A stretch of DNA of 64,000 nucleotides from an uncultured Phycisphaerae bacterium (GTDB lineage: Bacteria > Planctomycetota > Phycisphaerae > UBA1845 > Fen-1342). The position numbers were made by a program, and so were the translations under genes. The stretch spans positions 62,001-126,000 of the forward strand of contig CALGJV010000012.1 of assembly GCA_937928595.1 (NCBI GenBank), read 5' to 3'. This document shows, one piece after another, positions 1 through 64,000 of the stretch (position 1 is its first letter; the number at the start of each line of letters is the position of its first letter). The notes under the pieces are model-generated. The model was not told the DNA's origin. It was given only the letters and a program-made list of their open reading frames with translations, and searched no databases.

Positions 1-781
1 GCGTCAGCTCGGCTCGCGGCATCCGCGCCGCGGCCACGAACGTGCGACCCCCTTCGTCCCAGCTCAGGATCGTCACATCCCCATCGACCGCTTCACGGTA
101 CCGCCGCGCGCTGCCGCACGGGCAATGCGCACACTGCTTGCCGCGGGCACACAACGCGATGGGTCGATCCACCGCGAACACGGAGACCACATCGCCGCCG
201 GGCGACCGGCTGCGGTAGATCGCGTGTACGACCTTCACACGCTGGTCGGGCGGGCACTGACACGCCCCCGCCAGCACATACTCTCCGTCGTGCGTCAGGT
301 CCGGCAGGGGGCACTCGAAAGAAGCGCAGCGGAGGAGCTGGGCCGACCCGGCTTCGCCGCCAGGCTTGACCGCCAGCGTGTTGTGGCATTGACCGAGCGC
401 GCACCGACGGAAAGCGCTGGCGAAACGCGTCGCCTCGACCGACGTGGCCCCCGCCGTCTGCGGCCATACCAGAAACGCCAGCGTTACGACGGCCGCCGCT
501 GCCATGCCCGAGAAGCTCAGCCCGACCACCCAGCGGCGGCGGCGGGAACCGGCTGCCGATCGCCCCCGGAGACGGCTGCGAACACGGTCCGCCAACCCGG
601 CCGGCACCGCCCCGTCGGCCAGCGTCCTCCCGATGGCCGCCCGCAACGCCTGCCACCGCTGCAACTCCGCGCGCAGCGCCGGGTCGTGGGCGAGTGCCGC
701 TTCGATCGCGGCGCGCTCGGCCGTCTCCAGCCCTCCGGCGGCGTAGTCCGCCAACTTGTTGCGAATCTCCGCGGTCGTCAT
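1..781 (-). CDS. Cys-rich membrane anti-sigma-like protein, 3' end outside window
   Basis: The ATG at 781 overlaps the TGA of the sigma factor (ATGA), and the frame stays open for 260 codons to the window edge, so the C-terminus is missing. Seen: residues 1-80 are charged and helical (starts MTTAEIRNKLADYAAGGL), one transmembrane segment lies at about 84-106, and an extracytoplasmic part follows with ten cysteines in pairs or groups (127/132, 152/157, 174/176, 211/217/220/222; for example CARGKQCAHCPC). The overlap with an ECF sigma gene and the cytoplasm-membrane-exterior layout suggest an anti-sigma factor. The usual HxxxCxxC zinc motif of ZAS anti-sigma factors is absent from the N-terminus. 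The outer cysteines could bind metal or sense redox state, which is inference. Role as partner of the upstream sigma factor is likely but not proven. Confidence 0.7.
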   Translation of the reverse strand, partial: MTTAEIRNKLADYAAGGLETAERAAIEAALAHDPALRAELQRWQALRAAIGRTLADGAVPAGLADRVRSRLRGRSAAGSRRRRWVVGLSFSGMAAAAVVTLAFLVWPQTAGATSVEATRFASAFRRCALGQCHNTLAVKPGGEAGSAQLLRCASFECPLPDLTHDGEYVLAGACQCPPDQRVKVVHAIYRSRSPGGDVVSVFAVDRPIALCARGKQCAHCPCGSARRYREAVDGDVTILSWDEGGRTFVAAARMPRAELT

Positions 782-1335
782 CGGCGCGTCGGACCTCGCT
801 GAATCCGATTCTCCCGAGCGTACTCGCCCAGCCGCCCGATCACTTGCTGGCGGGCGCGGTGCAGTCGGCTCATCACCGTGCCGATCGGCACTTCCAGAAT
901 CTTCGCAATCTCCTGGTAGCTCAACTCATCCGTCGCCCACAGCAACAGCACCATCCGGAACTCCGGCGACAGAGCGTCGAGCGCCTCTTTTACTTCCCCA
1001 TCGAGTCGCTCGTAATCCAGCTCCGGGGGCGGCGACGCTTCGTCCGGCCGCTGGTCCAGCACCTGCTGATCCGCGGTCCGAGGGGCGCTGCGTTCGCGGG
1101 CCTGCCGGTTCAGGAACGTGTTGTTGAGAATCTTCAGTAGCCACGGCCGGATACCGAACGCCCGCGCTTCGTAGCTCGCGAACGCCCGCAGGGCCTTGAA
1201 ATACGTTTCCTGGACGAGGTCTTCCGCCTCGTGGTCGCTGCGCGTCAGGCGTCGGGCCACCCGGTAAAGCGTCTCCAGATGCGGCAGCGCCTGGGCCTCG
1301 AACGCGGCGTTTGACCTGTCGTCCGCACTGGCCAT
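778..1335 (-). CDS. ECF-type RNA polymerase sigma factor
   Basis: A sigma-70 family protein of the extracytoplasmic-function type, which directs RNA polymerase to a small regulon. Region 2 is clear (DHEAEDLVQETYFKAL, followed by the aromatic/basic PWLLKILNN), and region 4 has the helix-turn-helix LSYQEIAKILEVPIGTVMSR. The ORF could begin as far up as 1407. I chose the ATG at 1335 (MASADDRS, 185 aa) because family homology starts just after it, but no strong ribosome binding site decides between 1335 and 1368. The stop codon overlaps the start of the Cys-rich membrane protein, so the two are translationally coupled, the normal arrangement for a sigma/anti-sigma pair. The linker between regions 2 and 4 is Pro/Glu-rich. 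Confidence 0.9.
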   Translation of the reverse strand: MASADDRSNAAFEAQALPHLETLYRVARRLTRSDHEAEDLVQETYFKALRAFASYEARAFGIRPWLLKILNNTFLNRQARERSAPRTADQQVLDQRPDEASPPPELDYERLDGEVKEALDALSPEFRMVLLLWATDELSYQEIAKILEVPIGTVMSRLHRARQQVIGRLGEYARENRIQRGPTRR

Positions 1336-1461
1336 GCGGTCCGGCCACCGAACTCCGGCGGCCTCCATCGTTTGTAACACGGGGGGTCGGGCGACGATTC
1401 CCGACAACGCGGCCTGGGGCCATTATGGGCCGCCGGGTGGTCCGCGGCCAGCGCAGCGGCT

Positions 1462-1467
1462 TAGAAT
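1462..1467 (+). promoter_or_regulatory. -10-like hexamer TAGAAT before the hydrolase gene
   Basis: TAGAAT lies 60 bases before the ATG at 1527, in otherwise very GC-rich DNA. No convincing -35 element is found 16-18 bases upstream. Very similar AT-rich hexamers (TAGAAT, TAAAAT, TAGACT, TAAGAT, TATACT) precede many genes in this window, which is the main reason for listing it. Confidence 0.3.
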
Positions 1468-1526
1468 ACCGGCCTCGGGCGGGGCCGAAACCCCGCCCGG
1501 ACGGCACCTTTCACGGGAGGCGGGCC

Positions 1527-2516
1527 ATGCGAATCGAGAATCGGAACGGCAGAGCGCGGCGCTGCGCCGCGCGGGCGGCGACCGGCGGAGTCGTTGTGAT
1601 CTGTGTCGCAGCGTTCGAGGTGGCGGGCGCAGTTGCGGGCGGCGTGACTTCCAGGCCGGTGAGCTTCACGACCTCCGACGGGCAGCGGATCGCGGCGGAT
1701 TACTACGCGCCGCGGCCGGCGGAGAAAGGCGACGCCCCGATGGTGATCCTCCTGCACATGTACAAGAGCGACCGGACGGCGTGGGTGCCGCTGGTCGCAC
1801 CGCTGCACGAGGCCGGGTTCGCGGTGCTCGCACTGGATCTCCGCGGGCACGGCGAGAGCGCCACGACCGCCACGCGGGACAAGGTCGAGCAGCGCGACCC
1901 GCAGGTCTTCCGCGACATGCAGAACGACGTGCTGGCCGCGTACGACTGGCTCGCGGCGCAGCCGGGCGTGGACCGCGCGCGGTTCGCGCTGGTGGGGGCG
2001 AGCGTCGGGTGCAGCATCGCGCTCCAGTACGCCGGGCGGGACCGCAGCGTTGACGCGCTGGTGTGCCTTTCGCCGGGGCTGAACTACCTGGGGTACGACT
2101 CGGCCGGTGACGTCCACCAGGTGACGGGCCGGCAGATCCTGATGGTCGCGACGGAGGACGAGCGCGACGCGCCGTATACGCTCCAGAAACGCGGCACGGG
2201 GGTGGACGTGAAGATTCACCCGGGATCGACGCACGGCACGCGGATGTTCGGCGTGGTGCCGGGCCTCGAGAAGGACATCGCGGCGTTTCTGAAACGGGCG
2301 GTGGGCGAGCCGAGCCTCACGCCGGTGTGCGGGTCGATCAAGAGCAACGTCTACCACACGCTCGACTCGGGCTGGGTCCGCGAGATCGCGCCGACGAACC
2401 TCCGGTATTACTCATCGGCGCAGGAAGCCGAGGCCCGTGGGCTGCGGGCGGCGAAGTCGCCCGGCCCGGAAAAAACGCCTGGACCCCTCGAAAAGGCGCC
2501 GGACCGCGGCAGATAG
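1527..2516 (+). CDS. Secreted alpha/beta hydrolase with degenerate Ada-like C-terminal domain
   Basis: A 329-residue protein starting at the ATG with GGGAGG six bases upstream. Residues about 10-38 form a signal-peptide-like basic plus hydrophobic stretch, so export is likely. The alpha/beta hydrolase core follows: HMYKSDRTAW near 77, DLRGHGES near 104, the nucleophile in GASVG (Ser159), an acidic pair at 210-211 and His236 in STHG. This resembles the dienelactone hydrolase/esterase group; the substrate is unknown. Residues 268-310 (SNVYHTLDSGW ... SSAQEAEARGLRAAK) look like the small Ada-type metal-binding domain often attached to secreted enzymes, but the metal cysteines are missing: the expected D-C is D-S and the final Cys positions are Ala/Lys. 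It is divergent from the sigma operon and has no obvious partner. Confidence 0.8.
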   Translation: MRIENRNGRARRCAARAATGGVVVICVAAFEVAGAVAGGVTSRPVSFTTSDGQRIAADYYAPRPAEKGDAPMVILLHMYKSDRTAWVPLVAPLHEAGFAVLALDLRGHGESATTATRDKVEQRDPQVFRDMQNDVLAAYDWLAAQPGVDRARFALVGASVGCSIALQYAGRDRSVDALVCLSPGLNYLGYDSAGDVHQVTGRQILMVATEDERDAPYTLQKRGTGVDVKIHPGSTHGTRMFGVVPGLEKDIAAFLKRAVGEPSLTPVCGSIKSNVYHTLDSGWVREIAPTNLRYYSSAQEAEARGLRAAKSPGPEKTPGPLEKAPDRGR

Positions 2517-2554
2517 CCGCCGCCGGTCACGGAATCCTTGGCGGGCCGTGCGGG

Positions 2555-2585
2555 GCCCGCCGCCCGGCGGGCGTTCCTGCGATTT
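2555..2585 (+). terminator. Weak hairpin after the hydrolase gene
   Basis: GCCCGCC (2555-2561) and GGCGGGC (2566-2572) can pair around a 4-base loop, with a TTTTT run starting nine bases after the stem. It sits 38 bases past the hydrolase stop codon. The gap between stem and T-run makes this a poor intrinsic terminator. Confidence 0.3.
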
Positions 2586-2770
2586 TTACGTTTTCTCGCC
2601 GCTTGGCTCCCGACGCAACGTCCTTTACCGATGTTGCGCGCCCCGGGCACCGCCGTCTGCGGCCGGCCCCGCGTTCCGCCGCCCCCTCGAGCGCCCCGAG
2701 ACCACCCGACAGACCGGAACGAACCGATCCATCGCGGCCGGTATTCGCGGAGGGCACTGGCGGTGTCGAT

Positions 2771-2843
<73 letters not shown>

Positions 2844-3162
2844 GCACCCGCGGCGTCTACCCGCGGCGAAGCCGAGTCCGCTATCTTAGCACGCCGACAC
2901 GACGCTGCAACCCCCGGGCGGCGACCCCCGCGATCGGTCCGTCGCATCCGCCGCCGGGTATGATCCGCCACTGCGGGCGGCGGCCTGCCGGGTCGCGGCG
3001 GTTCGTTCCGTCGCCCAGCTGAAAAACGGGCCGCGGTTTACATCGCACCGGGGCCGCCCCGTGCGTAGCGCTCTGGGATCAGGCGAACGGCGAGCGCTGA
3101 ACACCCAGCCTCGGTGCGGGGCGTTCTCGCCGAGTCTCGGGGTCCGGTACGCGAGGTTCGTC
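2844..3162. other. Intergenic region before aspA
   Basis: There is no gene here apart from the tRNA-Lys promoter. On the plus strand a TATGAT hexamer occurs at 2959-2964 without a clear -35 box. An imperfect hairpin (CGCAC 3044-3048 with GTGCG 3061-3065, inner GGGG/CCCC) lies about 100 bases before the aspA start and would be in its leader. Confidence 0.5.
2883..2910 (-). promoter_or_regulatory. Probable promoter of tRNA-Lys
   Basis: On the minus strand TTGCAG (2910-2905) is followed after 16 bases by TAAGAT (2888-2883), 39 bases before the tRNA 5' end. Both boxes match sigma-70 consensus reasonably, and the distance suits a tRNA leader. Confidence 0.5.
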
Positions 3163-4611
3163 ATGACCGCCTTCCGCACCGAACACGACCTGCTCGGCGC
3201 GCGTGACCTGCCGGCCGACGCGTTGTACGGCATCGCCACCGCGCGGGCCCTGGAGAACTTCCCGCTGGCCGGGCGGCCCGTTCATCCCGCGCTGGTGCGG
3301 GCCTACGGCGCGGTGAAGCTCGCGTGCTGCCGCGTCAACCGGGCGCTCGGCGCCTTCGACGGCCGCCCCGGCCGCGCGGGCCCGGCCGCGGCCGAGGCGC
3401 TGGAGGCGGCGTGCGCCGAGCTCCGAGCCGGTGAGCTGACCGAGCACGTCCGGGTGGACGCGTTGCAGGGTGGGGCCGGCACGTCGCTGAACATGAACGT
3501 CAACGAGGTGCTGGCCAACCGCGGCCTTCAGCGGCTGGGCCGTCCGCCCGGCGACTACGCCGTGCTCAGCCCGTACGACGCGAACCTGCACCAGTCGACG
3601 AACGACACGTTCCCGACCGCGCTGCGCGTAGCGGCCATCATGCTTCTGCGCGGGCTCGAGCGCGCGGTCGTCGCGCTTCAGGAGGCGTTTCAGGCGCAGG
3701 AAAAACGGTTCGCGCACATCGTCAAGGTCGGGCGGACGCAGCTCCAGGACGCGGTGCTGACGACGCTCGGACGCGAGATGTCGGCCTATGCCGAGGCGCT
3801 CAGCCGCGACCGCTGGCGGATCTACAAGTGCGAGGAGCGGCTGCGGGTCGTCAACCTGGGCGGTACGGCGATCGGCACCGGGCTGGGCGCTCCGCGCGAG
3901 TTCATCTTCCGCGTCGTGGACGAACTGCGGGCCATCACCGGCTTCGGGCTGGCGCGGGCCGAGAACCTCGTCGAGGCCACGCAGAACAACGACGTGTTCG
4001 TCGAGGTCAGCGGGATTCTGAAGGCCCACGCGACGAATCTGCTGAAGATCTGCACCGACCTGAGGCTGTTGTCGTCGGGGCCGGATGCGGGCTTCGGTGA
4101 GCTGCGCCTCCCGCCGCAGCAGGCCGGTTCGTCGATCATGCCGGGCAAGGTCAACCCGGTGATCCCCGAAGCGGTCTCACAGTGCGCGATCCTCGTCATG
4201 GCCCACGACCAGGCGGTCGCGCAGGCGTGCGCGGCCGGGAATCTGGAGCTCAACGCGTTCCTGCCGCTGGTGGCCGATTGCCTCCTCGGCAGCCTCAGCC
4301 TGCTGACGCGGGCCTGTGAGGTCTTGCGCGAGCGCTGCGTCGTCGGGCTCGAAGCGGACGCGGAGCGTTGCCGACGACACGTCGAGGGCTCGACGGCGTG
4401 CGCGACGGCGCTGGTGCCGGTGCTCGGCTATGAGCGGGCGCAGGCGGTGGCCGTGGCGGCCCGGGACAGCGGGCGAACCGTCCGGGCGGTCGTGCTCGAG
4501 CGGGGGCTGATGACCGCGGCGGAGTTCGATGCCGCCATTTCGGCCGAAGCGGTCCTCCGGCTGGGCTCGCCGCCGGCCGACGGCGGGACAGGCGAAATCG
4601 GCGCGGGGTAG
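3163..4611 (+). CDS. aspA: Aspartate ammonia-lyase
   Basis: A member of the fumarase/aspartase superfamily (482 aa, normal length) that converts L-aspartate to fumarate and ammonia in the cytoplasm. Visible signatures are QGGAGTSLNMN (102-112), HQSTNDTFPT (143-152), GRTQLQDA (190-197) and the family loop GSSIMPGKVN (322-331). The residues after the loop, PVIPEAVSQ, are those of aspartases; class II fumarases usually have PTQCEA. The start chosen is the ATG before TAFRTEHDLLG, with GAGG a few bases upstream; the frame extends further upstream to 3061 but that part shows no homology. The hydF GTPase follows after 111 bases in the same direction. Aspartase would supply fumarate in fermentative metabolism, which fits the hydrogenase genes but is inference. 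Confidence 0.9.
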   Translation: MTAFRTEHDLLGARDLPADALYGIATARALENFPLAGRPVHPALVRAYGAVKLACCRVNRALGAFDGRPGRAGPAAAEALEAACAELRAGELTEHVRVDALQGGAGTSLNMNVNEVLANRGLQRLGRPPGDYAVLSPYDANLHQSTNDTFPTALRVAAIMLLRGLERAVVALQEAFQAQEKRFAHIVKVGRTQLQDAVLTTLGREMSAYAEALSRDRWRIYKCEERLRVVNLGGTAIGTGLGAPREFIFRVVDELRAITGFGLARAENLVEATQNNDVFVEVSGILKAHATNLLKICTDLRLLSSGPDAGFGELRLPPQQAGSSIMPGKVNPVIPEAVSQCAILVMAHDQAVAQACAAGNLELNAFLPLVADCLLGSLSLLTRACEVLRERCVVGLEADAERCRRHVEGSTACATALVPVLGYERAQAVAVAARDSGRTVRAVVLERGLMTAAEFDAAISAEAVLRLGSPPADGGTGEIGAG

Positions 4612-4722
4612 GGGGGCCGCTACACTATCCGAGTGGGCGGCTGGCGCCCGCGTCAGCGCGTTGTACATGAACGCACACGCCGCCGGCACCCGGCCGCCGA
4701 ACCCGGAGCGACAGGGACGACC

Positions 4723-5979
4723 ATGACGACCGCCCCGCGCGGCATGCGGCTGCACATCGGCCTGTTCGGCCGCCGGAACGTCGGCAAGAGCTCGCTGCTC
4801 AACGCGCTGACCCGGCAGGACGTGTCGATCGTCTCGCCCACCGCCGGCACGACAACCGACCCGGTCGAGAAGCCGATGGAGCTGCTGCCGATCGGGCCGG
4901 TGCTGTTCATTGACACCGCGGGCATCGACGACGCGGGCGCGCTCGGCACGCAGCGGGTCGAGCGGACACGGCGCGTGTTCGACCGCGTGGATGTCGCGGT
5001 GATCGTCGCCGCGGGCGGCGCGGGGGGCGGCTGGGACGCGTTCGAGGACGGACTTCTGGCGGAGTTTCAGCAGCGCCGCGTCCCGACGCTGGTCGTATTC
5101 AACAAGATCGACCTGGCGCCGCCGCCGGCTGCGGTGCGTGCCCGGCTGCTCGAGCAGGGGGTGCGGACGGTGCAGACGGTGGCCAGCCGGGGGAACGGCG
5201 TGGGGGAGGTGCGGGCGGCGCTGGTGCGCCTCGCGCCGGAGGACTTCATCAACACGCCCGCGATCGTCGGCGACCTCGTGCCGCCGGGAGAGCTGATCGT
5301 GCTGGTCGTGCCGATCGACAAGGAGGCGCCGAAGGGCCGGCTGATTCTCCCGCAGGTGCAGACCATCCGCGACCTGCTGGACAACGACGCGTACTGCTTG
5401 GTCGTGAAGGAGCGCGAGCTGCGTGATGCACTGGCCCGCCTGACCCGCCCGCCGGCGCTGGTTGTGACCGACTCGCAGGCGTTCCTGAAGGTGGCGGCCG
5501 ACACGCCGCCCGAGGTGCCGCTGACGTCGTTTTCGATTCTCTTCGCGCGCTTCAAGGGGGATCTGGTCGAGCTGGTCCGGGGCGCGACGGCGATCGACTG
5601 CCTGCGGCCGGGCGACCGGGTGCTGGTGGCCGAAGCCTGCTCGCACCACCCGATCGGCGAGGACATCGGCCGCGTGAAGATTCCGCGCTGGTTGACGCAG
5701 TATGTGGGCGGGGCGCTGGAGTTCACGACGATGTCCGGGCACGACTTTCCGCCGGACCTGGGGTCGTACCGGCTGGTGGTGCATTGCGGGGCGTGCGTGC
5801 AGAACCGGCGGGAGATGCTGACACGGATCCTGCGGTGCCGGGCGGCGGGCGTGCCGATCACGAACTACGGGCTGACGATCGCGTACTCGCTGGGGATCTT
5901 CGAGCGGGCGCTGACGCCGTTTCCGGCCGCGTTGGCGGCGTATCGGGAGCGGAACCGCGGGATGCCGCACTCCCTGTGA
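4723..5979 (+). CDS. hydF: [FeFe]-hydrogenase H-cluster maturation GTPase HydF
   Basis: HydF is the scaffold GTPase that carries the diiron subcluster and delivers it to apo-HydA. The 418-residue protein has an N-terminal G domain (GRRNVGKS P-loop at 16-23, G3 DTAG at 64-67, NKID at 127-130), a dimerisation region, and a C-terminal cluster domain. The [4Fe-4S] ligands are visible: Cys306 in EACSHHPIGED and Cys355/Cys358 in HCGAC. The start is the ATG with AGGGA five bases upstream. A TACACT hexamer at 4621-4626 may be its -10 box. The partner radical-SAM maturases HydE and HydG are not in the window. It lies directly upstream of the hydrogenase cluster, separated by a 263-base leader. Confidence 0.96.
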   Translation: MTTAPRGMRLHIGLFGRRNVGKSSLLNALTRQDVSIVSPTAGTTTDPVEKPMELLPIGPVLFIDTAGIDDAGALGTQRVERTRRVFDRVDVAVIVAAGGAGGGWDAFEDGLLAEFQQRRVPTLVVFNKIDLAPPPAAVRARLLEQGVRTVQTVASRGNGVGEVRAALVRLAPEDFINTPAIVGDLVPPGELIVLVVPIDKEAPKGRLILPQVQTIRDLLDNDAYCLVVKERELRDALARLTRPPALVVTDSQAFLKVAADTPPEVPLTSFSILFARFKGDLVELVRGATAIDCLRPGDRVLVAEACSHHPIGEDIGRVKIPRWLTQYVGGALEFTTMSGHDFPPDLGSYRLVVHCGACVQNRREMLTRILRCRAAGVPITNYGLTIAYSLGIFERALTPFPAALAAYRERNRGMPHSL

Positions 5980-6053
5980 AAACCGCACGCGAAAGCGTGA
6001 TGGTTTCACATTTCGGGCATCTCGATGTGAAGCTCGCACGGGGGGTGGAGCTT
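5977..6053 (+). other. Leader with three overlapping, mutually exclusive hairpins
   Basis: Between hydF and the hydrogenase cluster three inverted repeats share segments. Hairpin A begins at the hydF stop: TGAA(A)ACC (5977-5984) pairs with GGTTTCA (6002-6008), enclosing CACGC/GCGTG closed by a GAAA tetraloop. Hairpin B: TTTCACAT (6004-6011) pairs with ATGTGAA(G) (6025-6032) and uses the 3' arm of A. Hairpin C: AAGCTC (6030-6035) pairs with GAGCTT (6048-6053) and uses the 3' arm of B. Only A+C or B could form at once, as in attenuators and riboswitches. TTCACAT-N13-ATGTGAA could instead be a DNA operator. A TAAGAT hexamer at 6069-6074 may be a promoter for the cluster. Confidence 0.45.
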
Positions 6054-6242
6054 TGCGCGTCCTTCGTGTAAGATTCCCCATTTCCTGTGATTCGCGGTGC
6101 GATTGGGTCCGGTGCGGCAGCGCGGACCTTCACAGCCCGTGGCCCGGCGCTTGCATGAAGGCCAGCAGACGCCCGACGACCGGTTTCGGGGCCCCGGGTC
6201 GGGTGTGGAGGCGACCCCTGGCTGCCGGTCGGTGCGTGCGCC

Positions 6243-6596
6243 ATGACGCTCGCTGAACTAGCCGCTCGGATCGGTGCCCGCGTGTACACGCCGGGCGGCG
6301 GCGCCGCGGTTGACGTCGGCCGCGTCTGGGCCGGCGATCGCATCAGCGACCTGCTCAACGAGGCCGTCGATAACGTGTTGCTGGTCAGCAACCTGGCCAG
6401 CACGCACCTCATCCGTGTGGCCGAACTCATGGACGTCCCGGGCATCTGCCTCGTCGCCGGACGGGAGCCGGATGCCGACATGCTCTCGGCGGCGCGGGCC
6501 CACGGGACGCTGCTGATGTCGTCGCCCTACGGGCTGTTCGAGACCTGCGGGCGGCTCTACCAGTGCCTGTCGGCGGAGGCGCCGACCGTCCGATGA
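6243..6596 (+). CDS. DRTGG-domain protein, first gene of the hydrogenase cluster
   Basis: A small soluble protein of 117 aa. It matches the DRTGG-type fold seen as short proteins upstream of trimeric [FeFe]-hydrogenase genes in anaerobes: N-terminal MTLAELAARIGARVY, a core GDRISDLL near 31-38, then VLLVSNLAS and VPGICLVAGREPD. The biochemical role of the family is unknown; related domains occur next to CBS domains and in phosphotransacetylases, so ligand sensing is plausible. A second, related copy is encoded at 8170. The stop codon overlaps the start of the ATPase/hydrogenase-like fusion (ATGA), so translation is coupled. Here the region aligned to SDLLSDV of the second copy is SDLLNEA. Confidence 0.75.
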   Translation: MTLAELAARIGARVYTPGGGAAVDVGRVWAGDRISDLLNEAVDNVLLVSNLASTHLIRVAELMDVPGICLVAGREPDADMLSAARAHGTLLMSSPYGLFETCGRLYQCLSAEAPTVR

Positions 6597-8173
6597 CCAC
6601 CGTCGTGTACCAGATCGAGGGGGGCGACTTCGAGCACGGCGGCGAGGCGTCGCGCCGGCTCAAGGAGCAGCTCAAGCGGCTGGGGGCCGACCCGGCGGTT
6701 GTGCGGCGCGCGATGATCGCGGCCTACGAGGCCGAGATGAACGTGGTGATTCATGCCGAGCGCGGCGAGCTGCGCGCGTCGCTGCAAAACGGACAACTCG
6801 ATATTGAAGTGTCCGACACGGGCCCCGGGATTCCCGACATCGCCGCGGCCCTGCGGGAGGGCTTCTCCACCGCCTCCGCCCGCGCCCGCGAGCTGGGCTT
6901 CGGCGCCGGCATGGGCCTGCCCAACATCCGCCGCAACAGCGACGAGTTCGCCATCGAGTCCACCGTCGGGCAGGGCACTCGCGTTCGGTTCAGCATTCGC
7001 CTGCGGCCGCAGACGCTCTACGGCACCGGCCGCCACGGCCTGACCATCGAGGCCGACCACTGCCGACGCGCGCTGCGCTGCGTGCATGCCTGCCCGACGC
7101 ACGCGGTGCGCGTGCTGGGGCGGCGGCCGGAAATTCTGGACTATCTGTGCATCGACTGCACCGCCTGCATCGCCGTTTGTCCGACCGGCACACTGACGAC
7201 GCGCGGCACGCGTGCGACGCTGCCGGTCGGTGAGGAGGCCGTCGTAGTCGTGCCGGCCGCGCTGCTGGTGCAGTTCGGCAGCGGCATCGCGCCGGCGCAA
7301 GTCCGCGCTGCGCTGGCCGCACTGCTGGGCGGCGGGGCGGCGGCCGACGCCCGCGTGTGGGTCCTCGAAGCGTGGGAGGCGGCTCTGCGGGCCGGAGTGC
7401 GGCGCTACGCCGAAACCGCGGCGGCTCTGCCCGTGATTTCGCCGGCCTGCCCGGCCGTGGTGAACCTGATCGAGACGCGCTACCCGGCGCTCATTCCGCA
7501 CGTGGCGCCGCTGGCGCCGGCTGTCGACGCGGTGCGCGCCGCGCTCGCCGGACAGCGGGCCGTGTTCGTCGTGACGTGCCCCAGCCAGCGTACGGCGTTG
7601 CTGGGCGACGCCGCGGCCGGCCCGCCGCCGGTGGACGTGCTGCTGCCCGCCGCGGTGCAGGCTGCGCTGGCACCGCATCTCCACGCCGACTCCGGGCAGC
7701 TCGCCGTCAGTGCCACGGCTCCGCCGCCGCCGGACGCGGACCTGCTGCGCGTGACCGGCCTGCCGCACGTGCTGCACCTGTTCGACGAGATCGAGGGTCG
7801 CCGCGTGCGCGACGTGCGCGTCGTGGAGCCGTGGGCCTGTGCGGAGGGCTGCTTCGGCTCGCCGCTGCTGCGCGAGGAGCCCTGTCTCGCGCGGCACCGC
7901 TGGGAGACCGCTCCGCTGCCGGCCGACGGAGCCGCGCGGGCCGTGCCGCGCGGGCGGCCGCTGGCGCCGCGGCCGGGGCTCCGGCTGGACACGGACATGG
8001 GCAAGGCGATTCAGAAGCTCGCCCGGATCGATACGTTGCGGCGCGAGCTGCCCGGGGCCGACTGCGGCGAGTGCGGCGCACCGACGTGCGCGGCGCTGGC
8101 CGAGGACATCGTGCTGGGCCGGGCCGCGGCGGGCGCGTGTGTGCGGCAGCGGTCGCAGGAGAAGGCACCATGA
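6593..8173 (+). CDS. GHKL ATPase fused to ferredoxin and sensor-like [FeFe]-hydrogenase domain
   Basis: A 526-residue fusion. Residues 1-140 are a GHKL/RsbW-like ATPase (N-box around EMNVVIHA at 48-55, DTGPGI 75-80, GAGMGL 104-109). Residues 148-200 are a 2[4Fe-4S] ferredoxin part: the second cluster is complete (CIDCTACIAVCP), but the first has only Cys157, Cys163 and Cys167, because Ala160 replaces a ligand. Residues 205-440 resemble a hydrogenase H-cluster domain: SPACP (283-287), TCP (Cys329) and CAEGC (Cys416/Cys420) align with motifs L1, L2 and L3. The usual proton-relay Cys of L1 is Ala, as described for sensory-type enzymes, while four potential cluster Cys remain. Residues 491-516 form a CxxCx4C...C iron-sulfur motif. 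These parts are usually separate genes. A signalling role in H2 or redox sensing is inferred. It overlaps both neighbours by four bases. Confidence 0.8.
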   Translation: MTTVVYQIEGGDFEHGGEASRRLKEQLKRLGADPAVVRRAMIAAYEAEMNVVIHAERGELRASLQNGQLDIEVSDTGPGIPDIAAALREGFSTASARARELGFGAGMGLPNIRRNSDEFAIESTVGQGTRVRFSIRLRPQTLYGTGRHGLTIEADHCRRALRCVHACPTHAVRVLGRRPEILDYLCIDCTACIAVCPTGTLTTRGTRATLPVGEEAVVVVPAALLVQFGSGIAPAQVRAALAALLGGGAAADARVWVLEAWEAALRAGVRRYAETAAALPVISPACPAVVNLIETRYPALIPHVAPLAPAVDAVRAALAGQRAVFVVTCPSQRTALLGDAAAGPPPVDVLLPAAVQAALAPHLHADSGQLAVSATAPPPPDADLLRVTGLPHVLHLFDEIEGRRVRDVRVVEPWACAEGCFGSPLLREEPCLARHRWETAPLPADGAARAVPRGRPLAPRPGLRLDTDMGKAIQKLARIDTLRRELPGADCGECGAPTCAALAEDIVLGRAAAGACVRQRSQEKAP

Positions 8174-8529
8174 CGCTTCCGGATCTGGCGGCCCGACTGG
8201 GCTGGCGGGCGCTGACGCCGCAGGTGCAACGGGCCGGTGACGTGACGGCGGGGTACGTGTCGGACCTGCTGAGCGACGTGCTGGCCCGTGCGCCCGCCGG
8301 CGGCGTGCTCGTGACGGTGCAGGTGCATCTGAACGTGATCGCGGTGGCCGTGCATGCCGAGCTGGCGGGCGTCGTGTTCGCGTTGGGGCGCGAGCCGGAG
8401 GAGCCGGTGCGGGCCAAGGCGGCGGAGGAAGGCATTGCGCTGTATGTCTCGGACGCGCCGGCGTTCGAGCTGGTCGGGCGGCTGTACGAGCTGGGCGTCC
8501 GCGGGACGCCCGCCCGCCCGCCGGTCTGA
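8170..8529 (+). CDS. Second DRTGG-domain protein
   Basis: A 119-residue paralogue of the protein at 6243: both start MTL(A/P)(E/D)LAAR(I/L)G. It has the typical GYVSDLLSDVLA (28-39), VTVQVHLNVIAVAV (48-61) and a final FELVGRLYELGV. The start ATG overlaps the stop of the fusion gene (ATGA). Known family context is the upstream part of trimeric [FeFe]-hydrogenase operons; the molecular function is not established. Two copies flanking the ATPase/sensor fusion suggest that they form a complex with it or with each other, which is inference. Confidence 0.78.
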   Translation: MTLPDLAARLGWRALTPQVQRAGDVTAGYVSDLLSDVLARAPAGGVLVTVQVHLNVIAVAVHAELAGVVFALGREPEEPVRAKAAEEGIALYVSDAPAFELVGRLYELGVRGTPARPPV

Positions 8530-8558
8530 GCGGCGGTGCGCCTCCGGGAGCGACGGCT

Positions 8559-9311
8559 GTGCAACTGTATCCGGCCGACCTGCACATCCACACGGCGCTG
8601 TCGCCGTGTGCGGCGGACGAGATGACGCCGCCGGCGATCGTGCGGACGGCCCGGAAGTGCGGATTGGCGATGATCGCGGTGTGTGACCACAACTCGGCCG
8701 ACAACGCGGCGGCGACGCAGGCCGCGGCTCGTGCGGCGGACCGCGCCGTGGCGGTGCTGGCCGGCATCGAGATCACGACCGCGGAGGAAGCCCACGTCGT
8801 CGGGCTCTTCCCGGCGCCGCAGGCGGCGGAGGCGGCGGCCGCCGAACTGACGGCCACGCTGCCGGCGGCCGACGATGCGTACTACGCCCGCTTCGGTCCG
8901 CAGCGGCGGCTGGACGCGGAAGGGCGCGAGCAGGGGACCGAACCGCACATGCTGGCGCTGGCGACGGGGTTCGACCTGGCGGCCGCGGTGTCGCTCGTGC
9001 ACCGGCACGGCGGGCTGGCGATTGCGGCCCACGTCAATCGCCCGTCGTTCAGCGTGCTGAGTCAGCTGGGCGTCTTCCCGGCCGACGCGGGCTTCGACGC
9101 GGTCGAGGTGTTTACGCCGGCGGGGGCGGAGGCGGACGCGGCGGTCGCCGCGGCGGCGGCGCACGGGCTGCCGGTGCTGGCCTCGTCGGACAGCCACGCG
9201 CTGGGGGACATCGGGCGGGCGCGCGCGGTGTTCACGCTGGCGGCGCCGACGTTCGAGGAGGTGGCTTTGGCGCTGCGGGGGACCGCCGGCCGGGGGGTGC
9301 GCTGTGCGTGA
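8559..9311 (+). CDS. PHP-domain phosphoesterase
   Basis: A 250-residue protein of the polymerase-and-histidinol-phosphatase fold, a trinuclear-metal phosphoesterase family. The metal residues are visible: DLHIHT (Asp7, His9, His11), CDHN (Asp43, His44), Glu71 in GIEITT, His79, His158 in AAHVN, and DSH (Asp211, His213). The start is GTG, supported by GGGAG nine bases upstream. PHP proteins of this size commonly accompany DRTGG and GHKL proteins in hydrogenase operons; the substrate is unknown. The 3' end overlaps the next gene by eight bases. Confidence 0.85.
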   Translation: MQLYPADLHIHTALSPCAADEMTPPAIVRTARKCGLAMIAVCDHNSADNAAATQAAARAADRAVAVLAGIEITTAEEAHVVGLFPAPQAAEAAAAELTATLPAADDAYYARFGPQRRLDAEGREQGTEPHMLALATGFDLAAAVSLVHRHGGLAIAAHVNRPSFSVLSQLGVFPADAGFDAVEVFTPAGAEADAAVAAAAAHGLPVLASSDSHALGDIGRARAVFTLAAPTFEEVALALRGTAGRGVRCA

Positions 9312-9834
9312 GCTGTCGCTGCACATCCTCGATCTGCTCGAGAACGCCCAGCGAGCCCGGGCGAGCGTGATCGCCGTCACGGTCGAGATCGACGAAGCGG
9401 CCGACCGCCTGCGGGTCGTCATCGAGGACAACGGCACGGGGCTCAAGGTGGCGCCTGAGGACGCGACCAACCCGTTCTACACGACCAAGGCCGGGAAGCG
9501 CACCGGGCTGGGACTGAGCCTGTTCCGCGCGGCGGCCGAGCAGACCGGCGGGGGGTTGACGATCGGCAAGTCGGGGCTGGGGCCGGTGGGCGTGCGGGTG
9601 GCGGTCGAGCTGGGGCTGTCGCACGTGGACCGCAGCCCGCTGGGCGACCTGGCCGGCACGCTCGCCGGCGTGGTGTGCACCAACCCCGAGATCGACTACG
9701 TGATCGCGGTCCGCTGCGGAATGCAGGAATGTCGCGTTCGGACGTCCGAGCTGGGCGCCGACGCGTTCCGTACCGCGCAGGCGGTACAGGAGCTGGTGGG
9801 CCGCGCGCTCGGCGCGGCCGCGGTGCCGCTGTAG
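9304..9834 (+). CDS. Stand-alone GHKL histidine-kinase-like ATPase
   Basis: A 176-residue protein with a histidine-kinase-type ATP-binding domain: N-box HILDLLENAQRA (7-18), DNGTGL (42-47), the FYTTKAGKRTGLGLSL lid and G2 box (58-73). There is no dimerisation/phosphoacceptor helix and no sensor domain, so it cannot act as a classical kinase alone. The C-terminal 75 residues (IDYVIAVRCGMQECRVRTSEL) are not recognised. The start is GTG, within the PHP gene. With the ATPase in the 6593 fusion, the cluster has two kinase-like ATPases and two receivers downstream, so a split phosphorelay or ATP-dependent switch is possible but unproven. Confidence 0.8.
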   Translation: MRELSLHILDLLENAQRARASVIAVTVEIDEAADRLRVVIEDNGTGLKVAPEDATNPFYTTKAGKRTGLGLSLFRAAAEQTGGGLTIGKSGLGPVGVRVAVELGLSHVDRSPLGDLAGTLAGVVCTNPEIDYVIAVRCGMQECRVRTSELGADAFRTAQAVQELVGRALGAAAVPL

Positions 9835-9892
9835 AGCGGCGCGGAGGCAACGACGGTCGCGGTGGCGACCCCGGAATAACCAGGAGCGACGC

Positions 9893-10462
9893 ATGCTTGA
9901 GGAAGGCAAGGTGACATGTGGGTGCGGCGAGGAAGTCTCCGAGGAGGAGCTGCTCGCCCGCCTGGACGCCGTCTTGGAGGAGTACCGCGCCAAGCCGGGG
10001 GCTCTGATCCCCGTGCTCCAGATCGCGCAGGGGCTGTTCGGCTACCTGCCGGAGGTGGCGCTGAAGAAGATCGCGCTCGGCCTGAACAAGTCGTACAGCG
10101 AAGTGGCCGGCGTCGTGAGCTTCTACTCCTTCTTCTCCACCCAGCCGCGCGGCAAGCACCTGATCCGCGTGTGCCTCGGCACGGCCTGTTACGTGCGGGG
10201 CGGCAAGCGCGTGCTGGACACGCTCAAGCAGAAGCTCGGCGTCGACGTGGGCGACACGACGCCCGACCGCACGTTCACGCTCGAGGTGGCCCGCTGCTTC
10301 GGCGCGTGCGGGCTGGCCCCGGCCATCATGATCGACGACGACGTCCACCACCGCGTCAAGCCGAACAAGATGGACCTGATCCTGGACAAGTACCGCGAGG
10401 AGCCGGCCGCACCCGACTCGGGCAACGGCCGCGGCGCCCGCGCCACAGCCCGGAGGACCTGA
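9893..10462 (+). CDS. hydC: Trimeric [FeFe]-hydrogenase gamma subunit HydC (NuoE-like)
   Basis: A 24-kDa NuoE-type thioredoxin-fold ferredoxin, 189 aa. The [2Fe-2S] ligands are Cys94 and Cys99 (CLGTAC) plus Cys135 and Cys139 (CFGAC). The helical N-terminal half (LIPVLQIAQGLFGYLP, then VAGVVSFYSFF) is typical of NuoE. An extra CGCG motif at residues 9-12 is not part of the known cluster. The start is the ATG with AGGAG upstream. In HydABC enzymes this subunit passes electrons between HydB and HydA. The next gene starts four bases after the stop. Confidence 0.93.
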   Translation: MLEEGKVTCGCGEEVSEEELLARLDAVLEEYRAKPGALIPVLQIAQGLFGYLPEVALKKIALGLNKSYSEVAGVVSFYSFFSTQPRGKHLIRVCLGTACYVRGGKRVLDTLKQKLGVDVGDTTPDRTFTLEVARCFGACGLAPAIMIDDDVHHRVKPNKMDLILDKYREEPAAPDSGNGRGARATARRT

Positions 10463-10465
10463 CCC

Positions 10466-10840
10466 ATGACCACCCGCAAGATCACGAGTCTCGCGGACCT
10501 GGCCGACGTTCAGGCCGACGCCCGCAAAGCGATCGACCTGCGCAGCGGCACCAAGGACCTGCGCATCACCGTCCACATGGGCACCTGCGGCATCGCCGCC
10601 GGGGCTCGCGACGTGCTCACGGCGCTCATGGCCGAGCTCGGCCGCGCCGGCACGACCAACGTCAGCCTCCAGCAGACCGGCTGCGCCGGCCTGTGCGACC
10701 AGGAGCCGATGCTCACGCTGACCGATCCCGGCGGCCGCAGCTTCCGCTACGGCCGGCTGACCAAGCACAAGGTGGGCGAGATCGTGCGGGACCACGTCCT
10801 GCGCGGCCAGCCCGTCAACGAGTACCTGATCAAGGCCTGA
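10466..10840 (+). CDS. Small thioredoxin-like [2Fe-2S] ferredoxin
   Basis: A 124-residue protein of the (2Fe-2S) ferredoxin group found in NADP-reducing and bifurcating hydrogenase operons. The core MGTCGIAAGARDVL (38-51) and TGCAGLCDQEP (71-81) carry Cys41, Cys73 and Cys77. Only three cysteines of a possible four are present, as I recall for this subfamily, so the cluster may have an unusual ligand or be absent. It lies between hydC and hydB and is presumably an accessory electron carrier or structural subunit. Confidence 0.82.
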   Translation: MTTRKITSLADLADVQADARKAIDLRSGTKDLRITVHMGTCGIAAGARDVLTALMAELGRAGTTNVSLQQTGCAGLCDQEPMLTLTDPGGRSFRYGRLTKHKVGEIVRDHVLRGQPVNEYLIKA

Positions 10841-10859
10841 GAGCGGAGACGCAGTCCCC

Positions 10860-13800
10860 ATGGATAACGTGCGAACTCACATTCTCGTGTGCACCGGCGG
10901 CGGCTGCATCGCCTCGGGCGCGCTGGAGGTCAGCGCCGCCCTGCGTGAGCAGCTCGAGCGCCACGGCCTGGCCAACGAGGTCCGGGTCATCGAGTCGGGC
11001 TGCCTGGGGCCGTGCGCCGTCGGGCCCGTCGCCGCGGTGTACCCCGACAACGTGTTCTATCAGGGCATCCGCCCGGACGACGCGGCCGACATCGTGGAAG
11101 AGCACCTGCTCAAGGGGCGCGTGGTCGAGCGGCTGGTCCATACGACCCCGGCCGGGCGCACGCTGCCCGGCCTCCAGGAGGTGCCGTTCTTCCAGAAGCA
11201 GGTCAAGATCGTGCTGCGCAACTGCGGCGTGATCGACCCACTCAAGATCGAGGAGTACATCGCGCGCGACGGCTACCGCGCCCTGGGCAAGGTCCTCACC
11301 TCCATGACCCCCGAGGAGGTCATTGCCGAGATGAAGGCGTCGGGGCTGCGGGGCCGCGGGGGCGCGGGCTTCCTCACCGGGCTGAAGTGGGAATTCACCC
11401 GCAAGGCGCCCGGCGACGTGAAGTACATCCTGTGCAACGGCGACGAGGGCGATCCCGGTGCGTTCATGGACCGCAGCGTGCTGGAGGGTGATCCGCACAG
11501 CGTGATCGAGGGCATGGCGATCGCGGCCTACGCGATCGGCGCGCAGCAGGGCTACGCCTACATCCGGGCGGAATATCCGCTGGCGGTCGAGCGTTTCAAC
11601 CACGCGCTGCGGCAGGCCCGCGAGTACGGCCTGCTGGGCCGCGACATCTTCGGCACGTCGTTCCAGTTCGACATCGAGGTCCGCATGGGTTCCGGCGCCT
11701 TCGTGTGCGGCGAGGAGACGGCCCTGATGACCTCGATCGAGGGGAACCGGGGCGAGCCGCGCCCGCGGCCGCCGTTCCCGGCCCAGAAGGGGCTGTGGGG
11801 CCGGCCGAGCTGCCTGAACAACGTCGAGACGTTCGCGAACGTGCCGCCGATCCTGCTTCAGGGGTCGAAGTGGTTCGCGTCGTACGGCACGGCCAAGAGC
11901 AAGGGCACGAAGGTCTTCGCGTTGGCCGGGGCGGTGAACAACACCGGCCTGGTCGAGGTGCCGATCGGCATGCCGCTGGGCGAGATCATCTACGACATCG
12001 GCGGCGGCGTGCCCAACGGCAAGAAGTTCAAGGCGGTGCAGCTCGGCGGCCCGTCGGGCGGGTGCATCCCGAAGGAGTACCTCAACGTCCCGGTCGACTA
12101 CGAGTCGCTCAGCGAGCTCGGCGCGATCATGGGCTCGGGCGGCATGATCGTGATGGACGAGGACACGTGCATGGTGGACGTGGCCCGCTTCTTCCTGGAT
12201 TTCTGCCAGGACGAGTCCTGCGGCAAGTGCCCGCCGTGCCGCGTCGGCACCAAGCGCATGCTCGAGATTGTCGAGCGCATCTGCGCCGGCGAGGGCCAGG
12301 AGGGCGATATCGAGAAGCTGCTGGAGCTGGGCCAGGTCGTCAAGGACGCCTCGCTGTGCGGCCTGGGCCAGACCGCGCCGAACCCGGTGCTCTCGACGAT
12401 TCGCTACTTCCGGCACGAGTACGAGGCCCACATCCGCGACAAGCACTGCGAGGCGGGCGTGTGCGCGGCGCTCGTGCGGGCGCCCTGCCAGAGCGCCTGC
12501 CCGGCCGGGGTCGACGTGCCCGGCTTCGTGTCGCTGATCGGCGAGAAACGCTACGCCGAGGCCCTGGCGCTGCACCGCGAGCGCAACCCGTTCGCATCGG
12601 TCTGCGCCCGCGTGTGCTTCCACACGTGCGAGGACAAGTGCCGCCGCAGCACGCTGGACGAGGCGGTCGCCATCCGCGGGCTCAAGCGCTTCATGACCGA
12701 GCAGGAAGTGACCGTTCAGCTGCCCGAGATCCGCGACAACGAGGCCAACGCCCGCCGCAAGATCGCGATCGTCGGAGCCGGCCCGGCCGGCCTCTCCTGT
12801 GCGTACTTCCTGGCGCGGCTGGGCTACCGGCCGCGCGTCTTCGAGGCCGAACCGCGCCCGGGCGGCATGCTCGTGCAGGCCATTCCGGCGTACCGGCTGC
12901 CGCGCGAGGAGCTGGCCCGCGAGGTCCGCATGATCGAGCGGCTCGGCGTCGACATTGAAACCAACATGCGGCTGGGCCGCGACTTCACGCTGGCCGGCCT
13001 GAAGCAGCAGGGCTACGACGCCGTCTTCCTCGGGATCGGCGCGCCGCTGGGCGCCAAGCTCGGCATTCCGGGCGAGGATGCCGAGGGCGTGACCGAGGCG
13101 CTGCGGTTCCTGCGCGAATACAACATCCGCGGCTCGGCGCCGATCGGCCAGAAGGTCGTCGTGATCGGCGGCGGCAACGCGGCCATCGACGCCGCCCGCA
13201 CGGCGCTGCGGCTCGGGGCCGAGTCGGTCTCGATCCTCTACCGCCGCACGCGGGCCGAGATGCCGGCGTACGCCGAGGAAGTGGACGAGGCCGAGCATGA
13301 GGGCGTCAAGCTCATGGTGCTGGTGGCCCCGGTGGAGGTCGTCACGCAGGGCGGCCACGTGAGCGGCGTGAAATGCCGGCACATGGTGCTGGGCGAGTTC
13401 GACCGCAGCGGCCGGCGCCGCCCGGTGAGCTCGTCCGACGGCGATTTCATCGTGCCCTGCGACCAGATCATCGCGGGCATCGGGCAGGCGCTCGACGCGC
13501 GCGAGCTGTGCGACGGCCTGCCGCTGGAGCTGAACAAGAACGGCTTCATCAAGGCCGACCCGGTGACGGGCCGGACGTCGGTGCCGTGGGTTTACGCGGG
13601 CGGCGACGCGGTCATGGGGCCGTGGTCGGTCGTGGGCGCGATCGCCGCGGGCGAGAAGGCCGCGGTCGGGATCGATGCGGCCCTGACCGGGGCCGAGCAC
13701 GCCTTCTGGCGGAAGGAGCGGCCCAACGACACCGCCTTCGACCCGGATGCCGACCCGGTGCAGTATCCGCGGGCGAAGATGCAGCTCATCCCGGTGAACA

Positions 13801-13919
13801 AGCGGCGGAACAACTTCCAGGAAGTCGAGCTGCCGTGGTCGGAAGCCGTAGCGCGGCGCGAGGCGAAGCGCTGCCTGCGGTGCGATTTCCGCCAGCCGTG
13901 TGAGCAGACGCAGGACTAG
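10860..13919 (+). CDS. hydB: HydB-type NuoF flavoprotein fused to a GltD/NfnB-like oxidoreductase
   Basis: A 1019-residue electron-input subunit. Residues 1-120: thioredoxin-like [2Fe-2S] domain (Cys11/16, Cys48/52). Residues 125-535: NuoF core with FMN site RGRGGAGFLTG (164-174), CNGDEGDPGAFMDR (192-205), and the [4Fe-4S] motif CGKCPPCR (Cys454/457/460) plus Cys500. From about 540 a GltD-like half follows: CQSACP, CARVCFHTCEDKC iron-sulfur ligands, FAD site GAGPAG (639-644), second Rossmann site GGGNAAID (770-777) and the YRRTRAEMPA motif that in GltD/NfnB contacts NADPH. HydB in characterised trimers normally ends with ferredoxin motifs after the NuoF core; here those are replaced by the second flavoprotein. 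The fusion could connect H2, NAD(H), ferredoxin and NADP(H), which is inference from the domains. The start is the ATG 20 bases after the previous stop. Confidence 0.92.
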   Translation: MDNVRTHILVCTGGGCIASGALEVSAALREQLERHGLANEVRVIESGCLGPCAVGPVAAVYPDNVFYQGIRPDDAADIVEEHLLKGRVVERLVHTTPAGRTLPGLQEVPFFQKQVKIVLRNCGVIDPLKIEEYIARDGYRALGKVLTSMTPEEVIAEMKASGLRGRGGAGFLTGLKWEFTRKAPGDVKYILCNGDEGDPGAFMDRSVLEGDPHSVIEGMAIAAYAIGAQQGYAYIRAEYPLAVERFNHALRQAREYGLLGRDIFGTSFQFDIEVRMGSGAFVCGEETALMTSIEGNRGEPRPRPPFPAQKGLWGRPSCLNNVETFANVPPILLQGSKWFASYGTAKSKGTKVFALAGAVNNTGLVEVPIGMPLGEIIYDIGGGVPNGKKFKAVQLGGPSGGCIPKEYLNVPVDYESLSELGAIMGSGGMIVMDEDTCMVDVARFFLDFCQDESCGKCPPCRVGTKRMLEIVERICAGEGQEGDIEKLLELGQVVKDASLCGLGQTAPNPVLSTIRYFRHEYEAHIRDKHCEAGVCAALVRAPCQSACPAGVDVPGFVSLIGEKRYAEALALHRERNPFASVCARVCFHTCEDKCRRSTLDEAVAIRGLKRFMTEQEVTVQLPEIRDNEANARRKIAIVGAGPAGLSCAYFLARLGYRPRVFEAEPRPGGMLVQAIPAYRLPREELAREVRMIERLGVDIETNMRLGRDFTLAGLKQQGYDAVFLGIGAPLGAKLGIPGEDAEGVTEALRFLREYNIRGSAPIGQKVVVIGGGNAAIDAARTALRLGAESVSILYRRTRAEMPAYAEEVDEAEHEGVKLMVLVAPVEVVTQGGHVSGVKCRHMVLGEFDRSGRRRPVSSSDGDFIVPCDQIIAGIGQALDARELCDGLPLELNKNGFIKADPVTGRTSVPWVYAGGDAVMGPWSVVGAIAAGEKAAVGIDAALTGAEHAFWRKERPNDTAFDPDADPVQYPRAKMQLIPVNKRRNNFQEVELPWSEAVARREAKRCLRCDFRQPCEQTQD

Positions 13920-13940
13920 GCCCCCGGCAGGGCGCGGGCG

Positions 13941-13960
13941 GCCGGACCGGGCGGTCCGGC
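13941..13960 (+). other. Intercistronic hairpin between hydB and hydA
   Basis: GCCGGACC (13941-13948) and GGTCCGGC (13953-13960) form a perfect 8-bp stem with loop GGGC in the 70-base gap. There is no T-run, so it is more likely an RNA-processing or stability element than a terminator. Confidence 0.45.
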
Positions 13961-13989
13961 GGCCCCGCGAGACATGAGGAATTCGGATC

Positions 13990-15807
13990 ATGCCGAAACT
14001 GACGATCGACAACCTCCCTGTGGAGGTCCCCGACGGGGCCAGCGTGATCGACGCCGCCGAGCAGGCGGGCATCCGCATCCCGTCGCTGTGCTACCTGAAG
14101 AACGTGCAGGCGATCGGCGCCTGCCGCGTGTGCGTCGTCGAGATCGAGGGCGCCCGCGGCCTCATCGCCGCGTGCAGCCAGCCGGCGACCGAGGGCATGA
14201 AGGTCAGGACCAACACCCGTCGCGTCCGCGAGGCCCGACGGACGGTCGTCGAGCTACTGCTCTCCGAGCACGACGGCGATTGCCAGGTCTGCGACCGCAA
14301 CGACGACTGCGAGCTCCAGGCGCTCGCCCGCGAGCTGGGCATCAAGGAGGTCCGGTACGCCGGCGGCAAGGCCCGCCGGTATCAGGACATGACGACGCCG
14401 GCCCTGGTGCGCGACACCGCCAAGTGCGTCGCCTGCCGCCGCTGCGTGACGGTCTGCAACCAGACGCAGGGCGTGGCGGCGCTCTGGCCGCAGAACCGCG
14501 GCTTCAACACCGTCATCGGACCGGCCTTCTGCCAGAACCTGGACGACGTGGTGTGTGTCCAGTGCGGGCAGTGCGGGGCCGTCTGCCCGGTCGGCGCGAT
14601 CACTGAGCGCGACCACATCGGCGACGTCTGGGCCGCACTGGACGATCCGTCCATGCACGTGATCGTGCAGACCGCGCCGGCCATCCGCGCTGCGCTGGGC
14701 GAGTGCTTCGGCTATCCCCCGGGCACGCTCGTGACCGGCAAGATGGCGACGGCGCTGCGCCGCCTGGGCTTCGCGGCCGTGTTCGACACCAACTTCACCG
14801 CCGACCTGACCATCATCGAGGAGGGCACCGAGCTGCTCATGCGGCTCAAGCAGGCCCTCGCGGGCTCGAGCGGCGGCCGCAAGAAGGGCGGCAACGGGCA
14901 CGGGCACGACCAGGCCTACGGCCCGGTCCCGATGTTCACGAGCTGCTCGCCCGGGTGGATCAAGTTCATGGAGCACTTCTACCCGGACCTGACGCCCAAC
15001 CTCTCGACCTGCAAGAGCCCGCAGCAGATGTTCGGCGCGGTCGCCAAGACCTACTACGCCGGGAAGATCGGCAAGCGGGCCGAGGACATCTATGTCGTGT
15101 CGGTCATGCCGTGCACGGCCAAGAAGTACGAGTGCCAGCGGCCCGAGATGACCGGCAGCGGCGTGCGGGACGTGGACGCGGTGCTGACGACGCGCGAGCT
15201 GGCCCGCATGATCAAGCAGGCCGGCATCGACTTCGCCAAGCTGCCGGACAGCGCCATGGACGCCCCGCTGGGCCTGTCCACCGGCGCGGCCGACATCTTC
15301 GCGAACACGGGCGGCGTCATGGAGGCCGCGTTGCGGACGGCGTGGGAGCTGGTCACCGGTAGGCCGCTGCCGTTCGAGAACCTGCACGTGGCGCCGGTCG
15401 CGGGGCTCGAGGGCATCAAGGAGGCCTCGGCGAAGATTACCGGCGCCGTGCCGGCCTGGTCGTTCCTCGAGGGCGTCACGCTGAAGGTGGCGGTGGCGCA
15501 CGGGCTGGGCAACGCCCGCAAGCTGATCGAGCGCATCAAGGCCGGCCAGGCGGATTACCACTTCATCGAGGTGATGACCTGCCCCGGCGGGTGCGTCGGC
15601 GGCGGCGGCCAGCCGCGGCTGACGACCGACGACGCGCGGCGGGCCCGCATTGCGGCGATCTACCGCGAGGACGAGGGCAAGCCGCTGCGCAAGTCGCACG
15701 AGAACCCCGCCGTGCAACAGCTCTACCGGGAGTTCCTGGGCGAACCGCTGGGCGAGAAGTCGCACCAGCTTCTGCACACGAAGTACGTCGCACGGGCCAA
15801 GGTTTAG
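13990..15807 (+). CDS. hydA: [FeFe]-hydrogenase catalytic subunit HydA
   Basis: A 605-residue modular hydrogenase. N-terminal NuoG-like [2Fe-2S] domain (Cys34, 45, 48, 62), His-ligated [4Fe-4S] (His94, Cys98, 101, 107), two ferredoxin clusters (Cys146/149/152/156 and Cys189/192/195/199), then the H-cluster domain from about 222. L2 is MPCTAKKYE (373-381) and L3 is EVMTCPGGCVGGGG (527-540). L1 reads TSCSPGW (317-323) instead of the textbook TSCCPxW. A Gly/Lys/His-rich insert lies at 293-311. The longer C-terminal [2Fe-2S] domain of some HydA proteins is absent. The domain order and the hydC/hydB neighbours place it with trimeric, probably electron-bifurcating enzymes that couple H2 to ferredoxin and NAD(H). 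No signal peptide is seen, so it is cytoplasmic. Confidence 0.95.
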   Translation: MPKLTIDNLPVEVPDGASVIDAAEQAGIRIPSLCYLKNVQAIGACRVCVVEIEGARGLIAACSQPATEGMKVRTNTRRVREARRTVVELLLSEHDGDCQVCDRNDDCELQALARELGIKEVRYAGGKARRYQDMTTPALVRDTAKCVACRRCVTVCNQTQGVAALWPQNRGFNTVIGPAFCQNLDDVVCVQCGQCGAVCPVGAITERDHIGDVWAALDDPSMHVIVQTAPAIRAALGECFGYPPGTLVTGKMATALRRLGFAAVFDTNFTADLTIIEEGTELLMRLKQALAGSSGGRKKGGNGHGHDQAYGPVPMFTSCSPGWIKFMEHFYPDLTPNLSTCKSPQQMFGAVAKTYYAGKIGKRAEDIYVVSVMPCTAKKYECQRPEMTGSGVRDVDAVLTTRELARMIKQAGIDFAKLPDSAMDAPLGLSTGAADIFANTGGVMEAALRTAWELVTGRPLPFENLHVAPVAGLEGIKEASAKITGAVPAWSFLEGVTLKVAVAHGLGNARKLIERIKAGQADYHFIEVMTCPGGCVGGGGQPRLTTDDARRARIAAIYREDEGKPLRKSHENPAVQQLYREFLGEPLGEKSHQLLHTKYVARAKV

Positions 15808-15817
15808 CCCGCCCGCT

Positions 15818-15848
15818 CGCGGGGACGGACCGGCCGTCCGTCCCCGCG
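15818..15848 (+). other. Perfect 13-bp hairpin after hydA
   Basis: CGCGGGGACGGAC (15818-15830) and GTCCGTCCCCGCG (15836-15848) are perfect inverted arms with a 5-base loop, starting 11 bases after the hydA stop and ending 32 bases before the first response regulator. No T-run follows. It may attenuate or process the transcript so that the regulators are made at a different level from the enzyme. Confidence 0.55.
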
Positions 15849-15880
15849 GCTGTGGCCCGCCGCGATTGCGGAGAGTGCGC

Positions 15881-16300
15881 ATGCCCGAGCCCGCCCCGCT
15901 CATCCTCCTCGTCGACGACGATGTCGATTTCCTCGACATCAACCGGCAGGTGCTCGAGCCGCGCGGCTACCGCGTCGTCGCGGTGACCGACCCGGTCGCC
16001 GCCTGGGAGCGCATTCAGCAGGAGCCGCCCGCGCTAGTCATCACCGACCTCATGATGAGCGCGCTCGACTCCGGGTTCTCGCTCACGCGCCGGCTGCGCG
16101 AGGACCCGCGCTTCGGCGCACTCCCCATCATCCTCGTGACCGCCGTCAGCAGTTCCCTCGGCCTCGACTTCCGCCCGCGGACGCCCGCCGACCTGGCCGC
16201 GCTCGGCGTCGACGCCTTCTTCGACAAGCCCGTCCGGCCGCAGGCCCTGCTCGACAAGGTCGCCGAGCTGCTGGCCCGCGGCCGCCCGGAGACGCCCTGA
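15881..16300 (+). CDS. Receiver-only response regulator
   Basis: A 139-residue single CheY-like receiver domain with no output domain. The acidic pocket is Asp12-Asp14 (LLVDDD), the phosphoacceptor is Asp56 (VITDLMM), the switch Thr is in LVTAVSS, and the Lys is in FFDKPV. An insertion between beta4 and alpha4 (SSSLGLDFRPRTPADLAALG) is shared in form with the next protein. The stop overlaps the next start (ATGA). It is co-directional with hydA after a strong hairpin. The phosphodonor is unknown; the kinase-like ATPases upstream are candidates. Confidence 0.88.
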   Translation: MPEPAPLILLVDDDVDFLDINRQVLEPRGYRVVAVTDPVAAWERIQQEPPALVITDLMMSALDSGFSLTRRLREDPRFGALPIILVTAVSSSLGLDFRPRTPADLAALGVDAFFDKPVRPQALLDKVAELLARGRPETP

Positions 16301-16689
16301 TGCCCCACACGATCCTCGTCGTGGATGACGACCCGGACACGCTGAGCCGGATGCGCCGGCACCTCACGCAATGGGGCTTCGACGTCCGGACCGCGGACAG
16401 CCTGAAGCAGGCCGACGCCGCCCTGCGCGAGCAGCGCCCCGATCTCGCCATCGTCGACCTGATGCTCGAAGACGTGGACAGCGGCTTCACGCTCTGCCAC
16501 CGCATCAAGCGGCAGGATCCCGCCATCCCCGTGATTCTCGTCACGGCCGTCACGCATTACACAAACCTCCAGTTCGACGCGCTCGGCCGCGAGGAGGCAG
16601 CCTGGATCAAGGCCGACGCGATCCTTCAGAAGCCGGTGCTGTTCGAGACGCTGGCCGCGCGCATTCGCCAGTTGTTGCCGGCCGATTGA
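16300..16689 (+). CDS. Second receiver-only response regulator
   Basis: A 129-residue CheY-like receiver, paralogous to the preceding protein (both have D(L)M(M/L)..DSGF after the phosphorylation site). The acidic pocket is VVDDD (Asp9-11), the phosphoacceptor Asp53 (IVDLML), the Thr in LVTAVTHY and the Lys in LQKPV. There is no DNA-binding or enzymatic output domain, so it acts through protein-protein contact. The start lies within the stop of the first regulator. A short inverted repeat (GGCGCA 16704-16709 / TGCGCC 16715-16720) follows the stop and may mark the end of the cluster. Confidence 0.88.
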   Translation: MPHTILVVDDDPDTLSRMRRHLTQWGFDVRTADSLKQADAALREQRPDLAIVDLMLEDVDSGFTLCHRIKRQDPAIPVILVTAVTHYTNLQFDALGREEAAWIKADAILQKPVLFETLAARIRQLLPAD

Positions 16690-16813
16690 CGTCCGACCGA
16701 CCGGGCGCAAGGTGTGCGCCGTCGCGGGGGCCGCGGCCTGACAGGGGGGCGCATGCCGCCTATCATGCCACGCGCCGTCGGGTGACCCCGATGCAAGCCC
16801 TGGAGGACGACGC

Positions 16814-19537
16814 GTGAGCGCCACCCCCGATCCGAGCCGGCCTGCCCCCGCGCCGGCTGCTTCGAGTGCGGTCAGCGGCCCCCGGGAATTGGAGCCGCTG
16901 CCGCTCGACGTGCATTCGCCACAGCTCACTCTGCGGGCGGCTCTGACGGGCATGGTTCTGGGCGGCCTGCTGTCGACCTGCAACGTCTACGCCGGCTTGC
17001 AGATCGGCTGGGGCTTCAACATGTCGATCACGGCCGCGCTCCTGGGCTTCGGCTTCTGGCAGCTAATGCATGTTTCGCTGCGTCGGCCCCGGTTCGGCCT
17101 GCTCGAGAGCAACATCAACATGACGGCGGCGTCGTCGGCCGCGGCCGTGTCGTCGGCCGGCCTGGTCGCGCCGATCCCGGCCCTGACGATGCTGACCGGG
17201 CAGACGCTGTCACCGCCGGCGCTGATGCTCTGGGTCTTCTCGGTGTGCATGGTGGGCATCGCGGTCGGCATCGGCCTCCGCCGGCAGATGATCATCGTGG
17301 ACAAGCTGCCGTTCGCCGCCGGGCTGGCCACCGCCGTCACGCTCCGCGAGATGTACGCGGAGGGCACGGAAGCGCTCAAGCGCGTCACGTTGCTGGCGGG
17401 CGCCGCGGTGCTGGCCGTACCGCTCAAGCTTGCGACCGCGTACCACCTGCCCCTGCTGCCGGCCAAGATGCCAAGCACGCTGGCGCCGGATGTGCGAGTC
17501 CAGGGGTTCACGCTCGGTTCGCTGACGTTCGGGCTCAACTCGACGCTGATGATGTACGGCGTGGGCGGGCTGGTTGGCATCCGGGCCTGCACGTCGATGG
17601 TCCTGGGCGGCGTGCTGGCCTGGGGTGTGTTCGCACCGTGGCTCACGCGTGCCGGATACCTGCGGCTCGAGGTGCGGCAGCCGCTGGCGGCCGTGCCGGC
17701 CGGGGTCACACTGCCGCCCGAGCCGGAGGGCTACGCGCGTTTCGACGACGCGCGCCGCACGCTGCAATGGAAGGGCGTCATGACGCCGGCCGAGCGTGAC
17801 GCGCTCCTGGCGCAGAGCGACGACCCGGAGTGGCGCGTGGTGATTCAGCGGCTGTACGTGGCGTCGCAACTGGAGTTCACCGCGCCGCTGGCGGCGCTGC
17901 CGAATGACGTGGCGTTCGGTCCCGGCGGCCCGGTGTCGTACGACCCGCGACGCCGGGTGCTGCACACCCGCGCCGTGCCTGACCCCGCCGCCTTGGAGGC
18001 GCTGCACCGGCTCAGCGACGATCCCGCGTACCGCGCGGCGCTGGCGGCGCTGGCCGCCGGCTTTCGGTACGAATCCCTCTGTCCGGTGCAGGTCAGCGTC
18101 GCGCTGCCCGCCTGGCCCGAGCGGCTGACGCTGCCGCGCACGGTGGCCGGCTCGCTCCGGTACGACCCGGTCGCGGGCCGGCTGGCGCTGACCGAGCCGC
18201 TCTCGTCGGCGCAGCAAGCCCAACTCGACAACTGGCTGAACGCGTACACGGCGCAGCGTTCTTCGGAAGCCGAGCGGGTCGCGCTCGTGCGGGCCGCCGT
18301 CGCCGACCTCCAGCGCCGGATCGACGCGCCGCGCCTGCCGGCGGATTTCGCCGTACCGACCGCCCTGGCGGAGCGCGTGTCCTGGGACGCCGCGCGGCAG
18401 CGGCTGATCGCGGTCGGACCGCTCAGCGCGGCCGAGGCCAGGCAGTTGAAAGCCGCGCTGCCCGAGACGGACGCGGCCTTCACCGACTACTCGGCCTCCG
18501 TGGATGCGCTGGTGCGGGCCTCGCGGCTGACGCGGGTCGAGCCGGGTTTCCGCGACCTCGTGACGTGGCTGCTGTGGCCGGGCGTGACGGCGATGGTGAT
18601 CGCGTCGCTGGTCTCGTTCGCGTTCTCGTGGCGTTCGATGTTGTCGGCCTTCGGCGGCGGGAAGCGCGACGCGGCGGCGGCCGCAGAGCCGGACGCCCAC
18701 GAGGTCTCGCGCCGCTGGTTCCTGTTCGCGGTTGTGAGCTCGCTCGGCCTGTCGGTCGTGCTTCAGGTCATCCTGTTCGACATCCAGGCGTGGGCGGCGG
18801 TGCTCGGGATTCTGCTGACGTTCGTGCTGGCGGTTGTGGCCGGACGCGTGTCGGGCGAAACGAACATCACGCCGGTCGGTGCGATGGGCAAGGTCACGCA
18901 ACTGCTGTTCGGCGTCTTGTCGCCGGGGCGACCCGAGCCGAACCTGATGGCGGCGAACGTGACGGGTGGGGCCGCCAGCCAGTGCGCCGACCTGCTGCAC
19001 GATCTCAAGACGGGGTATCTCGTCGGCGCTTCGCCGCGCAAACAGGTCATCGCCCAGACGCTGGGTGCGCTGGCCGGCTCGGTGGTCGGCTCGCTGGCCT
19101 ACCTCGTGCTCATTCCGGACCCGCGCGAGATGCTGATCACGGAGGCGTGGGCGGCGCCGGCCGTCGCGGCGTGGAAGGCCGTGGCGGAGATCTTCGCGGT
19201 GGGGCTCGCGGCGCTGCCGGCGGGCACGCCCGTGGCGATGCTCATCGCGGGCATCCTCGCGGCCGCGCTGGCGGTGGTCGAGAAGAAGGTTCCGAAGAAG
19301 TGGCGCACGTGGGTGCCGAGCCCCGCGAGCCTGGGCCTTGCCTTCGTCATCCAGATGTACACGAGCTTGACGATGTACGTCGGAGCCGTGATTGCCTGGG
19401 CGCTGGGCCGGTGGCTGCCGCGCTGGAGCGACCGGTTTCTCGTGGCGATCTGCGCGGGGCTCGTGGCGGGCGAGAGCCTGACGGGCGTCGGCCAGGCGCT
19501 CGCCGAGATCGACTGGCGGCTGCTGCTGGGCCGATAG
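16814..19537 (+). CDS. OPT-family transporter with a repetitive soluble insert
   Basis: A 907-residue polytopic membrane protein. The N-terminal third has the OPT-family pattern (TGMVLGGLLSTCNVYAGLQIG near 45-65, ESNINMTAASSAA near 98-110), and the C-terminal third resumes it (SGETNITPVGAMGKVTQ, the GGAASQCADLLHDLKTGYLVG segment). OPT proteins import oligopeptides or metal chelates by proton coupling. Between the two, residues about 283-575 form a large hydrophilic insert with at least four degenerate repeats of the form (R/S)(F/Y/W)D...RxLxxxxxxxxAxxxxL. The start is GTG with GGAGG seven bases upstream (16802-16806). The gene begins 124 bases after the receivers and may be its own unit. Confidence 0.85.
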   Translation: MSATPDPSRPAPAPAASSAVSGPRELEPLPLDVHSPQLTLRAALTGMVLGGLLSTCNVYAGLQIGWGFNMSITAALLGFGFWQLMHVSLRRPRFGLLESNINMTAASSAAAVSSAGLVAPIPALTMLTGQTLSPPALMLWVFSVCMVGIAVGIGLRRQMIIVDKLPFAAGLATAVTLREMYAEGTEALKRVTLLAGAAVLAVPLKLATAYHLPLLPAKMPSTLAPDVRVQGFTLGSLTFGLNSTLMMYGVGGLVGIRACTSMVLGGVLAWGVFAPWLTRAGYLRLEVRQPLAAVPAGVTLPPEPEGYARFDDARRTLQWKGVMTPAERDALLAQSDDPEWRVVIQRLYVASQLEFTAPLAALPNDVAFGPGGPVSYDPRRRVLHTRAVPDPAALEALHRLSDDPAYRAALAALAAGFRYESLCPVQVSVALPAWPERLTLPRTVAGSLRYDPVAGRLALTEPLSSAQQAQLDNWLNAYTAQRSSEAERVALVRAAVADLQRRIDAPRLPADFAVPTALAERVSWDAARQRLIAVGPLSAAEARQLKAALPETDAAFTDYSASVDALVRASRLTRVEPGFRDLVTWLLWPGVTAMVIASLVSFAFSWRSMLSAFGGGKRDAAAAAEPDAHEVSRRWFLFAVVSSLGLSVVLQVILFDIQAWAAVLGILLTFVLAVVAGRVSGETNITPVGAMGKVTQLLFGVLSPGRPEPNLMAANVTGGAASQCADLLHDLKTGYLVGASPRKQVIAQTLGALAGSVVGSLAYLVLIPDPREMLITEAWAAPAVAAWKAVAEIFAVGLAALPAGTPVAMLIAGILAAALAVVEKKVPKKWRTWVPSPASLGLAFVIQMYTSLTMYVGAVIAWALGRWLPRWSDRFLVAICAGLVAGESLTGVGQALAEIDWRLLLGR

Positions 19538-19629
19538 CCCCGGAGGTCCGCCCTGCGGTCTGGCAGGCCGTGCTGGGGGTTGGCGGGCGCGGCCGGGCCG
19601 TGCCCGCGCCGTTCGCCGCGCCGGCGGGC

Positions 19630-20430
19630 TCACCCCTCCGCCGACAGGTCGCCCACATACACGCGCGTGTCGTACTCGATCACCACCCGACCGCCGTCCG
19701 CGTACCGGTCGAACAGCGCCCGCAGCCGCGCGGTCAGCGCGACCCCGCGGGCGTCCGTCTCCCGCGGCATGTACGACGCCGAGAATGTCCGCCCCCGCAG
19801 ACCGTCAAAGTCGAGCACCTGCCGGTTCGGCAACTGGAAGAACGCGATGGTCTGCGGCCCGAAGAACGCCCCCAGCCGCCCGTCGCTCTCGACGTTCTGA
19901 TGCCGCACCGCGTCATAATCCGTGCCGAATTCGCGCAGCAGGGCCTCGTAATCCCGCAGAAACGGCGTGTCCTCGCGCCGCACGTTCCACAGCAGCACGA
20001 CCCGCGGCCGCCAGTCGCTCGCCGGCCGCAGGATTCGCAGGAACTCGCGGCGGGCGGCGCGCACGTCGAACCAGTGGAACGCCTGGGCCGCGGCGACCCA
20101 GTCCACGCTCGCGTCGGGCAGGCCGGTCCGCTCGGCCGACCCGGCGACGCTGCGGAACGCGGGCCACGCGGCCAGCCGGGCGGCGCCGGCCGTCCGCATC
20201 GCCTCGTTGGGTTCGACGCCGAACACGGTGTTCCCGTTGCGCAGCAGCAGCTCCGCGAAGAGGCCGGTGCCGCTGCCGACGTCGGCCACGACGTGCCTGC
20301 GTTCCAGGCCGTGGTCGCGCGTCAGGCGGGCGATGACCTCGGCCGGGTAATCGGGACGATAGCGGAGATAAGCCTCCACGCGGTCGGAGAAACGAGCGGT
20401 CGCATCCGGGGCCGGTCGGGGGATGCTCAT
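19630..20430 (-). CDS. Class I SAM-dependent methyltransferase
   Basis: A 266-residue cytoplasmic methyltransferase of the UbiE/small-molecule type. It starts MSIPRPAPDATARFSDRVE and shows the motif I loop DVGSGTGLFAELL, the acidic residue VEPNEAMR, and motif II/III region AAAQAFHWFD, as in trans-aconitate-methyltransferase-like proteins. The substrate is unknown. A TATGCT hexamer lies only seven bases before the ATG, so the mRNA may be leaderless. It is divergent from the PQQ-like propeller gene and convergent with the OPT gene. Confidence 0.88.
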   Translation of the reverse strand: MSIPRPAPDATARFSDRVEAYLRYRPDYPAEVIARLTRDHGLERRHVVADVGSGTGLFAELLLRNGNTVFGVEPNEAMRTAGAARLAAWPAFRSVAGSAERTGLPDASVDWVAAAQAFHWFDVRAARREFLRILRPASDWRPRVVLLWNVRREDTPFLRDYEALLREFGTDYDAVRHQNVESDGRLGAFFGPQTIAFFQLPNRQVLDFDGLRGRTFSASYMPRETDARGVALTARLRALFDRYADGGRVVIEYDTRVYVGDLSAEG

Positions 20431-20437
20431 GGGCGAT

Positions 20438-20468
20438 AGCATACGCGGGCCGCGCGGCGTTGTAGAAT
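20438..20468. promoter_or_regulatory. Divergent -10-like boxes
   Basis: On the minus strand TATGCT (20443-20438) precedes the methyltransferase ATG by seven bases. On the plus strand TAGAAT (20463-20468) precedes the propeller gene ATG by 61 bases. No good -35 boxes are seen for either. Confidence 0.35.
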
Positions 20469-20529
20469 CCCGCACCGTGCGGATCGGACCGGAAGCGTGC
20501 CCGGCCGCGTGCCGGCCAGGAAGGTGTGC

Positions 20530-21780
20530 ATGAACAGGTGGCGCTCCGTCCCGCTGCTCGTCGTCCTGCTTGGCGGGGGCGCGGTGCGCGGCGAGGACTG
20601 GCCGCAGTTCCGCGGCCCGCGGCGCGACAACATCTCGCGCGAGACCGGGCTGTTGCGGAGGTTCCCCGAGGGCGGACCGAAGGTGCTGTGGTCGGTCGAG
20701 GCGTGCCAGGGCTACGCGGCCGCCGCGATCGTCGGCGAGCGGGTGTTCTTCGAGGATTACAACCGCGACGAGAAACAGTGGCTGTTGCGGTGTCTGAACC
20801 TGGCGGACGGGAAGGAGCTGTGGCGGGTCAATGATCCGAAGCTCATTCGTCCGAACCACGGCATCACGCGGACGGTGCCGGCCTGCGACGGCAAGCTCGT
20901 GTTCGTGCTTGATCCGAAGTGCGTGCTGCACGCGGTCGACGCCACGAGCGGCAAAGAGGTCTGGCGGCGGGACTTTGTCGACACTTACAAGACGCAGATT
21001 CCGCCGTGGAACAACGGACAATGCCCGCTGCTCGACGGGGATCGGCTGATCGTTGCTCCCGGCGGCGCGGAAGCGCTGCTGGTGGCGCTCGACCCGGCAA
21101 CGGGGCGCGAGCTCTGGCGCACGCCCAATCCGGACAACTGGCCGATGTCGCATGCCTCGGTGATGCCGGGCGAGCTGGGCGGCGTGCGGCAGTATGTGTA
21201 CTGCACCCTCAAGGGGCTGGTGGGCGTGAACGCGGCGGACGGCAAGGTCCTTTGGCGGCACGCCCGGAAGTTTAACGTGGCGGTCGCCCCGTCGCCGTTG
21301 CCGATCGCGCCGGATCGCGTCTTCATGACGTCCGGCTACGACGCGGGCACGACCATGATCCGTGTGCACCAGGACGGCGACGCGTTCCGGACGGACAGCC
21401 TCTTCGAGCTCACCGCCGAGCAGTGGAACGCGGAGGTGCACACGCCGATCCTGTTTCGGGACAAGCTGTTTGCGGTCGGCCGCAAGGAAAAAGGGCTGTT
21501 CACGTGCCTGGAACTCGACGGCCGGACCGTGTGGACCAGCGGGGGACAGGCCAGTTTCGACCTCGGCAGTTTCCTGCTGGCCGACGGGGTGTTCTTCATT
21601 CTGGACGGCCGCACGGGCCTGCTGCGGCTGGTGGCCGCGGAGACGGGCGGCTACCGGGAGCTGGACCGGGCGCAGGTGCTGAGCGGGGACAACGTGTGGG
21701 GGCCGATGGCTCTGTCGAGCCGCAAGCTCGTGCTGCGGGACATGACGAAGATGGTGTGCATCGACGTAGCCGCGCCGTAG
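20530..21780 (+). CDS. Secreted PQQ-like beta-propeller protein
   Basis: A 416-residue protein with a signal peptide (MNRWRSVPLLVVLLGGGAVRG) and a mature start EDWPQFRGPRRDN, the usual opening of secreted planctomycete PQQ/quinoprotein-like propellers. Repeats of the type D.K.LWR / G.ELW (GKELWRVNDP, GKEVWRRDF, GRELWRTPNP, GKVLWRHARK) indicate a WD40-like propeller of about seven or eight blades. No PQQ ligand pattern of true dehydrogenases was recognised, so a scaffold or binding role in the periplasm is more likely. It has its own promoter-like box and converges on the PPIase gene. Confidence 0.85.
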   Translation: MNRWRSVPLLVVLLGGGAVRGEDWPQFRGPRRDNISRETGLLRRFPEGGPKVLWSVEACQGYAAAAIVGERVFFEDYNRDEKQWLLRCLNLADGKELWRVNDPKLIRPNHGITRTVPACDGKLVFVLDPKCVLHAVDATSGKEVWRRDFVDTYKTQIPPWNNGQCPLLDGDRLIVAPGGAEALLVALDPATGRELWRTPNPDNWPMSHASVMPGELGGVRQYVYCTLKGLVGVNAADGKVLWRHARKFNVAVAPSPLPIAPDRVFMTSGYDAGTTMIRVHQDGDAFRTDSLFELTAEQWNAEVHTPILFRDKLFAVGRKEKGLFTCLELDGRTVWTSGGQASFDLGSFLLADGVFFILDGRTGLLRLVAAETGGYRELDRAQVLSGDNVWGPMALSSRKLVLRDMTKMVCIDVAAP

Positions 21781-22028
21781 CGGGCGCCGGGGGACGGCGC
21801 CGGACGAATCGCGACGGGCGGCGCGTGCCCCGGTCGTCGCGTGTGATACCGGCCGGCGGCCGGTGAAGTCGCCGAGCCCCTCTCCTGCGCGCGTGAGGCG
21901 GGCTCGTGGGCCCCCCGCAGCATCCGAGCCCGCAGCGCAAGCGCCGGGCTGTGCCGAAGACTCCTCGGACCCGCTCGGGGACGGGCGGAGGTTCAACGCT
22001 TCACGCGCGCCGCGCCCGACATGCTGCG
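21781..22028. other. Convergent intergenic region with palindromes
   Basis: No gene is seen. ACCGGCC (21848-21854) pairs with GGCCGGT (21858-21864), and a second palindrome lies at 21926-21950. Either could help end transcription from both sides. Confidence 0.4.
21926..21950. repeat. REP-like palindrome, copy 1
   Basis: A 25-base imperfect palindrome with arms AGCCC (21928-21932) / GGGCT and inner GCGC / GCGC around AA. A related element occurs at 30309-30337, also between convergent genes. The form GAGC-CGxAGCGC-AGCG-CGGGC is shared. Confidence 0.4.
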
Positions 22029-23003
22029 TCAGCGCGGGCCGGGCGCCGCTTCGGCGGCCGCGTTCTTACGGAGCAGCTCCTCGAACTTCTTCTTGAGCTC
22101 GTTGTCGAGCACGCGGATCTGCGCCTTGTGGAACAGCTCGGTAACCAGCGCGTTCATGCGCTCCGGGATGACGCGGTCGCGGAGCTGCTGCTCGACCTGG
22201 TCGCGCACGTCGGCGAACTGCGTGTCGGCGGGGGGGATGCGGCGCTCGAGCTTCAGGATGTGCCACCAGCGGCCGACCTTGATCGGCCGCGAGACCTCGC
22301 CCGGCTGCATGGCGAACGCCGCCTCGCGCAGCGCGGGCGCCACCTGCTCGTCGGGGGCGTTGAACGCGAACGGCTCGAGCAGCCCGCCGCGCGCCGCACT
22401 CTCCCTGTTTTGACTGGTCTGCCGCGCGACCTCGGCGAAGTCCGTCTTGGCCTCCAGCAGCCGCAGGGCCTCGTGCAGGCCGGCCACGTCGCCCACCTGG
22501 ATGTGCCGCACTTCGACCCTCTCGCCGTAGGTGCGCGCGAACTCCTCGCGCAGCGTCGCCTCGTCCACCTTGAAATCGCGCTCGATCACCTTGCGCAGGT
22601 GGGCGTTGCGCTCCATGCCGAGCATGAACTCGGCGAGCGAGATGCCCTTCTGCTGGAGCATGAACTCCAGCGACTGGCGCTTCTCGTCCTCGGTCAGCGT
22701 CGCCCCATCCTTGGGCGGGGGGGCGATCTGGTCCAGCGCCCGGCGGTACTCCGTCTCGATGTCGGCCGCCGTCACCTTCAGCTTCAGTCGGGCCGTCTCT
22801 TCCTTCGCCAGCTCCAGCACGATGAGCTGCTGCATCACCTGCAACCCGTAGCCGTCCATCAGCACCTTCGTCATCGTGCGCTTGCTGATCGGTTTGCCGT
22901 TCACGATCGCGATCGCGTCGCCGTCCTGCGCCCACACCGGGCCCGCCCCAGCCAGCACCAGCCCGCACAGCGCGAGCGGCCCATGGATCATTCGCTTGCG
23001 CAT
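22029..23003 (-). CDS. Periplasmic parvulin-type peptidyl-prolyl isomerase (SurA-like)
   Basis: A 324-residue exported folding factor. The start chosen is the ATG giving MRKRMIHG, with GAGG seven bases upstream; the ORF could begin up to 23045. A signal peptide ends near AGPVWAQ. The N-terminal helical part (DAIAIVNGKPISKRTMTKVL) is SurA-like, and the parvulin domain is visible in VRHIQVG, FAEVARQTSQ, ARGGLLEPF, MQPGEVSRPIKVGRWWHILKL. It would assist folding of outer-envelope proteins. It is the last gene of a minus-strand run with the Nif3-like protein, aminotransferase and pabB. Confidence 0.88.
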   Translation of the reverse strand: MRKRMIHGPLALCGLVLAGAGPVWAQDGDAIAIVNGKPISKRTMTKVLMDGYGLQVMQQLIVLELAKEETARLKLKVTAADIETEYRRALDQIAPPPKDGATLTEDEKRQSLEFMLQQKGISLAEFMLGMERNAHLRKVIERDFKVDEATLREEFARTYGERVEVRHIQVGDVAGLHEALRLLEAKTDFAEVARQTSQNRESAARGGLLEPFAFNAPDEQVAPALREAAFAMQPGEVSRPIKVGRWWHILKLERRIPPADTQFADVRDQVEQQLRDRVIPERMNALVTELFHKAQIRVLDNELKKKFEELLRKNAAAEAAPGPR

Positions 23004-23041
23004 CCGCATACCTCGCCTGGCACCCGAACCTTCGCGCTCGA

Positions 23042-24160
23042 TCAACCTCGTACCGCCCGCAGCGGTGGCCGATCCGCGCGGGCGATCGCCACCCGCACGC
23101 CCCGCACCGCTCGGGCCACCACGGCCCGAATCCGCGCCCGCACCGGCGCTTCGCTCGCGAAATGCCCCAGCTGCACCGCTGTCACGCCGCGCTTGAGCAG
23201 CTCGAGCGCGTCGTGGTGCTTGAACTCACCCGTGACCACCAGCACCTCCGGATCGCGGAACGCCCGCACGCCGAACGCGCCGGCCGCGGCCAGCACCCCG
23301 CGGAACCTCCGCCGCAGCTCGCCCACCACCGCCGCGTTCGACAGGTCCGCCACCCGTCCCAGCCGCCGCAGGAGGCTCGTGCCGGCTTCCGGCCGGCGCA
23401 GCAGCCCAACCCGGCCGAGCCCAACGGCCGCCCGACCGGCCACCGCGTGCAGGGGGTACAGGTCGAACGCGGGCTCCTCGTACGGGTGGGTCGCGTACAG
23501 CGCCCGCACGACCGGCCCGAGTCGCTCCGCGGGCACGACCAGCTCGAGACGCGTTTCGGGCACGCGCTCCAGCCGCCCGCGCCGCCCCACCGCCGGGTTC
23601 GTCGTCTCGTCGCCGCGGAACGTGCCGTGCCCCTCGAGCTCGAAGCTGCACTCCGTGTAGTGGCCGATGACACCGGCTCCCGCAGCGGCGAGCGCGGCGC
23701 GCATCGCGCCGGCGCAGTCCGCCGGGACAAAGACAACCAGCTTGTACCCGGCCCGCTCCTGCACGAGCGGCTCGAGCGGGAAGCGCTCGGCCGGCTGCAC
23801 GGCGTCCAGGAGAATGTCGTTGGTGCCCCCCGCGGCGGCATCCAGCGCGGTGTGCAGCGCGATGATGGCCGTCCCGGCCCCGAGCAGCTCGGGCAACCGG
23901 CTCGTGGGCGCCTCCGCCCCGGCGGTGATACTGCGAATCCCCTTGAAGATCGGCGGGTGGTAGACGACGAGCAGGTCCGACCTCGTGCGCAGCGCCTCGA
24001 CCGCCACGGCATCGGTCAGGTCCAGCGCGATCAGTACGCGTCGGACGCAGGCGGTCGGGCGTCCCGCGAGCAGGCCGACGTTGTCCCACTCGGCCGCGTG
24101 CGCGAACGGGGCGAACCGGTCGAGGGCGGCGTACACGTCACGGACGGTCATCGGGGGCAT
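23042..24160 (-). CDS. Nif3-like dinuclear metal center protein
   Basis: A 372-residue protein of the NIF3/YbgI/YqfO family (long form with a central insert). The dimetal residues are visible: His68 in YHPPIFKG, His103 and Asp107 in ALHTALD, and the C-terminal GEFKHHDALE. The middle part (about 135-245, GYKLVVFVPADCAGAM ... THPYEEPAFDLYP) is the PII/CutA-like insert of YqfO-type members. The biochemical function is not settled in the family; GTP cyclohydrolase-like annotations are uncertain. It starts 13 bases after the aminotransferase stop. Confidence 0.92.
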   Translation of the reverse strand: MPPMTVRDVYAALDRFAPFAHAAEWDNVGLLAGRPTACVRRVLIALDLTDAVAVEALRTRSDLLVVYHPPIFKGIRSITAGAEAPTSRLPELLGAGTAIIALHTALDAAAGGTNDILLDAVQPAERFPLEPLVQERAGYKLVVFVPADCAGAMRAALAAAGAGVIGHYTECSFELEGHGTFRGDETTNPAVGRRGRLERVPETRLELVVPAERLGPVVRALYATHPYEEPAFDLYPLHAVAGRAAVGLGRVGLLRRPEAGTSLLRRLGRVADLSNAAVVGELRRRFRGVLAAAGAFGVRAFRDPEVLVVTGEFKHHDALELLKRGVTAVQLGHFASEAPVRARIRAVVARAVRGVRVAIARADRPPLRAVRG

Positions 24161-24173
24161 GCTCGTCCTCGCA

Positions 24174-25034
24174 CTACACCGGGCATTCCTGGTCCACCAG
24201 CCGCCCGTATGCCAGCCCGATCTGCCGCGTCACGTCCCCGATTTTCTCCTGAGCGACGGCCTGGCGCTCGATGCGGACAACGGGCACGACCTCCATCATG
24301 CTGCCGGTCAGGAAGACCTCGTCCGCGGACAGCACGTCGTCCAGTGTGACGCCCGTCTCCCGGACCGCCAGGCCGAGTTCGCGGGCGACCTCGATGACGG
24401 CCGCGCGCGTGATTCCCGGCAGGACCGGTGTGTCCACCGGCGGGGTCCAGAGCTCTTCGTTCCGCACGATGAACACGTTGCTGATCGCCCCCTCGGTCAG
24501 CAGGTCGTCGTCCGTGAACACCAGCGCCTCGAACGCGCCCTTCAGGTGGGCCACTCGCAGCATCGCGAGGCGGCTGAAGTAGCTGGTCGTCTTGTGGCCG
24601 AGCGTCGGGTCGAACCGGCTCACGCGGTAGTCCGACGCGATCACCGTCACGCCCTTCATGTAGCATTCCGGCGGGTACTTCTGCCCCGGCGACGCCGTCG
24701 CGACCACGGTCAGCCGCGGCGTGTCCGCGGCCTCCGCGTGTAGCGAGCCGGTCGTCACGGTCAGGCGCACGCGGGCCTCGTTGGTCCGGGCGGCGAGCAG
24801 CACGCGCTGCACTGCGTCGCGCAGCTCGCCCGCATCCGGTAACACGGTCCAGCCGAGCCGGCGCGCCGAAGCGATCAGGCGGTCGAGGTGCGCGTCCAGC
24901 CGGAACACGCGGCCGCCGTAGGCTCGCATGGTCTCGAACAGGCCGATCCCCTGCATGAAGCCCGCATCGAACACGCTGACGTGCGCGTCCGAGGCGGGCG
25001 TCACCTGGCCGTTGATGCAGACGGCATCGGGCAT
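24174..25034 (-). CDS. Class IV aminotransferase (4-amino-4-deoxychorismate lyase or branched-chain/D-amino-acid type)
   Basis: A 286-residue PLP enzyme of fold type IV. Conserved features are VFDAGFMQGIGLFETMRAYGG near 21-41, the PLP lysine Lys148 in LGHKTTSYFSR, and EGAISNVFIV. It overlaps the 3' end of pabB by 34 bases, so it is most likely the lyase PabC, which turns aminodeoxychorismate into p-aminobenzoate for folate. The sequence alone does not exclude a branched-chain or D-amino-acid aminotransferase. The start is the ATG giving MPDAVCING. Confidence 0.85.
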   Translation of the reverse strand: MPDAVCINGQVTPASDAHVSVFDAGFMQGIGLFETMRAYGGRVFRLDAHLDRLIASARRLGWTVLPDAGELRDAVQRVLLAARTNEARVRLTVTTGSLHAEAADTPRLTVVATASPGQKYPPECYMKGVTVIASDYRVSRFDPTLGHKTTSYFSRLAMLRVAHLKGAFEALVFTDDDLLTEGAISNVFIVRNEELWTPPVDTPVLPGITRAAVIEVARELGLAVRETGVTLDDVLSADEVFLTGSMMEVVPVVRIERQAVAQEKIGDVTRQIGLAYGRLVDQECPV

Positions 25035-26449
25035 GCCGGGTTCTCCGGAAGTTCGGCGTCCAGGCCACGCAGTATGCCGCGGGCCTTGGCCAGCGTTTCC
25101 GCGTACTCGGCGGCGGGGTCCGAATCCGCCACGATCCCGCCGCCGACGTACAGTGTCGCCGCCGGCCCCGCAATCTGCAAAGTGCGAATCGCCACGTTCC
25201 ACGTCATGCGGCCATCCAGCCCCAACGCACCAATCGCGCCGGTGTACGCACCGCGAGCGCACGGCTCCAGCTCGCGGATGATCGCCAGCGCGCGGATCTT
25301 CGGCACCCCGCTGATCGAGCCCGCCGGAAAACACGCCGCCAGCAGGTCGAGCCCGTCGCGACCGGCCGCCAGGCGGCCGGTGATGTCGGCTGCGGTGTGA
25401 AACACGGTCGGGTGCGCCTCGATCCGCCGCGGCTCGGCCACTTGCACCGAACCGTATGCACACACGCGCCCGAGATCGTTGCGGTGCAGGTCGACGATCA
25501 TCGCCAGCTCGGCCGCCTCCTTGGCGGACGTGAGCAGGTCGTGCCGGTGGGCGGCGTCCTCGGCCGCGTCGCCGGTGCGAGGGCGCGTGCCCTTGATCGG
25601 CGACGTGCGGACGCGGTCGCCTCCCAGATGCAGGAAGAGCTCGGGCGAGACGGACACGATGGCCCCGCCGGGCCAGCGCAGCAGCGCGCCGTACGGCGCC
25701 GGGTTCGCAGCCCGCAGCCGGTGGTACGCCTCGAGCGGGTCGAAATCGCAGCCGTCGCTGCGGCGGAGCGTCAGCCGCTGCGCGAGGTTGACCTGGTAGA
25801 TGTCGCCGGCCGCGATGTAATCGATGGCCCGGCGTACCGCGGCCTCGTATGCGGGTCGGGGCCAGTCGAACGTCGCGCGGCAGGGCGTGCCCGCCGGCGG
25901 CGGCCGAGCGGCAGCTCGCGGCGTGGGGTCCGCCTCGGCGTCAAGGTCCGACTCCGGTAACCCGAGTGCCGCCCGTACACCCCGCGCGGTGACCTGCCAC
26001 GCGCGCCCGGTCGCGTGCTCCAACACGACGACGCGGTCGAACAGCCCGAGCCGGGCGAGGAGTGTCCCCCGCGCGTCCGGTCGCGGCTGCGGTAGTCGTT
26101 CGAGCAGCCCGGCGGCCTCGAACCCGACGAACCCGATCCAGCCCGGTCCCAGGCCGAGCGGCGAAACCGGCTGACGCCGCAGGCGGCGATGCGTGGCCCG
26201 CCACAAGTCGAACAGGCTCGGCGCATCGGCCAGCAACCGACCGCCCGCGCGGAGTGTGGCGGCTTGCCCTTCCGTCTGTTCGAGCACTGCAACCGGCTGC
26301 TCCGCGACGAGGCTCCAGCGATCATCGGGAGCGCTTGCGGGAACCGCTGAGTCCAGCCAGACGGCATCGGGCTGCGCCACAATTGCGTCTCGGACTGCCG
26401 TCCAATCGACGGCCGCGATACCCAGCGCTTCTATGTTACTTGTTGCCAT
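25001..26449 (-). CDS. pabB: Aminodeoxychorismate synthase component I
   Basis: A 482-residue chorismate-binding enzyme. The catalytic region carries GDIYQVNLAQR (215-225), SPELFL, and Lys286 in TSPIKGTRPR, the lysine that distinguishes PabB from anthranilate synthase TrpE (Ala). It continues with NDLGRVCAYGSVQV and ACFPAGSISGVPKIRA. The product is 4-amino-4-deoxychorismate for folate synthesis; the glutaminase PabA is not in the window. The start is the ATG giving MATSNIEALG. A TAAGCT hexamer (minus strand, 26460-26455) lies five bases upstream of that ATG, perhaps a leaderless promoter. Confidence 0.92.
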   Translation of the reverse strand: MATSNIEALGIAAVDWTAVRDAIVAQPDAVWLDSAVPASAPDDRWSLVAEQPVAVLEQTEGQAATLRAGGRLLADAPSLFDLWRATHRRLRRQPVSPLGLGPGWIGFVGFEAAGLLERLPQPRPDARGTLLARLGLFDRVVVLEHATGRAWQVTARGVRAALGLPESDLDAEADPTPRAAARPPPAGTPCRATFDWPRPAYEAAVRRAIDYIAAGDIYQVNLAQRLTLRRSDGCDFDPLEAYHRLRAANPAPYGALLRWPGGAIVSVSPELFLHLGGDRVRTSPIKGTRPRTGDAAEDAAHRHDLLTSAKEAAELAMIVDLHRNDLGRVCAYGSVQVAEPRRIEAHPTVFHTAADITGRLAAGRDGLDLLAACFPAGSISGVPKIRALAIIRELEPCARGAYTGAIGALGLDGRMTWNVAIRTLQIAGPAATLYVGGGIVADSDPAAEYAETLAKARGILRGLDAELPENPACPMPSASTAR

Positions 26450-26565
26450 AAATGAGCTTACGTCGCTAATCCGGTCGCGGCCCGGTGCGTGGTACGGTCG
26501 CCGGGGAGGCTTGCGGAGCCGCGGTGGCGCATTTGCGGACCAACCAGTGAATCCGCGCGTGGGTC

Positions 26566-26571
26566 TAGAAT
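26566..26571 (+). promoter_or_regulatory. -10-like hexamer TAGAAT before the Tyr-rich gene
   Basis: TAGAAT lies 66 bases before the ATG at 26638 in the pabB-divergent gap. No clear -35 box is present. Confidence 0.35.
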
Positions 26572-26637
26572 ACTGGGAAGCAGTGGCTCGTCCATCCGTT
26601 GGTGGGGGTGGACGCGAGAAGTTGCGAGGTAACAGTC

Positions 26638-27033
26638 ATGTTCAACGCGAAGCGGATGATGCTCGGGACGGTGGTTGGGGTGGCGGTGCTGGCGGGGCCG
26701 GCGCTGGCCGACGGATTCTCGATCGGGTTCAGCTATCGAAGCGGGGGCGAGTACTACTACGACTGCGGCCCGGCGGTCGTGTACCGCGAGGCGCCGGTCG
26801 TCGTGTACCGCGAGTGCGCGCCGGTCGTGTACGCCCCGGCGCCGCGTGTCGTGTACTCGTCGTACGCGTACTGCGGGCCGTCGGTTGTGTACCGCTCGTA
26901 CTACCGCCGTGGTTACTGCGCTCCGCGTCCGGTGCCGTACGTCGCGCACGGCGGTTACTACGGCCACCCGGAGCCGTACCACCACCGCTCGACGCGCGGG
27001 TACGTCCGGGGCGGCGTCCGCGTGTGCCGCTGA
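26638..27033 (+). CDS. Small secreted Tyr/Pro/Val-rich repeat protein
   Basis: A 131-residue protein with a signal peptide (MFNAKRMMLGTVVGVAVLAG, cleavage near ALA-DG). The mature part is built from short repeats of PVVYRE / PVVY / RVVYSS type, with 23 or so tyrosines, a few cysteines, and a basic, Tyr/His-rich tail (GGYYGHPEPYHH). The start was chosen at the ATG before FNAKRMM, with GAGG upstream. Low-complexity secreted proteins of this kind are frequent in planctomycetes and might be structural parts of the cell envelope; no function is known. I do not recognise a family with confidence. Confidence 0.75.
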   Translation: MFNAKRMMLGTVVGVAVLAGPALADGFSIGFSYRSGGEYYYDCGPAVVYREAPVVVYRECAPVVYAPAPRVVYSSYAYCGPSVVYRSYYRRGYCAPRPVPYVAHGGYYGHPEPYHHRSTRGYVRGGVRVCR

Positions 27034-27242
27034 GAACGCCCGCGCCCTCGGCCGAAGGCCGGGCGTGACTTCCGCCGAATAGCGGCGGCCCCGCGCGGAA
27101 CGGCGACGCACACGCCCGGGTTGTCGGCTGGGATCGAGCTTACCCGACAGGCCGACGCTCAAGAGACCTCAACGCCGGACCTTCGCCGGACTCGAGTACG
27201 CGCGACAGTTTTTCAGTTCGACTGCCGCGGCGCATTTCGACC

Positions 27243-27268
27243 GACGTCCGACACGCGGGTCGGACGTC
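27243..27268. terminator. Perfect 10-bp hairpin between convergent genes
   Basis: GACGTCCGAC (27243-27252) and GTCGGACGTC (27259-27268) form a perfect stem with a 6-base loop. It lies between the ends of the Tyr-rich gene (27033) and the isomerase gene (27315), nearer the latter. It lacks T-runs on both strands, so termination is only suggested by position and stem strength. Confidence 0.45.
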
Positions 27269-27314
27269 ACGCGCGAAGCCTCCGGCCGTTTGCAGTGGAC
27301 CGCTTCGGTTCCGG

Positions 27315-28775
27315 TCACGACAGCACGATCGGCTCGATCCCGAGGAACCGGCAGGCCGCCGCCAGCGCCGCGACGTGGTCGCCGATGACGGCGTGAATGT
27401 GGTTGCTGCTGTACTCGTCCCGCAGCGTCGTCAGCGGCATGTCGAACCGCGCAAACGCGTGCGGCCACTCGTACGTGGTCTGCTTCGCGAGCTTCTCCTC
27501 CCGGGCCCGCGGGATCGCGACGAACGCGCCCGTGAAGATGTGCATCACGAACGCGCCGCGACGGCGGACGATGCGTCCGAACGTCACCTTCGGTGCCGGG
27601 GCCGCGTAGAACTGCACGCTGCCCCCGCCGCCGCGGAAGTAGAACTCCGAGCCCGGCCGGATGTGGCACTCGCGCCAGTTGCGGCGGAAGTCGTCCGCGC
27701 GCCGCGCGAACCAGGGGGCGTGCTGCCCGCTGTTTACCAGGTCGTACAGGTCTTCCTTCTCGTGGTAGTGCCGCAGGTCGGCGAACAGGGCCGGCGTGCC
27801 CGTCAGGTGGTGCATGAGTTGCATCGTCAGCGCGCCGTTGCTGTCGCACTCCGTCGCGCAGATCAGCGGCTTCTTGGAGGACTGCTCCCAGTCGGCCGTG
27901 TCGTTGAGCAGCGCCTCCTGCACGTCCGCGATGCACAGGTCCGGCCACTCGGTCATGTCGAGCTGACCGGTCAGGCCGCAGAAGTCGATACCCTCCTGCT
28001 TGCAGAAGTCCTTCATGGCCAGATACATGCGGACCTGGCGCGCGAGGGTGCCGTCCAGACCGGGCGTGAGCTTCTTGCCGTCCCAGTGGATCTCGGCGGT
28101 GTGCTTTTCGAGCCAGGCCAGACCGGCTTCGACGCGTTCCGGCGCGATCTTCTGCGCCATCTGCCACAGGTGGAGCTGGCCGCGGTGGTAGACGTGAATG
28201 CCGAACTGCTCCATCCACTGCGACGGGTCGATGTGGCCGGTGTACATGCCCATCGACGGCCCGTCGAACTCGCCGTAGCGCTGGCCGTGGAGCAGCGCCG
28301 CCGCCCGCTCGCCGCGCGCCCGCTGGTCCGGATCGTGGAGGTCCAGGAAGCGCTCGACATCGCGCTGCACCTCGGGCCGGCGGATGTCCCCGAGGACGCG
28401 GCCGAACGGCCGGCCGATCTCATCGAGCGTGCCGGCCGAGGCGAAGAACGCGACCCAGCCGGGGTGCGATGGAAGGATGTTGCCGACCTGGAGGATCGGC
28501 ACTTCGGGGATGAGATTCGCGACCTGGGCCGTCAAGTCGGGGAACGACCAGACACAGAAGTTGAACACGACGACATCGGGGTAGGCGAGGGCGATGCGGC
28601 GGCCCTCCGTCTGCGCCGTCTCCCAGTTCCACACGATCTTGCGGGCGGCGACCACTTCGTGCTTGCGCCGCCGGAAGTACGCGACGAGGCGCTCCTGGAA
28701 CAGGCGGCAGTCCCGCTCGGTGGCCTTGGCGACGCGCGCCCGGCCATCCGTAAAGGTCACGATCCCGATCTTCAT
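27315..28775 (-). CDS. L-fucose/L-arabinose isomerase-family protein
   Basis: A 486-residue cytoplasmic sugar-isomerase-like protein. The N-terminal Rossmann-like domain starts MKIGIVTFTDGRARV; the active-site region is ATECDSNGALTMQLMHHLTG, which resembles the Glu/Asp metal site of fucose isomerase, with a further Asp in LFADLRHYHEKEDLYDLVN and His residues in YSSNHIHAVIGDH near the C-terminus. The family interconverts aldoses and ketoses with Mn2+. The actual sugar is unknown. The ribosome binding site GGAG precedes the ATG by eight bases. It may serve polysaccharide use together with the GH116-like enzyme downstream, but they are not in one operon. Confidence 0.85.
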   Translation of the reverse strand: MKIGIVTFTDGRARVAKATERDCRLFQERLVAYFRRRKHEVVAARKIVWNWETAQTEGRRIALAYPDVVVFNFCVWSFPDLTAQVANLIPEVPILQVGNILPSHPGWVAFFASAGTLDEIGRPFGRVLGDIRRPEVQRDVERFLDLHDPDQRARGERAAALLHGQRYGEFDGPSMGMYTGHIDPSQWMEQFGIHVYHRGQLHLWQMAQKIAPERVEAGLAWLEKHTAEIHWDGKKLTPGLDGTLARQVRMYLAMKDFCKQEGIDFCGLTGQLDMTEWPDLCIADVQEALLNDTADWEQSSKKPLICATECDSNGALTMQLMHHLTGTPALFADLRHYHEKEDLYDLVNSGQHAPWFARRADDFRRNWRECHIRPGSEFYFRGGGGSVQFYAAPAPKVTFGRIVRRRGAFVMHIFTGAFVAIPRAREEKLAKQTTYEWPHAFARFDMPLTTLRDEYSSNHIHAVIGDHVAALAAACRFLGIEPIVLS

Positions 28776-28879
28776 GATGGTCTCCGGCGAAGGGCGACCG
28801 CCCCGGCGGGCCTCGCCGCGGGCGACATCGGCCGCGGTTTTACGGGCCTGCGGCCGCTTCCGCAAGGCGCGGCTGCGGG

Positions 28880-28907
28880 TTGTGGCGCAGCGCGGCCGAT
28901 CTAAAAT
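28880..28907 (+). promoter_or_regulatory. Probable promoter of the SPOR-like gene
   Basis: TTGTGG (28880-28885), a 16-base spacer, then TAAAAT (28902-28907), 52 bases before the GTG start at 28960. One of the better sigma-70-like matches in the window. Confidence 0.45.
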
Positions 28908-28959
28908 ACGCGCGGGGCGTTCGCGTCGGAGACCGCGGACCGTGGACAGGAGGTCACAC

Positions 28960-29772
28960 GTGACGCCGGGCAAACGCCGACCGGTGCTGTACGAAGTCGT
29001 GAACCGCAGCCGCCGCATGCGCAGCCGGGGATTCGGCTGGCGCATGCTGGGCGGACGGGCGGAGGCCGCAGGCGGGGACGACGCCCTGCCTTCCGCGTCG
29101 TCGGAGACGATCGCGCCGCGCGGCACCGCGTGGCGCCGGGGTCTCGAGCGCACGTGGCAACTGACGTTCGGCTGGCCGCACCTGGCCGGCACGGCCGTGC
29201 TCGTGTGTGTGCTGGCCCTGGGCTTCTTCCAACTGGGCAAGAGCTACGGCCGGCGCCAGGCGGGCGCGGCGACGCCGCCAGCGAAGACGAGCGATCTGGC
29301 GGGGGTGGTCAATGCTCCGCTCAGCCGCACGCCGCCGGCGCCGAACGCGCGGCACCGCGCGGCCGGGCAGAAGCCGCCGCGCGCGGACGACCTGCCCGTG
29401 GCGACCGGCGGGACCCGACCGCCCGAGCCGACCGTGCCGCCGGTTGCCGCCAAGGGCGCCGATCCGGCACCGCCGCCGTCCGAGGAGCCGCCGCCGCCCG
29501 GCGTGCTGCGCGGCGGAGCGTGGTATGTCGTCGTGCAGCACTTCCGGCTGCGCGATCGCGCGGCGGCCGATCAGGCCCGCGAGTTCCTCCGCGCAAAGGG
29601 CATCGACTGCGTGGTGCAGAAAGGCCAGGGCGATCTGATGCTGATCGCGACGCAGCCGTTCGAAACGGAGCCGCAAGCGAAGGAGCTTCAGCGCCGGGTC
29701 CGCGAGCTGGGCAAGGAGTATTTCCCGATCGGGCGCTACGATTTCAAGGACTGCGAGACGCGCAAGTTCTAG
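28960..29772 (+). CDS. Membrane-anchored SPOR-like protein
   Basis: A 270-residue protein starting at GTG with a perfect AGGAGG six bases upstream (28948-28953). The order is a basic cytoplasmic part (residues 1-70), one transmembrane segment (LAGTAVLVCVLALGFFQLG, about 72-90), a long Pro/Ala-rich linker, and a C-terminal domain from about 188 (WYVVVQHFRLRDRAAADQAR ... GDLMLIATQPFETEPQAKEL) resembling a SPOR peptidoglycan-binding fold. SPOR proteins bind denuded glycan strands at division sites; that role is inferred from fold resemblance only. It is divergent from the isomerase. Confidence 0.7.
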   Translation: MTPGKRRPVLYEVVNRSRRMRSRGFGWRMLGGRAEAAGGDDALPSASSETIAPRGTAWRRGLERTWQLTFGWPHLAGTAVLVCVLALGFFQLGKSYGRRQAGAATPPAKTSDLAGVVNAPLSRTPPAPNARHRAAGQKPPRADDLPVATGGTRPPEPTVPPVAAKGADPAPPPSEEPPPPGVLRGGAWYVVVQHFRLRDRAAADQAREFLRAKGIDCVVQKGQGDLMLIATQPFETEPQAKELQRRVRELGKEYFPIGRYDFKDCETRKF

Positions 29773-29918
29773 GGCGGCGCCGCGGTCCGGTCGGGACGTG
29801 CGATGCGGCCGTGCCGCTTCAGGCGCAGAGCGCCGGCTGGTGCTGTCCGCGGCCTCCGGCGCGGGCCTCCGCGTGTTGCTCCGCACGGAGTGCCCGTGCA
29901 TCGTTCGCAGGGAGTCGC

Positions 29919-30227
29919 ATGTCGCGCCTGGAAAAGCTCCAGCAACTGGCCGCCGCGCAGCCGGATGATCCGCTGACGCACTACGCGATCGGGCTCGAGC
30001 TGTTGCAGCTCGAGCGGGCGGCGGAGGCTCGCGACGCGTTCAACCGCGTCCTGACGCTGGACGGCCGCTACACACCGGCGTTCATGCAGCGCGCCCGGGC
30101 CGAGCTCAAGCTCGGGCTGCGGGAGGCCGCGGCCGCGACGCTGGTCGAGGGAATCGCCTGTGCCCAGGCCGCCGGCGACCGGCACGCGGCGGACGAAATG
30201 CGGAAGATGCGGGAGGCGCTGGCCTGA
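29919..30227 (+). CDS. Small TPR-repeat protein
   Basis: A 102-residue soluble protein with two to three tetratricopeptide repeats (DPLTHYAIGLELLQLERAAE, FNRVLTLDGRYTPAFMQR, LREAAAATLVEGIACAQ). The start is ATG with AGGGAG upstream. No enzymatic motif is present. Similar tiny TPR proteins are common in planctomycetes. It follows the SPOR-like gene by 146 bases, in which nothing else was seen. Confidence 0.8.
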   Translation: MSRLEKLQQLAAAQPDDPLTHYAIGLELLQLERAAEARDAFNRVLTLDGRYTPAFMQRARAELKLGLREAAAATLVEGIACAQAAGDRHAADEMRKMREALA

Positions 30228-30308
30228 GCCGGCGCCGGACACGACGCCGCAGGTCAACCCGGTCGCGCGCCGGGTCCGTGCCCGGCCCTCGCGGACGCCG
30301 CGGATTCC

Positions 30309-30337
30309 GAGCGCGGAGCGCGAGCGGCGGGCCGCTC
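30309..30337. repeat. REP-like palindrome, copy 2
   Basis: A GC-rich imperfect palindrome related in pattern to the one at 21926. GAGCG at 30309-30313 and CCGCTC at 30332-30337 form the outer part. It sits between the convergent TPR and GH116-like genes and overlaps the latter's stop codon. Confidence 0.35.
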
Positions 30338-33300
30338 AGCACACCACGTCGAAGCCGTGGATCGACCAGCGTTGCCACTCCGGCGCGCCCGTCTGCGTCA
30401 GGCGCACGCGCCGCGCCGTGGCCGTGAACGGCAGCAGGAGGTGTCCGCCCTCCCAGCGCCGCTTCAGTTCTTCCTCGCTGTTGATCTCCGCCACCTCCCG
30501 CCACGCGCCGCCATTCTCGGCGACGGCCACACGCAGCCCGCGCGGGTGCTCGCCCAGCTTCGGGTCGAAGTACAGTTGCACGCCGCGCAACGGCAACACC
30601 TCCCCGAAGTCCACCTCGAACCAGTCGCCCGGTCGCATCGGCCGATCCGTGGACCAGCAGGTGACGGGGTCGTCGTCGAGCGCGCCGGTGTACTTGAACG
30701 GCGGCACGTCGTATTCCTCTTCGAGCACGCTGCGCGCGGTCCACGGCCGAACCGTGGGCGGCCGGACGGTGAAGCGCGTCGGCGCGGTGCGAGGGCGCGG
30801 CAGCACGGCATGGGCGGAGAGGTCCCACACGGCGTCGGCCGTGACGGGCAGGTCCGCGGACGCGCCGTTGACGCGCGTGAAGCGACCGGGCCGCAGCGCG
30901 CGCAGAACGCGCATCTGGGCCTGTCCGTCCTCACAGTCGAGCCACGCCCAGAACGTCGGGAAAAAGAGCGGGCCGTGATAGGCCGCGCGGGGCGCGAAGT
31001 GCAGTTCGCCGGCGGCCAGATCGAAAGTGATCCCGGCCAGGGCGGGCAGCACGTGCCAGACGGCCGTGGTGGTCATGTAGGTAAGCAGCCACGACTGCCG
31101 GCCGTGCGGGGCTTCGTAGTTGAGCGAGCAATCCCACGGGCTGCGGTTGAGCTCCCAGACGGCCTCGTAGACCCGCCGCACGACGTCCAAGCCGTCCGCG
31201 ACGTAGCCGAGGTAGATCGCCTCGCAGCCGAGATACGGGATGTGCTGAAGGACGAAGCAGATGTTCGTGTGCGGGCGGCCGTCGGGCGTTACTTCCATGG
31301 GCGGGATCGGGCGGAACGGCCGCGCGTGGCGGGCGAGCGTCTCGCGCAGGACCGACTCGCAGATGTCCGGCGGGAAAATCGGCTCGAGGCCGCTCAGCCG
31401 CATCAGCCAGTCACCCGCGAGCGAGGCCACGAAAGTGTTTACGACGCGCTGGTCGCCGCCGCGCCACTTGATGAAGCAACCCATGTCCTCGTCGTAGAGC
31501 CGCGCCAGAGTGCTCTCCTGGACGCGTTCGAACTGCGCCCCGTACGGCGACGCCGCGCCGAGCACGCGCGCGATCTCGTCGGCCGCCCGCAACGCTCCCA
31601 GGTACACGGACGCCGTGAAGATGTACGCGCCGCGCGGCAGGTGCTCGTAGTCGTAGGTGCTGCCGCCTTCGGGGATCGCGTCGCCGTCGGTGTCGCACGT
31701 CGCCAGCCACTGCATCGCCCGCTGCACGTGCGGCCACATGCGCTCCAGAAACGCCCGGTTGCCGGTCCAGCGGTAGTGCTTGAGCACCTGCATGACCCAC
31801 GAGCACGACAGATCGGGCCAGTCCGTCGGGCCGTAATCCACGTTCGGATCGCCCAGGGCCTGGTGCACGTTGCCGCAGAAGTGCGGGATGCGACCATCGG
31901 CCCGCGGCTCGACGCGGTCCTGACAGTCGGCGTAGAGCTCCAGCTCGCGGCGGTCGAGTTCCGGGAAAAGCATCAGCCAGAAGGCATGCGACGCCATCCG
32001 CTGGTCCATCGTGCCCAGCGCGCCGTCCATCGTCACCGGGCTTTCGAGCACTGTGAACCGCCCGTCGCGCGTCAGGATGCTGTTGGCGGCGGCCGGGTAG
32101 CTGTGGTTCAGCAATTGACACTTCAGCCACGCCGGCAGCGTCGAGTCCGTCACCAGGGTCTGCCAGGTGCGCGTCTCGGCGTCGAGTCGCGGCCACTCCG
32201 TGGTAACGTACGCGGCCAGCGCTGTGACATCCGCGAAACGATTCCGGTACCAGTGGCCGAGGTCCTCGCGGGTCGTCACGATTTCTTCGGCGTGCACCCG
32301 TCCCGAGGCCGCGACGAACCGCACGGTGTCCGGGCCGTGCCGGCCGTGCGCCTCCGCCACTTCCCAGCGCCAGTCCGGCCCCCAGCTGGTCTGTGTCACG
32401 CGCCAGTAGCGCGCCACGCGCGGCGCGAAGTTGAACTCAGCCGTTCCGGCGCGCACGGGTTCGCGACCGTGCGGGACGGGTTCCCAGAAGCGGCCGTCGA
32501 CCGAGCTCTCGAGCGCGAAACCGGACGTGAAATCGCCCTGCGGCCAGGTGGTCCGTACGGTCAGCCCGTCCAAGGGGCGGGCGGCGCCGAGGTCGAGCGT
32601 GAGCGTCTCGCCCGGCAGCGTCGGCGGGCGGGTTGTCCACTTGCGGGCCGGGTCGTCGTCCAGCACGGCGGCGGCGTCCACTTCGAGGTACCGGTCGGTC
32701 TGCTTGCGCACCTTGTCGAACTGCACGACGTGGTGCGGCATGTGCCACGCGACGAGGAAGCGGACGGTCGCGGGTTGCCCGGCCGCCAGCGTGACGGTCC
32801 GCTCGACGAGCCCGGCCTGAGCGTCCCAGTGCGCGGGCGTCGCGGTCGGCCCGTCGCTCAGGACGAGATACTCGCCGGTGATGTTCGGCGGCTTGCCCGG
32901 CGCGGTCGTGAAGCGCAGTCCGGTCCAGTCGCCGACCGCCGCCGGGGCGTGGGCGTTGCCCGTGCGGTCGTCGAGCGGCGCGCGCCGCCGACCGCCGCAG
33001 CCGAGCAGGTTCTCCCACGAGAGCAGCAGGCCGACGCGACCCGCGGCAGCGCTGCGGAGCGTCACGGTCAGCAGCGCGACGGGCAGCGCCGAATCGTCGA
33101 TATTGCCGGGAATTAGCGGACAGAACGCTTCGAGCTCCACTTCGACCGGCAGCCCGCCAAACTGCACGCGCGCCCGGGGGAACAGCCCGACCGATTCGGT
33201 TTCGGCGATGTTCGCCAGCCGCGGCACGCCGACGCCGCGGGCCGCGTCCGGGGCGTATTCGCCCGGCCGGTGGAGGCGTAGCAGCGTCAGGCCGTCGTCG

Positions 33301-33491
33301 TGCCGCAGCGCCAGGAACGTGCCGCGGACCAGGCGAGTCGGCCGGTCCCAGTTGTGGTTGATCGTGAAGTTGCCGAAGGCGCCGTCGGTCAGCAGCTCGA
33401 GCTTGCCGCAGCCCAGTCCGCCTAGCGGCAGCCCGCTGCGCCAGCGTTGATTTCGCACGACCGGGGCACAGGACCAGAACGCGTCACTCAC
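30336..33491 (-). CDS. GH116-like glycoside hydrolase with two discoidin-like segments
   Basis: A 1051-residue protein starting at GTG (VSDAFWSC) with GGGAG upstream; the ORF is open further but without homology. The opening RSGLPLGGLGCGKLELLTDGAFGNFTINHNWD is as in non-lysosomal glucosylceramidase (GBA2)-type enzymes, and the (alpha/alpha)6 barrel half shows FTVLESPVTMDGALGTMDQR (possible nucleophile Glu) and the DGDAIPEGGSTYDYEHL region (acid/base Asp). Two stretches look like F5/8-type C domains: one within the N-terminal beta domain (DDDPARKWTTRPPTLPGE) and one at the C-terminus (DDDPVTCWSTDRPMRPGDWF). No signal peptide was seen. Substrates in GH116 are beta-glucosides, xylosides and glucosylceramide. 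Confidence 0.85.
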   Translation of the reverse strand: MSDAFWSCAPVVRNQRWRSGLPLGGLGCGKLELLTDGAFGNFTINHNWDRPTRLVRGTFLALRHDDGLTLLRLHRPGEYAPDAARGVGVPRLANIAETESVGLFPRARVQFGGLPVEVELEAFCPLIPGNIDDSALPVALLTVTLRSAAAGRVGLLLSWENLLGCGGRRRAPLDDRTGNAHAPAAVGDWTGLRFTTAPGKPPNITGEYLVLSDGPTATPAHWDAQAGLVERTVTLAAGQPATVRFLVAWHMPHHVVQFDKVRKQTDRYLEVDAAAVLDDDPARKWTTRPPTLPGETLTLDLGAARPLDGLTVRTTWPQGDFTSGFALESSVDGRFWEPVPHGREPVRAGTAEFNFAPRVARYWRVTQTSWGPDWRWEVAEAHGRHGPDTVRFVAASGRVHAEEIVTTREDLGHWYRNRFADVTALAAYVTTEWPRLDAETRTWQTLVTDSTLPAWLKCQLLNHSYPAAANSILTRDGRFTVLESPVTMDGALGTMDQRMASHAFWLMLFPELDRRELELYADCQDRVEPRADGRIPHFCGNVHQALGDPNVDYGPTDWPDLSCSWVMQVLKHYRWTGNRAFLERMWPHVQRAMQWLATCDTDGDAIPEGGSTYDYEHLPRGAYIFTASVYLGALRAADEIARVLGAASPYGAQFERVQESTLARLYDEDMGCFIKWRGGDQRVVNTFVASLAGDWLMRLSGLEPIFPPDICESVLRETLARHARPFRPIPPMEVTPDGRPHTNICFVLQHIPYLGCEAIYLGYVADGLDVVRRVYEAVWELNRSPWDCSLNYEAPHGRQSWLLTYMTTTAVWHVLPALAGITFDLAAGELHFAPRAAYHGPLFFPTFWAWLDCEDGQAQMRVLRALRPGRFTRVNGASADLPVTADAVWDLSAHAVLPRPRTAPTRFTVRPPTVRPWTARSVLEEEYDVPPFKYTGALDDDPVTCWSTDRPMRPGDWFEVDFGEVLPLRGVQLYFDPKLGEHPRGLRVAVAENGGAWREVAEINSEEELKRRWEGGHLLLPFTATARRVRLTQTGAPEWQRWSIHGFDVVC

Positions 33492-33549
33492 GGAGAATCT
33501 CCCTCGGAAACAGCGCAGCACGCGGCTGCTCGGACGGCACGTCTCCCGC

Positions 33550-36408
33550 TCAGCGCAACCGCACGTCGAAATGCTGTTGCGGCTCGAACAGCCGGTACTC
33601 CGGCCGCCCGCCGTCCGGCCGGAGCTGGAACAGCACGCCGAGCTGCTCGAAGCGCACGCAATCGAGCCCGGCGTCCTTGGTCTGCGGCAGGGCGATCTCG
33701 AGGTGGTACTCGTCATCCTGCCGCGACCAGCGGGCCTGCACGTCCCGCGGACTGGGCAGGACGTTGTCGCGCCACAGCGGTTTCTGGCGGATGATCGTGT
33801 CGTTGTAGCGCGTGCGGACGTGGACGACGCCCTCCGGCTGCGGCTCGAACGTCAGCTCGAGGTTGTCGGCGCCGACCGTCATGCCGTCGTTGTTCGCGTC
33901 GAGCTCCATGTAGATCCGCGCCGGACGCTCCTCGCCGGGCCGCACCTGCTGCACCAGACCGATGTAGAGGTGGCCGAAGTCCCACGCCAGCCGCACGTCG
34001 CCTTGCAGCGCCGGGTCGGTCATCACGCGGTGGAAGCCCTCGGCGGGCCACTCATCGTCAAAGATCTCGCCGTCCACCGTGATCGGCGCGAAGCGCACGG
34101 TCGTGTCCCACGGATACAGCGGATACGGGTCGTCGCCGTCGAGGATGCCGTCGCCGTCCGTGTCCAGGTCGCGCGGGTCGGGCTCGAACACCGGCGCGAC
34201 CGGCCGCAGGTCGAACGCCTGCGCGTACGATGCCAGCCCCTGGGTCGCCATCAGCTCCTCGAGGTCGGTCAGGCCGTCGCCGTCGGTGTCGACCGCATCC
34301 GGCGCGCTGCCGAAGCGCTTCTCGTCCACCGGGCAGCGCGGGTCGTCGTCCGGCAGGCCGTCCCCGTCGGCGTCGGCGACCCGCACGAGGCGGCCGTACC
34401 GGTTCGCCCAGTACGCCGCGTCGCTGAACTCGCGGCACATGGCCGCCATGCCGTCGTAGTGCGCGCCGTAGTCCGTCGGCAGGTAGTTCCAGTGGAAGTG
34501 GTTGAAGTGGAAAACGTGACCGCTGTACTGGTAGTTGATGCCCATGGCGTGGCCGTACTCGTGCACGAACAGCCAGCACGTGTCACCGCCCGCGCTGAAG
34601 GCCACGATGGCGCTGCCGTCGTGGATCGAGCCCCACGTGTTGCCGCCGCTCCCCGACAGCACCCAACGCTTCGCGCCGTCGTCCCAGTGCCGATACCCGT
34701 AGATCACGCACAACCCGGCCGTGTCGGCGTGGGCCACGCCGTGTCGCTCCAGGATCGCGTCCATCTTGCGGTGGTCGTCGTCCGGCCAGTAGGCGTAGTT
34801 GGCGACCGGGGCCGGGGCGTACGGCGTGTCGTCGATCACGTACCGGAAGCGCAAGTTGAACCGCCCGCGCGAGTTGATCCAGTAGAACCGGCGGGCCCAT
34901 TCGAGCCGCTCCTGGACGCCCTGCACCTCGGCCTCCGTCATGGGGCCTGGCGCGGCCGGCTGCGGGCGGACCTGCGAGTCGCGCACGGGGTCGGCGAGGT
35001 TCGTGAAGAGCAGCACGATAACCTCGGCCTCGAGGTACTGCGTCTGCCCCGCGGGGGGCTGCGTCGTCGCGAGGAACGTCTCGGACCACAGCGGCTCGGG
35101 CCAGCCCCGCGCGCCGGCGCGATAGCGGAACGCGTAGCGGCGGCCGGGCTCGAGGCCCGTGAGCTCGACCCGGTGATAGCGGTCGGGCTCGCCAGGGCGG
35201 CGCTCGTCGCCGCGTTCGTTCAGCGCCGGCACCTCCACGAGCCGGCGGCCGACGGCGGGCGGCGGCTGCGGGTAGTCGTAGGCGTCATCCACCAGCGGTG
35301 CGAACTCGACCTGCGAGAGCGTCGGCTCGAGCGTGGTGTATTCGAGCACGATCCGGTCGCGCTCGCAGACCGGGATCCGGAGCGTCTTGGGCCACTCGAG
35401 CGGGTCCGGCGCGCCGCGGGGCGTGTCAAACAGCCGCCGCGGGATCGGAAAAACGATGCCCTTGTCCGCGTCGGCCACGATCACGTCCCCGTTGCGGGCC
35501 AGCGCGAGCGCCCGCGGATGCGTGAGAAAGCGGATCGGGAAGAAGTTCGTCCCGTAACGCGGCGGCTCGTCAATGCCGTCCTGCACCCGGACGAAGTTGT
35601 GGTCCGTGAGCGGGAAGTCGGCCTCGGCGGTGTAGATGCGGCCGGTCTGCGGATCCACGCACACGTCGCCGGCCTTCGACGTCGGGTACGGGTCGTCGGG
35701 CGGCAGGAAACGCTCGAAAACCGCCGTCCGCCCGGCGTAGTCGATCCGCCACACGCTGTAGCGTCCCGCGCGGCGGTCCAGCTCGGGGTCGATGACCGGG
35801 CCGTCGTAATCGGCGACGATCAGCCGTCCGTCCGGCAGAAAGTCGCCGCGGACGGGCCGGTGCAGCCGGTCCTCGACGCGCTCCTCGACTTCCCGCTCGG
35901 TCGTGCGGCTCCGGTATTTCCGCGTCCACGTGTACGCACCGAACTCGAACGCGAGCCGCCCGCCGTCAAAAACCAGCACCCGGTGCGCATCGGTGTCGAA
36001 AACGAAGAGGCGGCCGGCGCCGTCGTATCGGACCCCCGACGCCCCCTTGAAGCCGCCGAAGCCATCGTCGCCGGGGCCGATGCGGGAGAGGACCTGCCCC
36101 TGGGCGTCGCGGACGACCAGCGCTTGGGCGGTGTCGCCGGGGGTCCGCGTCTCGAGCGAAGCGATTTCGCCGTTAGCGCTCACATCCACCGCCACCACGT
36201 TCGGCGCGTCGAAGACCTGTCCCGTGGCGCGGAAGTCGGGGGCCAGCACGACGATCCGCCCGCCGGCCGTGTCGGCGATGTAGATCGTGCCGTCCCGCGG
36301 GGAGACGGCCACGTCAAGCGGACTGGCAACGGCGTACGGCTCGTGGCCCCACCGCGGCGTGCCGGACGCCGTGACGAGCAGGGCGACCATAAGTGCGCTA
36401 CCGAGCAT
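33550..36408 (-). CDS. Large secreted protein: NHL-like propeller, HEYGH metalloprotease-like domain, type-3 calcium repeats, CBM9-like end
   Basis: A 952-residue protein starting at ATG (MLGSALMVALLVTASG, signal peptide) with GAGGA upstream. Residues about 20-350: NHL/SMP-30-like propeller (GTIYIADTAGGRIVVL, GRLFVFDTDAHRVLVF). About 360-450: fibronectin-III-like strands. About 455-670: an extracellular peptidase-like domain with HEYGHAMG (616-623), a zinc-type HExxH motif, and His/Asp-rich text after it. About 678-765: thrombospondin type-3-like calcium repeats (DADGDGLPDDD, DTDGDGLTDLEE, DTDGDGILDGDD). About 775-952: CBM9-like beta-sandwich (VDGEIFDDEWPAEGF). The combination suggests a surface or secreted enzyme acting on biopolymers. 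The propeller-peptidase architecture is not one I know. It shares direction with the GH116-like gene (58 bases between). Confidence 0.75.
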   Translation of the reverse strand: MLGSALMVALLVTASGTPRWGHEPYAVASPLDVAVSPRDGTIYIADTAGGRIVVLAPDFRATGQVFDAPNVVAVDVSANGEIASLETRTPGDTAQALVVRDAQGQVLSRIGPGDDGFGGFKGASGVRYDGAGRLFVFDTDAHRVLVFDGGRLAFEFGAYTWTRKYRSRTTEREVEERVEDRLHRPVRGDFLPDGRLIVADYDGPVIDPELDRRAGRYSVWRIDYAGRTAVFERFLPPDDPYPTSKAGDVCVDPQTGRIYTAEADFPLTDHNFVRVQDGIDEPPRYGTNFFPIRFLTHPRALALARNGDVIVADADKGIVFPIPRRLFDTPRGAPDPLEWPKTLRIPVCERDRIVLEYTTLEPTLSQVEFAPLVDDAYDYPQPPPAVGRRLVEVPALNERGDERRPGEPDRYHRVELTGLEPGRRYAFRYRAGARGWPEPLWSETFLATTQPPAGQTQYLEAEVIVLLFTNLADPVRDSQVRPQPAAPGPMTEAEVQGVQERLEWARRFYWINSRGRFNLRFRYVIDDTPYAPAPVANYAYWPDDDHRKMDAILERHGVAHADTAGLCVIYGYRHWDDGAKRWVLSGSGGNTWGSIHDGSAIVAFSAGGDTCWLFVHEYGHAMGINYQYSGHVFHFNHFHWNYLPTDYGAHYDGMAAMCREFSDAAYWANRYGRLVRVADADGDGLPDDDPRCPVDEKRFGSAPDAVDTDGDGLTDLEELMATQGLASYAQAFDLRPVAPVFEPDPRDLDTDGDGILDGDDPYPLYPWDTTVRFAPITVDGEIFDDEWPAEGFHRVMTDPALQGDVRLAWDFGHLYIGLVQQVRPGEERPARIYMELDANNDGMTVGADNLELTFEPQPEGVVHVRTRYNDTIIRQKPLWRDNVLPSPRDVQARWSRQDDEYHLEIALPQTKDAGLDCVRFEQLGVLFQLRPDGGRPEYRLFEPQQHFDVRLR

Positions 36409-36487
36409 GACTTCCTCACTGATGCCGACCGCACGGTCCGGCTTGCCGGACCGCCCGGCCGCACTTCTGTATCTACGGACCTGACGA

Positions 36488-36493
36488 TATACT
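36488..36493 (+). promoter_or_regulatory. -10-like hexamer TATACT
   Basis: TATACT lies 92 bases before the TPR gene at 36586, within the divergent gap (36409-36585). A weak TTCTGT at 36465-36470, 17 bases upstream, could be a -35 box. Confidence 0.4.
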
Positions 36494-36585
36494 AACCGGT
36501 TCATGAACGCGAGGCGCGCCCGCGGGCATTTCGCGAACCGGTCCGGGCGAGTCTGGCAGCGGCCAGCTGCGCGAAGGAGAAACGC

Positions 36586-37491
36586 ATGCGGTTCCGTGGC
36601 AAGGTCTGTGCGTTGCTGTTGGTGGTGATGGCCTGCGGCGTGGCGTCGGCCGGTCCGGAAGAGGCCGCCAAGGCGTTCACCGCGGGGAAAGCGCTGCTGG
36701 CGAAGGGCGACTTCGACGGCGCTGCGAAGGCGTTGAAGGAGGCGGCCGCGGCGGATCCGAACAACAGCGCCTACTTCCAGGAGGCGGCGCTGCTCAAGCG
36801 GGTGATGAACCTGCGGAAGCAGATCGCGGAAGAAAAGGACGCCGAGACGTGGCAGGCCATGGCCCGCGCGCTCTACGGCTACTACCGCCAGAACGGAATC
36901 CAGGGCGAAGCGCTCACGCTCGCTCAGGCGCTGCACAGCAAGGCCGGCACAGGAGAGTCGGCCGCGCTGCTGGCCGACGCGTACCTTGCGGCGGACCAGA
37001 ACGAGGCCGCGGCCACGCTGCTGGCGGGGCTCAAGGAAGACGCCGTGACGCCGCGGACGGTGGCGCTGCGCGGCGTCGCGCTGGCCCGGCTGGGAGAGAC
37101 GGACGAGGCCCAGGCGCTGGCCGCGAAGTTCGCGCTGCCGAAGGAGTGCGACGACGCGGCGCTGTGCTTTGACGCGGCGCGGCTCTACGCCCTGACCGGT
37201 GACAAGGATAAGGCCCTGGCGACGCTCAAGTGCGCGCTGGAGTGCACACCGGGCAACCAGCTCGCGGCTGTGCGGGCCGAGGCCAAGGCCTGCAAGGATC
37301 TGGCGGCCGTCGCGGGCAGCGAGGAGTTCGCGAAGGTTCTGGCGACCGAGTCGAAGGCGGTGGGCGGCTGCGGCAAGTGCCCGAGCCGGGACAAGTGCGC
37401 CGGCGGCGAGAAGAAGGAGGCCGGGTGCGGCACGCACGAGAAGTCCGGCGACAAGAAGGACGCCGGCTGCGAGGAGTACGAGAAGAAGTAG
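36586..37491 (+). CDS. Secreted TPR protein with Cys/Lys-rich tail
   Basis: A 301-residue protein with a signal peptide (MRFRGKVCALLLVVMACGVASAG) and AGGAG upstream of the ATG. It has TPR-like helical repeats throughout (AKAFTAGKALLAKGDFDGAA, NSAYFQEAALLKRV, TVALRGVALARLGETDEAQA, DKALATLKCALECTPGNQ). The last 40 residues are Cys-, Lys- and Gly-rich (GGCGKCPSRDKCAGGEKK, then GCGTHEK and AGCEEYEKK), with six cysteines in CxxC-like spacing, perhaps metal-binding. No enzymatic motif. Followed by a clear terminator. Confidence 0.75.
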   Translation: MRFRGKVCALLLVVMACGVASAGPEEAAKAFTAGKALLAKGDFDGAAKALKEAAAADPNNSAYFQEAALLKRVMNLRKQIAEEKDAETWQAMARALYGYYRQNGIQGEALTLAQALHSKAGTGESAALLADAYLAADQNEAAATLLAGLKEDAVTPRTVALRGVALARLGETDEAQALAAKFALPKECDDAALCFDAARLYALTGDKDKALATLKCALECTPGNQLAAVRAEAKACKDLAAVAGSEEFAKVLATESKAVGGCGKCPSRDKCAGGEKKEAGCGTHEKSGDKKDAGCEEYEKK

Positions 37492-37524
37492 CGGGCGACG
37501 GGGGCGTTGGGCCGGAATGCGCGG

Positions 37525-37552
37525 GCGGCACCGGTGACGCCGGTGCCGCTTT
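37525..37552 (+). terminator. Intrinsic-terminator-like hairpin after the TPR gene
   Basis: GCGGCACCGG (37525-37534) and CCGGTGCCGC (37540-37549) form a perfect 10-bp stem with a 5-base loop, followed at once by TTT, 33 bases after the stop codon. Confidence 0.6.
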
Positions 37553-37789
37553 CATGCGCCCCCTCCGACCGGGGCTTCGTTCGATTGTTCCGAGGTTTCG
37601 TGTCGGGTAACATGCCCCCCGCAAGCGGGGGCGTGTCGCTCCGGCCGGGGTTTGGCTGATCCACGTCGCGCAGAGCCGCCGGACCGGCGTGGCTGCTTCT
37701 CTCCGCTGGACGAGGGATTCGCATGAATGTCACGCGTGTCGTCCTGCACGCCGGCCTGTGTCTCGCCGCGGCGGCGTGTTCCTCCAGCC

Positions 37790-38237
37790 CAAACGTCCGC
37801 GCGGGCGACTCGCCGCGCGCGAGCCGGCCCGACCGGCCGCCGCAGCCTGGGCAGGCCGCCAGCCAGTGTTCCTTCCGCTCATCGATCCGCGTCGGCATCG
37901 GCCGGCGGGTGCCGGGGTGCCCTTCGCGCGCGCCGGGCCGTTTGCAGCGGCGGCCGGCGGTGGTCCGGCCGGCGGCGGCGTTGGGCTTGGTGTAGACCGG
38001 CCGCATACCCGAGGGGGTGCTGGGCGAAACCCCCGCGGTCCGCAGTTCGCTGATGCGGCGTGCGGCGGTAAGCAAGGCCAGGGTGACCGCGTCGGGGCCG
38101 AGAGCGTAGAGTTCCAGTGCCGCGGCCTGATCGCAGACCCCGGATTGCAGCGCCGCCACGAGCCGGTCCAGTGCCGCCGAACGCATCGCCCTGCTGCGCA
38201 TGGCAAGCCTATACGCGCGGGCGCCCTCCCGGCGCAA
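37790..38237 (-). pseudogene. Remnant of an IS66-type transposase (N-terminal part)
   Basis: About 150 codons of the minus-strand frame match the N-terminal part of planctomycete IS66-family transposases: LTAARRISELRTAG, STPSGMRPVYTKP, RPGAREGHPGTRRPMPTRID and the zinc-finger-like CPGCGGR. The recognisable match stops near 37790 and the catalytic core is absent. No inverted repeats were identified. It lies next to a second transposase remnant, so the 37.7-39.1 kb stretch is a decayed insertion hotspot. The remaining bases from 37553 to 37790 hold nothing recognisable. Confidence 0.65.
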
Positions 38238-38338
38238 GGGCTACGCGGCAAAAAGCAGAGAATCTTGCAGACGGGTGAAGTGTTACAGTCAGACCGGAAA
38301 TGAACGCGAAGGTTGTTCAGATGTCCCATTGGACAATG

Positions 38339-39067
38339 CTACTCTGCCGCATAGCGGACGGATTCGGCGTGGAAGTAGCTCTTGACAATCTCCGGTTGGC
38401 GTTGCGTGCTGCGCAGGTATGACCGCACGCCGGCGATCAGCTCGGTTTGCGTCTCCGGCCGCTGGCGTCCCAGCGCGGTGCTCTTGACGTCCTGGTTGAG
38501 GAACTCGTCGGGGTTCAGGTCCGGACTGTAGCCGGGCAGCAAGAACATTTGCAGGCGCTGCGCGCGCCCGTCCAGCCAGCGCTGCACCGCGACCGGGTCG
38601 CGTTCGTAGGCCCGCCGCAACGGCTTCTGCGGCGTCAGGCCCCACTTGGCAAGGTAGCGCCCGACCGTCCAGACCGAGACCGCCAGCCCGAAACGCTCGG
38701 CCAGCAGGATTCGCACCGCCTCCCGCGTCCACAAGGCGAACGACAGCTTGAGCTGGTCCGGGCAGCGGTCGGTGATCATCCGCACCGTCGTGGCCGCCTC
38801 GTGCGGGGCCAAGCGTGTGCCCTTCGGGCGCCCGCGCGGCTTAGACTTGAGCGAAGAGATACTGCCGAGTTCGACGATCCTCAGCCAGCGATCGATCGAC
38901 GTGCGCGACACGCCAAACGTGCGGGCCGCCACGCTCTTCTTCATCCCGCCACGCAGCGCCTGGACGACCCGGAACCGCAGACCTTCCCGGGCATTCGGCG
39001 AGAGACGGCGTGTGTCGCCAGTCTTCGTGCGTGAAGTATAGCACAGAACCAACCAGATGAAATACAC
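38339..39067 (-). pseudogene. IS630-family transposase with internal in-frame deletion
   Basis: The 242-codon frame has the helix-turn-helix of IS630 transposases (MKKSVAARTFGVSRTSIDRW), the second N-terminal domain (LWTREAVRILLAERFGLAVS ... YLAKWGLTPQKPLRRAYE), then jumps from VAVQRWLDG directly to RAQRLQMFLLPGYSPDLNPDE. Full-length relatives have about 100 more residues between these points, holding two of the three DDE residues, so this copy should be inactive. The reading frame is kept across the deletion. The start is uncertain: homology begins at RTKTGDTRRLSP, about 12 codons in. Terminal inverted repeats and a TA duplication could not be fixed by eye. Confidence 0.8.
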
Positions 39068-39157
39068 TTATTGCACTGGTTATTAGTCCCTCACTTGCTC
39101 AGCCCCTCAATCCCTTCCTTCGTGCCTCCGTGCCTGCGTGGCTTCGTGCCTTCTTCC

Positions 39158-42100
39158 TCACCCGCCGATCAGCGCCACGAACGCATCGATGTCATCGAAG
39201 TCGACCGAGCCGTCCTGGTTGCAGTCGGCGTTGAGCCAGCGGCACGCCGGGTATGCGGCCTCGTACGCCGTCTGCCCGCTGAGGGCCACGATGAACGGGT
39301 CGATGTCGTCGAAGTTCACGACGCCGTCGCAGTTGGTATCGCCGACGACGTACACCGTCTCGCACTCATCGGGTACGCCGTTCGCGTTGAGGTCGAGCGA
39401 GCGCCCGACGGCGATGTCGTCCGCGTCGACAATCCCGTTCTCGTTGCAGTCGGGCAGGACGGTCGTGCAGCCGGTCCGCGTGACCTGGACGGCGTCGACG
39501 GCGGCCTCGACCACGGAGCCGCCGCCGGCGGTCGGGTCCGACGCCTCGAACCGGATCTTCACCGTGCTCGTGGGCGTGATGAACTGCCCGACCGAGAGGG
39601 TGCGAAGCGTCCAGCCCGGAAGGCTGGCCGGCCCGATGACCTCGGCCGTGACCCAGTTCGCGCCGTTGTTGCTCGACAGGTAGGTGCGGAAGTAATCGCT
39701 GTTGGGGTTGCTCCCGAAATTGTTCGTGTACCACAAGGCGTACCGCAGGTCGGCGTCGCCGCCGCTGAGGTCCAGCGTCGGGGAGATCAGCCACGTCGTG
39801 CCGTCGTCCACGTCGGAGTTGCCCGGCCGGTTCCCAGTCAGGTAGCACTGCCCGGACCCGTCGTAGTCCGCGGGCGGATCACCCCGCTGTCCGTTGCCGG
39901 CCGGAACGCCGCGCTGCCACGCGCCGTCCGTCAGGGCCGCGTCGTTCTGCACGGTCCAGCCCAGGTCGGTCTCGAAGTTGTCACTGAAGAGCACCGTGGT
40001 CTGGTTGACGCTGAAGCCGTAGGGCGCGGCAGAGCCCCCGGGCGGATTGACGGCCGGCCCGCTCTCCGCACCGACGGCGGAGATGTAGAACTGCGGCGTG
40101 GCACCGCAAACCGGCGGCGGCAACACGCCCTGGTATTGCTCGCCGCCGAGCGGCGTGAGCGGCTGGGACAGCCACGCGCCGCCGTAGCGGAAGTGCAGCG
40201 TCGGGCTGCCGGCGATGACCGTGTCGTTGATCGTGCGGATGCGGACGTTCACAGGCGTGCTGACGCCCGGTGCGACCACGCTCGGCGCTCCGCTCGGCAG
40301 GCTGATTTGCAGCGCGGGCGGGAAGAGGAGGGGCGTCGACGCGCACAGCGAGAACGGCTGCGGCCCTTCCGGCACGTCGAATCCGACCACCTCGATTCGC
40401 CAGGTGCCCGCGGCCGGGAAGTCCACCACGACCTGTTCGATGTTGTTCCGCCGATCGACTTGCGTACGGACGGCCGGCGCGCTCGGATTGGTCGGGTTCA
40501 GGGTCCACGGGAAGAACTGCTGGCCGGTCGGGCTCAGCACGCGGAGGTCGAGGTCGTTGACCAGCGCGGGAATCACGTTGGGCGTGCCGGGCACGTCATC
40601 CCACGCGAGCGTGAACTTGATCTGGGTGGTGCCAGCAGGTACGGTCGCGTAGATCGCGTACACGCCGCCGTTGCCGACCTCGTCCTCGAAGAAGCGCCCG
40701 AGCCGCATGAAGTCGACCGCGCTGCGGATGCGCACGGAGCCGTAGCCGAACTGGTAGTCCGGCCCGGCGTTGCCCAGATCGACGGCCGTGTGGGCCAGCA
40801 GGACCTTCAGGGTTGAGTTGCGCGGGTCGGGCTGTCCCGGGAACTGCGCGCGATAATCCTGGAGCAGCAGCGCGCACAGGCCGGTGACGGTCGGTGCGGC
40901 CATGGACGTGCCGCAGAGCGAGGTATAGGCGGTGTCGCTCGTGGAAGAACAAGACGTGACGCCGTTGTCGTTGCCGACCTCGCAGCCGGGGCCGCTGATG
41001 TCGGGCTTGAGCCGGCCGTCGTCGACGGGGCCCCAGCTGCTGAAGCTGGTCATCGAGTCGTCGTTGGAGTTCAGCGCGCCGACCGTGATGTGGTTCTTGG
41101 CGGTGGCCGGCGGGGCGGTGCTGTAATAGTCGCCGTAGCCTTCGACGTCGCAGCGGTTGCCCTGGCGCTCGTTGCCGTTGGCCCAGACCACGCGGAACGG
41201 CGCCCCCAGGCTGCCGCGCACGATGGCGTCGATCACCGTGTCGGTCACGCCGTAGTCGCCCTGGATGGCGCAGTCAAACCCGTTCGTCTCGGTGTTTGTG
41301 CCGATCGAGTTGTTGGCGATGTGCGCGCCGTACGTGTTGATCGCCTGGTTGTAGTCGGCCTCGATATCGCCGGGGTTCGTGTACAGGAACGTCCCGCCGC
41401 CGCTGTACTGGAAGCCGTACGACAGCATCGTGACGCCGGGTGCCATCCCGCGATGCGTGCCGCCGCTGGCGGCGCCGCTGCCGCCGATCGTGCCGGCGAC
41501 GTGCGTGGAGTGCGTGGCCACGGCCGCGGAATCCCGCACGGTGAGGCGGCCGCCGAAATCCTGGTGCGTGGCGCGGGCCGTGCCGCCGTCGTACACCATG
41601 ACTTTGACGCCCGCCCCGCTCAGGCCGTACGGCGCCGCCTGGACGATGTCCGCCTGCGTCCGCGCGCGGTTGCTCGAGTTCGTCTCGCTGAGCGGCGGGA
41701 GCGCCGGTTCGATCCATTGCACGCGGTCGTCGGCCGCCAGCGCGGCCACCCGCGCGAGCGGCAGTTCGATGACCAGTCCGCCGACCGTCGTCAGCGTGTC
41801 GCGGACGATCGCGCCGTGCTGCTCGACCGCCGCCACGGCGGTCGCGTCCAGCACGACATCCCGGTGCAAGAGCACGTACAGCCCGCATACGGCATCGCCG
41901 TCGGCCGTGCGACCGACCACCGCCCACGCCGGCTCCCGCCCGTCCGCCAGCAGCGCGTGCAGCTTCCACTGCGGCTGCACGGCTTCGATCGCCGTCAGGC
42001 CCGTGGCCGCGGCGAGCGGCGCGAGATCGCCGCGCTGCGGCAGAAGGTTGGCGAAGTAGGTGTGATTGCCGAGGTAGGCCAGCAGTCGCAGGCCGGCGGA

Positions 42101-42352
42101 TTCCAGCGCCTCACGCTCGGCGGGGTTGACGGTGCGCTCGAAGCGCGCCACGACGCGCCGTTCGCCGGCGCCCGCGGGCCACGCCGCCAGGAGCGCCGCG
42201 GCATCCGCCGCGGGCGCCGGGGCGAGCGCCGCCGGGCCGCTCCGCCAGAGCACCGGCGCCGCGGCCGAGCTCGCGGCTGTCGCCAGGGTAATCGGACCGA
42301 ACAGGGACAGAACGACACCCCCGAGACGCGCGAGTCGACCGTTCGGGCGCAT
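39158..42352 (-). CDS. Secreted subtilisin-like (S8) protease with dockerin-like C-terminus
   Basis: A 1064-residue protein with a signal peptide (ends near ATAASSAAA). The catalytic triad of the subtilase domain is visible: Asp255 (VMVYDGGTAR), His284 (HSTHVAGTIGG), oxyanion Asn392 (WANGN) and Ser483 (GTSMAAPTVTG). After it come a proprotein-convertase-like P domain region (VPAGTTQIKFTLAWDD), beta-sandwich segments, and a MAM/concanavalin-like region with TDLGWTVQND. The C-terminus has calcium-binding repeats DCNENGIVDADDI, NCDGVVNFDDIDPF and DCNQDGSVDFDDIDAF, a GC-type dockerin-like ending shared with two proteases near 50.6-56.1 kb. The chosen start is the ATG of MRPNGRLARLG. Confidence 0.9.
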   Translation of the reverse strand: MRPNGRLARLGGVVLSLFGPITLATAASSAAAPVLWRSGPAALAPAPAADAAALLAAWPAGAGERRVVARFERTVNPAEREALESAGLRLLAYLGNHTYFANLLPQRGDLAPLAAATGLTAIEAVQPQWKLHALLADGREPAWAVVGRTADGDAVCGLYVLLHRDVVLDATAVAAVEQHGAIVRDTLTTVGGLVIELPLARVAALAADDRVQWIEPALPPLSETNSSNRARTQADIVQAAPYGLSGAGVKVMVYDGGTARATHQDFGGRLTVRDSAAVATHSTHVAGTIGGSGAASGGTHRGMAPGVTMLSYGFQYSGGGTFLYTNPGDIEADYNQAINTYGAHIANNSIGTNTETNGFDCAIQGDYGVTDTVIDAIVRGSLGAPFRVVWANGNERQGNRCDVEGYGDYYSTAPPATAKNHITVGALNSNDDSMTSFSSWGPVDDGRLKPDISGPGCEVGNDNGVTSCSSTSDTAYTSLCGTSMAAPTVTGLCALLLQDYRAQFPGQPDPRNSTLKVLLAHTAVDLGNAGPDYQFGYGSVRIRSAVDFMRLGRFFEDEVGNGGVYAIYATVPAGTTQIKFTLAWDDVPGTPNVIPALVNDLDLRVLSPTGQQFFPWTLNPTNPSAPAVRTQVDRRNNIEQVVVDFPAAGTWRIEVVGFDVPEGPQPFSLCASTPLLFPPALQISLPSGAPSVVAPGVSTPVNVRIRTINDTVIAGSPTLHFRYGGAWLSQPLTPLGGEQYQGVLPPPVCGATPQFYISAVGAESGPAVNPPGGSAAPYGFSVNQTTVLFSDNFETDLGWTVQNDAALTDGAWQRGVPAGNGQRGDPPADYDGSGQCYLTGNRPGNSDVDDGTTWLISPTLDLSGGDADLRYALWYTNNFGSNPNSDYFRTYLSSNNGANWVTAEVIGPASLPGWTLRTLSVGQFITPTSTVKIRFEASDPTAGGGSVVEAAVDAVQVTRTGCTTVLPDCNENGIVDADDIAVGRSLDLNANGVPDECETVYVVGDTNCDGVVNFDDIDPFIVALSGQTAYEAAYPACRWLNADCNQDGSVDFDDIDAFVALIGG

Positions 42353-42617
42353 TGAGACGCTCCATTGTATGGGTGAGTGGTGTGCGCGACGCGAGGGCAG
42401 GGCACAGGTAATCAGCCATCTCCCAGCGCACCCGGCCCGTTCTTGCCCACGCCGGCGCCATCCGCAGCGCTCATCTGCCATCTGCATCTTAGGGACGGTG
42501 CCGTGACGATTCAACGCCGAAGTGCGGGGTCCGCGGGCGACAACCGCGACGGGCGGGTCGGCGCGGTGGAAGCGGCCGACCGTCGGCTGGACATCTCCCG
42601 GCCGCCAAGTTGCGCGG
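42353..42617. other. Gap between the subtilase start and the topA end
   Basis: No gene was seen. Both flanking genes are on the minus strand, so the subtilase promoter should lie here. No convincing promoter boxes were found. Confidence 0.4.
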
Positions 42618-45600
42618 TCAGTGCTGCGCGGTGCCTGCGGCGAGAGCCGCCTCCGGCTTGAAATCGGGCGGCACTTCCTTTGTGCCGGTGCACTGCGGGT
42701 ACGCCTTGCAACCGAGGAACTGCCCGCGGCGACCCTTCCGAATGACCATCGGCCCGCCGCAGACATCGCAGCGGATCGACTCGACCACGATCGCCTTGGA
42801 TCGCTCGGGTGCGGGCATGAGCTCCTCGGCCTGCTTCTTCGCCTCGCCGCGCAAGTTCGCGTTGCAACGGCACTTCGGGAAGTTCGTGCAGGAGAAGAAC
42901 GGGCCGAACCGCCCGCGCTTCAGCTCCATCGTGCTGCCGCACTCGGGGCAGCGCAGCGTGCCCGGCTCGGGCAGCACTTCGACGACCGGCCGCCCGGTGC
43001 GGGTCAGGGCGAAGCCCGGGGGGGCCGGATCGCCGGGGTGCCAGGGCTTGAAGCCGCCGCCGGCGCCGTTCGTCGGCGGGGGCGGCGGCAACGTACCTTC
43101 GGCCGCGGCCCGCGCGCGGGCTTCCTCGAGTTTCTCGAACGGAAACGTCGCGCGGCAGCGGGGGTAGCCGGTGCAGGCCACGAACTTGCCGCGCCGGCCG
43201 CTGCGAATCACCATCGGCCGCTGGCACTTCTCGCAGCGCACGCCGGCCTGCTCGGGCTCGACGCGCGGCGGGCGCTCGAGCCGCACATCCGGGGGCAACG
43301 CAGCCACGTTCCGGCATTCGGGGAAGCGGTTGCACCCGAGGAACGCCCGCCGTCCCTTGCGTTTGAGGACCATCGTGCCGCTGCCGCAGGCGTCGCAGGG
43401 GCGCTTCAGCTCGTCCTCGGTGACGAGCCTGTGCGGCTCGCCGTGCTCGTTGCAGGGCACCGTCGCCCGGCACTCCGGGTAGCTGCTGCATCCGAGGAAG
43501 TATCCGGTCTTGGACTGCCGCAGCACCGTCGGTTTGCCGCATTCGGCGCAGGGGGTCGCGGTTTCCTTCGGGATCAGCGGGCGGCCGTCGCGGTCCACAT
43601 TGAGCGTGGCCTTGCACTGGGGGTACGCCGAGCAGGACAGGAACCGTCCGGACTTGCTCCAGCGGTAGACCATCGGCTCGCCGCACTTCGGACAACGGTG
43701 CTCGCTCGGCTGACCGCGGACGGCCTCCATCTCGTCGCCCGCCTTGCCGAGCAGCTCGCGGAACGGGTCGTAGAACTCGTGCAGCACCTGCACCCAGTCG
43801 AGGTGCGCGTCCTCGATCTTGTCGAGCTCGTCCTCCATGTACGACGTGAACTTCACGTCCACGATCTTGGGAAAGTGCTGCACGAGCTTGTCGGTGACCA
43901 GCTCGCCCAGCGCCGTCGGGTAGAACTTGCGATCGTCCTGCTCGACGTAGCCGCGGTCCTGGATCGTGTCGATGATCGCCGCGTACGTGCTGGGCCGCCC
44001 GATACCCTCCTGCTCGAGTGCCTTGACCAGCGAGGCCTCCGTGTACCGCGGCGGCGGCGACGTGAACTGCTGCTTCGGCTCGAGATCGAGCACGCCGAGC
44101 GGCTGCCCGACCTGCATCGCGGGCAGGAGCTGGTCCTCGCTGGACACCCCGGCGACACGCATGAAGCCGTCGAACACGAGCTTGCGGCCGCTGCCGGTGA
44201 ACTTCGCGCGCCCGAGCGGCATCTCCGCCGTAGCGGCGACCGAAGTGGAGTCCCACTGGGCGGGCGGCATCTGGCACGCGACAAACCGCCGCCAGATGAG
44301 GTCGTAAAGCCGGAACTGCTCGTCGGAGAGCGCGGCGCGGACGCTTTCGGGTTTGCGGTGCGGATCCGTCGGCCGGATGGCCTCGTGGGCCTCCTGCGCG
44401 CGCTCCTGCCGCTTGCCGTAGACGTTGGGGTGCTCAGGCAGGTAGTCCGCGCCGTACTCCTGCCGGATGAAACTGCGGACGCTGTCGAGCGCTTCCTTCG
44501 AGAGGTTCGTCGAATCCGTACGCATGTACGTGATCAGACCGACGGTGCCCTCGCCGTTCAGGTCGACGCCTTCGTACAGCGTCTGCGCGATCCGCATCGT
44601 CCGCGACGCCGAGAAACGCAGGTACGTGCTGGCCTGTTGCTGAAGGCTGGCGGTGGTGAAGGGCGCGGGCGGCTTCGTCGTCGTTCGTTTGGTCGTCAGG
44701 TCGCTGACGGTGAACGCCGGCACGCCCGGCCCGAGCCCGCCGAGTATCTCAACCTGCTCCAGTCCGAGACGGCGGTACTCGTCCCACGGCCGGCGGCGGA
44801 CGTCCTCGACCTTCCAACCGAGTGCCTCGACCACCTTGCGGGCGTCGTCGGCGGTGAGTGCCTCAAACGGCCGGCCGCCCACTTCGGCCAGCTCGGCACG
44901 GAAGCCGGCGTGCTCCGAGAGCCACGCGGCGAGGTCCTTCTGTGTGCGCTCGCCGGACGTCAGAAACCGCTTCCACTCCGGGCGCAAACCCTGCGCGGCT
45001 GCCGCGTCGCCGGTGAGATAAGCCAGAATCTTCCAGCTTTCCTTGGGAACGAACGCGCGAATCTCCCGCTCGCGCTCGACGATCAGGCGGACGGCGACCG
45101 ACTGCACGCGGCCGGCAGAGAGGCCCTTCGCGATTTTGCGCCAAAGAAGGGGGCTCAGCTCGTAACCGACGATGCGGTCGAGGATGCGTCGGGCCTGCTG
45201 GGCGTTCACGCGGTCGAGGTCGATGTGCTGCGGCCGGGCAAACGCTTCCTGAATGGCGTGCCGGGTGATCTCGTTGAAGATGACGCGCCGCACCTTGTCT
45301 TCCGGCAACTGGAGAGCCTCGACGAGGTGCCAGGCGATGGCCTCGCCCTCGCGGTCCAAGTCTGTCGCCAGGTAAACCGAGTCGGCTTGCTCGGCGAGCT
45401 TCTTCAGCTCGCCTACCACCTTCGTCCGCCCCTTCACGATCTCGTAAACTGGCTCAAAACCGTTGCTTACGTCAATTCCGAAATCGCGCTCCGGCAGGTC
45501 GCGCACGTGTCCGTAGGACGCTTTGACGACGTACTCGTCGCCGAGGTACTTGTTGATCGTCTTCGCCTTGGCAGGCGACTCGACGATGACCAGAACCCGT

Positions 45601-45623
45601 GCGTCCTTCTTGCGTGCGACCAT
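42618..45623 (-). CDS. topA: DNA topoisomerase I with six C-terminal zinc ribbons
   Basis: A 1001-residue type IA topoisomerase that relaxes negative supercoils. The Toprim domain is at 9-125 (Glu15 in VIVESPAKAK, DLDREGE at 88-94), GRVQSVAVRLIVERE at 171-185, and the catalytic Tyr366 in GLITYMRTDST. The C-terminal third has six Topo_C_ZnRpt-like units with CxxC...CxxxPxC: CPKCGEP (from 644), CAECGKP, CDACGSG, CEKCQRP, CPECGST and CDVCGGP. E. coli TopA has three such fingers plus two degenerate ones, so six intact copies is a long tail. The start is the ATG of MVARKKDARV. It ends just after the last ribbon. Confidence 0.95.
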   Translation of the reverse strand: MVARKKDARVLVIVESPAKAKTINKYLGDEYVVKASYGHVRDLPERDFGIDVSNGFEPVYEIVKGRTKVVGELKKLAEQADSVYLATDLDREGEAIAWHLVEALQLPEDKVRRVIFNEITRHAIQEAFARPQHIDLDRVNAQQARRILDRIVGYELSPLLWRKIAKGLSAGRVQSVAVRLIVEREREIRAFVPKESWKILAYLTGDAAAAQGLRPEWKRFLTSGERTQKDLAAWLSEHAGFRAELAEVGGRPFEALTADDARKVVEALGWKVEDVRRRPWDEYRRLGLEQVEILGGLGPGVPAFTVSDLTTKRTTTKPPAPFTTASLQQQASTYLRFSASRTMRIAQTLYEGVDLNGEGTVGLITYMRTDSTNLSKEALDSVRSFIRQEYGADYLPEHPNVYGKRQERAQEAHEAIRPTDPHRKPESVRAALSDEQFRLYDLIWRRFVACQMPPAQWDSTSVAATAEMPLGRAKFTGSGRKLVFDGFMRVAGVSSEDQLLPAMQVGQPLGVLDLEPKQQFTSPPPRYTEASLVKALEQEGIGRPSTYAAIIDTIQDRGYVEQDDRKFYPTALGELVTDKLVQHFPKIVDVKFTSYMEDELDKIEDAHLDWVQVLHEFYDPFRELLGKAGDEMEAVRGQPSEHRCPKCGEPMVYRWSKSGRFLSCSAYPQCKATLNVDRDGRPLIPKETATPCAECGKPTVLRQSKTGYFLGCSSYPECRATVPCNEHGEPHRLVTEDELKRPCDACGSGTMVLKRKGRRAFLGCNRFPECRNVAALPPDVRLERPPRVEPEQAGVRCEKCQRPMVIRSGRRGKFVACTGYPRCRATFPFEKLEEARARAAAEGTLPPPPPTNGAGGGFKPWHPGDPAPPGFALTRTGRPVVEVLPEPGTLRCPECGSTMELKRGRFGPFFSCTNFPKCRCNANLRGEAKKQAEELMPAPERSKAIVVESIRCDVCGGPMVIRKGRRGQFLGCKAYPQCTGTKEVPPDFKPEAALAAGTAQH

Positions 45624-46212
45624 TTGTGTGACCTAAATCATTATCCGGCAATGTCTTATTGCCTTGCACCGCCCGGTGTCCTCGGGTCCGTGCGCGGCCC
45701 GCAGACCCTTGGTATCGGCCGGTTCGGCCGGTCCGGATTCCCCTGATGCTTAGGACGCCGCGGGCCGCTGTCAAGCCGGCGGCCGACGGACAGGCCGCCG
45801 CGAACTGCGCTCAGTGACGTTCCCTTGGGGCTTCGAAACCGGTTGCGGACGGCGGGATCTTACCTTGCCGAATAGATCCCAAGCGGTGCGGACTTCAGAG
45901 CGAGCAGATCGTCGACTATTGCGGACTGCGGACGCCTCTAGCACCCGACGGATGGTAGCGCCCGGGGAAAATGGCGGGCGGCCCGTCTCGCTCATCGGCG
46001 AAGGCGCTCCCGCGTGCACGTTCAAGCGGGCGATGCCGCTCGCACCCAACGGAACCGACGGCGATGCTCCGGGGGCATCGGGAGCGTACCAAGCTCGGAC
46101 GATGGCTGCACCCGCCGGCGGTGGCGCGGGACGCGCGCGTGCGTGGCGGCCCGAAGGGCGATTCACTCCCCACGGCCAGCCGCGCCGGGTAAGATGGGGT
46201 CATCGAGCGATC
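45624..46212. other. Long intergenic region between topA and tRNA-Leu
   Basis: 589 bases without a supported gene. ORFs of 130-170 codons exist on both strands but are low-complexity and unrelated to known proteins. Beyond the topA inverted repeat there is GGCGGCC (45778-45784) pairing with GGCCGCC (45793-45799), and a TAAGAT hexamer at 46190-46195 that may drive tRNA-Leu. Confidence 0.5.
45647..45663. promoter_or_regulatory. Inverted repeat in the topA upstream region
   Basis: GGCAAT-N5-ATTGCC is a perfect 6-bp inverted repeat in a rare AT-rich patch, 24-40 bases before the topA ATG. It could be an operator or a short leader hairpin. A GATAAT-like hexamer lies next to it on the minus strand. 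Confidence 0.35.
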
Positions 46213-46294
46213 GCGAGAGTGGCGGAATTGGCAGACGCACCAGATTTAGGTTCTGGCGGGGAGACCCGTGCGGGTTCAAGTCCCGCCTCTCGCA
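46213..46294 (+). tRNA. tRNA-Leu (anticodon TAG)
   Basis: An 82-base tRNA with a long variable arm (CGGGGAGACCCG). The acceptor arm GCGAGAG pairs with CTCTCGC, the anticodon loop TTTAGGT contains TAG, the T-arm is GGGTTCAAGTCCC, and the discriminator base is A. The CCA end is not encoded. Confidence 0.97.
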
Positions 46295-46315
46295 GTCGGG
46301 TGTCGGCCGGAACAG

Positions 46316-47689
46316 CTACCGCGAGTTGAAGCGCGCCTGCAATAGATCGCGGAGGGGTTCGTACGCCGCGGGCATGCGCTCGTAGCTCTCGGGCCTGCGG
46401 TCGAGCCCGGCGAGGCTGGGCGGGACGTCGGGCTCGATGCCCAGCAGGGCGCGGATTTCCTCGGGGAACTTCGCGGGGTGGGCCGTCTCGACCGAAATTG
46501 CCAGGCGATCCGCCAGCGCCGGGCGGTCCGCCAGCGCGTGCTGAAGTCCCGCCCAGCCGACCGCGCCGTGCGGCTCAAGCAGCACGCGGTGGCGGGCGTA
46601 CACCTCGCGGATCGTCGCCCGCGTCTCATCGTCGCTGATGCTCACGGCGTACAGGTCGCGCCGCATCGCGGCCAGGTCGGGCGGGCGGCGGAGCGTCCCG
46701 GTCTCGTCGAGGTGCCCGCCGTACACGTCCACGAGGCGCGCCAGGTTCGACGGGTGCCCGACGTTCATCGCGTTCGAGATGCACACGCGCGACGGCGCGA
46801 TCTTCTCGTATCGGCCGGTCGCGAGGAAGCGCGGCACCTCGTCGTTCGCGTTGGTCGCGATGACGAGCGTCTCGATCGGCACGCCCATGCGCTGCGCGAT
46901 CACCGCGCCCATCATGTCGCCGAAGTTGCCCGACGGGACGGAGACGACGACGGGCTCGCCGCGGTCCGCGTCCGCCAGATTGACGTAGGCGTAGACGTAG
47001 TACACGGCCTGCGGCAGGAGCCGGCCGATGTTGATCGAATTCGCCGAGGTCAGGTGCACATCGCGTAAGTCGGGGTCCGCAAACGCGCGCTTCACGAGGG
47101 CCTGGCAGTCGTCGAATTGGCCGTCGACCGCCAGCATCGTCACGTTGCCGCCGAGCGTCGTCATCTGGCGCCGCTGGCGGTCGGAGACCTCGGCCGGCGG
47201 GAACAGCACCACGACCTGCACCCGCGGCAGGCCGAAGTACGCGTGCGCGACGGCGCTGCCCGTGTCGCCGGACGTGGCCGTGAGGATGACCAGCGTGCGC
47301 CGCGCGTCGTCGTGCAGGCGGCCCATCCAGCGGGCCATCATGCGGGCGGCGAAGTCCTTGAAGGAAGCGGTGGGCCCGCGGTCCAGGCGCAGCAGGTGGC
47401 AGCGCCCGGTGACCGGCTCGAGCGGCACGGGGTAGTCGTACGCGTCGCGGCACAGCGCCGTGAGCGTGTCGTCGTCGAACACGCCCGCGGTGAAGCGGCG
47501 CAGCACGGCGACCGCGACGTCGGCATACGGCCGGCCGCGGAGGGCCGCCAGCTCGGACCGCGGCAGCGGCGGGAAGCGCTCGGGCAGGAACAGCCCGCGG
47601 TCGGCGGCCTGGCCCTGGAGGAGGGCCTCGGCGAGGCCGACGGCGGGCACCTGGCGGTTGGTGCTGTAGAAACGCAGCGGCGCGCACAT
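46316..47689 (-). CDS. thrC: Threonine synthase
   Basis: A 457-residue PLP enzyme that converts O-phospho-L-homoserine to threonine. It starts MCAPLRFYSTNRQVPAVGLAEAL as in bacterial ThrC; the PLP lysine is Lys111 in GPTASFKDFAARMM, with TATSGDTGSAVAHAY, SVPSGNFGD and NAMNVGHPSN following. The ORF opens at 47722, but I chose the second ATG (47689), where homology begins. It is divergent from a MetY-like gene, so two homoserine-derived branches face each other. It ends 22 bases before tRNA-Leu on the opposite strand. Confidence 0.94.
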   Translation of the reverse strand: MCAPLRFYSTNRQVPAVGLAEALLQGQAADRGLFLPERFPPLPRSELAALRGRPYADVAVAVLRRFTAGVFDDDTLTALCRDAYDYPVPLEPVTGRCHLLRLDRGPTASFKDFAARMMARWMGRLHDDARRTLVILTATSGDTGSAVAHAYFGLPRVQVVVLFPPAEVSDRQRRQMTTLGGNVTMLAVDGQFDDCQALVKRAFADPDLRDVHLTSANSINIGRLLPQAVYYVYAYVNLADADRGEPVVVSVPSGNFGDMMGAVIAQRMGVPIETLVIATNANDEVPRFLATGRYEKIAPSRVCISNAMNVGHPSNLARLVDVYGGHLDETGTLRRPPDLAAMRRDLYAVSISDDETRATIREVYARHRVLLEPHGAVGWAGLQHALADRPALADRLAISVETAHPAKFPEEIRALLGIEPDVPPSLAGLDRRPESYERMPAAYEPLRDLLQARFNSR

Positions 47690-47738
47690 GTGGGCGATTG
47701 TACCGTCGCGCCAGCGGTCCACCGAGTGGTCGGGCCGG

Positions 47739-47768
47739 TTGGCGTCGCCCGGCCGCAGTCGCTATGCT
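47739..47768 (+). promoter_or_regulatory. Probable promoter of the metY-like gene
   Basis: TTGGCG (47739-47744), an 18-base spacer, then TATGCT (47763-47768), 43 bases before the ATG at 47811. Confidence 0.45.
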
Positions 47769-47810
47769 GACCGTATTGGCGGCTGGCCATTTCTGCCGCA
47801 GGAGGCGCAC

Positions 47811-49268
47811 ATGTTCGGCAGCGAGAACGTCCACGTCACTCCGGGGATGCAGCAGTACATCGACCGCAACACGGAGTACCTCCAGCGCCGCGCGCAGTAC
47901 ATCCGCGACGTCGTGAAGAAGTGGAAGTTCGACACGATCGCGGTGCACGGCCTGTACTCGGTGCAGGAGGCGATCGAGGACTACCAGGGGGCGATCATCG
48001 AGCCGGTGTTCATGAGCAGCTCGCAGGCCTACCGCGACTCCGACGAGATGGCGGCGGCCCTGGGCTACCTGATCCCGACGTGGTGCTACTCGCGCATCGC
48101 CAACCCCTCCACGTACTACTACGAGTGGATGCTGGCGCTGCTGGAGGGCTACGGCTTCGACGGCGAGACCGGCTGCTGCTCCACGTCGTCGGGCATGGCC
48201 GCGATCAGCGCGGCCGTGCAGCCGTTCCTGGTCCACCGCACGCACAACCGGCACGAGCCGCGGAACTTCGTGGCGACGGCGCAGTGCTACGGCGGCACCT
48301 TCCAGCAGTTCAACGTGCGGCTGCGCGAGGAGCGCGACATCGAGTGCCGCTGGGTCGAGGATCCCACGGATCTGGACCAGTGGGCCTCGAAGATCGACGC
48401 CAACACGCGCTTCCTGTACGGCGAGCTGCCCAGCAACCCGCAGCAGGGCTTCTTCGACATCCGGGCCGTGGCCGACCTGGCCCACGCCCACAACCTGCCG
48501 CTGATCTGCGACACCACCGTGGCCACGCCCGCGCTGCTGCGGCCGATCTGCCACGGGGCCGACATCGTCGTGCAGTCGGCGACCAAGTCGCTGACGACCA
48601 GCGGGTTCGGCGTGTGCGGGGCCGTGATCGCGCGCCGCGACATCGTGAGCAACATCGACAACGCCGACATGAAGGCCGACTTCGCGCTCTACATCAAGTA
48701 CCTGCCGAACCGCGACTACGGTCCGAACCTGCACCCGCTCCAGGCCATCCTGACCATGAACGACATGCGCACGCTGCGGTCCAAGATGGACCTGCTCAGC
48801 CGTAACACGATGCAGGTGGCCGAGTTCCTCAGTCGCCATCCGCAGGTCGAGAGCGTGCAATACCTCGGCCTGCCGAACCACCCGCTGCACGAGCTGGCCA
48901 GCCGCTACATGTGGCTCGTTGATGCCGAGTACGACGACCTGTACCGCAAGCCCGTCAACCGCTACGGCCACCTCATGTCGTTCTGCGTCAAGGGCGGGCA
49001 CGAGGCGACGCGCAAGGTGTTCGACGGACTCCAGCGCATCTGGCGCGCGACCGACCTCGGCCGCATCAAGAGCGTCGCGACCATCCCGAGCATCAGCACG
49101 CATCAACAGCAGGGCGAGGAGGGGCGGCGGCTCGCGCACGTATCCGACAACATGATCCGGCTGTGCGTGGGGGGCGAGCACCCCGACGACATCATCGCCG
49201 ATCTCGACCAGGCGCTGAACCGCCTGCGGACGCGGGTCGCCGTCGGTCGCCCGGCGGGGGTGGCGTGA
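47811..49268 (+). CDS. Cys/Met-metabolism PLP enzyme, O-acetylhomoserine sulfhydrylase-like
   Basis: A 485-residue fold-type I PLP enzyme of the trans-sulfuration family. The PLP lysine is Lys259 in VVQSATKSLTTSG, with Asp234 in ICDTTVATP and YSRIANPS near the phosphate site. A long N-terminal extension and TSSGMAAISA are as in the MetY/MetZ-like group, so the likely role is homocysteine or cysteine formation from an activated homoserine or serine; cystathionine gamma-synthase or gamma-lyase activity cannot be excluded. The start ATG has AGGAGG seven bases upstream. Divergent from thrC. Confidence 0.88.
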   Translation: MFGSENVHVTPGMQQYIDRNTEYLQRRAQYIRDVVKKWKFDTIAVHGLYSVQEAIEDYQGAIIEPVFMSSSQAYRDSDEMAAALGYLIPTWCYSRIANPSTYYYEWMLALLEGYGFDGETGCCSTSSGMAAISAAVQPFLVHRTHNRHEPRNFVATAQCYGGTFQQFNVRLREERDIECRWVEDPTDLDQWASKIDANTRFLYGELPSNPQQGFFDIRAVADLAHAHNLPLICDTTVATPALLRPICHGADIVVQSATKSLTTSGFGVCGAVIARRDIVSNIDNADMKADFALYIKYLPNRDYGPNLHPLQAILTMNDMRTLRSKMDLLSRNTMQVAEFLSRHPQVESVQYLGLPNHPLHELASRYMWLVDAEYDDLYRKPVNRYGHLMSFCVKGGHEATRKVFDGLQRIWRATDLGRIKSVATIPSISTHQQQGEEGRRLAHVSDNMIRLCVGGEHPDDIIADLDQALNRLRTRVAVGRPAGVA

Positions 49269-49326
49269 AGAAGGCACGCAGCCGCGCAGGCACGCCGGGA
49301 GGACGCGGAGGAGCGGCGAGGAACGC

Positions 49327-49361
49327 ATCGCCAGTCGCGAGTGGAAAACTCGCGGGGCGAT
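49327..49361. terminator. Bidirectional terminator-like hairpin
   Basis: ATCGCC(49327-49332)-AGT-CGCGAGT(49336-49342) pairs with ACTCGCG(49348-49354)-G-GGCGAT(49356-49361) around loop GGAAA. It lies in the 107-base gap between the convergent metY-like and aldo/keto reductase genes. No T-run. Confidence 0.5.
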
Positions 49362-49375
49362 CCGGCGCGCGGGCC

Positions 49376-50326
49376 TCAGCCGCCCGGGTCCCAGTGCCGC
49401 CCGCCCTTGTCCGCAATCGCCCGCAGTGCCGCCGCTTCGATCGCCGTGCGTTCATCCGGAGAGAGCGGCTCGAACGCCGCCGCGGCGGCCAGCGCCGCAT
49501 CCACCTCGTTCGGCAGGCTCATGCCGAGCAGCGCGACGTCCGGATCGACCGTCAGCGTGTACCGCACGCACTCCGCGACGGTGAGATGCGGCAGGAGCGG
49601 CGTGCCGGGCTCATGGCCGCCGCTGCCGAACTTGCCCCGGGGCCGGGCCCGCAGCGGCCGGCCGTAGCCTGCGGTATCGCCCAGGAGCTTGCCTGCGCCG
49701 AACGTCTTGAAGCAGACGGTGCCGACGCCGTGGCGGCGACACAGCGGGTGGATCTCGTCGATGTACCGCCGATCGACGCACGGCCCGACCGGGAACAGCA
49801 CCACGTCGCACAGGCCGGACGGCACGGCCGCGTGCAGCACGTCGGGATGGTGGCTGGAAACACCACGGTAACGGGCCTTTCCGGCCCGGACGCAGGCCGC
49901 CAGCTCGTCGAAGGGGCCCCCCGGGGCCGCGAGTCGCTCCCACGTCGGGAGGTCGGAAACGGCGTGGAACACGAACAGGTCGACGTGCTCGAGGTCGAGC
50001 CGACGGAGGCTCGCATCGACCTGGGGCGCCACGGGACGATCGAGGTGATCGATCTTGTCAATCACAAAGACGCTGTCCCGCCGGCCACGCAGCGCTGCGC
50101 CGACGATCTGCTCGCTGTAGCCGTCCTCGTAGCCCGGGGCGGTGTCAACGACGTTGAGGCCGCGGTCCAGCGCCCGCCGCAGCGTGGCGACGCACGTGTC
50201 CAGCGGCACGCTGCGGTCGGCGAGGTCGCCGATGCCCACGGCGGTGGCGACGAAGCCGGAGCGGCCTAGCGGCCGGCGGGGACGAAAGCAGCCGTGCTCG
50301 GCCGACGCGGTGGAATCGGTACTCAT
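49376..50326 (-). CDS. Aldo/keto reductase
   Basis: A 316-residue NADPH-dependent oxidoreductase of the AKR superfamily. The tetrad is visible: Asp61 (NVVDTAPGYEDG), Tyr66, Lys91 (VFVIDKIDH) and His121 (LFVFHAVSD). The C-terminal part has a shortened cofactor loop, and the substrate is unknown. The chosen start is the ATG of MSTDSTASAE. The promoter region on the minus strand lies next to the tRNA-Glu promoter on the plus strand. Confidence 0.9.
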   Translation of the reverse strand: MSTDSTASAEHGCFRPRRPLGRSGFVATAVGIGDLADRSVPLDTCVATLRRALDRGLNVVDTAPGYEDGYSEQIVGAALRGRRDSVFVIDKIDHLDRPVAPQVDASLRRLDLEHVDLFVFHAVSDLPTWERLAAPGGPFDELAACVRAGKARYRGVSSHHPDVLHAAVPSGLCDVVLFPVGPCVDRRYIDEIHPLCRRHGVGTVCFKTFGAGKLLGDTAGYGRPLRARPRGKFGSGGHEPGTPLLPHLTVAECVRYTLTVDPDVALLGMSLPNEVDAALAAAAAFEPLSPDERTAIEAAALRAIADKGGRHWDPGG

Positions 50327-50365
50327 GCGGTTCTCGCTCTGCGGGCGGGCCGGACGGTCGGCGCG

Positions 50366-50394
50366 TTGACGGTTCCGGCCGGTCGGGCTAGTAT
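50366..50394 (+). promoter_or_regulatory. Promoter of tRNA-Glu
   Basis: TTGACG (50366-50371), a 17-base spacer, then TAGTAT (50389-50394), 33 bases before the tRNA 5' end. The best sigma-70 match in the window. Confidence 0.6.
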
Positions 50395-50426
50395 ACCGGA
50401 CTCTGGCCGCAGCGGCGGCCGGTGCG

Positions 50427-50499
50427 GCCCCCATCGTCTAGTGGCCTAGGATATCAGGTTCTCATCCTGGAGACCGGGGTTCGAATCCCCGTGGGGGCG
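50427..50499 (+). tRNA. tRNA-Glu (anticodon CTC)
   Basis: A 73-base cloverleaf: acceptor GCCCCCA pairs with TGGGGGC, D-arm GTCTAGTGGCCTAGGAT, anticodon loop TTCTCAT with CTC, T-arm GGGGTTCGAATCCCC, discriminator G. The CCA end is not encoded. Confidence 0.97.
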
Positions 50500-50508
50500 G
50501 TGGTCGCA

Positions 50509-50535
50509 AGCCCCCTGAGAGATCAGGGGGCTTTT
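50509..50535 (+). terminator. Intrinsic terminator after tRNA-Glu
   Basis: AGCCCCCTGA (50509-50518) and TCAGGGGGCT (50523-50532) form a perfect 10-bp stem with a GAGA loop, and the stem runs into a TTTT tract (50532-50535), 10 bases after the tRNA. A textbook rho-independent terminator. Confidence 0.88.
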
Positions 50536-50658
50536 CATGCGCACCTCAGGGCGGCAGGACGGAACGGCTCTGGTCGCGTGAACATGCGGCCCCGGCCTTC
50601 GCGCGGAAGACCGGGGCCGCCGGAGAATCATGTCACACTTTGCTCGCGGGGCGCCGCG

Positions 50659-53421
50659 TCAGCTGCCGAGCAGGCCCACGAACGCGTCGATGTCGTCGAA
50701 GTTGACGGTGCCGTCGCCGTTGCAATCGGCGCTCAGCCAGACGCAATCCGGGTAGACGGCGTCGTAAGCGGCTTCGCCGCCGAGCGCGACGACGAACGGA
50801 TCGATGTCGTCGAAGTTCACGTTACCGTCGCAGTTCGTGTCACCGGGCAGGATCGGCGGCTGGCCGGGGGCCTTGCCCCAGATGGCGATGTCATCGATGT
50901 TCCAGCCGCAGAACTGCCAGCTCGAGTCGGTCGTGCCCATCGTCCAGCGGACGTACACGGTCGGCTGGCGGTCGGCGATGCTCGCGAGGTCGAGCTCCAT
51001 CAGCGTCCAGGAAGTATCCGCGATCTGCGCCGTGTTCTGCCACAGGGTCGTCCAGGTGGTGCCGTTGTTGCTGGCCCGCACGTAGGCGTGGTCGTACGTG
51101 GACGTCTCGACCCCCAGCCAGCGCCAGAACTTCAGCGAGACCTGCGTCAGGTTCGAGCAGTCGATGGCGGTGGTCGTCAGGTGGTATTCCGGCATGTTGT
51201 TCGGGTAGTCACCGTTCAGGTTGTACCCGTAGACCTTCGTGCCGGTTTTGCCGCTGGTCGGGTCGGGCGAACCGTACTGGCCGCCGCCGCCGGTCGGCGT
51301 GCCCCAGGCCCACTGGCCCTGCGTCGTCCATCCCGGGTTCGTGTCGAGGTTCCAGAAGTACTGGACCGTCGGCACGCCGACCTTCAGCAGGACGTCGCGG
51401 GCGGTGTCGCCGTCGTGATTGGTGAGGTTCGTGAAGGCGACGCTGGTCTGGTAGTCGCCGTCACCGAGGAAATTCGCCCGGTTGGTGAGCGCCACCGTGA
51501 CCGTCGTCTCGCCGCTGGCGGGGATCTGCCCGCCCGTGCTGGAGAGCGACAGCCAGTTGACCGTGGTGCCCACGGCGTACGTGATCGGCGTCGGATCGTA
51601 GTTCTTGAGCGTGAATACCATGCTGTTCGGCGAGAACGGACCGCCCACGGGGCCGCTGGCGGTCAGGCCGCTGGAGGGCGTGACCTTCAGGCCCGTCGGC
51701 GGAGCGGTCGTGCCGACCACGCGCAGCGTCGGGTCGCCGAACACGTGCCACGTCTTGTACATGTCCGCGCCGCCCGAGCCGTAGGCGTCGATCATCGAGC
51801 ACGAGCCCGCGTAGCACAGCGTGCCGTAGTGCACGTACGTACCGTTGACCAGCAGCGTGTTGAACGCGTCCTGCGCCTCCATCGGCGGATTCCAGGACTG
51901 GTTGATCGACGACATGTACGCCGCGATCGCTCCGGTCGGCTGACCGTTGCGCGTCGCCCGCAGCCAGGCCTCGGCGAAGCACGTCTGGTTGGGGAAGTTC
52001 CCGTTCACGCACGCCACGCTGAAGATGAACGGGAGCATGTTGTCGTTGGCCAGGGCCGCGATGTGGCTGTTGGAGAAGCCGGTGCTGCTCCAGGACGTAT
52101 CGCTGCCGTGCCCGCAGTAGTTGATGATGCCGCGGCCGTTGTTCAGCGCGGCGGTGACCTGCGCCGCCGTGCCGGACGGATCGTAAATCGCGTCCACGAG
52201 CGTGTAGCCGTTGGCGAGGAGCTGCGTGCGGATGTTGCCGATGTGGACGTTGTCGTACTCGCCGTCGTCACCGGGCCCTTGGTTCGACGCAATGCCGGTG
52301 CCGCGCTTGAACCAGTCGGTCTGCGTGTGCGCGCCCTGCTCGTAGTTGATCGTCCGCAGCACCTGCGTATCGACCTGGGCGGCGGTCTCCGCCGAGAAGC
52401 GGCCGACCATGATGTCCGGGTAGTTGTCGCTGCCCGCGAGCAGCGCGTAGCTCGGGTCGGACGCGCCGCCGGCGGCCGACGGCGTCGCGATCTGCGCCGC
52501 ATCGCCGACGAGCAGGACGAACGCCAGATCGCCGGTGTTGTACGCGTTCTGGATGTAGCTCTTGATCGCCGTCGCGTTGTTGCCGATCGTCGACACGCCC
52601 ACGACCGTCGTCGGAATGCCGATTGCGTTCTTGTGCGCCGCCAGCGGCTGGACGTTCGGGATCCACGCGTCGTGACAGATGATCAGCAGGCTGCCGTTTT
52701 CATCCAGCGGGGCGTACCGCGCCGGGCTCACGTAGTTGATGAAATGGGCCCGGTAGAGCTCGTCAAACGCCCGCGCCAACGGCCGACGCGTCGGGGGCAG
52801 CGGCTCCGCGGCCGCGCCGTCGACCGGCGTGACCACGGCGGTCAGCGACGTGTAGACGCGCAGCGTGCGCGTCGCCGGGTTGTACTGGAACGGCAGCAGA
52901 TCGAGGACAACGCCCCGGATGTCGCGCAGAATGTACGGTTCGCCGAGCTGCGCCAGCGTCCCGGGATAGAAGGTCCCCGACTGGTACACGGGGCCGAACG
53001 TGTACGGCACGTCGGCCGGATTGACCGTGCGGAGCAGGTTGCCTTTCGACGGCGCTATGGCGACGTCCGTCAGCTCGTAGTACGCGGAAGCGGACTCGTC
53101 GATCACGACCTGCATCGCGCCTGCCGTCGGCAGGGCGAGGCTGCGCGTGACGTGCGGCAGCTCCGGAGCGCCCTCGTTCAGCAGCAGCGGCTCGCCGGGC
53201 AGCTGGATGGCGAGGTACGGCGCGCCGTCGATCTTGACCAGTTCCTGTTCGAACGCCCCGAGGTTGACCTGCACCACGATGCGATCGGCTGCGTTCTGGA
53301 GAACCTGCACGTCCACGCTGCCGGCTGCGCCGAACGCGACGCTGACCGCAACCAGCGTACCGACCACGGCCAGGGCGAGCGGCCGGCCGCCCCGCAAAAC
53401 TCGAAATCCGTGAGCTGCCAT
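50659..53421 (-). CDS. Secreted gingipain-like (C25) cysteine protease with shared dockerin-like tail
   Basis: A 920-residue protein. The start chosen is the ATG of MAAHGFRVLRG, with GAGGA nine bases upstream; the frame can also open at a GTG at 53454. The signal peptide ends near AFGAAG. The peptidase C25 core has His438 (GIINYCGHGSDTSW) and Cys471 (FIFSVACVNGNF), the gingipain dyad, preceded by a long pro-region (about 36-240). From residue 577 a 344-residue tail follows: an immunoglobulin-like/BACON-like part (VNWLSLSSTGGQIPASGETT), a jelly-roll part (NPGWTTQGQWAWGTPTGGGG, FCGWNIDDIAIWG), then dockerin-like repeats (NCDGNVNFDDIDPF, DCNGDGTVNFDDIDAF). The next gene upstream encodes a different protease with the same tail. 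Confidence 0.9.
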   Translation of the reverse strand: MAAHGFRVLRGGRPLALAVVGTLVAVSVAFGAAGSVDVQVLQNAADRIVVQVNLGAFEQELVKIDGAPYLAIQLPGEPLLLNEGAPELPHVTRSLALPTAGAMQVVIDESASAYYELTDVAIAPSKGNLLRTVNPADVPYTFGPVYQSGTFYPGTLAQLGEPYILRDIRGVVLDLLPFQYNPATRTLRVYTSLTAVVTPVDGAAAEPLPPTRRPLARAFDELYRAHFINYVSPARYAPLDENGSLLIICHDAWIPNVQPLAAHKNAIGIPTTVVGVSTIGNNATAIKSYIQNAYNTGDLAFVLLVGDAAQIATPSAAGGASDPSYALLAGSDNYPDIMVGRFSAETAAQVDTQVLRTINYEQGAHTQTDWFKRGTGIASNQGPGDDGEYDNVHIGNIRTQLLANGYTLVDAIYDPSGTAAQVTAALNNGRGIINYCGHGSDTSWSSTGFSNSHIAALANDNMLPFIFSVACVNGNFPNQTCFAEAWLRATRNGQPTGAIAAYMSSINQSWNPPMEAQDAFNTLLVNGTYVHYGTLCYAGSCSMIDAYGSGGADMYKTWHVFGDPTLRVVGTTAPPTGLKVTPSSGLTASGPVGGPFSPNSMVFTLKNYDPTPITYAVGTTVNWLSLSSTGGQIPASGETTVTVALTNRANFLGDGDYQTSVAFTNLTNHDGDTARDVLLKVGVPTVQYFWNLDTNPGWTTQGQWAWGTPTGGGGQYGSPDPTSGKTGTKVYGYNLNGDYPNNMPEYHLTTTAIDCSNLTQVSLKFWRWLGVETSTYDHAYVRASNNGTTWTTLWQNTAQIADTSWTLMELDLASIADRQPTVYVRWTMGTTDSSWQFCGWNIDDIAIWGKAPGQPPILPGDTNCDGNVNFDDIDPFVVALGGEAAYDAVYPDCVWLSADCNGDGTVNFDDIDAFVGLLGS

Positions 53422-53774
53422 GCGACGATTCCTCAAGGGGTTTCTGTATGCCACGCGACGCCGCGGCTTCCCGTGCCGAAGCAGGTCGTGCGATCCATGA
53501 TTAATCGGGGCCAGACGAGGGGTCAGCCCAGCGCACCAGCGGGACCGCGACGAGTGCGGTCCGACGTTTCTCCGAACAGGCCCATCCGCCGCTATTGTAA
53601 CGCGCGGCGGGCGGCGTCCAGCGTCAAATAACTCGCGGTTAGCGGTTTTTTGGGCGTGCCGGGCCGCGCGGGCGGTTTGCCGCCGGCGCGGGTAAGGCCG
53701 GCCCGAGTACGGCGACGGCGTGCCGGGTCGGGCGCGCCGTCGCGATCGTCGGGCGGTTCCGGCCCGCTACGGGT
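53422..53774. other. Gap between the two tandem protease genes
   Basis: 353 bases without a supported gene. It should hold the promoter of the C25 protease gene and any terminator of the S1 protease gene. No clear boxes or strong hairpins were found. The TTTTTT run at 53646-53651 is the only long homopolymer. Confidence 0.5.
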
Positions 53775-56144
53775 TCAACTGCCGATCAGACCAACGAACG
53801 CATCGATGTCGTCGAAGTTGACCGTGCCGTCCTGGTTGCAGTCGGCGTTCATCCACTGGCAGTCCGGATAAGCGGCCGAGTACCCGGTTTGGCCGCCGAG
53901 CGCGAGCACGAACGGGTCGATGTCGTCGAAGTTGACGACGCCATCGCAGTTCATGTCCCCGCGGCGCAGCGGCGGATTCGACGGGGTCAGGCCCCAGACC
54001 TCGATGTCGTCGATGTTCCAGCCGCAGAACTGCCAGCTCGAGTCGGTCGTGCCCATCGTCCAGCGGAGGTACACGGCCGGCTGGTTGTTCGCGACGGCCG
54101 AGATGTCGAGATCCTCGAAGACCCAGCTGCCGCCGTCGATGCGGCTGGTGTTCTGCCAGACCGTCGTCCAGGTGGTGCCGTTGTTGCTCACACGGACGTA
54201 GGCGTGGTCGAAGACGGGGCTCTCGACCCCCAGCCACCGCCAGTACTTCAGCCGCACCTGCGTGAGCTGGCTGCAATTGATCGCGGTGCTGGTCAGATGG
54301 TATTCCGGCATGTTGTTCGGGTAGTCGCCGTTGAGGTTGTACCCGTAGACGTTCAGCCCGGTGTAGCCGCTCGTCGGATCGGGCGAGCCGTACTGGCCGC
54401 CGCCACCGGTCGGACGGCCCCAGGCCCACTGGCCCTGGGTCGTCCAGCCCGGATTGGAGTCCAGGTTCCAGGAGTACTGGAGCGTCGGCACGCCGACCGT
54501 CAGCGTGACCGGTCGCGTCGTGTCGCCGTCGTGGTCGGTCAGGTTGGTGAAAACCAGGGTGTCCGTGTAGCTGCCGTTGCCGAAGTAGTTCGCAGCGGCC
54601 GTGAGCGCCACGGTCACGGTCACGGTGCCGCTCGCCGGGATCGTGCCGGCGGCGTTGGTGACGGACAGCCAGTTCACGCTCTTGGTTACCTGGTAGCTCA
54701 GCGGCGTCGCGTTCAGGTTCTGCAGCGTGTACACGATGCTGCTCGGGCTGAACGGTCCGCCCGCGTTGCCGGCCGGCGCGAAGCCGCCGTAGGGCGTGAC
54801 CTTGAGGCCCGACTGGAGGTTGAACGGCAGGCCGTCAATCGCCGTGGCGCCCGTGCCCAGCGGATCGAGCCAGGTGCTCAGCCGCGACGAGTTCGTGCCG
54901 CCGCCGGTCCACGACACCGACACGCGGCCGTAGTAATCGTGCTTGTTGCTGGACGTGCACGACGACGGGCCGCCGTGGAGCTGGCCGACGATCCGCTTGT
55001 CCTGGTTGAACAGGGGCGAGCCCGACGAGCCGGGTTCGGTGATGCCCCAGTAGGGCGGGGTCGGGTCCCAGTCCACATAGATGTGCGTGCCGTCGCCCGG
55101 TGACGAAGTGCCGCCGTAGCTGGTCGTGTACGCCGGCTGGAAGTCGAACGAGATGCTCTTTTCGTCGGTGTTCGGGTGATGGATGCAGGTCGAGCTCTGC
55201 GGGTTGGCGGAAGTCCGGTCCCACCCGGCGAGGTACACGTCGAACGCCGGCTGCGGGTTCTGCGTCAACTCGACCAGCGTGAAGTCGGACGAGCTGTACG
55301 ACGCCCGCCACGTCGCCCCGGTCTGGAACTGGCTCAGCGAGCCGCCGCCGTGCTGGCCGCAGACCGGGCTGAAGAAGTTCCAGTACACGACCATCGTCGC
55401 CGCGTTGCCGCTGTTGATGCCGCAGTGGTTCGCGGTGAGGAAGTACGGCTTGCGGTCGCCGGCCGTGTTGTTGATGGCCGCGCCGGTGCAGGTCCACGAG
55501 CCGTTCAGCGTGTACACGCCGACGGACTTGATCTGGTCGCGCCACGGATCGCCCTGCGGGCAGATCACGTCGACGTTGCATGAGCCGGCCTTGTCCCGCG
55601 TCGCGCCGAAGAAACGGTAGCCGACGTTGATCTGGGCGAGTACGAGGATGAGCCGGTCGGCGACCGCCGTCGGGATCTGAACGGTCACGAGGACGTCGTC
55701 GCTGAGAACGACCGGTGTCCAGAGCTGCCCGTGGTCGGCGTTGTCCGCCGCGGTGAAGGGGGGCAGCTTGTAGCTGCCGTCGGTGGCGGCCAAGTATAGC
55801 GCGCCGCCCGGCGGCATCCAGAAGTGCGTGAAGCCGAGGTTGAGCGAAGGTGCGCCAGGCGAGCTGATGCGCAGGCGCCAGAGGCTCAGACCGTTGTCGA
55901 GCTGCTCCCACGTGCCGTCCGTGGCCGGCGTGACGATCACCGCGTGCGGCACCGCGAAGCGCGCCGGCTCGCCGCTCGAGTCGCGGAGCAAGTCCTCGGC
56001 CGCCAGCGCTGCGACGTTCAGCGGCGGAATTTGAATGTGATCGACCGCCTCGATCGGCAGCGCCGCGCGCGCGGCGCCGGCGGTCATCGCCAGCGCCGCG
56101 ACGAGCGCCAGCGCTCCGACCGCGGAACGCGTCTTGTGCCTCAT
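53775..56144 (-). CDS. Secreted lysyl-endopeptidase-like serine protease (S1) with shared dockerin-like tail
   Basis: A 789-residue protein starting at ATG (MRHKTRSAVGALALVAALAM), with a signal peptide ending near AARAALP. The trypsin-fold protease resembles Achromobacter lysyl endopeptidase: His240 (LTANHCG), Asp287 (SSSDFTLVEL) and Ser374 (EPGSSGSPLF), with cysteines for disulfides. From residue 446 begins a 344-residue tail of exactly the same length as in the neighbouring C25 protease and very similar to it (PGWTTQGQWAWGRPTGGGG, YGYNLNGDYPNNMPEYHLT, SSWQFCGWNIDDIEVWG), ending in NCDGVVNFDDIDPF and DCNQDGTVNFDDIDAF. It is exported and possibly anchored by the dockerin-like part. Confidence 0.9.
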   Translation of the reverse strand: MRHKTRSAVGALALVAALAMTAGAARAALPIEAVDHIQIPPLNVAALAAEDLLRDSSGEPARFAVPHAVIVTPATDGTWEQLDNGLSLWRLRISSPGAPSLNLGFTHFWMPPGGALYLAATDGSYKLPPFTAADNADHGQLWTPVVLSDDVLVTVQIPTAVADRLILVLAQINVGYRFFGATRDKAGSCNVDVICPQGDPWRDQIKSVGVYTLNGSWTCTGAAINNTAGDRKPYFLTANHCGINSGNAATMVVYWNFFSPVCGQHGGGSLSQFQTGATWRASYSSSDFTLVELTQNPQPAFDVYLAGWDRTSANPQSSTCIHHPNTDEKSISFDFQPAYTTSYGGTSSPGDGTHIYVDWDPTPPYWGITEPGSSGSPLFNQDKRIVGQLHGGPSSCTSSNKHDYYGRVSVSWTGGGTNSSRLSTWLDPLGTGATAIDGLPFNLQSGLKVTPYGGFAPAGNAGGPFSPSSIVYTLQNLNATPLSYQVTKSVNWLSVTNAAGTIPASGTVTVTVALTAAANYFGNGSYTDTLVFTNLTDHDGDTTRPVTLTVGVPTLQYSWNLDSNPGWTTQGQWAWGRPTGGGGQYGSPDPTSGYTGLNVYGYNLNGDYPNNMPEYHLTSTAINCSQLTQVRLKYWRWLGVESPVFDHAYVRVSNNGTTWTTVWQNTSRIDGGSWVFEDLDISAVANNQPAVYLRWTMGTTDSSWQFCGWNIDDIEVWGLTPSNPPLRRGDMNCDGVVNFDDIDPFVLALGGQTGYSAAYPDCQWMNADCNQDGTVNFDDIDAFVGLIGS

Positions 56145-56493
56145 GCGATGTGCCTCCAGTGCGGCGCGACTCCCGGGGCCGCGCCGGCTCGGGGCGCGAC
56201 AAATGGGTGACACGCCGGCCATGCGTGCATACGCAGATGTAAAGGGTCCCATGCAGCGCACTCGGGCGGCGCGGATTCAGCGAGCCTTCCGCCTCCGCCC
56301 CGACAAGACCGGAGGGTACCGCGCGACCGCCGCGGCCGCAACGAGAAGTTGCGGGGCTGCGACGCCATCGGGATTCGACGCCCGCCCGCCCGGCCGGTAG
56401 ACTCCGATCCGGCGACCGGGGCGCACGCACGTTACCGGACGTTTCGCGTGCGTGGGCCGCCGCGGCTGGGTCTGAAAGGCAGGGCAGGCGAAG
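56145..56493. other. Divergent promoter region of the S1 protease and purQ
   Basis: 349 bases without a gene. On the plus strand TTCGAC (56374-56379), an 18-base spacer and TAGACT (56398-56403) may be the purQ promoter, about 90 bases before its GTG. Nothing comparable was seen for the minus strand. Confidence 0.4.
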
Positions 56494-57276
56494 GTGGCGG
56501 CGGTGCGTGTGCTGGTTGTGCGGGCGGCCGGAACCAACTGCGACCTGGAGACCGTTTATGCCTGGGAGCTGGCCGGCGCGCGGCCGGAGCGACTACATGT
56601 CCGCCGCCTCATCGAGCGCCCCGCGCTGCTCGACGACTTCCAGGTGCTGACGCTGCCCGGCGGGTTCAGCTACGGCGACGACATCGCGGCCGGGCGCATC
56701 TTCGCGGCGCAGCTCAACCGGCACCTGCCGGACGCGTTGCGGGCGTTCGTGGACGCCGAGCGCCTCGTGCTCGGCATCTGCAACGGCTTCCAGGTGCTCG
56801 TGCAGACGGGGCTGCTGCCGTGGCGCGGCCGGACCGGACCGCGGGCGTGTACGGTGACGTACAACGATCCGCCGGGTTTTCAAGACCGCTGGGTGTACCT
56901 GCACGGCGTGAGCGACAAGTGCGTGTTCGTCGAGCGCGGCGCAGTCTATGAAATGCCGATCGCGCACGGCGAGGGGCGCGTGGCGTTCGCAGCGCCCGCC
57001 GACCTCGCGGCGCTCCAGGCCGCGGGCCAGGACGTGCTGCGGTACAGCGGGCCGCGCCCGGGTGAGCCGAACCTCCACGGGGAGCCGACCAACCCGAACG
57101 GCAGCACCGGCGACATCGCGGGCTTGTGCGACGAGACCGGGCGCGTGCTCGGGCTGATGCCGCACCCGGAGCGTTTCGTCACCTGGACGCAGCATCCGTG
57201 CTGGACGTCGCAGCCGGCGCGGCCCGAGGGCGACGGGCTGGCACTGTTTCGGCGGGCGGTGGCGTACTTCCAGTAG
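56494..57276 (+). CDS. purQ: Phosphoribosylformylglycinamidine synthase, glutaminase subunit
   Basis: A 260-residue class I glutamine amidotransferase that supplies ammonia to PurL in purine synthesis. It shows RAAGTNCD near 10-17, LPGGFSYGDD (54-63), the nucleophile Cys96 in LGICNGFQ, and the His/Glu of MPHPER near the end. The start is GTG (the ORF is open upstream; this GTG gives the normal N-terminus MAAVRVLVVRAAG). PurL and PurS are not in the window. Confidence 0.92.
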   Translation: MAAVRVLVVRAAGTNCDLETVYAWELAGARPERLHVRRLIERPALLDDFQVLTLPGGFSYGDDIAAGRIFAAQLNRHLPDALRAFVDAERLVLGICNGFQVLVQTGLLPWRGRTGPRACTVTYNDPPGFQDRWVYLHGVSDKCVFVERGAVYEMPIAHGEGRVAFAAPADLAALQAAGQDVLRYSGPRPGEPNLHGEPTNPNGSTGDIAGLCDETGRVLGLMPHPERFVTWTQHPCWTSQPARPEGDGLALFRRAVAYFQ

Positions 57277-57409
57277 ACCGCGGACCGACCACGGACGCGC
57301 GGCCGGGATGGTGGGCGGGGCGGCGAGCGGGGTCACCGGGGGGCCGGACGCGAGGGTTCTCGCAAGACCCTCGTGAGCTTTTCGGCGAACTTTCGGCCGG
57401 CGCGGAGCG

Positions 57410-58363
57410 TCACGCCGGCCGGGCCAACGGAGCCACGTCGGCCGCGAAGTCCCGCGCCGCGGCCGCCACGCACGCGAACCAGTCGTCGCCGTGGCGCTCG
57501 CGGTACTTCGCCTGCTCGAACGCGAGCAGCACCGACCGGGACGCGTTGATCACCGCGCCCGTGCCGTCGGGTCGGAAGCACGGCCGGCAGCTCTCGGCCG
57601 TGCCGCCCTGCGCGCCGTAGCCGGGCACGAGGAAGGGGGTCTGCGGCAGCGCCGCGCGGAGTGCCGCCGTGCTCGCGGCATCCTTGGCCGCCACGACCGC
57701 GCCGACGCACGACAGGCCGCTGGAGCCGACGAGACCGGGGGCAGCGCCCCAGCGATGCACCAGCGCGGCCATATGCTGGTAGAAGCGCGGCGTGCCGGCG
57801 GTGGCCGCGGGGGCCGGCGTGCCCGCGAACTCGTGCACCTCGTCCGCGCCGGGGTCCGACGGCCGCACGAGCACGTACACGCCGCGGCCGTGCGTCTGGG
57901 CGCGCTCGATGAACGGCCGCACGGCGTTCTCGCCGAGGTAACCCGCGAGCGTGACGGCGTCGGGCACGCACGCGGGGTCCACGTCGTCGAAGGCCGGGTG
58001 ATCGAGGTGCCCGCGGGCGTAGAGCTTCGCGGTGGAGCCGATGTCGCCGCGCTTGATGTCGCCGATCACGAGCAGTCCGCGGCCGTGGGCGTACGCCACG
58101 AGGCGGTAGTAGGCCGCGAGGCCCTCCGCGTAGAGCGCCTCGAAGAAGCCGGCGTTGATCTTGACGGCGGGCACGTGCGGGGCGACGGCGTCGAGCACGC
58201 CGCGGCCGAACGCTTCCAGCGCGGCGACGGCCGATGCGAGGCGGCAGTCCCGCGGGCGCAGCGGCGTAGGCAGGTTCTCCAGCACGGGGTCGAGCCCGAC
58301 GACCGCGGGGGTCCCGCGCGCGCGGATGGCGGCAGCGAGGCGATCGGCGAAGTGCGTGGCCAT
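57410..58363 (-). CDS. pyrF: Orotidine 5'-phosphate decarboxylase
   Basis: A 317-residue TIM-barrel enzyme for the last step of UMP synthesis, of the longer (type 2) bacterial form. Catalytic residues: Asp102, Lys104 and Asp107 in VIGDIKRGDIGSTAK; also VVGLDPVLENLP near 21 and VPAVKINAGFFE. The start is the ATG of MATHFADRLA. It is divergent from the tatA-like gene; the 218-base gap contains no recognisable promoter. Confidence 0.92.
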   Translation of the reverse strand: MATHFADRLAAAIRARGTPAVVGLDPVLENLPTPLRPRDCRLASAVAALEAFGRGVLDAVAPHVPAVKINAGFFEALYAEGLAAYYRLVAYAHGRGLLVIGDIKRGDIGSTAKLYARGHLDHPAFDDVDPACVPDAVTLAGYLGENAVRPFIERAQTHGRGVYVLVRPSDPGADEVHEFAGTPAPAATAGTPRFYQHMAALVHRWGAAPGLVGSSGLSCVGAVVAAKDAASTAALRAALPQTPFLVPGYGAQGGTAESCRPCFRPDGTGAVINASRSVLLAFEQAKYRERHGDDWFACVAAAARDFAADVAPLARPA

Positions 58364-58580
58364 GCGTGGCAACATAGTGCGGTCGGGGAAGGCTGTCACG
58401 CGGGCCGTCCGGCGCTGCATGGGCCGGGCCCGGTTCGCCACCGGGGAGCGGCGGCGTTTTGGTTGGGGTTGTCTTTGACTTCGGGTGGCACACACCTGAT
58501 AATTTGCCGTTGGCGGCGATAACTTGACGGATGTCTCGTCGCAGGTCCGGCGACGGACGGCGCGCAGGCGAGGAACCCCC

Positions 58581-58877
58581 ATGCTCGGCCAATTTGGCGG
58601 CTTCAGCCCGATCCACTGGCTGGTAATCGGCGTGGTGGCGCTCCTGCTGTTCGGCAACCGGTTGCCGGAGGTGGCGCGCTCAATGGGGCGGGCGTTCAAT
58701 GAGTTCAAGCGCGGCCTGCGCGAAGTCGGGGACGACCTCGAGAAACCGCGTGAAGGCGGCAGCGAGAAGCTGCCGCCGCCGGAGCCGCGCGACCCGCGGC
58801 GCCTGGGTGACGCGGCGGAGACGCCCGCGGCCACGACGAGCGAAAGGGAGCACACGGGGGGTTCGGAGCCGCGCTGA
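58581..58877 (+). CDS. tatA: Twin-arginine translocation protein, TatA/E family
   Basis: A 98-residue protein with one N-terminal transmembrane helix (SPIHWLVIGVVALLLFGN), the FGNRLPEVARSMGRAFNEFKR amphipathic region and a charged, Pro-rich C-terminal tail. TatA forms the pore of the Tat pathway that exports folded proteins. TatB and TatC are not seen nearby. The start ATG lies 57 bases into the ORF; the upstream codons do not match the family. Confidence 0.92.
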   Translation: MLGQFGGFSPIHWLVIGVVALLLFGNRLPEVARSMGRAFNEFKRGLREVGDDLEKPREGGSEKLPPPEPRDPRRLGDAAETPAATTSEREHTGGSEPR

Positions 58878-58912
58878 GCGCGGGGGTCCGCAGGGGGCGG
58901 GGGCATGCAAGC

Positions 58913-59281
58913 TCACGGGGCGGCGCGCGGGGGTCGCCGGCGGAGTTGCCGCCAGCGCCGCGCCCGGGCGCGCACGATTCGCCGGCGCGCTCGCAGCGCA
59001 CGCCGCGCATCCTGCCGCGTGTTCTCGAGAGCATCGATGCGTGCGGTGAGCTTCTCGACGTTCTCCGGCTCGCTGAGGAACGCGGCCAGTTCGCCGAAGT
59101 CGAGCGGCGCGAGCGCCGCCAGCAGCGGTTGAAACGCGAGGATCGCCTGAGCTCCGATCCCGGCGATGGGCTTGTGCGCTTCGAGCAGGAACACGGCCGC
59201 GGGACCGTAGCCCGCGTCGACGGCGCGGCGGGCCCACCGTTCGACCAGTTCGTCGCGTCGGGCCGGGTCCAGCTCGAACAC
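58913..59281 (-). CDS. Hypothetical small protein
   Basis: A 122-residue soluble protein starting MFELDPARRDELVERWARR, with a helical core (FLLEAHKPIAGIGAQAILAF, LDFGELAAFLSEPENVEKL) and an Arg-rich C-terminus. I do not recognise a family. It starts four bases after the cytidylate-kinase-like gene ends, so the two are probably cotranscribed. The Arg-rich end could bind nucleic acid or membrane. Confidence 0.6.
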   Translation of the reverse strand: MFELDPARRDELVERWARRAVDAGYGPAAVFLLEAHKPIAGIGAQAILAFQPLLAALAPLDFGELAAFLSEPENVEKLTARIDALENTRQDARRALRARRRIVRARARRWRQLRRRPPRAAP

Positions 59282-59285
59282 GCGC

Positions 59286-60008
59286 CTACCTCGCGGCGGG
59301 GATCAGGCCGCGCTGGCGCATCGCGGCCAAGATCACCTCGACGGCCTGCTCCGGCGTGAAGTGGTCCATGTTGAGCGCGAGGTCGAAACGCGTCGGGTCG
59401 TTGGCGGTCTTGCCGAAGTGCCGTCGCCGGAAGTCGGCCCGGTCGGTGTCGGTCTGCTCCACTTCCGCCCGCGCGAGCGCCTCGGACATGCCGGTGCGGG
59501 CCGCCAGGGCCGCCGCCCGCCGCTCGAGACTCGCCGTGATGCGCACGCGAATCCCATACTCCCGCGGCAGAATCAGATCCGAGGCGCGCCCGAGGAACAC
59601 GGCGTGGCCCCGGCGCGCCAGCGCCAGGATGGTTTCGTTCAACCGGTAGAAGTACGTGTCCTCGCGGAACTCGCCGGCGATGATCCAGCGCAACGCGCTT
59701 TCGAGCCAGGACTGCTCGCGCTCGTCCATCGACTCGTAGAGCCGCGCGCGGACCTGGTCGTCACCCGCCATGGCCTGGAGAATCTCGCGGTCGAACACCG
59801 GCCAGTCGAGGCGCTGCCCGAGCAGGCGCGCGACCTCGGAGCCGCCCGACGCGACGCTGCGCGAGATGCTCACGAACTCGGCGACCGGGGGAGCTGCCGC
59901 GCCCGGCTGCGCCGGCACCTGCTGGGACCGCGCCAACTCCCAGTTGCGCATCTGCTTCTCGACGACCTTGGACACGCTCGAACGCGGACCGGAAGGGTGG
60001 GCGGACAT
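59286..60008 (-). CDS. Cytidylate-kinase-like protein
   Basis: A 240-residue P-loop kinase-like protein of the cytidylate-kinase-like group often found as a stand-alone gene in Planctomycetota and Chloroflexi. Features: FVSISRSVASGGSEVARLLG (a Walker-A-like loop), FDREILQAMA, and FRRRHFGKTANDPTRFDLALN, typical of the group. The phosphate acceptor is unknown. The start is the ATG of MSAHPSGPRS with GGGAGG seven bases upstream. Not the essential Cmk by sequence length and motif, I think, but it could be related. Confidence 0.8.
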   Translation of the reverse strand: MSAHPSGPRSSVSKVVEKQMRNWELARSQQVPAQPGAAAPPVAEFVSISRSVASGGSEVARLLGQRLDWPVFDREILQAMAGDDQVRARLYESMDEREQSWLESALRWIIAGEFREDTYFYRLNETILALARRGHAVFLGRASDLILPREYGIRVRITASLERRAAALAARTGMSEALARAEVEQTDTDRADFRRRHFGKTANDPTRFDLALNMDHFTPEQAVEVILAAMRQRGLIPAAR

Positions 60009-60121
60009 GCGACACCTCCCACCCAAGTATACCCGAAGCGGGCCGGCTGCGGAGCGGCGTCGGCGCCTGCCGCCGCCGTCGCGGATGCCCGCCGCTCGGG
60101 GGCTGCGGCCCCTCGGGGTGC

Positions 60122-60150
60122 TTCATCCCGGCGATACCGGCCCGTATACT
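60122..60150 (+). promoter_or_regulatory. Probable promoter of rpe
   Basis: TTCATC (60122-60127), a 17-base spacer, then TATACT (60145-60150), only 16 bases before the ATG, so the 5' leader would be very short. Confidence 0.45.
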
Positions 60151-60166
60151 GCCCACCTTGCCAAAC

Positions 60167-60847
60167 ATGGTCCCGCGACGACCGATCCGCATCGCTCCAT
60201 CCATCCTGTCCGCCGATATGGGACGGCTGGCCGAGGAGATTCGCGCCGTCGAGGCGGCCGGGGTCGAATGGCTGCATCTGGACGTGATGGACGGACACTT
60301 CGTGCCGAACCTGTCGATCGGCGTCCCGGTGGTGGCGGGGGTCCGCCGCCACACGCGGTTGTTTCTCGATACGCACCTCATGATCACGGATCCCGGTCGC
60401 TACGCTCCAGCGTTTGTCGAGGCCGGCGCGGACGGCATCACCTTCCACATCGAGACCGCGGCCGACCCCGCGGGCCTGGTCCGCCAGATCCGGGGGCTGG
60501 GCGCGCGGGTCGGGGTATCGCTGAATCCGGGGACCCCGCCGGCGGCGATCCGCGGGATCGTCGAGCACGTGGACCTGGTTTTGGTCATGACGGTTTGGCC
60601 CGGTTTCGGCGGACAGAAGTTCATGGCCGACGGTTTGCCGCGCATCGCGGAGATCGCGGGTTGGCTGCGACCCGACCAGTTCCTGGAAGTGGATGGCGGG
60701 ATCAACGCGAAGACGGCGCCGGCGGCGGCACGGGCGGGAGCGGACACGCTTGTGGCGGGGTCGGCCGTCTTCGACGGCGGCGATCCCGTCGCGGCCGTGC
60801 GGCGGCTGCTGGCGGCCGTGAGCACGGAGCCGGAGGCGCACTCGTGA
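60167..60847 (+). CDS. rpe: Ribulose-phosphate 3-epimerase
   Basis: A 226-residue TIM-barrel enzyme of the pentose phosphate and Calvin cycles. Family motifs: IRIAPSILSADMGRL, HLDVMDGHFVPN (37-48), DTHLMI, VWPGFGGQKF and VDGGIN. The ATG at 60167 gives a normal N-terminus; a TTG at 60158 would add three residues. The last codons overlap the next start (GTGA), so the next gene is translationally coupled. Confidence 0.94.
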   Translation: MVPRRPIRIAPSILSADMGRLAEEIRAVEAAGVEWLHLDVMDGHFVPNLSIGVPVVAGVRRHTRLFLDTHLMITDPGRYAPAFVEAGADGITFHIETAADPAGLVRQIRGLGARVGVSLNPGTPPAAIRGIVEHVDLVLVMTVWPGFGGQKFMADGLPRIAEIAGWLRPDQFLEVDGGINAKTAPAAARAGADTLVAGSAVFDGGDPVAAVRRLLAAVSTEPEAHS

Positions 60848-61419
60848 GGATCGCGCTGATTCCGACCGGTGCAACCGAGTGGGATGCGGCCGGCCGGCTG
60901 CTGGGTCGTGTGGAGTTGTCGCTGAGCGCGGCGGGCGAGGCGGAGTGCGGCGTGTGGGCGGAGGAGCTCGCGCTGCTGGGGCTGGCGCGCCTGTTGCACG
61001 CGCGTGACACACTTTCGGCGCAGACGGCGGAGCGGATCGGTCGCCGGATCGGCGTCGGGACGCAGGGCCTGCGGGCGTTGGCGGAGGTCGATCTGGGGCT
61101 GTGGGCGGGCCTGACTGACGCCGAACTGAAGACGCGGTTCGCGTCGGCGCATCGCGAGCTCGAAGACGCCCCCCAGAACGTCATTCCGCCCGGGGGGGAG
61201 GCGCTGCGCGCGGCGGTCCAGCGGTTGCACGCGTGCCTGGCGCGGCAGCTCCGCCGGTACGACGCGCCGCTGGGTGTCGTGCTGCGGCCGCTGGCCTGGT
61301 CTCTGCTCGTGCATCAGTTCGGGCGGACGGACGTACGGAGCGTGTGGCCGCGGGCCTTGACGCGCGGCGGTCCCAGCGTCATTGAACTGGGGGCCGACGC
61401 GGCGACGCACGGGTCGTGA
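60844..61419 (+). CDS. Histidine-phosphatase-like protein lacking catalytic histidines
   Basis: A 191-residue protein of the phosphoglycerate-mutase/histidine-phosphatase fold. It follows the family layout: VRIALIPTGATEWDAAGRL where active members have (L/V)xRHGET, GRVELSLSAAGEAE, ALAEVDLGLWAGLT, and VVLRPLAWSLLVHQ in place of the second His motif. Both catalytic histidines and the RHG arginine are absent, so it should be a pseudoenzyme. The start is GTG inside the rpe stop. Coupling to rpe suggests a regulatory or binding role in sugar-phosphate metabolism, which is inference. Confidence 0.75.
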   Translation: MRIALIPTGATEWDAAGRLLGRVELSLSAAGEAECGVWAEELALLGLARLLHARDTLSAQTAERIGRRIGVGTQGLRALAEVDLGLWAGLTDAELKTRFASAHRELEDAPQNVIPPGGEALRAAVQRLHACLARQLRRYDAPLGVVLRPLAWSLLVHQFGRTDVRSVWPRALTRGGPSVIELGADAATHGS

Positions 61420-61441
61420 GGACTGCGGGCCGGAGAGCATC

Positions 61442-62269
61442 ATGAGCGAAGTCCCGACGCCGCCGGCGCGGCGCAACGTCGAAGTTCCGGAGGGGCTGTG
61501 GATCCGCTGCGTGCAGTGCGGTGCGATGATCTACCGTCGGATTCTCGAGGAAGAGCTGCACGTCTGCCCCGAGTGCGATTACCACTACCGCATCAACGCC
61601 CGGGCGCGGATCGCTCAACTGAACGATCCGGGCACGTTCGAGGAGTTTCTGCCCGACCTCGAATCCAGCGACCCGCTCGAGTTCAAGGACCGGATCAGCT
61701 ATCGCGAACGGCTGGCACAGGTGAAGGCCCAGACGGGGGAGACGGAGGCGATCGTCGTCGGCAAAGGGTTCATCAAGGGTCGCCCGCTGATCATGGGAGT
61801 GATGAATCCGGAATTCATCATGGGCTCGATGGGCGCGGTCGTGGGGGAGAAGGTCGCCGCGGCGGCCGAACGCGCGATCAACGAGAGCCTGCCGCTGCTC
61901 ATGGTCACGTGCAGCGGCGGGGCCCGCATGATGGAGGGCATGGTCTCGCTGGTGCAGATGGCGAAGACGTCGGCGGCGATCGCCAAGCTGGACGAGTCCG
62001 GCGGGCTGTACATCGTCGTGATGACCGACCCGACGACGGCCGGCGTGGCGGCGAGCTTCGCCTTCCTGGCCGATGTCACCCTGGCGGAACCCGGCGCGTT
62101 GATCGGCTTCGCGGGGCCGCGGGTGATCGCGAACACGATCAAGGCGACGCTGCCGGAGGGGTTCCAGCGGGCAGAGTTCATGCTCGAGCACGGGTTCGTC
62201 GACCGGATCGTGCACCGCCGCGACCTGCGGAGCGAGATCGCCCGCATCATCGACTATTGCAACAAGTGA
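61442..62269 (+). CDS. accD: Acetyl-CoA carboxylase carboxyltransferase subunit beta
   Basis: A 275-residue subunit of the carboxyltransferase that makes malonyl-CoA for fatty acid synthesis. The N-terminal zinc ribbon has CVQC (Cys23/26) and CPEC (Cys42/45). The crotonase-like core shows MGSMGAVVGEK, VTCSGGARMMEGMVSLVQMAK and PTTAGVAASFAFLADV. The start is the ATG of MSEVPTPPAR. AccA is not in the window. The LAB_N-like gene follows after seven bases. Confidence 0.95.
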   Translation: MSEVPTPPARRNVEVPEGLWIRCVQCGAMIYRRILEEELHVCPECDYHYRINARARIAQLNDPGTFEEFLPDLESSDPLEFKDRISYRERLAQVKAQTGETEAIVVGKGFIKGRPLIMGVMNPEFIMGSMGAVVGEKVAAAAERAINESLPLLMVTCSGGARMMEGMVSLVQMAKTSAAIAKLDESGGLYIVVMTDPTTAGVAASFAFLADVTLAEPGALIGFAGPRVIANTIKATLPEGFQRAEFMLEHGFVDRIVHRRDLRSEIARIIDYCNK

Positions 62270-62276
62270 GCCCCCG

Positions 62277-62642
62277 GTGCTCGCCAGCCTCTCGTGGGAA
62301 TGGATCGTCGCGGAGGTCCGCAACCCCCTGGTGCTCTTCGGGTTCGCGGGGCAGTTCGTCTTTTTCCTGCGGTTCGTCGTCCAGTGGTTCGCGTCCGAGC
62401 GCCGCGGACGCAGCCACATTCCGATCGCGTTCTGGTACCTCAGCCTCGTCGGCGGCGGCATGACGTTCGTTTACGCCGTCCTGAAGCCCGACCTCGTGTT
62501 CATGATCGCGCAGGGCTTGGGCCTGTTCATCTACATCCGCAACCTGATGCTCATCCACGGCCGGCGGCGGCGCGCCTCGGGCCGGCGGAGCCGTGGTTTA
62601 CCGGCTCCGCCGCGGGCCGAAGCCGGTGAGCCGGGCGGCTGA
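62277..62642 (+). CDS. Stand-alone lipid-A-disaccharide-synthase N-terminal-like membrane protein
   Basis: A 121-residue membrane protein that matches the short LAB_N domain: LFGFAGQFVFFLRFVVQWFASE, RGRSHIPIAFWYLSLVGGGM, VYAVLKPDLVFMIAQGLGLF, IYIRNLMLIH. Three or four transmembrane helices, PQ-loop-like. In many bacteria this is a free-standing gene beside lipid-modifying glycosyltransferases. The start is GTG. Translationally close to accD, so fatty acid and envelope lipid synthesis may be linked. The LpxB glycosyltransferase domain is missing here. Confidence 0.85.
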   Translation: MLASLSWEWIVAEVRNPLVLFGFAGQFVFFLRFVVQWFASERRGRSHIPIAFWYLSLVGGGMTFVYAVLKPDLVFMIAQGLGLFIYIRNLMLIHGRRRRASGRRSRGLPAPPRAEAGEPGG

Positions 62643-62685
62643 GACGGGACACGACTTTCGCGTGTCTTCCTCCGGCCCGGCGGCG

Positions 62686-62691
62686 TAAAAT
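62686..62691 (+). promoter_or_regulatory. -10-like hexamer TAAAAT before the rhomboid-like gene
   Basis: TAAAAT lies 14 bases before the ATG at 62706. No convincing -35 box, but the position and sequence match other candidates in this window. Confidence 0.35.
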
Positions 62692-62705
62692 GTGCGCGGG
62701 CGAGC

Positions 62706-63569
62706 ATGCAGACGCGCGGAGGCCGGCGCGTGGGCTGGCAGGAACGAGACTACTCGGATCAGACGTACCGGGAGCGCCTCTCGGCGGCGTGGGCTGTGGC
62801 CCGTCCACCCCGCGTCACCCTGGCGCTGATGATCCTGCACGGCGTTGCGTTCGTGATCCTGCTGGTGCTGTCGGCGCGGGAGGGCGGCGGACCGGCGCTG
62901 GCGCTCGTGGCGCCGGTCGACACGGTGGGCGTCGTGGCGCATGCAGTGGCCACGACCAGCCTGTTCACGGCGCTGTTCGTCGTGCTGGCGCTGTGGTCGC
63001 TCGGCGGGCGGCTGGAGCCGCTGCTCGGCGGGCCGCGGTTGTTGGGATACTACCTGCTGGGGACGGCGGCCGGCGGAGCGGCGTACTTCGGCACGGCCCG
63101 GGCGGCGGCGCTGCTGGCCACCGGTCCGCTGGACTACCCGGTCGGCGTGCTGGCGGGGCTCTGCCTGCTGGCGGCCCGCGCCTTTCGGCACGAGCGCGTG
63201 CACGTCCTCGGGTGGGCGACGTCCGCGGGCCGCTTGTACGCAATCCTGGCTGCGATCGTGGTCGGGTTGGAGGTCGTCCGCTACGGGCCGGGAGGCGCGG
63301 CCTGGCTGTCGGCGGCGGTCGCCGGGGCGGCCGCCGTCGGGCTGGCGGAGGAGGTCGGACGCCGTCCGCATCGGACGGGTCACCGCCGCGGCCGCCGCTC
63401 CGTGCGGCCGTCGATTCCGGAAGATGACGCCCCGCACCCGCTGTTCGAGACGCCCGACATCGACGACCTGCTCGCGAAGATTTCCCGTTCGGGGCTCGGA
63501 TCGCTCACGCCGGCCGAGCGGCAGCGGCTGGAGGACGCCCGGCGAGCGCTGCGCCGTCGGATCGAGTGA
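62706..63569 (+). CDS. Rhomboid-like membrane protein without the usual catalytic Ser motif
   Basis: A 287-residue protein with about five to six transmembrane helices. LTLALMILHGVAFVILLVL-type first helix, then LWSLGGRLEPLLGGPRLLGYYLLG, which matches the rhomboid L1/TM2-3 text. Where active rhomboids have GASG, here the sequence is YPVGVLAGLCLLAA, so the nucleophile is absent. The C-terminal tail (FETPDIDDLLAKISRSGLGSLTPAERQRLEDA) is a soluble element seen in other bacterial rhomboid-like proteins. It could be an inactive iRhom-like chaperone, or a diverged protein of another family. Confidence 0.65.
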   Translation: MQTRGGRRVGWQERDYSDQTYRERLSAAWAVARPPRVTLALMILHGVAFVILLVLSAREGGGPALALVAPVDTVGVVAHAVATTSLFTALFVVLALWSLGGRLEPLLGGPRLLGYYLLGTAAGGAAYFGTARAAALLATGPLDYPVGVLAGLCLLAARAFRHERVHVLGWATSAGRLYAILAAIVVGLEVVRYGPGGAAWLSAAVAGAAAVGLAEEVGRRPHRTGHRRGRRSVRPSIPEDDAPHPLFETPDIDDLLAKISRSGLGSLTPAERQRLEDARRALRRRIE

Positions 63570-63612
63570 GGAGCGGCCGGGGGACGCCTTTTCCGCGGCC
63601 GTCGCGGCGGAG

Positions 63613-63618
63613 TAGACT
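63613..63618 (+). promoter_or_regulatory. -10-like hexamer TAGACT before nikR
   Basis: TAGACT lies 44 bases before the ATG at 63663, with a weak TTTTCC 18 bases upstream. The same hexamer precedes purQ. Confidence 0.35.
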
Positions 63619-63662
63619 CCGGCGGCGCACGGTGGAGGGGGGGCCCGGTACCGGGAGCGACC

Positions 63663-64000
63663 ATGTCGGAACTCGCGCGTCTGAGCATTTCGCTGGAGCA
63701 GCCGCTGCTGGCGCGGCTCGAGCGGCTGGTTCGCGGGAGCGGATACACGAACCGCTCGGAGTTCGTGCGGGACATGATCCGCGAACGGCTGGTGGAGCAG
63801 GAGTGGGCGGACCAGCACAGCGAGGTCGTGGGCACGATCACGCTGCTCTACGACCACGACGCGCGGCAGCTCTCCGACCGGCTGATCGACATCCAGCACG
63901 AGCACCACGAGCAGATCCTCGCGACGACGCACGTGCACCTGTCGCGCCGGCTCTGCGCCGAGATGATCATGGTGCGGGGCAGCGCCGGGGAAGTCCGCCA
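63663..64000 (+). CDS. nikR: Nickel-responsive regulator NikR, 3' end outside window
   Basis: The open frame runs off the right edge after 112 codons; NikR proteins are about 130-140 aa, so some 20-30 residues are missing. The N-terminal ribbon-helix-helix is RLSISLEQPLLARLERLV, then SEFVRDMIRERL. The nickel site is visible: His79 in DIQHEHHEQ, His90 and His92 in TTHVHL and Cys98, with the spacing of E. coli NikR (His76, His87, His89, Cys95). It represses nickel uptake genes when Ni2+ binds. Its targets are not in the window. Confidence 0.93.
   Translation, partial: MSELARLSISLEQPLLARLERLVRGSGYTNRSEFVRDMIRERLVEQEWADQHSEVVGTITLLYDHDARQLSDRLIDIQHEHHEQILATTHVHLSRRLCAEMIMVRGSAGEVR

Follow-up and report, generated by a model that had tools for sequence, protein, structure and literature searches.

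A single-gene fusion of a SpoIIAB-like ATPase with a degenerate [FeFe]-hydrogenase domain, a putative iron-sulfur redox sensor encoded next to a bifurcating hydrogenase

What can be sensed by a protein in which an ATPase and a hydrogenase-like domain are joined, and to which partner would it report? This question is raised by a gene preceding the hydABC genes of an uncultured Phycisphaerae bacterium, located within the window, the stretch of 64,000 nucleotides analyzed here. An earlier note on this DNA had described the gene as a fusion of an RsbW-like ATPase (residues 1-140) with a hydrogenase-like domain and had proposed an H-cluster- or FeS-binding sensor. For group D (M2e) putative sensory hydrogenases, the signal output is an open question (PMC8163306, PMC13104023). 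The features of the locus are listed in Table 1.

Table 1. Domains of the fused gene and neighboring genes in the window.
Feature	Position	Strand	Basis or remark
Fused gene: SpoIIAB-like ATPase, two-cluster ferredoxin, degenerate [FeFe]-hydrogenase H-domain, C-terminal FeS domain	6593..8173	+	ORF, Pfam, AF2
GHKL ATPase, residues 1-140	6593..7012	+	intact N-box E46/N50, DxGPG (75-79), GFGAGMGLPN (102-111)
2x[4Fe-4S] ferredoxin module, residues 150-203	7040..7201	+	Ala160 at second Cys position of first motif
H-domain, residues 215-440	7235..7912	+	Cys codons 7448, 7577, 7838, 7850 at H-cluster ligand positions
Hypervariable Ala/Pro/Gly-rich linker, residues 362-383	7676..7741	+	stands where the [2Fe]-covering segment would be
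C-terminal FeS domain, residues 486-517	8048..8143	+	Cx2Cx4Cx16C (C491, C494, C499, C516)
DRa, DRTGG-fold protein	6243..6596	+	ATGA-coupled to fused gene
DRb, second DRTGG-like protein	8170..8529	+	ATGA-coupled
PHP-domain protein	8559..9311	+	part of conserved operon
Second ATPase of operon, histidine-kinase-type	9304..9834	+	fused to NuoE in some relatives
HydC (NuoE-like)	9893..10462	+	
[2Fe-2S] thioredoxin-like ferredoxin	10466..10840	+	
HydB	10860..13919	+	C-terminal GltD-like NAD(P)H/FAD domain
HydA	13990..15807	+	group A6 bifurcating [FeFe]-hydrogenase
HydF maturase	4723..5979	+	

The unbroken reading frame encodes 526 amino acids. Both halves named in the earlier note were recovered by Pfam, with matches to HATPase_c and HATPase_c_2 in residues 1-140 (E 8e-11 and 2e-10) and to part of Fe_hyd_lg_C in residues 223-307 (E 1e-7). 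Two modules absent from that description were found in addition, a two-cluster ferredoxin (Fer4_10, residues 151-200) and the C-terminal FeS domain (PF04060, residues 486-517, E 1e-10), whose cysteine motif is of the type described in PMC8163306. The protein was modeled by AlphaFold2 with 59 natural sequences (pLDDT 93), and comparison of the predicted model with solved structures agreed with both assignments: residues 1-139 matched SpoIIAB (1til) with a VIA Z of 19.4 and rmsd 1.7, and residues 144-461 matched [FeFe]-hydrogenases with Z 18-25 (CbA5H 25.0, CpI up to 22.5). For the hydrogenase half alone, a sequence search of the PDB returned weak matches and the structure search gave the decisive ones. 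The FeS domain is the last domain of the chain, which stops at residue 526 and lacks the C-terminal PAS/histidine kinase of group C; the protein is separated from group C as a clade of its own, and a Pfam scan detected no PAS domain in it. ATGA overlaps couple the gene to both neighbors (6593-6596 and 8170-8173), and DRa, the fused protein and DRb are therefore probably produced together.

Among the scanned GTDB genomes and 120 relatives, the fusion was present in one frame in 37 loci, the window included, representing about 33 distinct sequences or genomes. These belong to Phycisphaerae and other Planctomycetota, Hydrogenedentota, Actinomycetota/Thermoleophilia, Myxococcota and one spirochaete, and the frame is open in every case. 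An assembly error joining two ORFs is ruled out, as the same one-frame fusion recurs in 36 other loci. The two parts had also been said to be usually separate genes upstream of HydABC, and this split arrangement, with the ATPase gene immediately before the hydrogenase-like gene, was found in 53 loci. Moorella and Tepidanaerobacter are cultured bacteria that have the split system.

In the hydrogenase tree, which was calculated without TamHydS and without two HydA-like proteins that have no H-domain (L052/L078), the fused proteins form a fully supported clade (100/100) with split group D as its sister (74/87); this pair is set apart from groups A and C (98/95). The ATPase tree is concordant (97). 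A single fusion followed by spread across phyla would fit these trees; an ancestral fusion that was later split could account for them as well. By its sequence, the fused lineage is placed as the sister of group D (TamHydS-type) putative sensory hydrogenases and is not a proven hydrogenase. The kinship to sensory hydrogenases claimed earlier agrees with the tree, and the sensory context of the genes is supported too. Their order (DRa, ATPase, hydrogenase-like, DRb, PHP, second ATPase, NuoE, 2Fe-2S, HydB, HydA) is shared by most fused and many split loci, with a variable arrangement of PHP through 2Fe-2S in Bacillota. In several split group D operons (L052, L054, L072, L078, L068, L074, L093) the HydA slot is occupied by a Fer2/Fer4 protein, in which no hydrogenase domain was found within the available part of each locus. 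Further fusions of modules were observed, namely DRTGG-ATPase, hydrogenase-like-DRTGG and second ATPase-NuoE (L055, L086, L093, L095, L098, L100; L050, L071, L084, L096; L024, L028, L056).

The four cysteines proposed as H-cluster ligands, C286, C329, C416 and C420, occupy the ligand positions and show no substitution in any fused or split relative whose sequence covers them. Around the diiron site, most positions of the fused clade are altered relative to split group D. Using a motif alignment for the positions of C299, M353 and K358 of CpI, the alanine noted earlier at the proton-relay position was located at the C299 position (Ala285), which is Ala or Ser in split group D and mostly Val (24/38) in the fused proteins. 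Lys358, which hydrogen-bonds a cyanide ligand, is kept in 50 of 53 split proteins and is Gln in 35 of 38 fused ones. The M353 position carries Val or Ala in 36/38 fused proteins (Val327 in the window) versus Ser or Thr in 51/53 split ones, the M497 position is aromatic (Tyr, Trp or Phe) in all 37 fused proteins covering it, and the second Gly after C503 is replaced by Ser, Ala or Thr in the fused clade. All 38 fused rows lack the segment that lies over the diiron site between motifs L2 and L3 and have the variable linker in its place; the few matches of the segment pattern in these rows fall elsewhere in the H-domain. The same segment contains F417 and FGATGGVMEA in CpI, and it is LFPLSRGMLQAA in group C and GWGRAGGEN in split group D, where it carries the TamHydS proton relay E252. 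In nearly all of the 53 split proteins a segment of the GWxxxGG(E/Q) type, with its W, is still present, as are the corresponding segments in groups A and C. F417/Y223 and E252 have been reported adjacent to the ADT ligand (PMC10055695, PMC10407848), mutation of E252 in TamHydS abolished nearly all H2 oxidation (PMC10407848), and in CpI M497L proper integration of the [2Fe] was reported to be lacking (PMC10055695). When pairs of equal ATPase identity are compared, fused pairs show about 5-25 points lower conservation of the H-domain than split pairs (for example 40.1 vs 51.5% at an ATPase identity of 55-60) and higher conservation of the C-terminal FeS domain (62.9 vs 56.1%).

The loss of the covering segment and of the surrounding Lys and Met throughout the fused clade makes a sensor of redox state with a [4Fe-4S] cluster only likelier than an H2 sensor, and from the sequence we consider it fairly probable. 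The simplest reading would be that the [2Fe] subsite was lost and the cubane kept. In the window protein, Trp414 and Val327 could fill the diiron cavity. Of the reading in the earlier note, the cysteines at the four ligand positions, the hydrogenase fold and the sensory context find support, and the H-cluster itself is called into question. A comparable case is given by the eukaryotic FeS assembly proteins of the Nar1/NARFL type, hydrogenase homologs with an H-domain fold that probably carries FeS clusters but no diiron subsite; these are not known to have an ATPase fusion.

The main competing explanation is a true H2 sensor, in which a complete but strongly tuned H-cluster is still bound and H2 binding drives the attached ATPase. 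The invariant ligand cysteines, the position next to HydABC and the retention of the TamHydS E289 equivalent, a residue of the proposed proton path (E412, 34/38), speak for it, and the group D relative TamHydS is an active, though slow, hydrogenase (PMC8163306). Maturases are present as well, HydF in the window, HydE and HydG on contig C10 of the same genome, and HydG above cut-off in 26 of 33 fused genomes; since HydA depends on them as well, their presence leaves the question undecided. TamHydS and TmHydS tolerate loss of C299, M353 and M497, and together with the strictly kept cysteines and the distribution of HydG this leaves room for a tuned H-cluster. Against it stand the missing covering segment with E252 in every member, Gln in place of Lys358, the aromatic residue at M497 and Val at the C299 and M353 positions, all the more as a separate group C HydS-kinase of the same genome has these features intact. 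We therefore regard an H2 sensor as rather unlikely.

Besides the putative cubane, both accessory FeS modules known from group D, the N-terminal two-cluster domain and the C-terminal Cx2Cx4Cx16C domain, are present in the [4Fe-4S]-only sensor favored here. With Ala160 in place of the second Cys of the first ferredoxin motif, one of the eight ferredoxin cysteines is missing, and a [3Fe-4S] cluster may be present at one of the accessory sites. At this residue (7070-7072) the fused clade has Cys in 27 of 38 sequences, Ser in eight and Ala, as in the window, in three. The TamHydS residues R30, E392 and D393, which were proposed to bridge the N- and C-terminal clusters, seem to be kept as R173, E504 and D505 when positions are matched by motif. 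H2 alters the secondary structure of TamHydS without reducing its C-terminal cluster (PMC13104023), which by analogy makes conformational coupling via the N-terminal clusters plausible in the fused protein.

The fused protein shares with group D, the group of TamHydS, the four ligand cysteines, the C-terminal motif, the two-cluster domain, the lack of PAS and the placement in the tree, and differs in the fused ATPase, the lost covering segment with E252, Gln for Lys358, Val or Ala instead of Ser or Thr at M353 and the aromatic residue at M497. With the PAS/histidine kinase-linked group C (TmHydS) it has in common a sensory hydrogenase domain and C-terminal FeS domain coupled to an ATPase; group C, however, keeps the Lys and the covering segment and ends in HisKA/HATPase, whereas the ATPase of the fused protein is SpoIIAB-like and N-terminal.

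The ATPase itself appears intact, with invariant N, G1 and G2 boxes (E46, N50, DxGPG, GFGAGMG). In fold and in these boxes it resembles the GHKL serine kinases and anti-sigma factors SpoIIAB, RsbW and RsbT, and a switch of their type could be envisaged, in which the FeS domains gate the binding or phosphorylation of a sigma factor or STAS antagonist by the ATPase. SpoIIAB is indeed the nearest solved fold, with Glu46 and Asn50 at the same positions; unlike SpoIIAB, the ATPase is joined to FeS modules. Its score of 43.8 bits against the SpoIIAB equivalog TIGR01925 is far below the cut-off of 135 bits, neither a sigma factor nor a STAS gene was recognized in the conserved module, and the proteins to which it is fused or next to which it is encoded are DRTGG proteins and Rex, so that an anti-sigma-type switch appears improbable. 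A decayed or structural protein without signaling, such as a remnant subunit of the hydrogenase complex, would agree with the faster evolution of the H-domain compared with split relatives but is most improbable, as ATPase motifs, FeS cysteines and C-terminal domain are kept across phyla in frames that are open in all 37 loci.

As for the output of the [4Fe-4S]-only sensor, the neighboring genes point to DRTGG proteins and Rex. The top Foldseek matches of DRa are the DRTGG-fold structures 2ioj and 3l2b (E 2e-5 and 1.5e-4), its Pfam DRTGG score by itself being under the cut-off (12.8 vs 25.2). Each of the 16 actinobacterial loci encodes a Rex repressor with DRa as its C-terminal domain; Rex was identified by PF06971 and PF02629 in two loci and by similarity to one of those in the remainder. 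Gene fusions of DRTGG-ATPase and HYD-DRTGG occur in Bacillota, rex lies immediately 5' of the DRTGG-ATPase gene in Tepidanaerobacter and relatives, and in one genome (G027) rex is followed by group C HydS, DRa and the fusion. Gene order and these fusions are the basis on which the DRTGG domain is the putative target of the ATPase. Within DRa, Ser35 is invariant and a candidate for the modified residue. Sites resembling the Rex operator (TTGTGAA-N4-TTCACAA, at most two mismatches) were counted upstream of the operon start (20 in 28.7 kb) and elsewhere (15 in 838 kb), an upstream enrichment of about 39-fold with a binomial p of about 5e-21 that is overstated, since the loci are related and not independent. 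A phycisphaeral fused locus (L025) is among those with such sites. The pattern search of the window gave no site near its operon. The genome has a single rex, placed on contig C10 with a one-mismatch operator and next to another HydCBA set and a group C HydS-kinase, so that Rex as output in this organism is inferred from relatives. Control of hydrogenase-related genes by Rex is known from other organisms, hydG of Caldicellulosiruptor being one case (PMC6391272). In the open-access literature nothing relevant on a Rex-DRTGG or group D-Rex link was found, which is weak evidence of absence.

Taken together, the fused protein would be a cytoplasmic iron-sulfur redox sensor with putative sensory [FeFe]-hydrogenases of group D as its ancestors. 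Decayed at the diiron site, the H-domain would probably keep just the cubane on C286/C329/C416/C420 beside the ferredoxin-type and C-terminal clusters, and these could be reduced or oxidized by ferredoxin or the electron pool of HydABC. Their redox state might alter the activity or partner binding of the ATPase, which would phosphorylate the translationally coupled DRTGG proteins or engage them in partner switching, and these may pass the state on to Rex-dependent transcription of the bifurcating hydrogenase operon. It is probably redox state, not hydrogen itself, that is reported to the genes making the real hydrogenase. Both the absence of [2Fe] and the direction of signaling are deduced, and we hold the complete chain, from group D-derived sensor to Rex-dependent hydABC transcription, with moderate confidence. 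More tentatively, it may be described as a bacterial 'pseudo-hydrogenase' that gave up the diiron site and kept the cubane, its redox-gated ATPase or kinase acting through DRTGG and Rex on a catalytic hydrogenase.

The natural fusion points to the neighboring ATPase as the direct partner of group D putative sensory hydrogenases, and the Rex-DRTGG fusions together with the operator-like sites name a testable output; Rex/DRTGG as the likely output is a new proposal. The fused clade may furthermore be seen as a natural experiment on the question of which functions of a hydrogenase can be given up while its regulatory role is kept.

Several observations concern the catalytic hydrogenases of this genome. 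HydB with its GltD-like domain comprises 1019 amino acids, a length similar to that of HydB in Moorella and actinobacterial relatives, and this domain may enable the bifurcating hydrogenase to use NADPH. HydA contains the motif TSCSPGW with Ser at the CpI C300 position, as does HydA1 of Acetobacterium woodii. Immediately 3' of hydA two receiver-only response regulators are encoded (15881-16300 and 16300-16689), and a relative of the first also directly follows hydA in three other genomes (G013, G010, G026). The second hydrogenase cluster (L111:2988-10596, corresponding to about 102-110 kb of contig C10 of genome G000) consists of rex, HydCBA, the group C HydS-histidine kinase with intact motifs (L111:8076-10178) and a receiver-domain protein, followed by HydE and HydG; the one-mismatch operator of its rex is located at L111:2982-2999.
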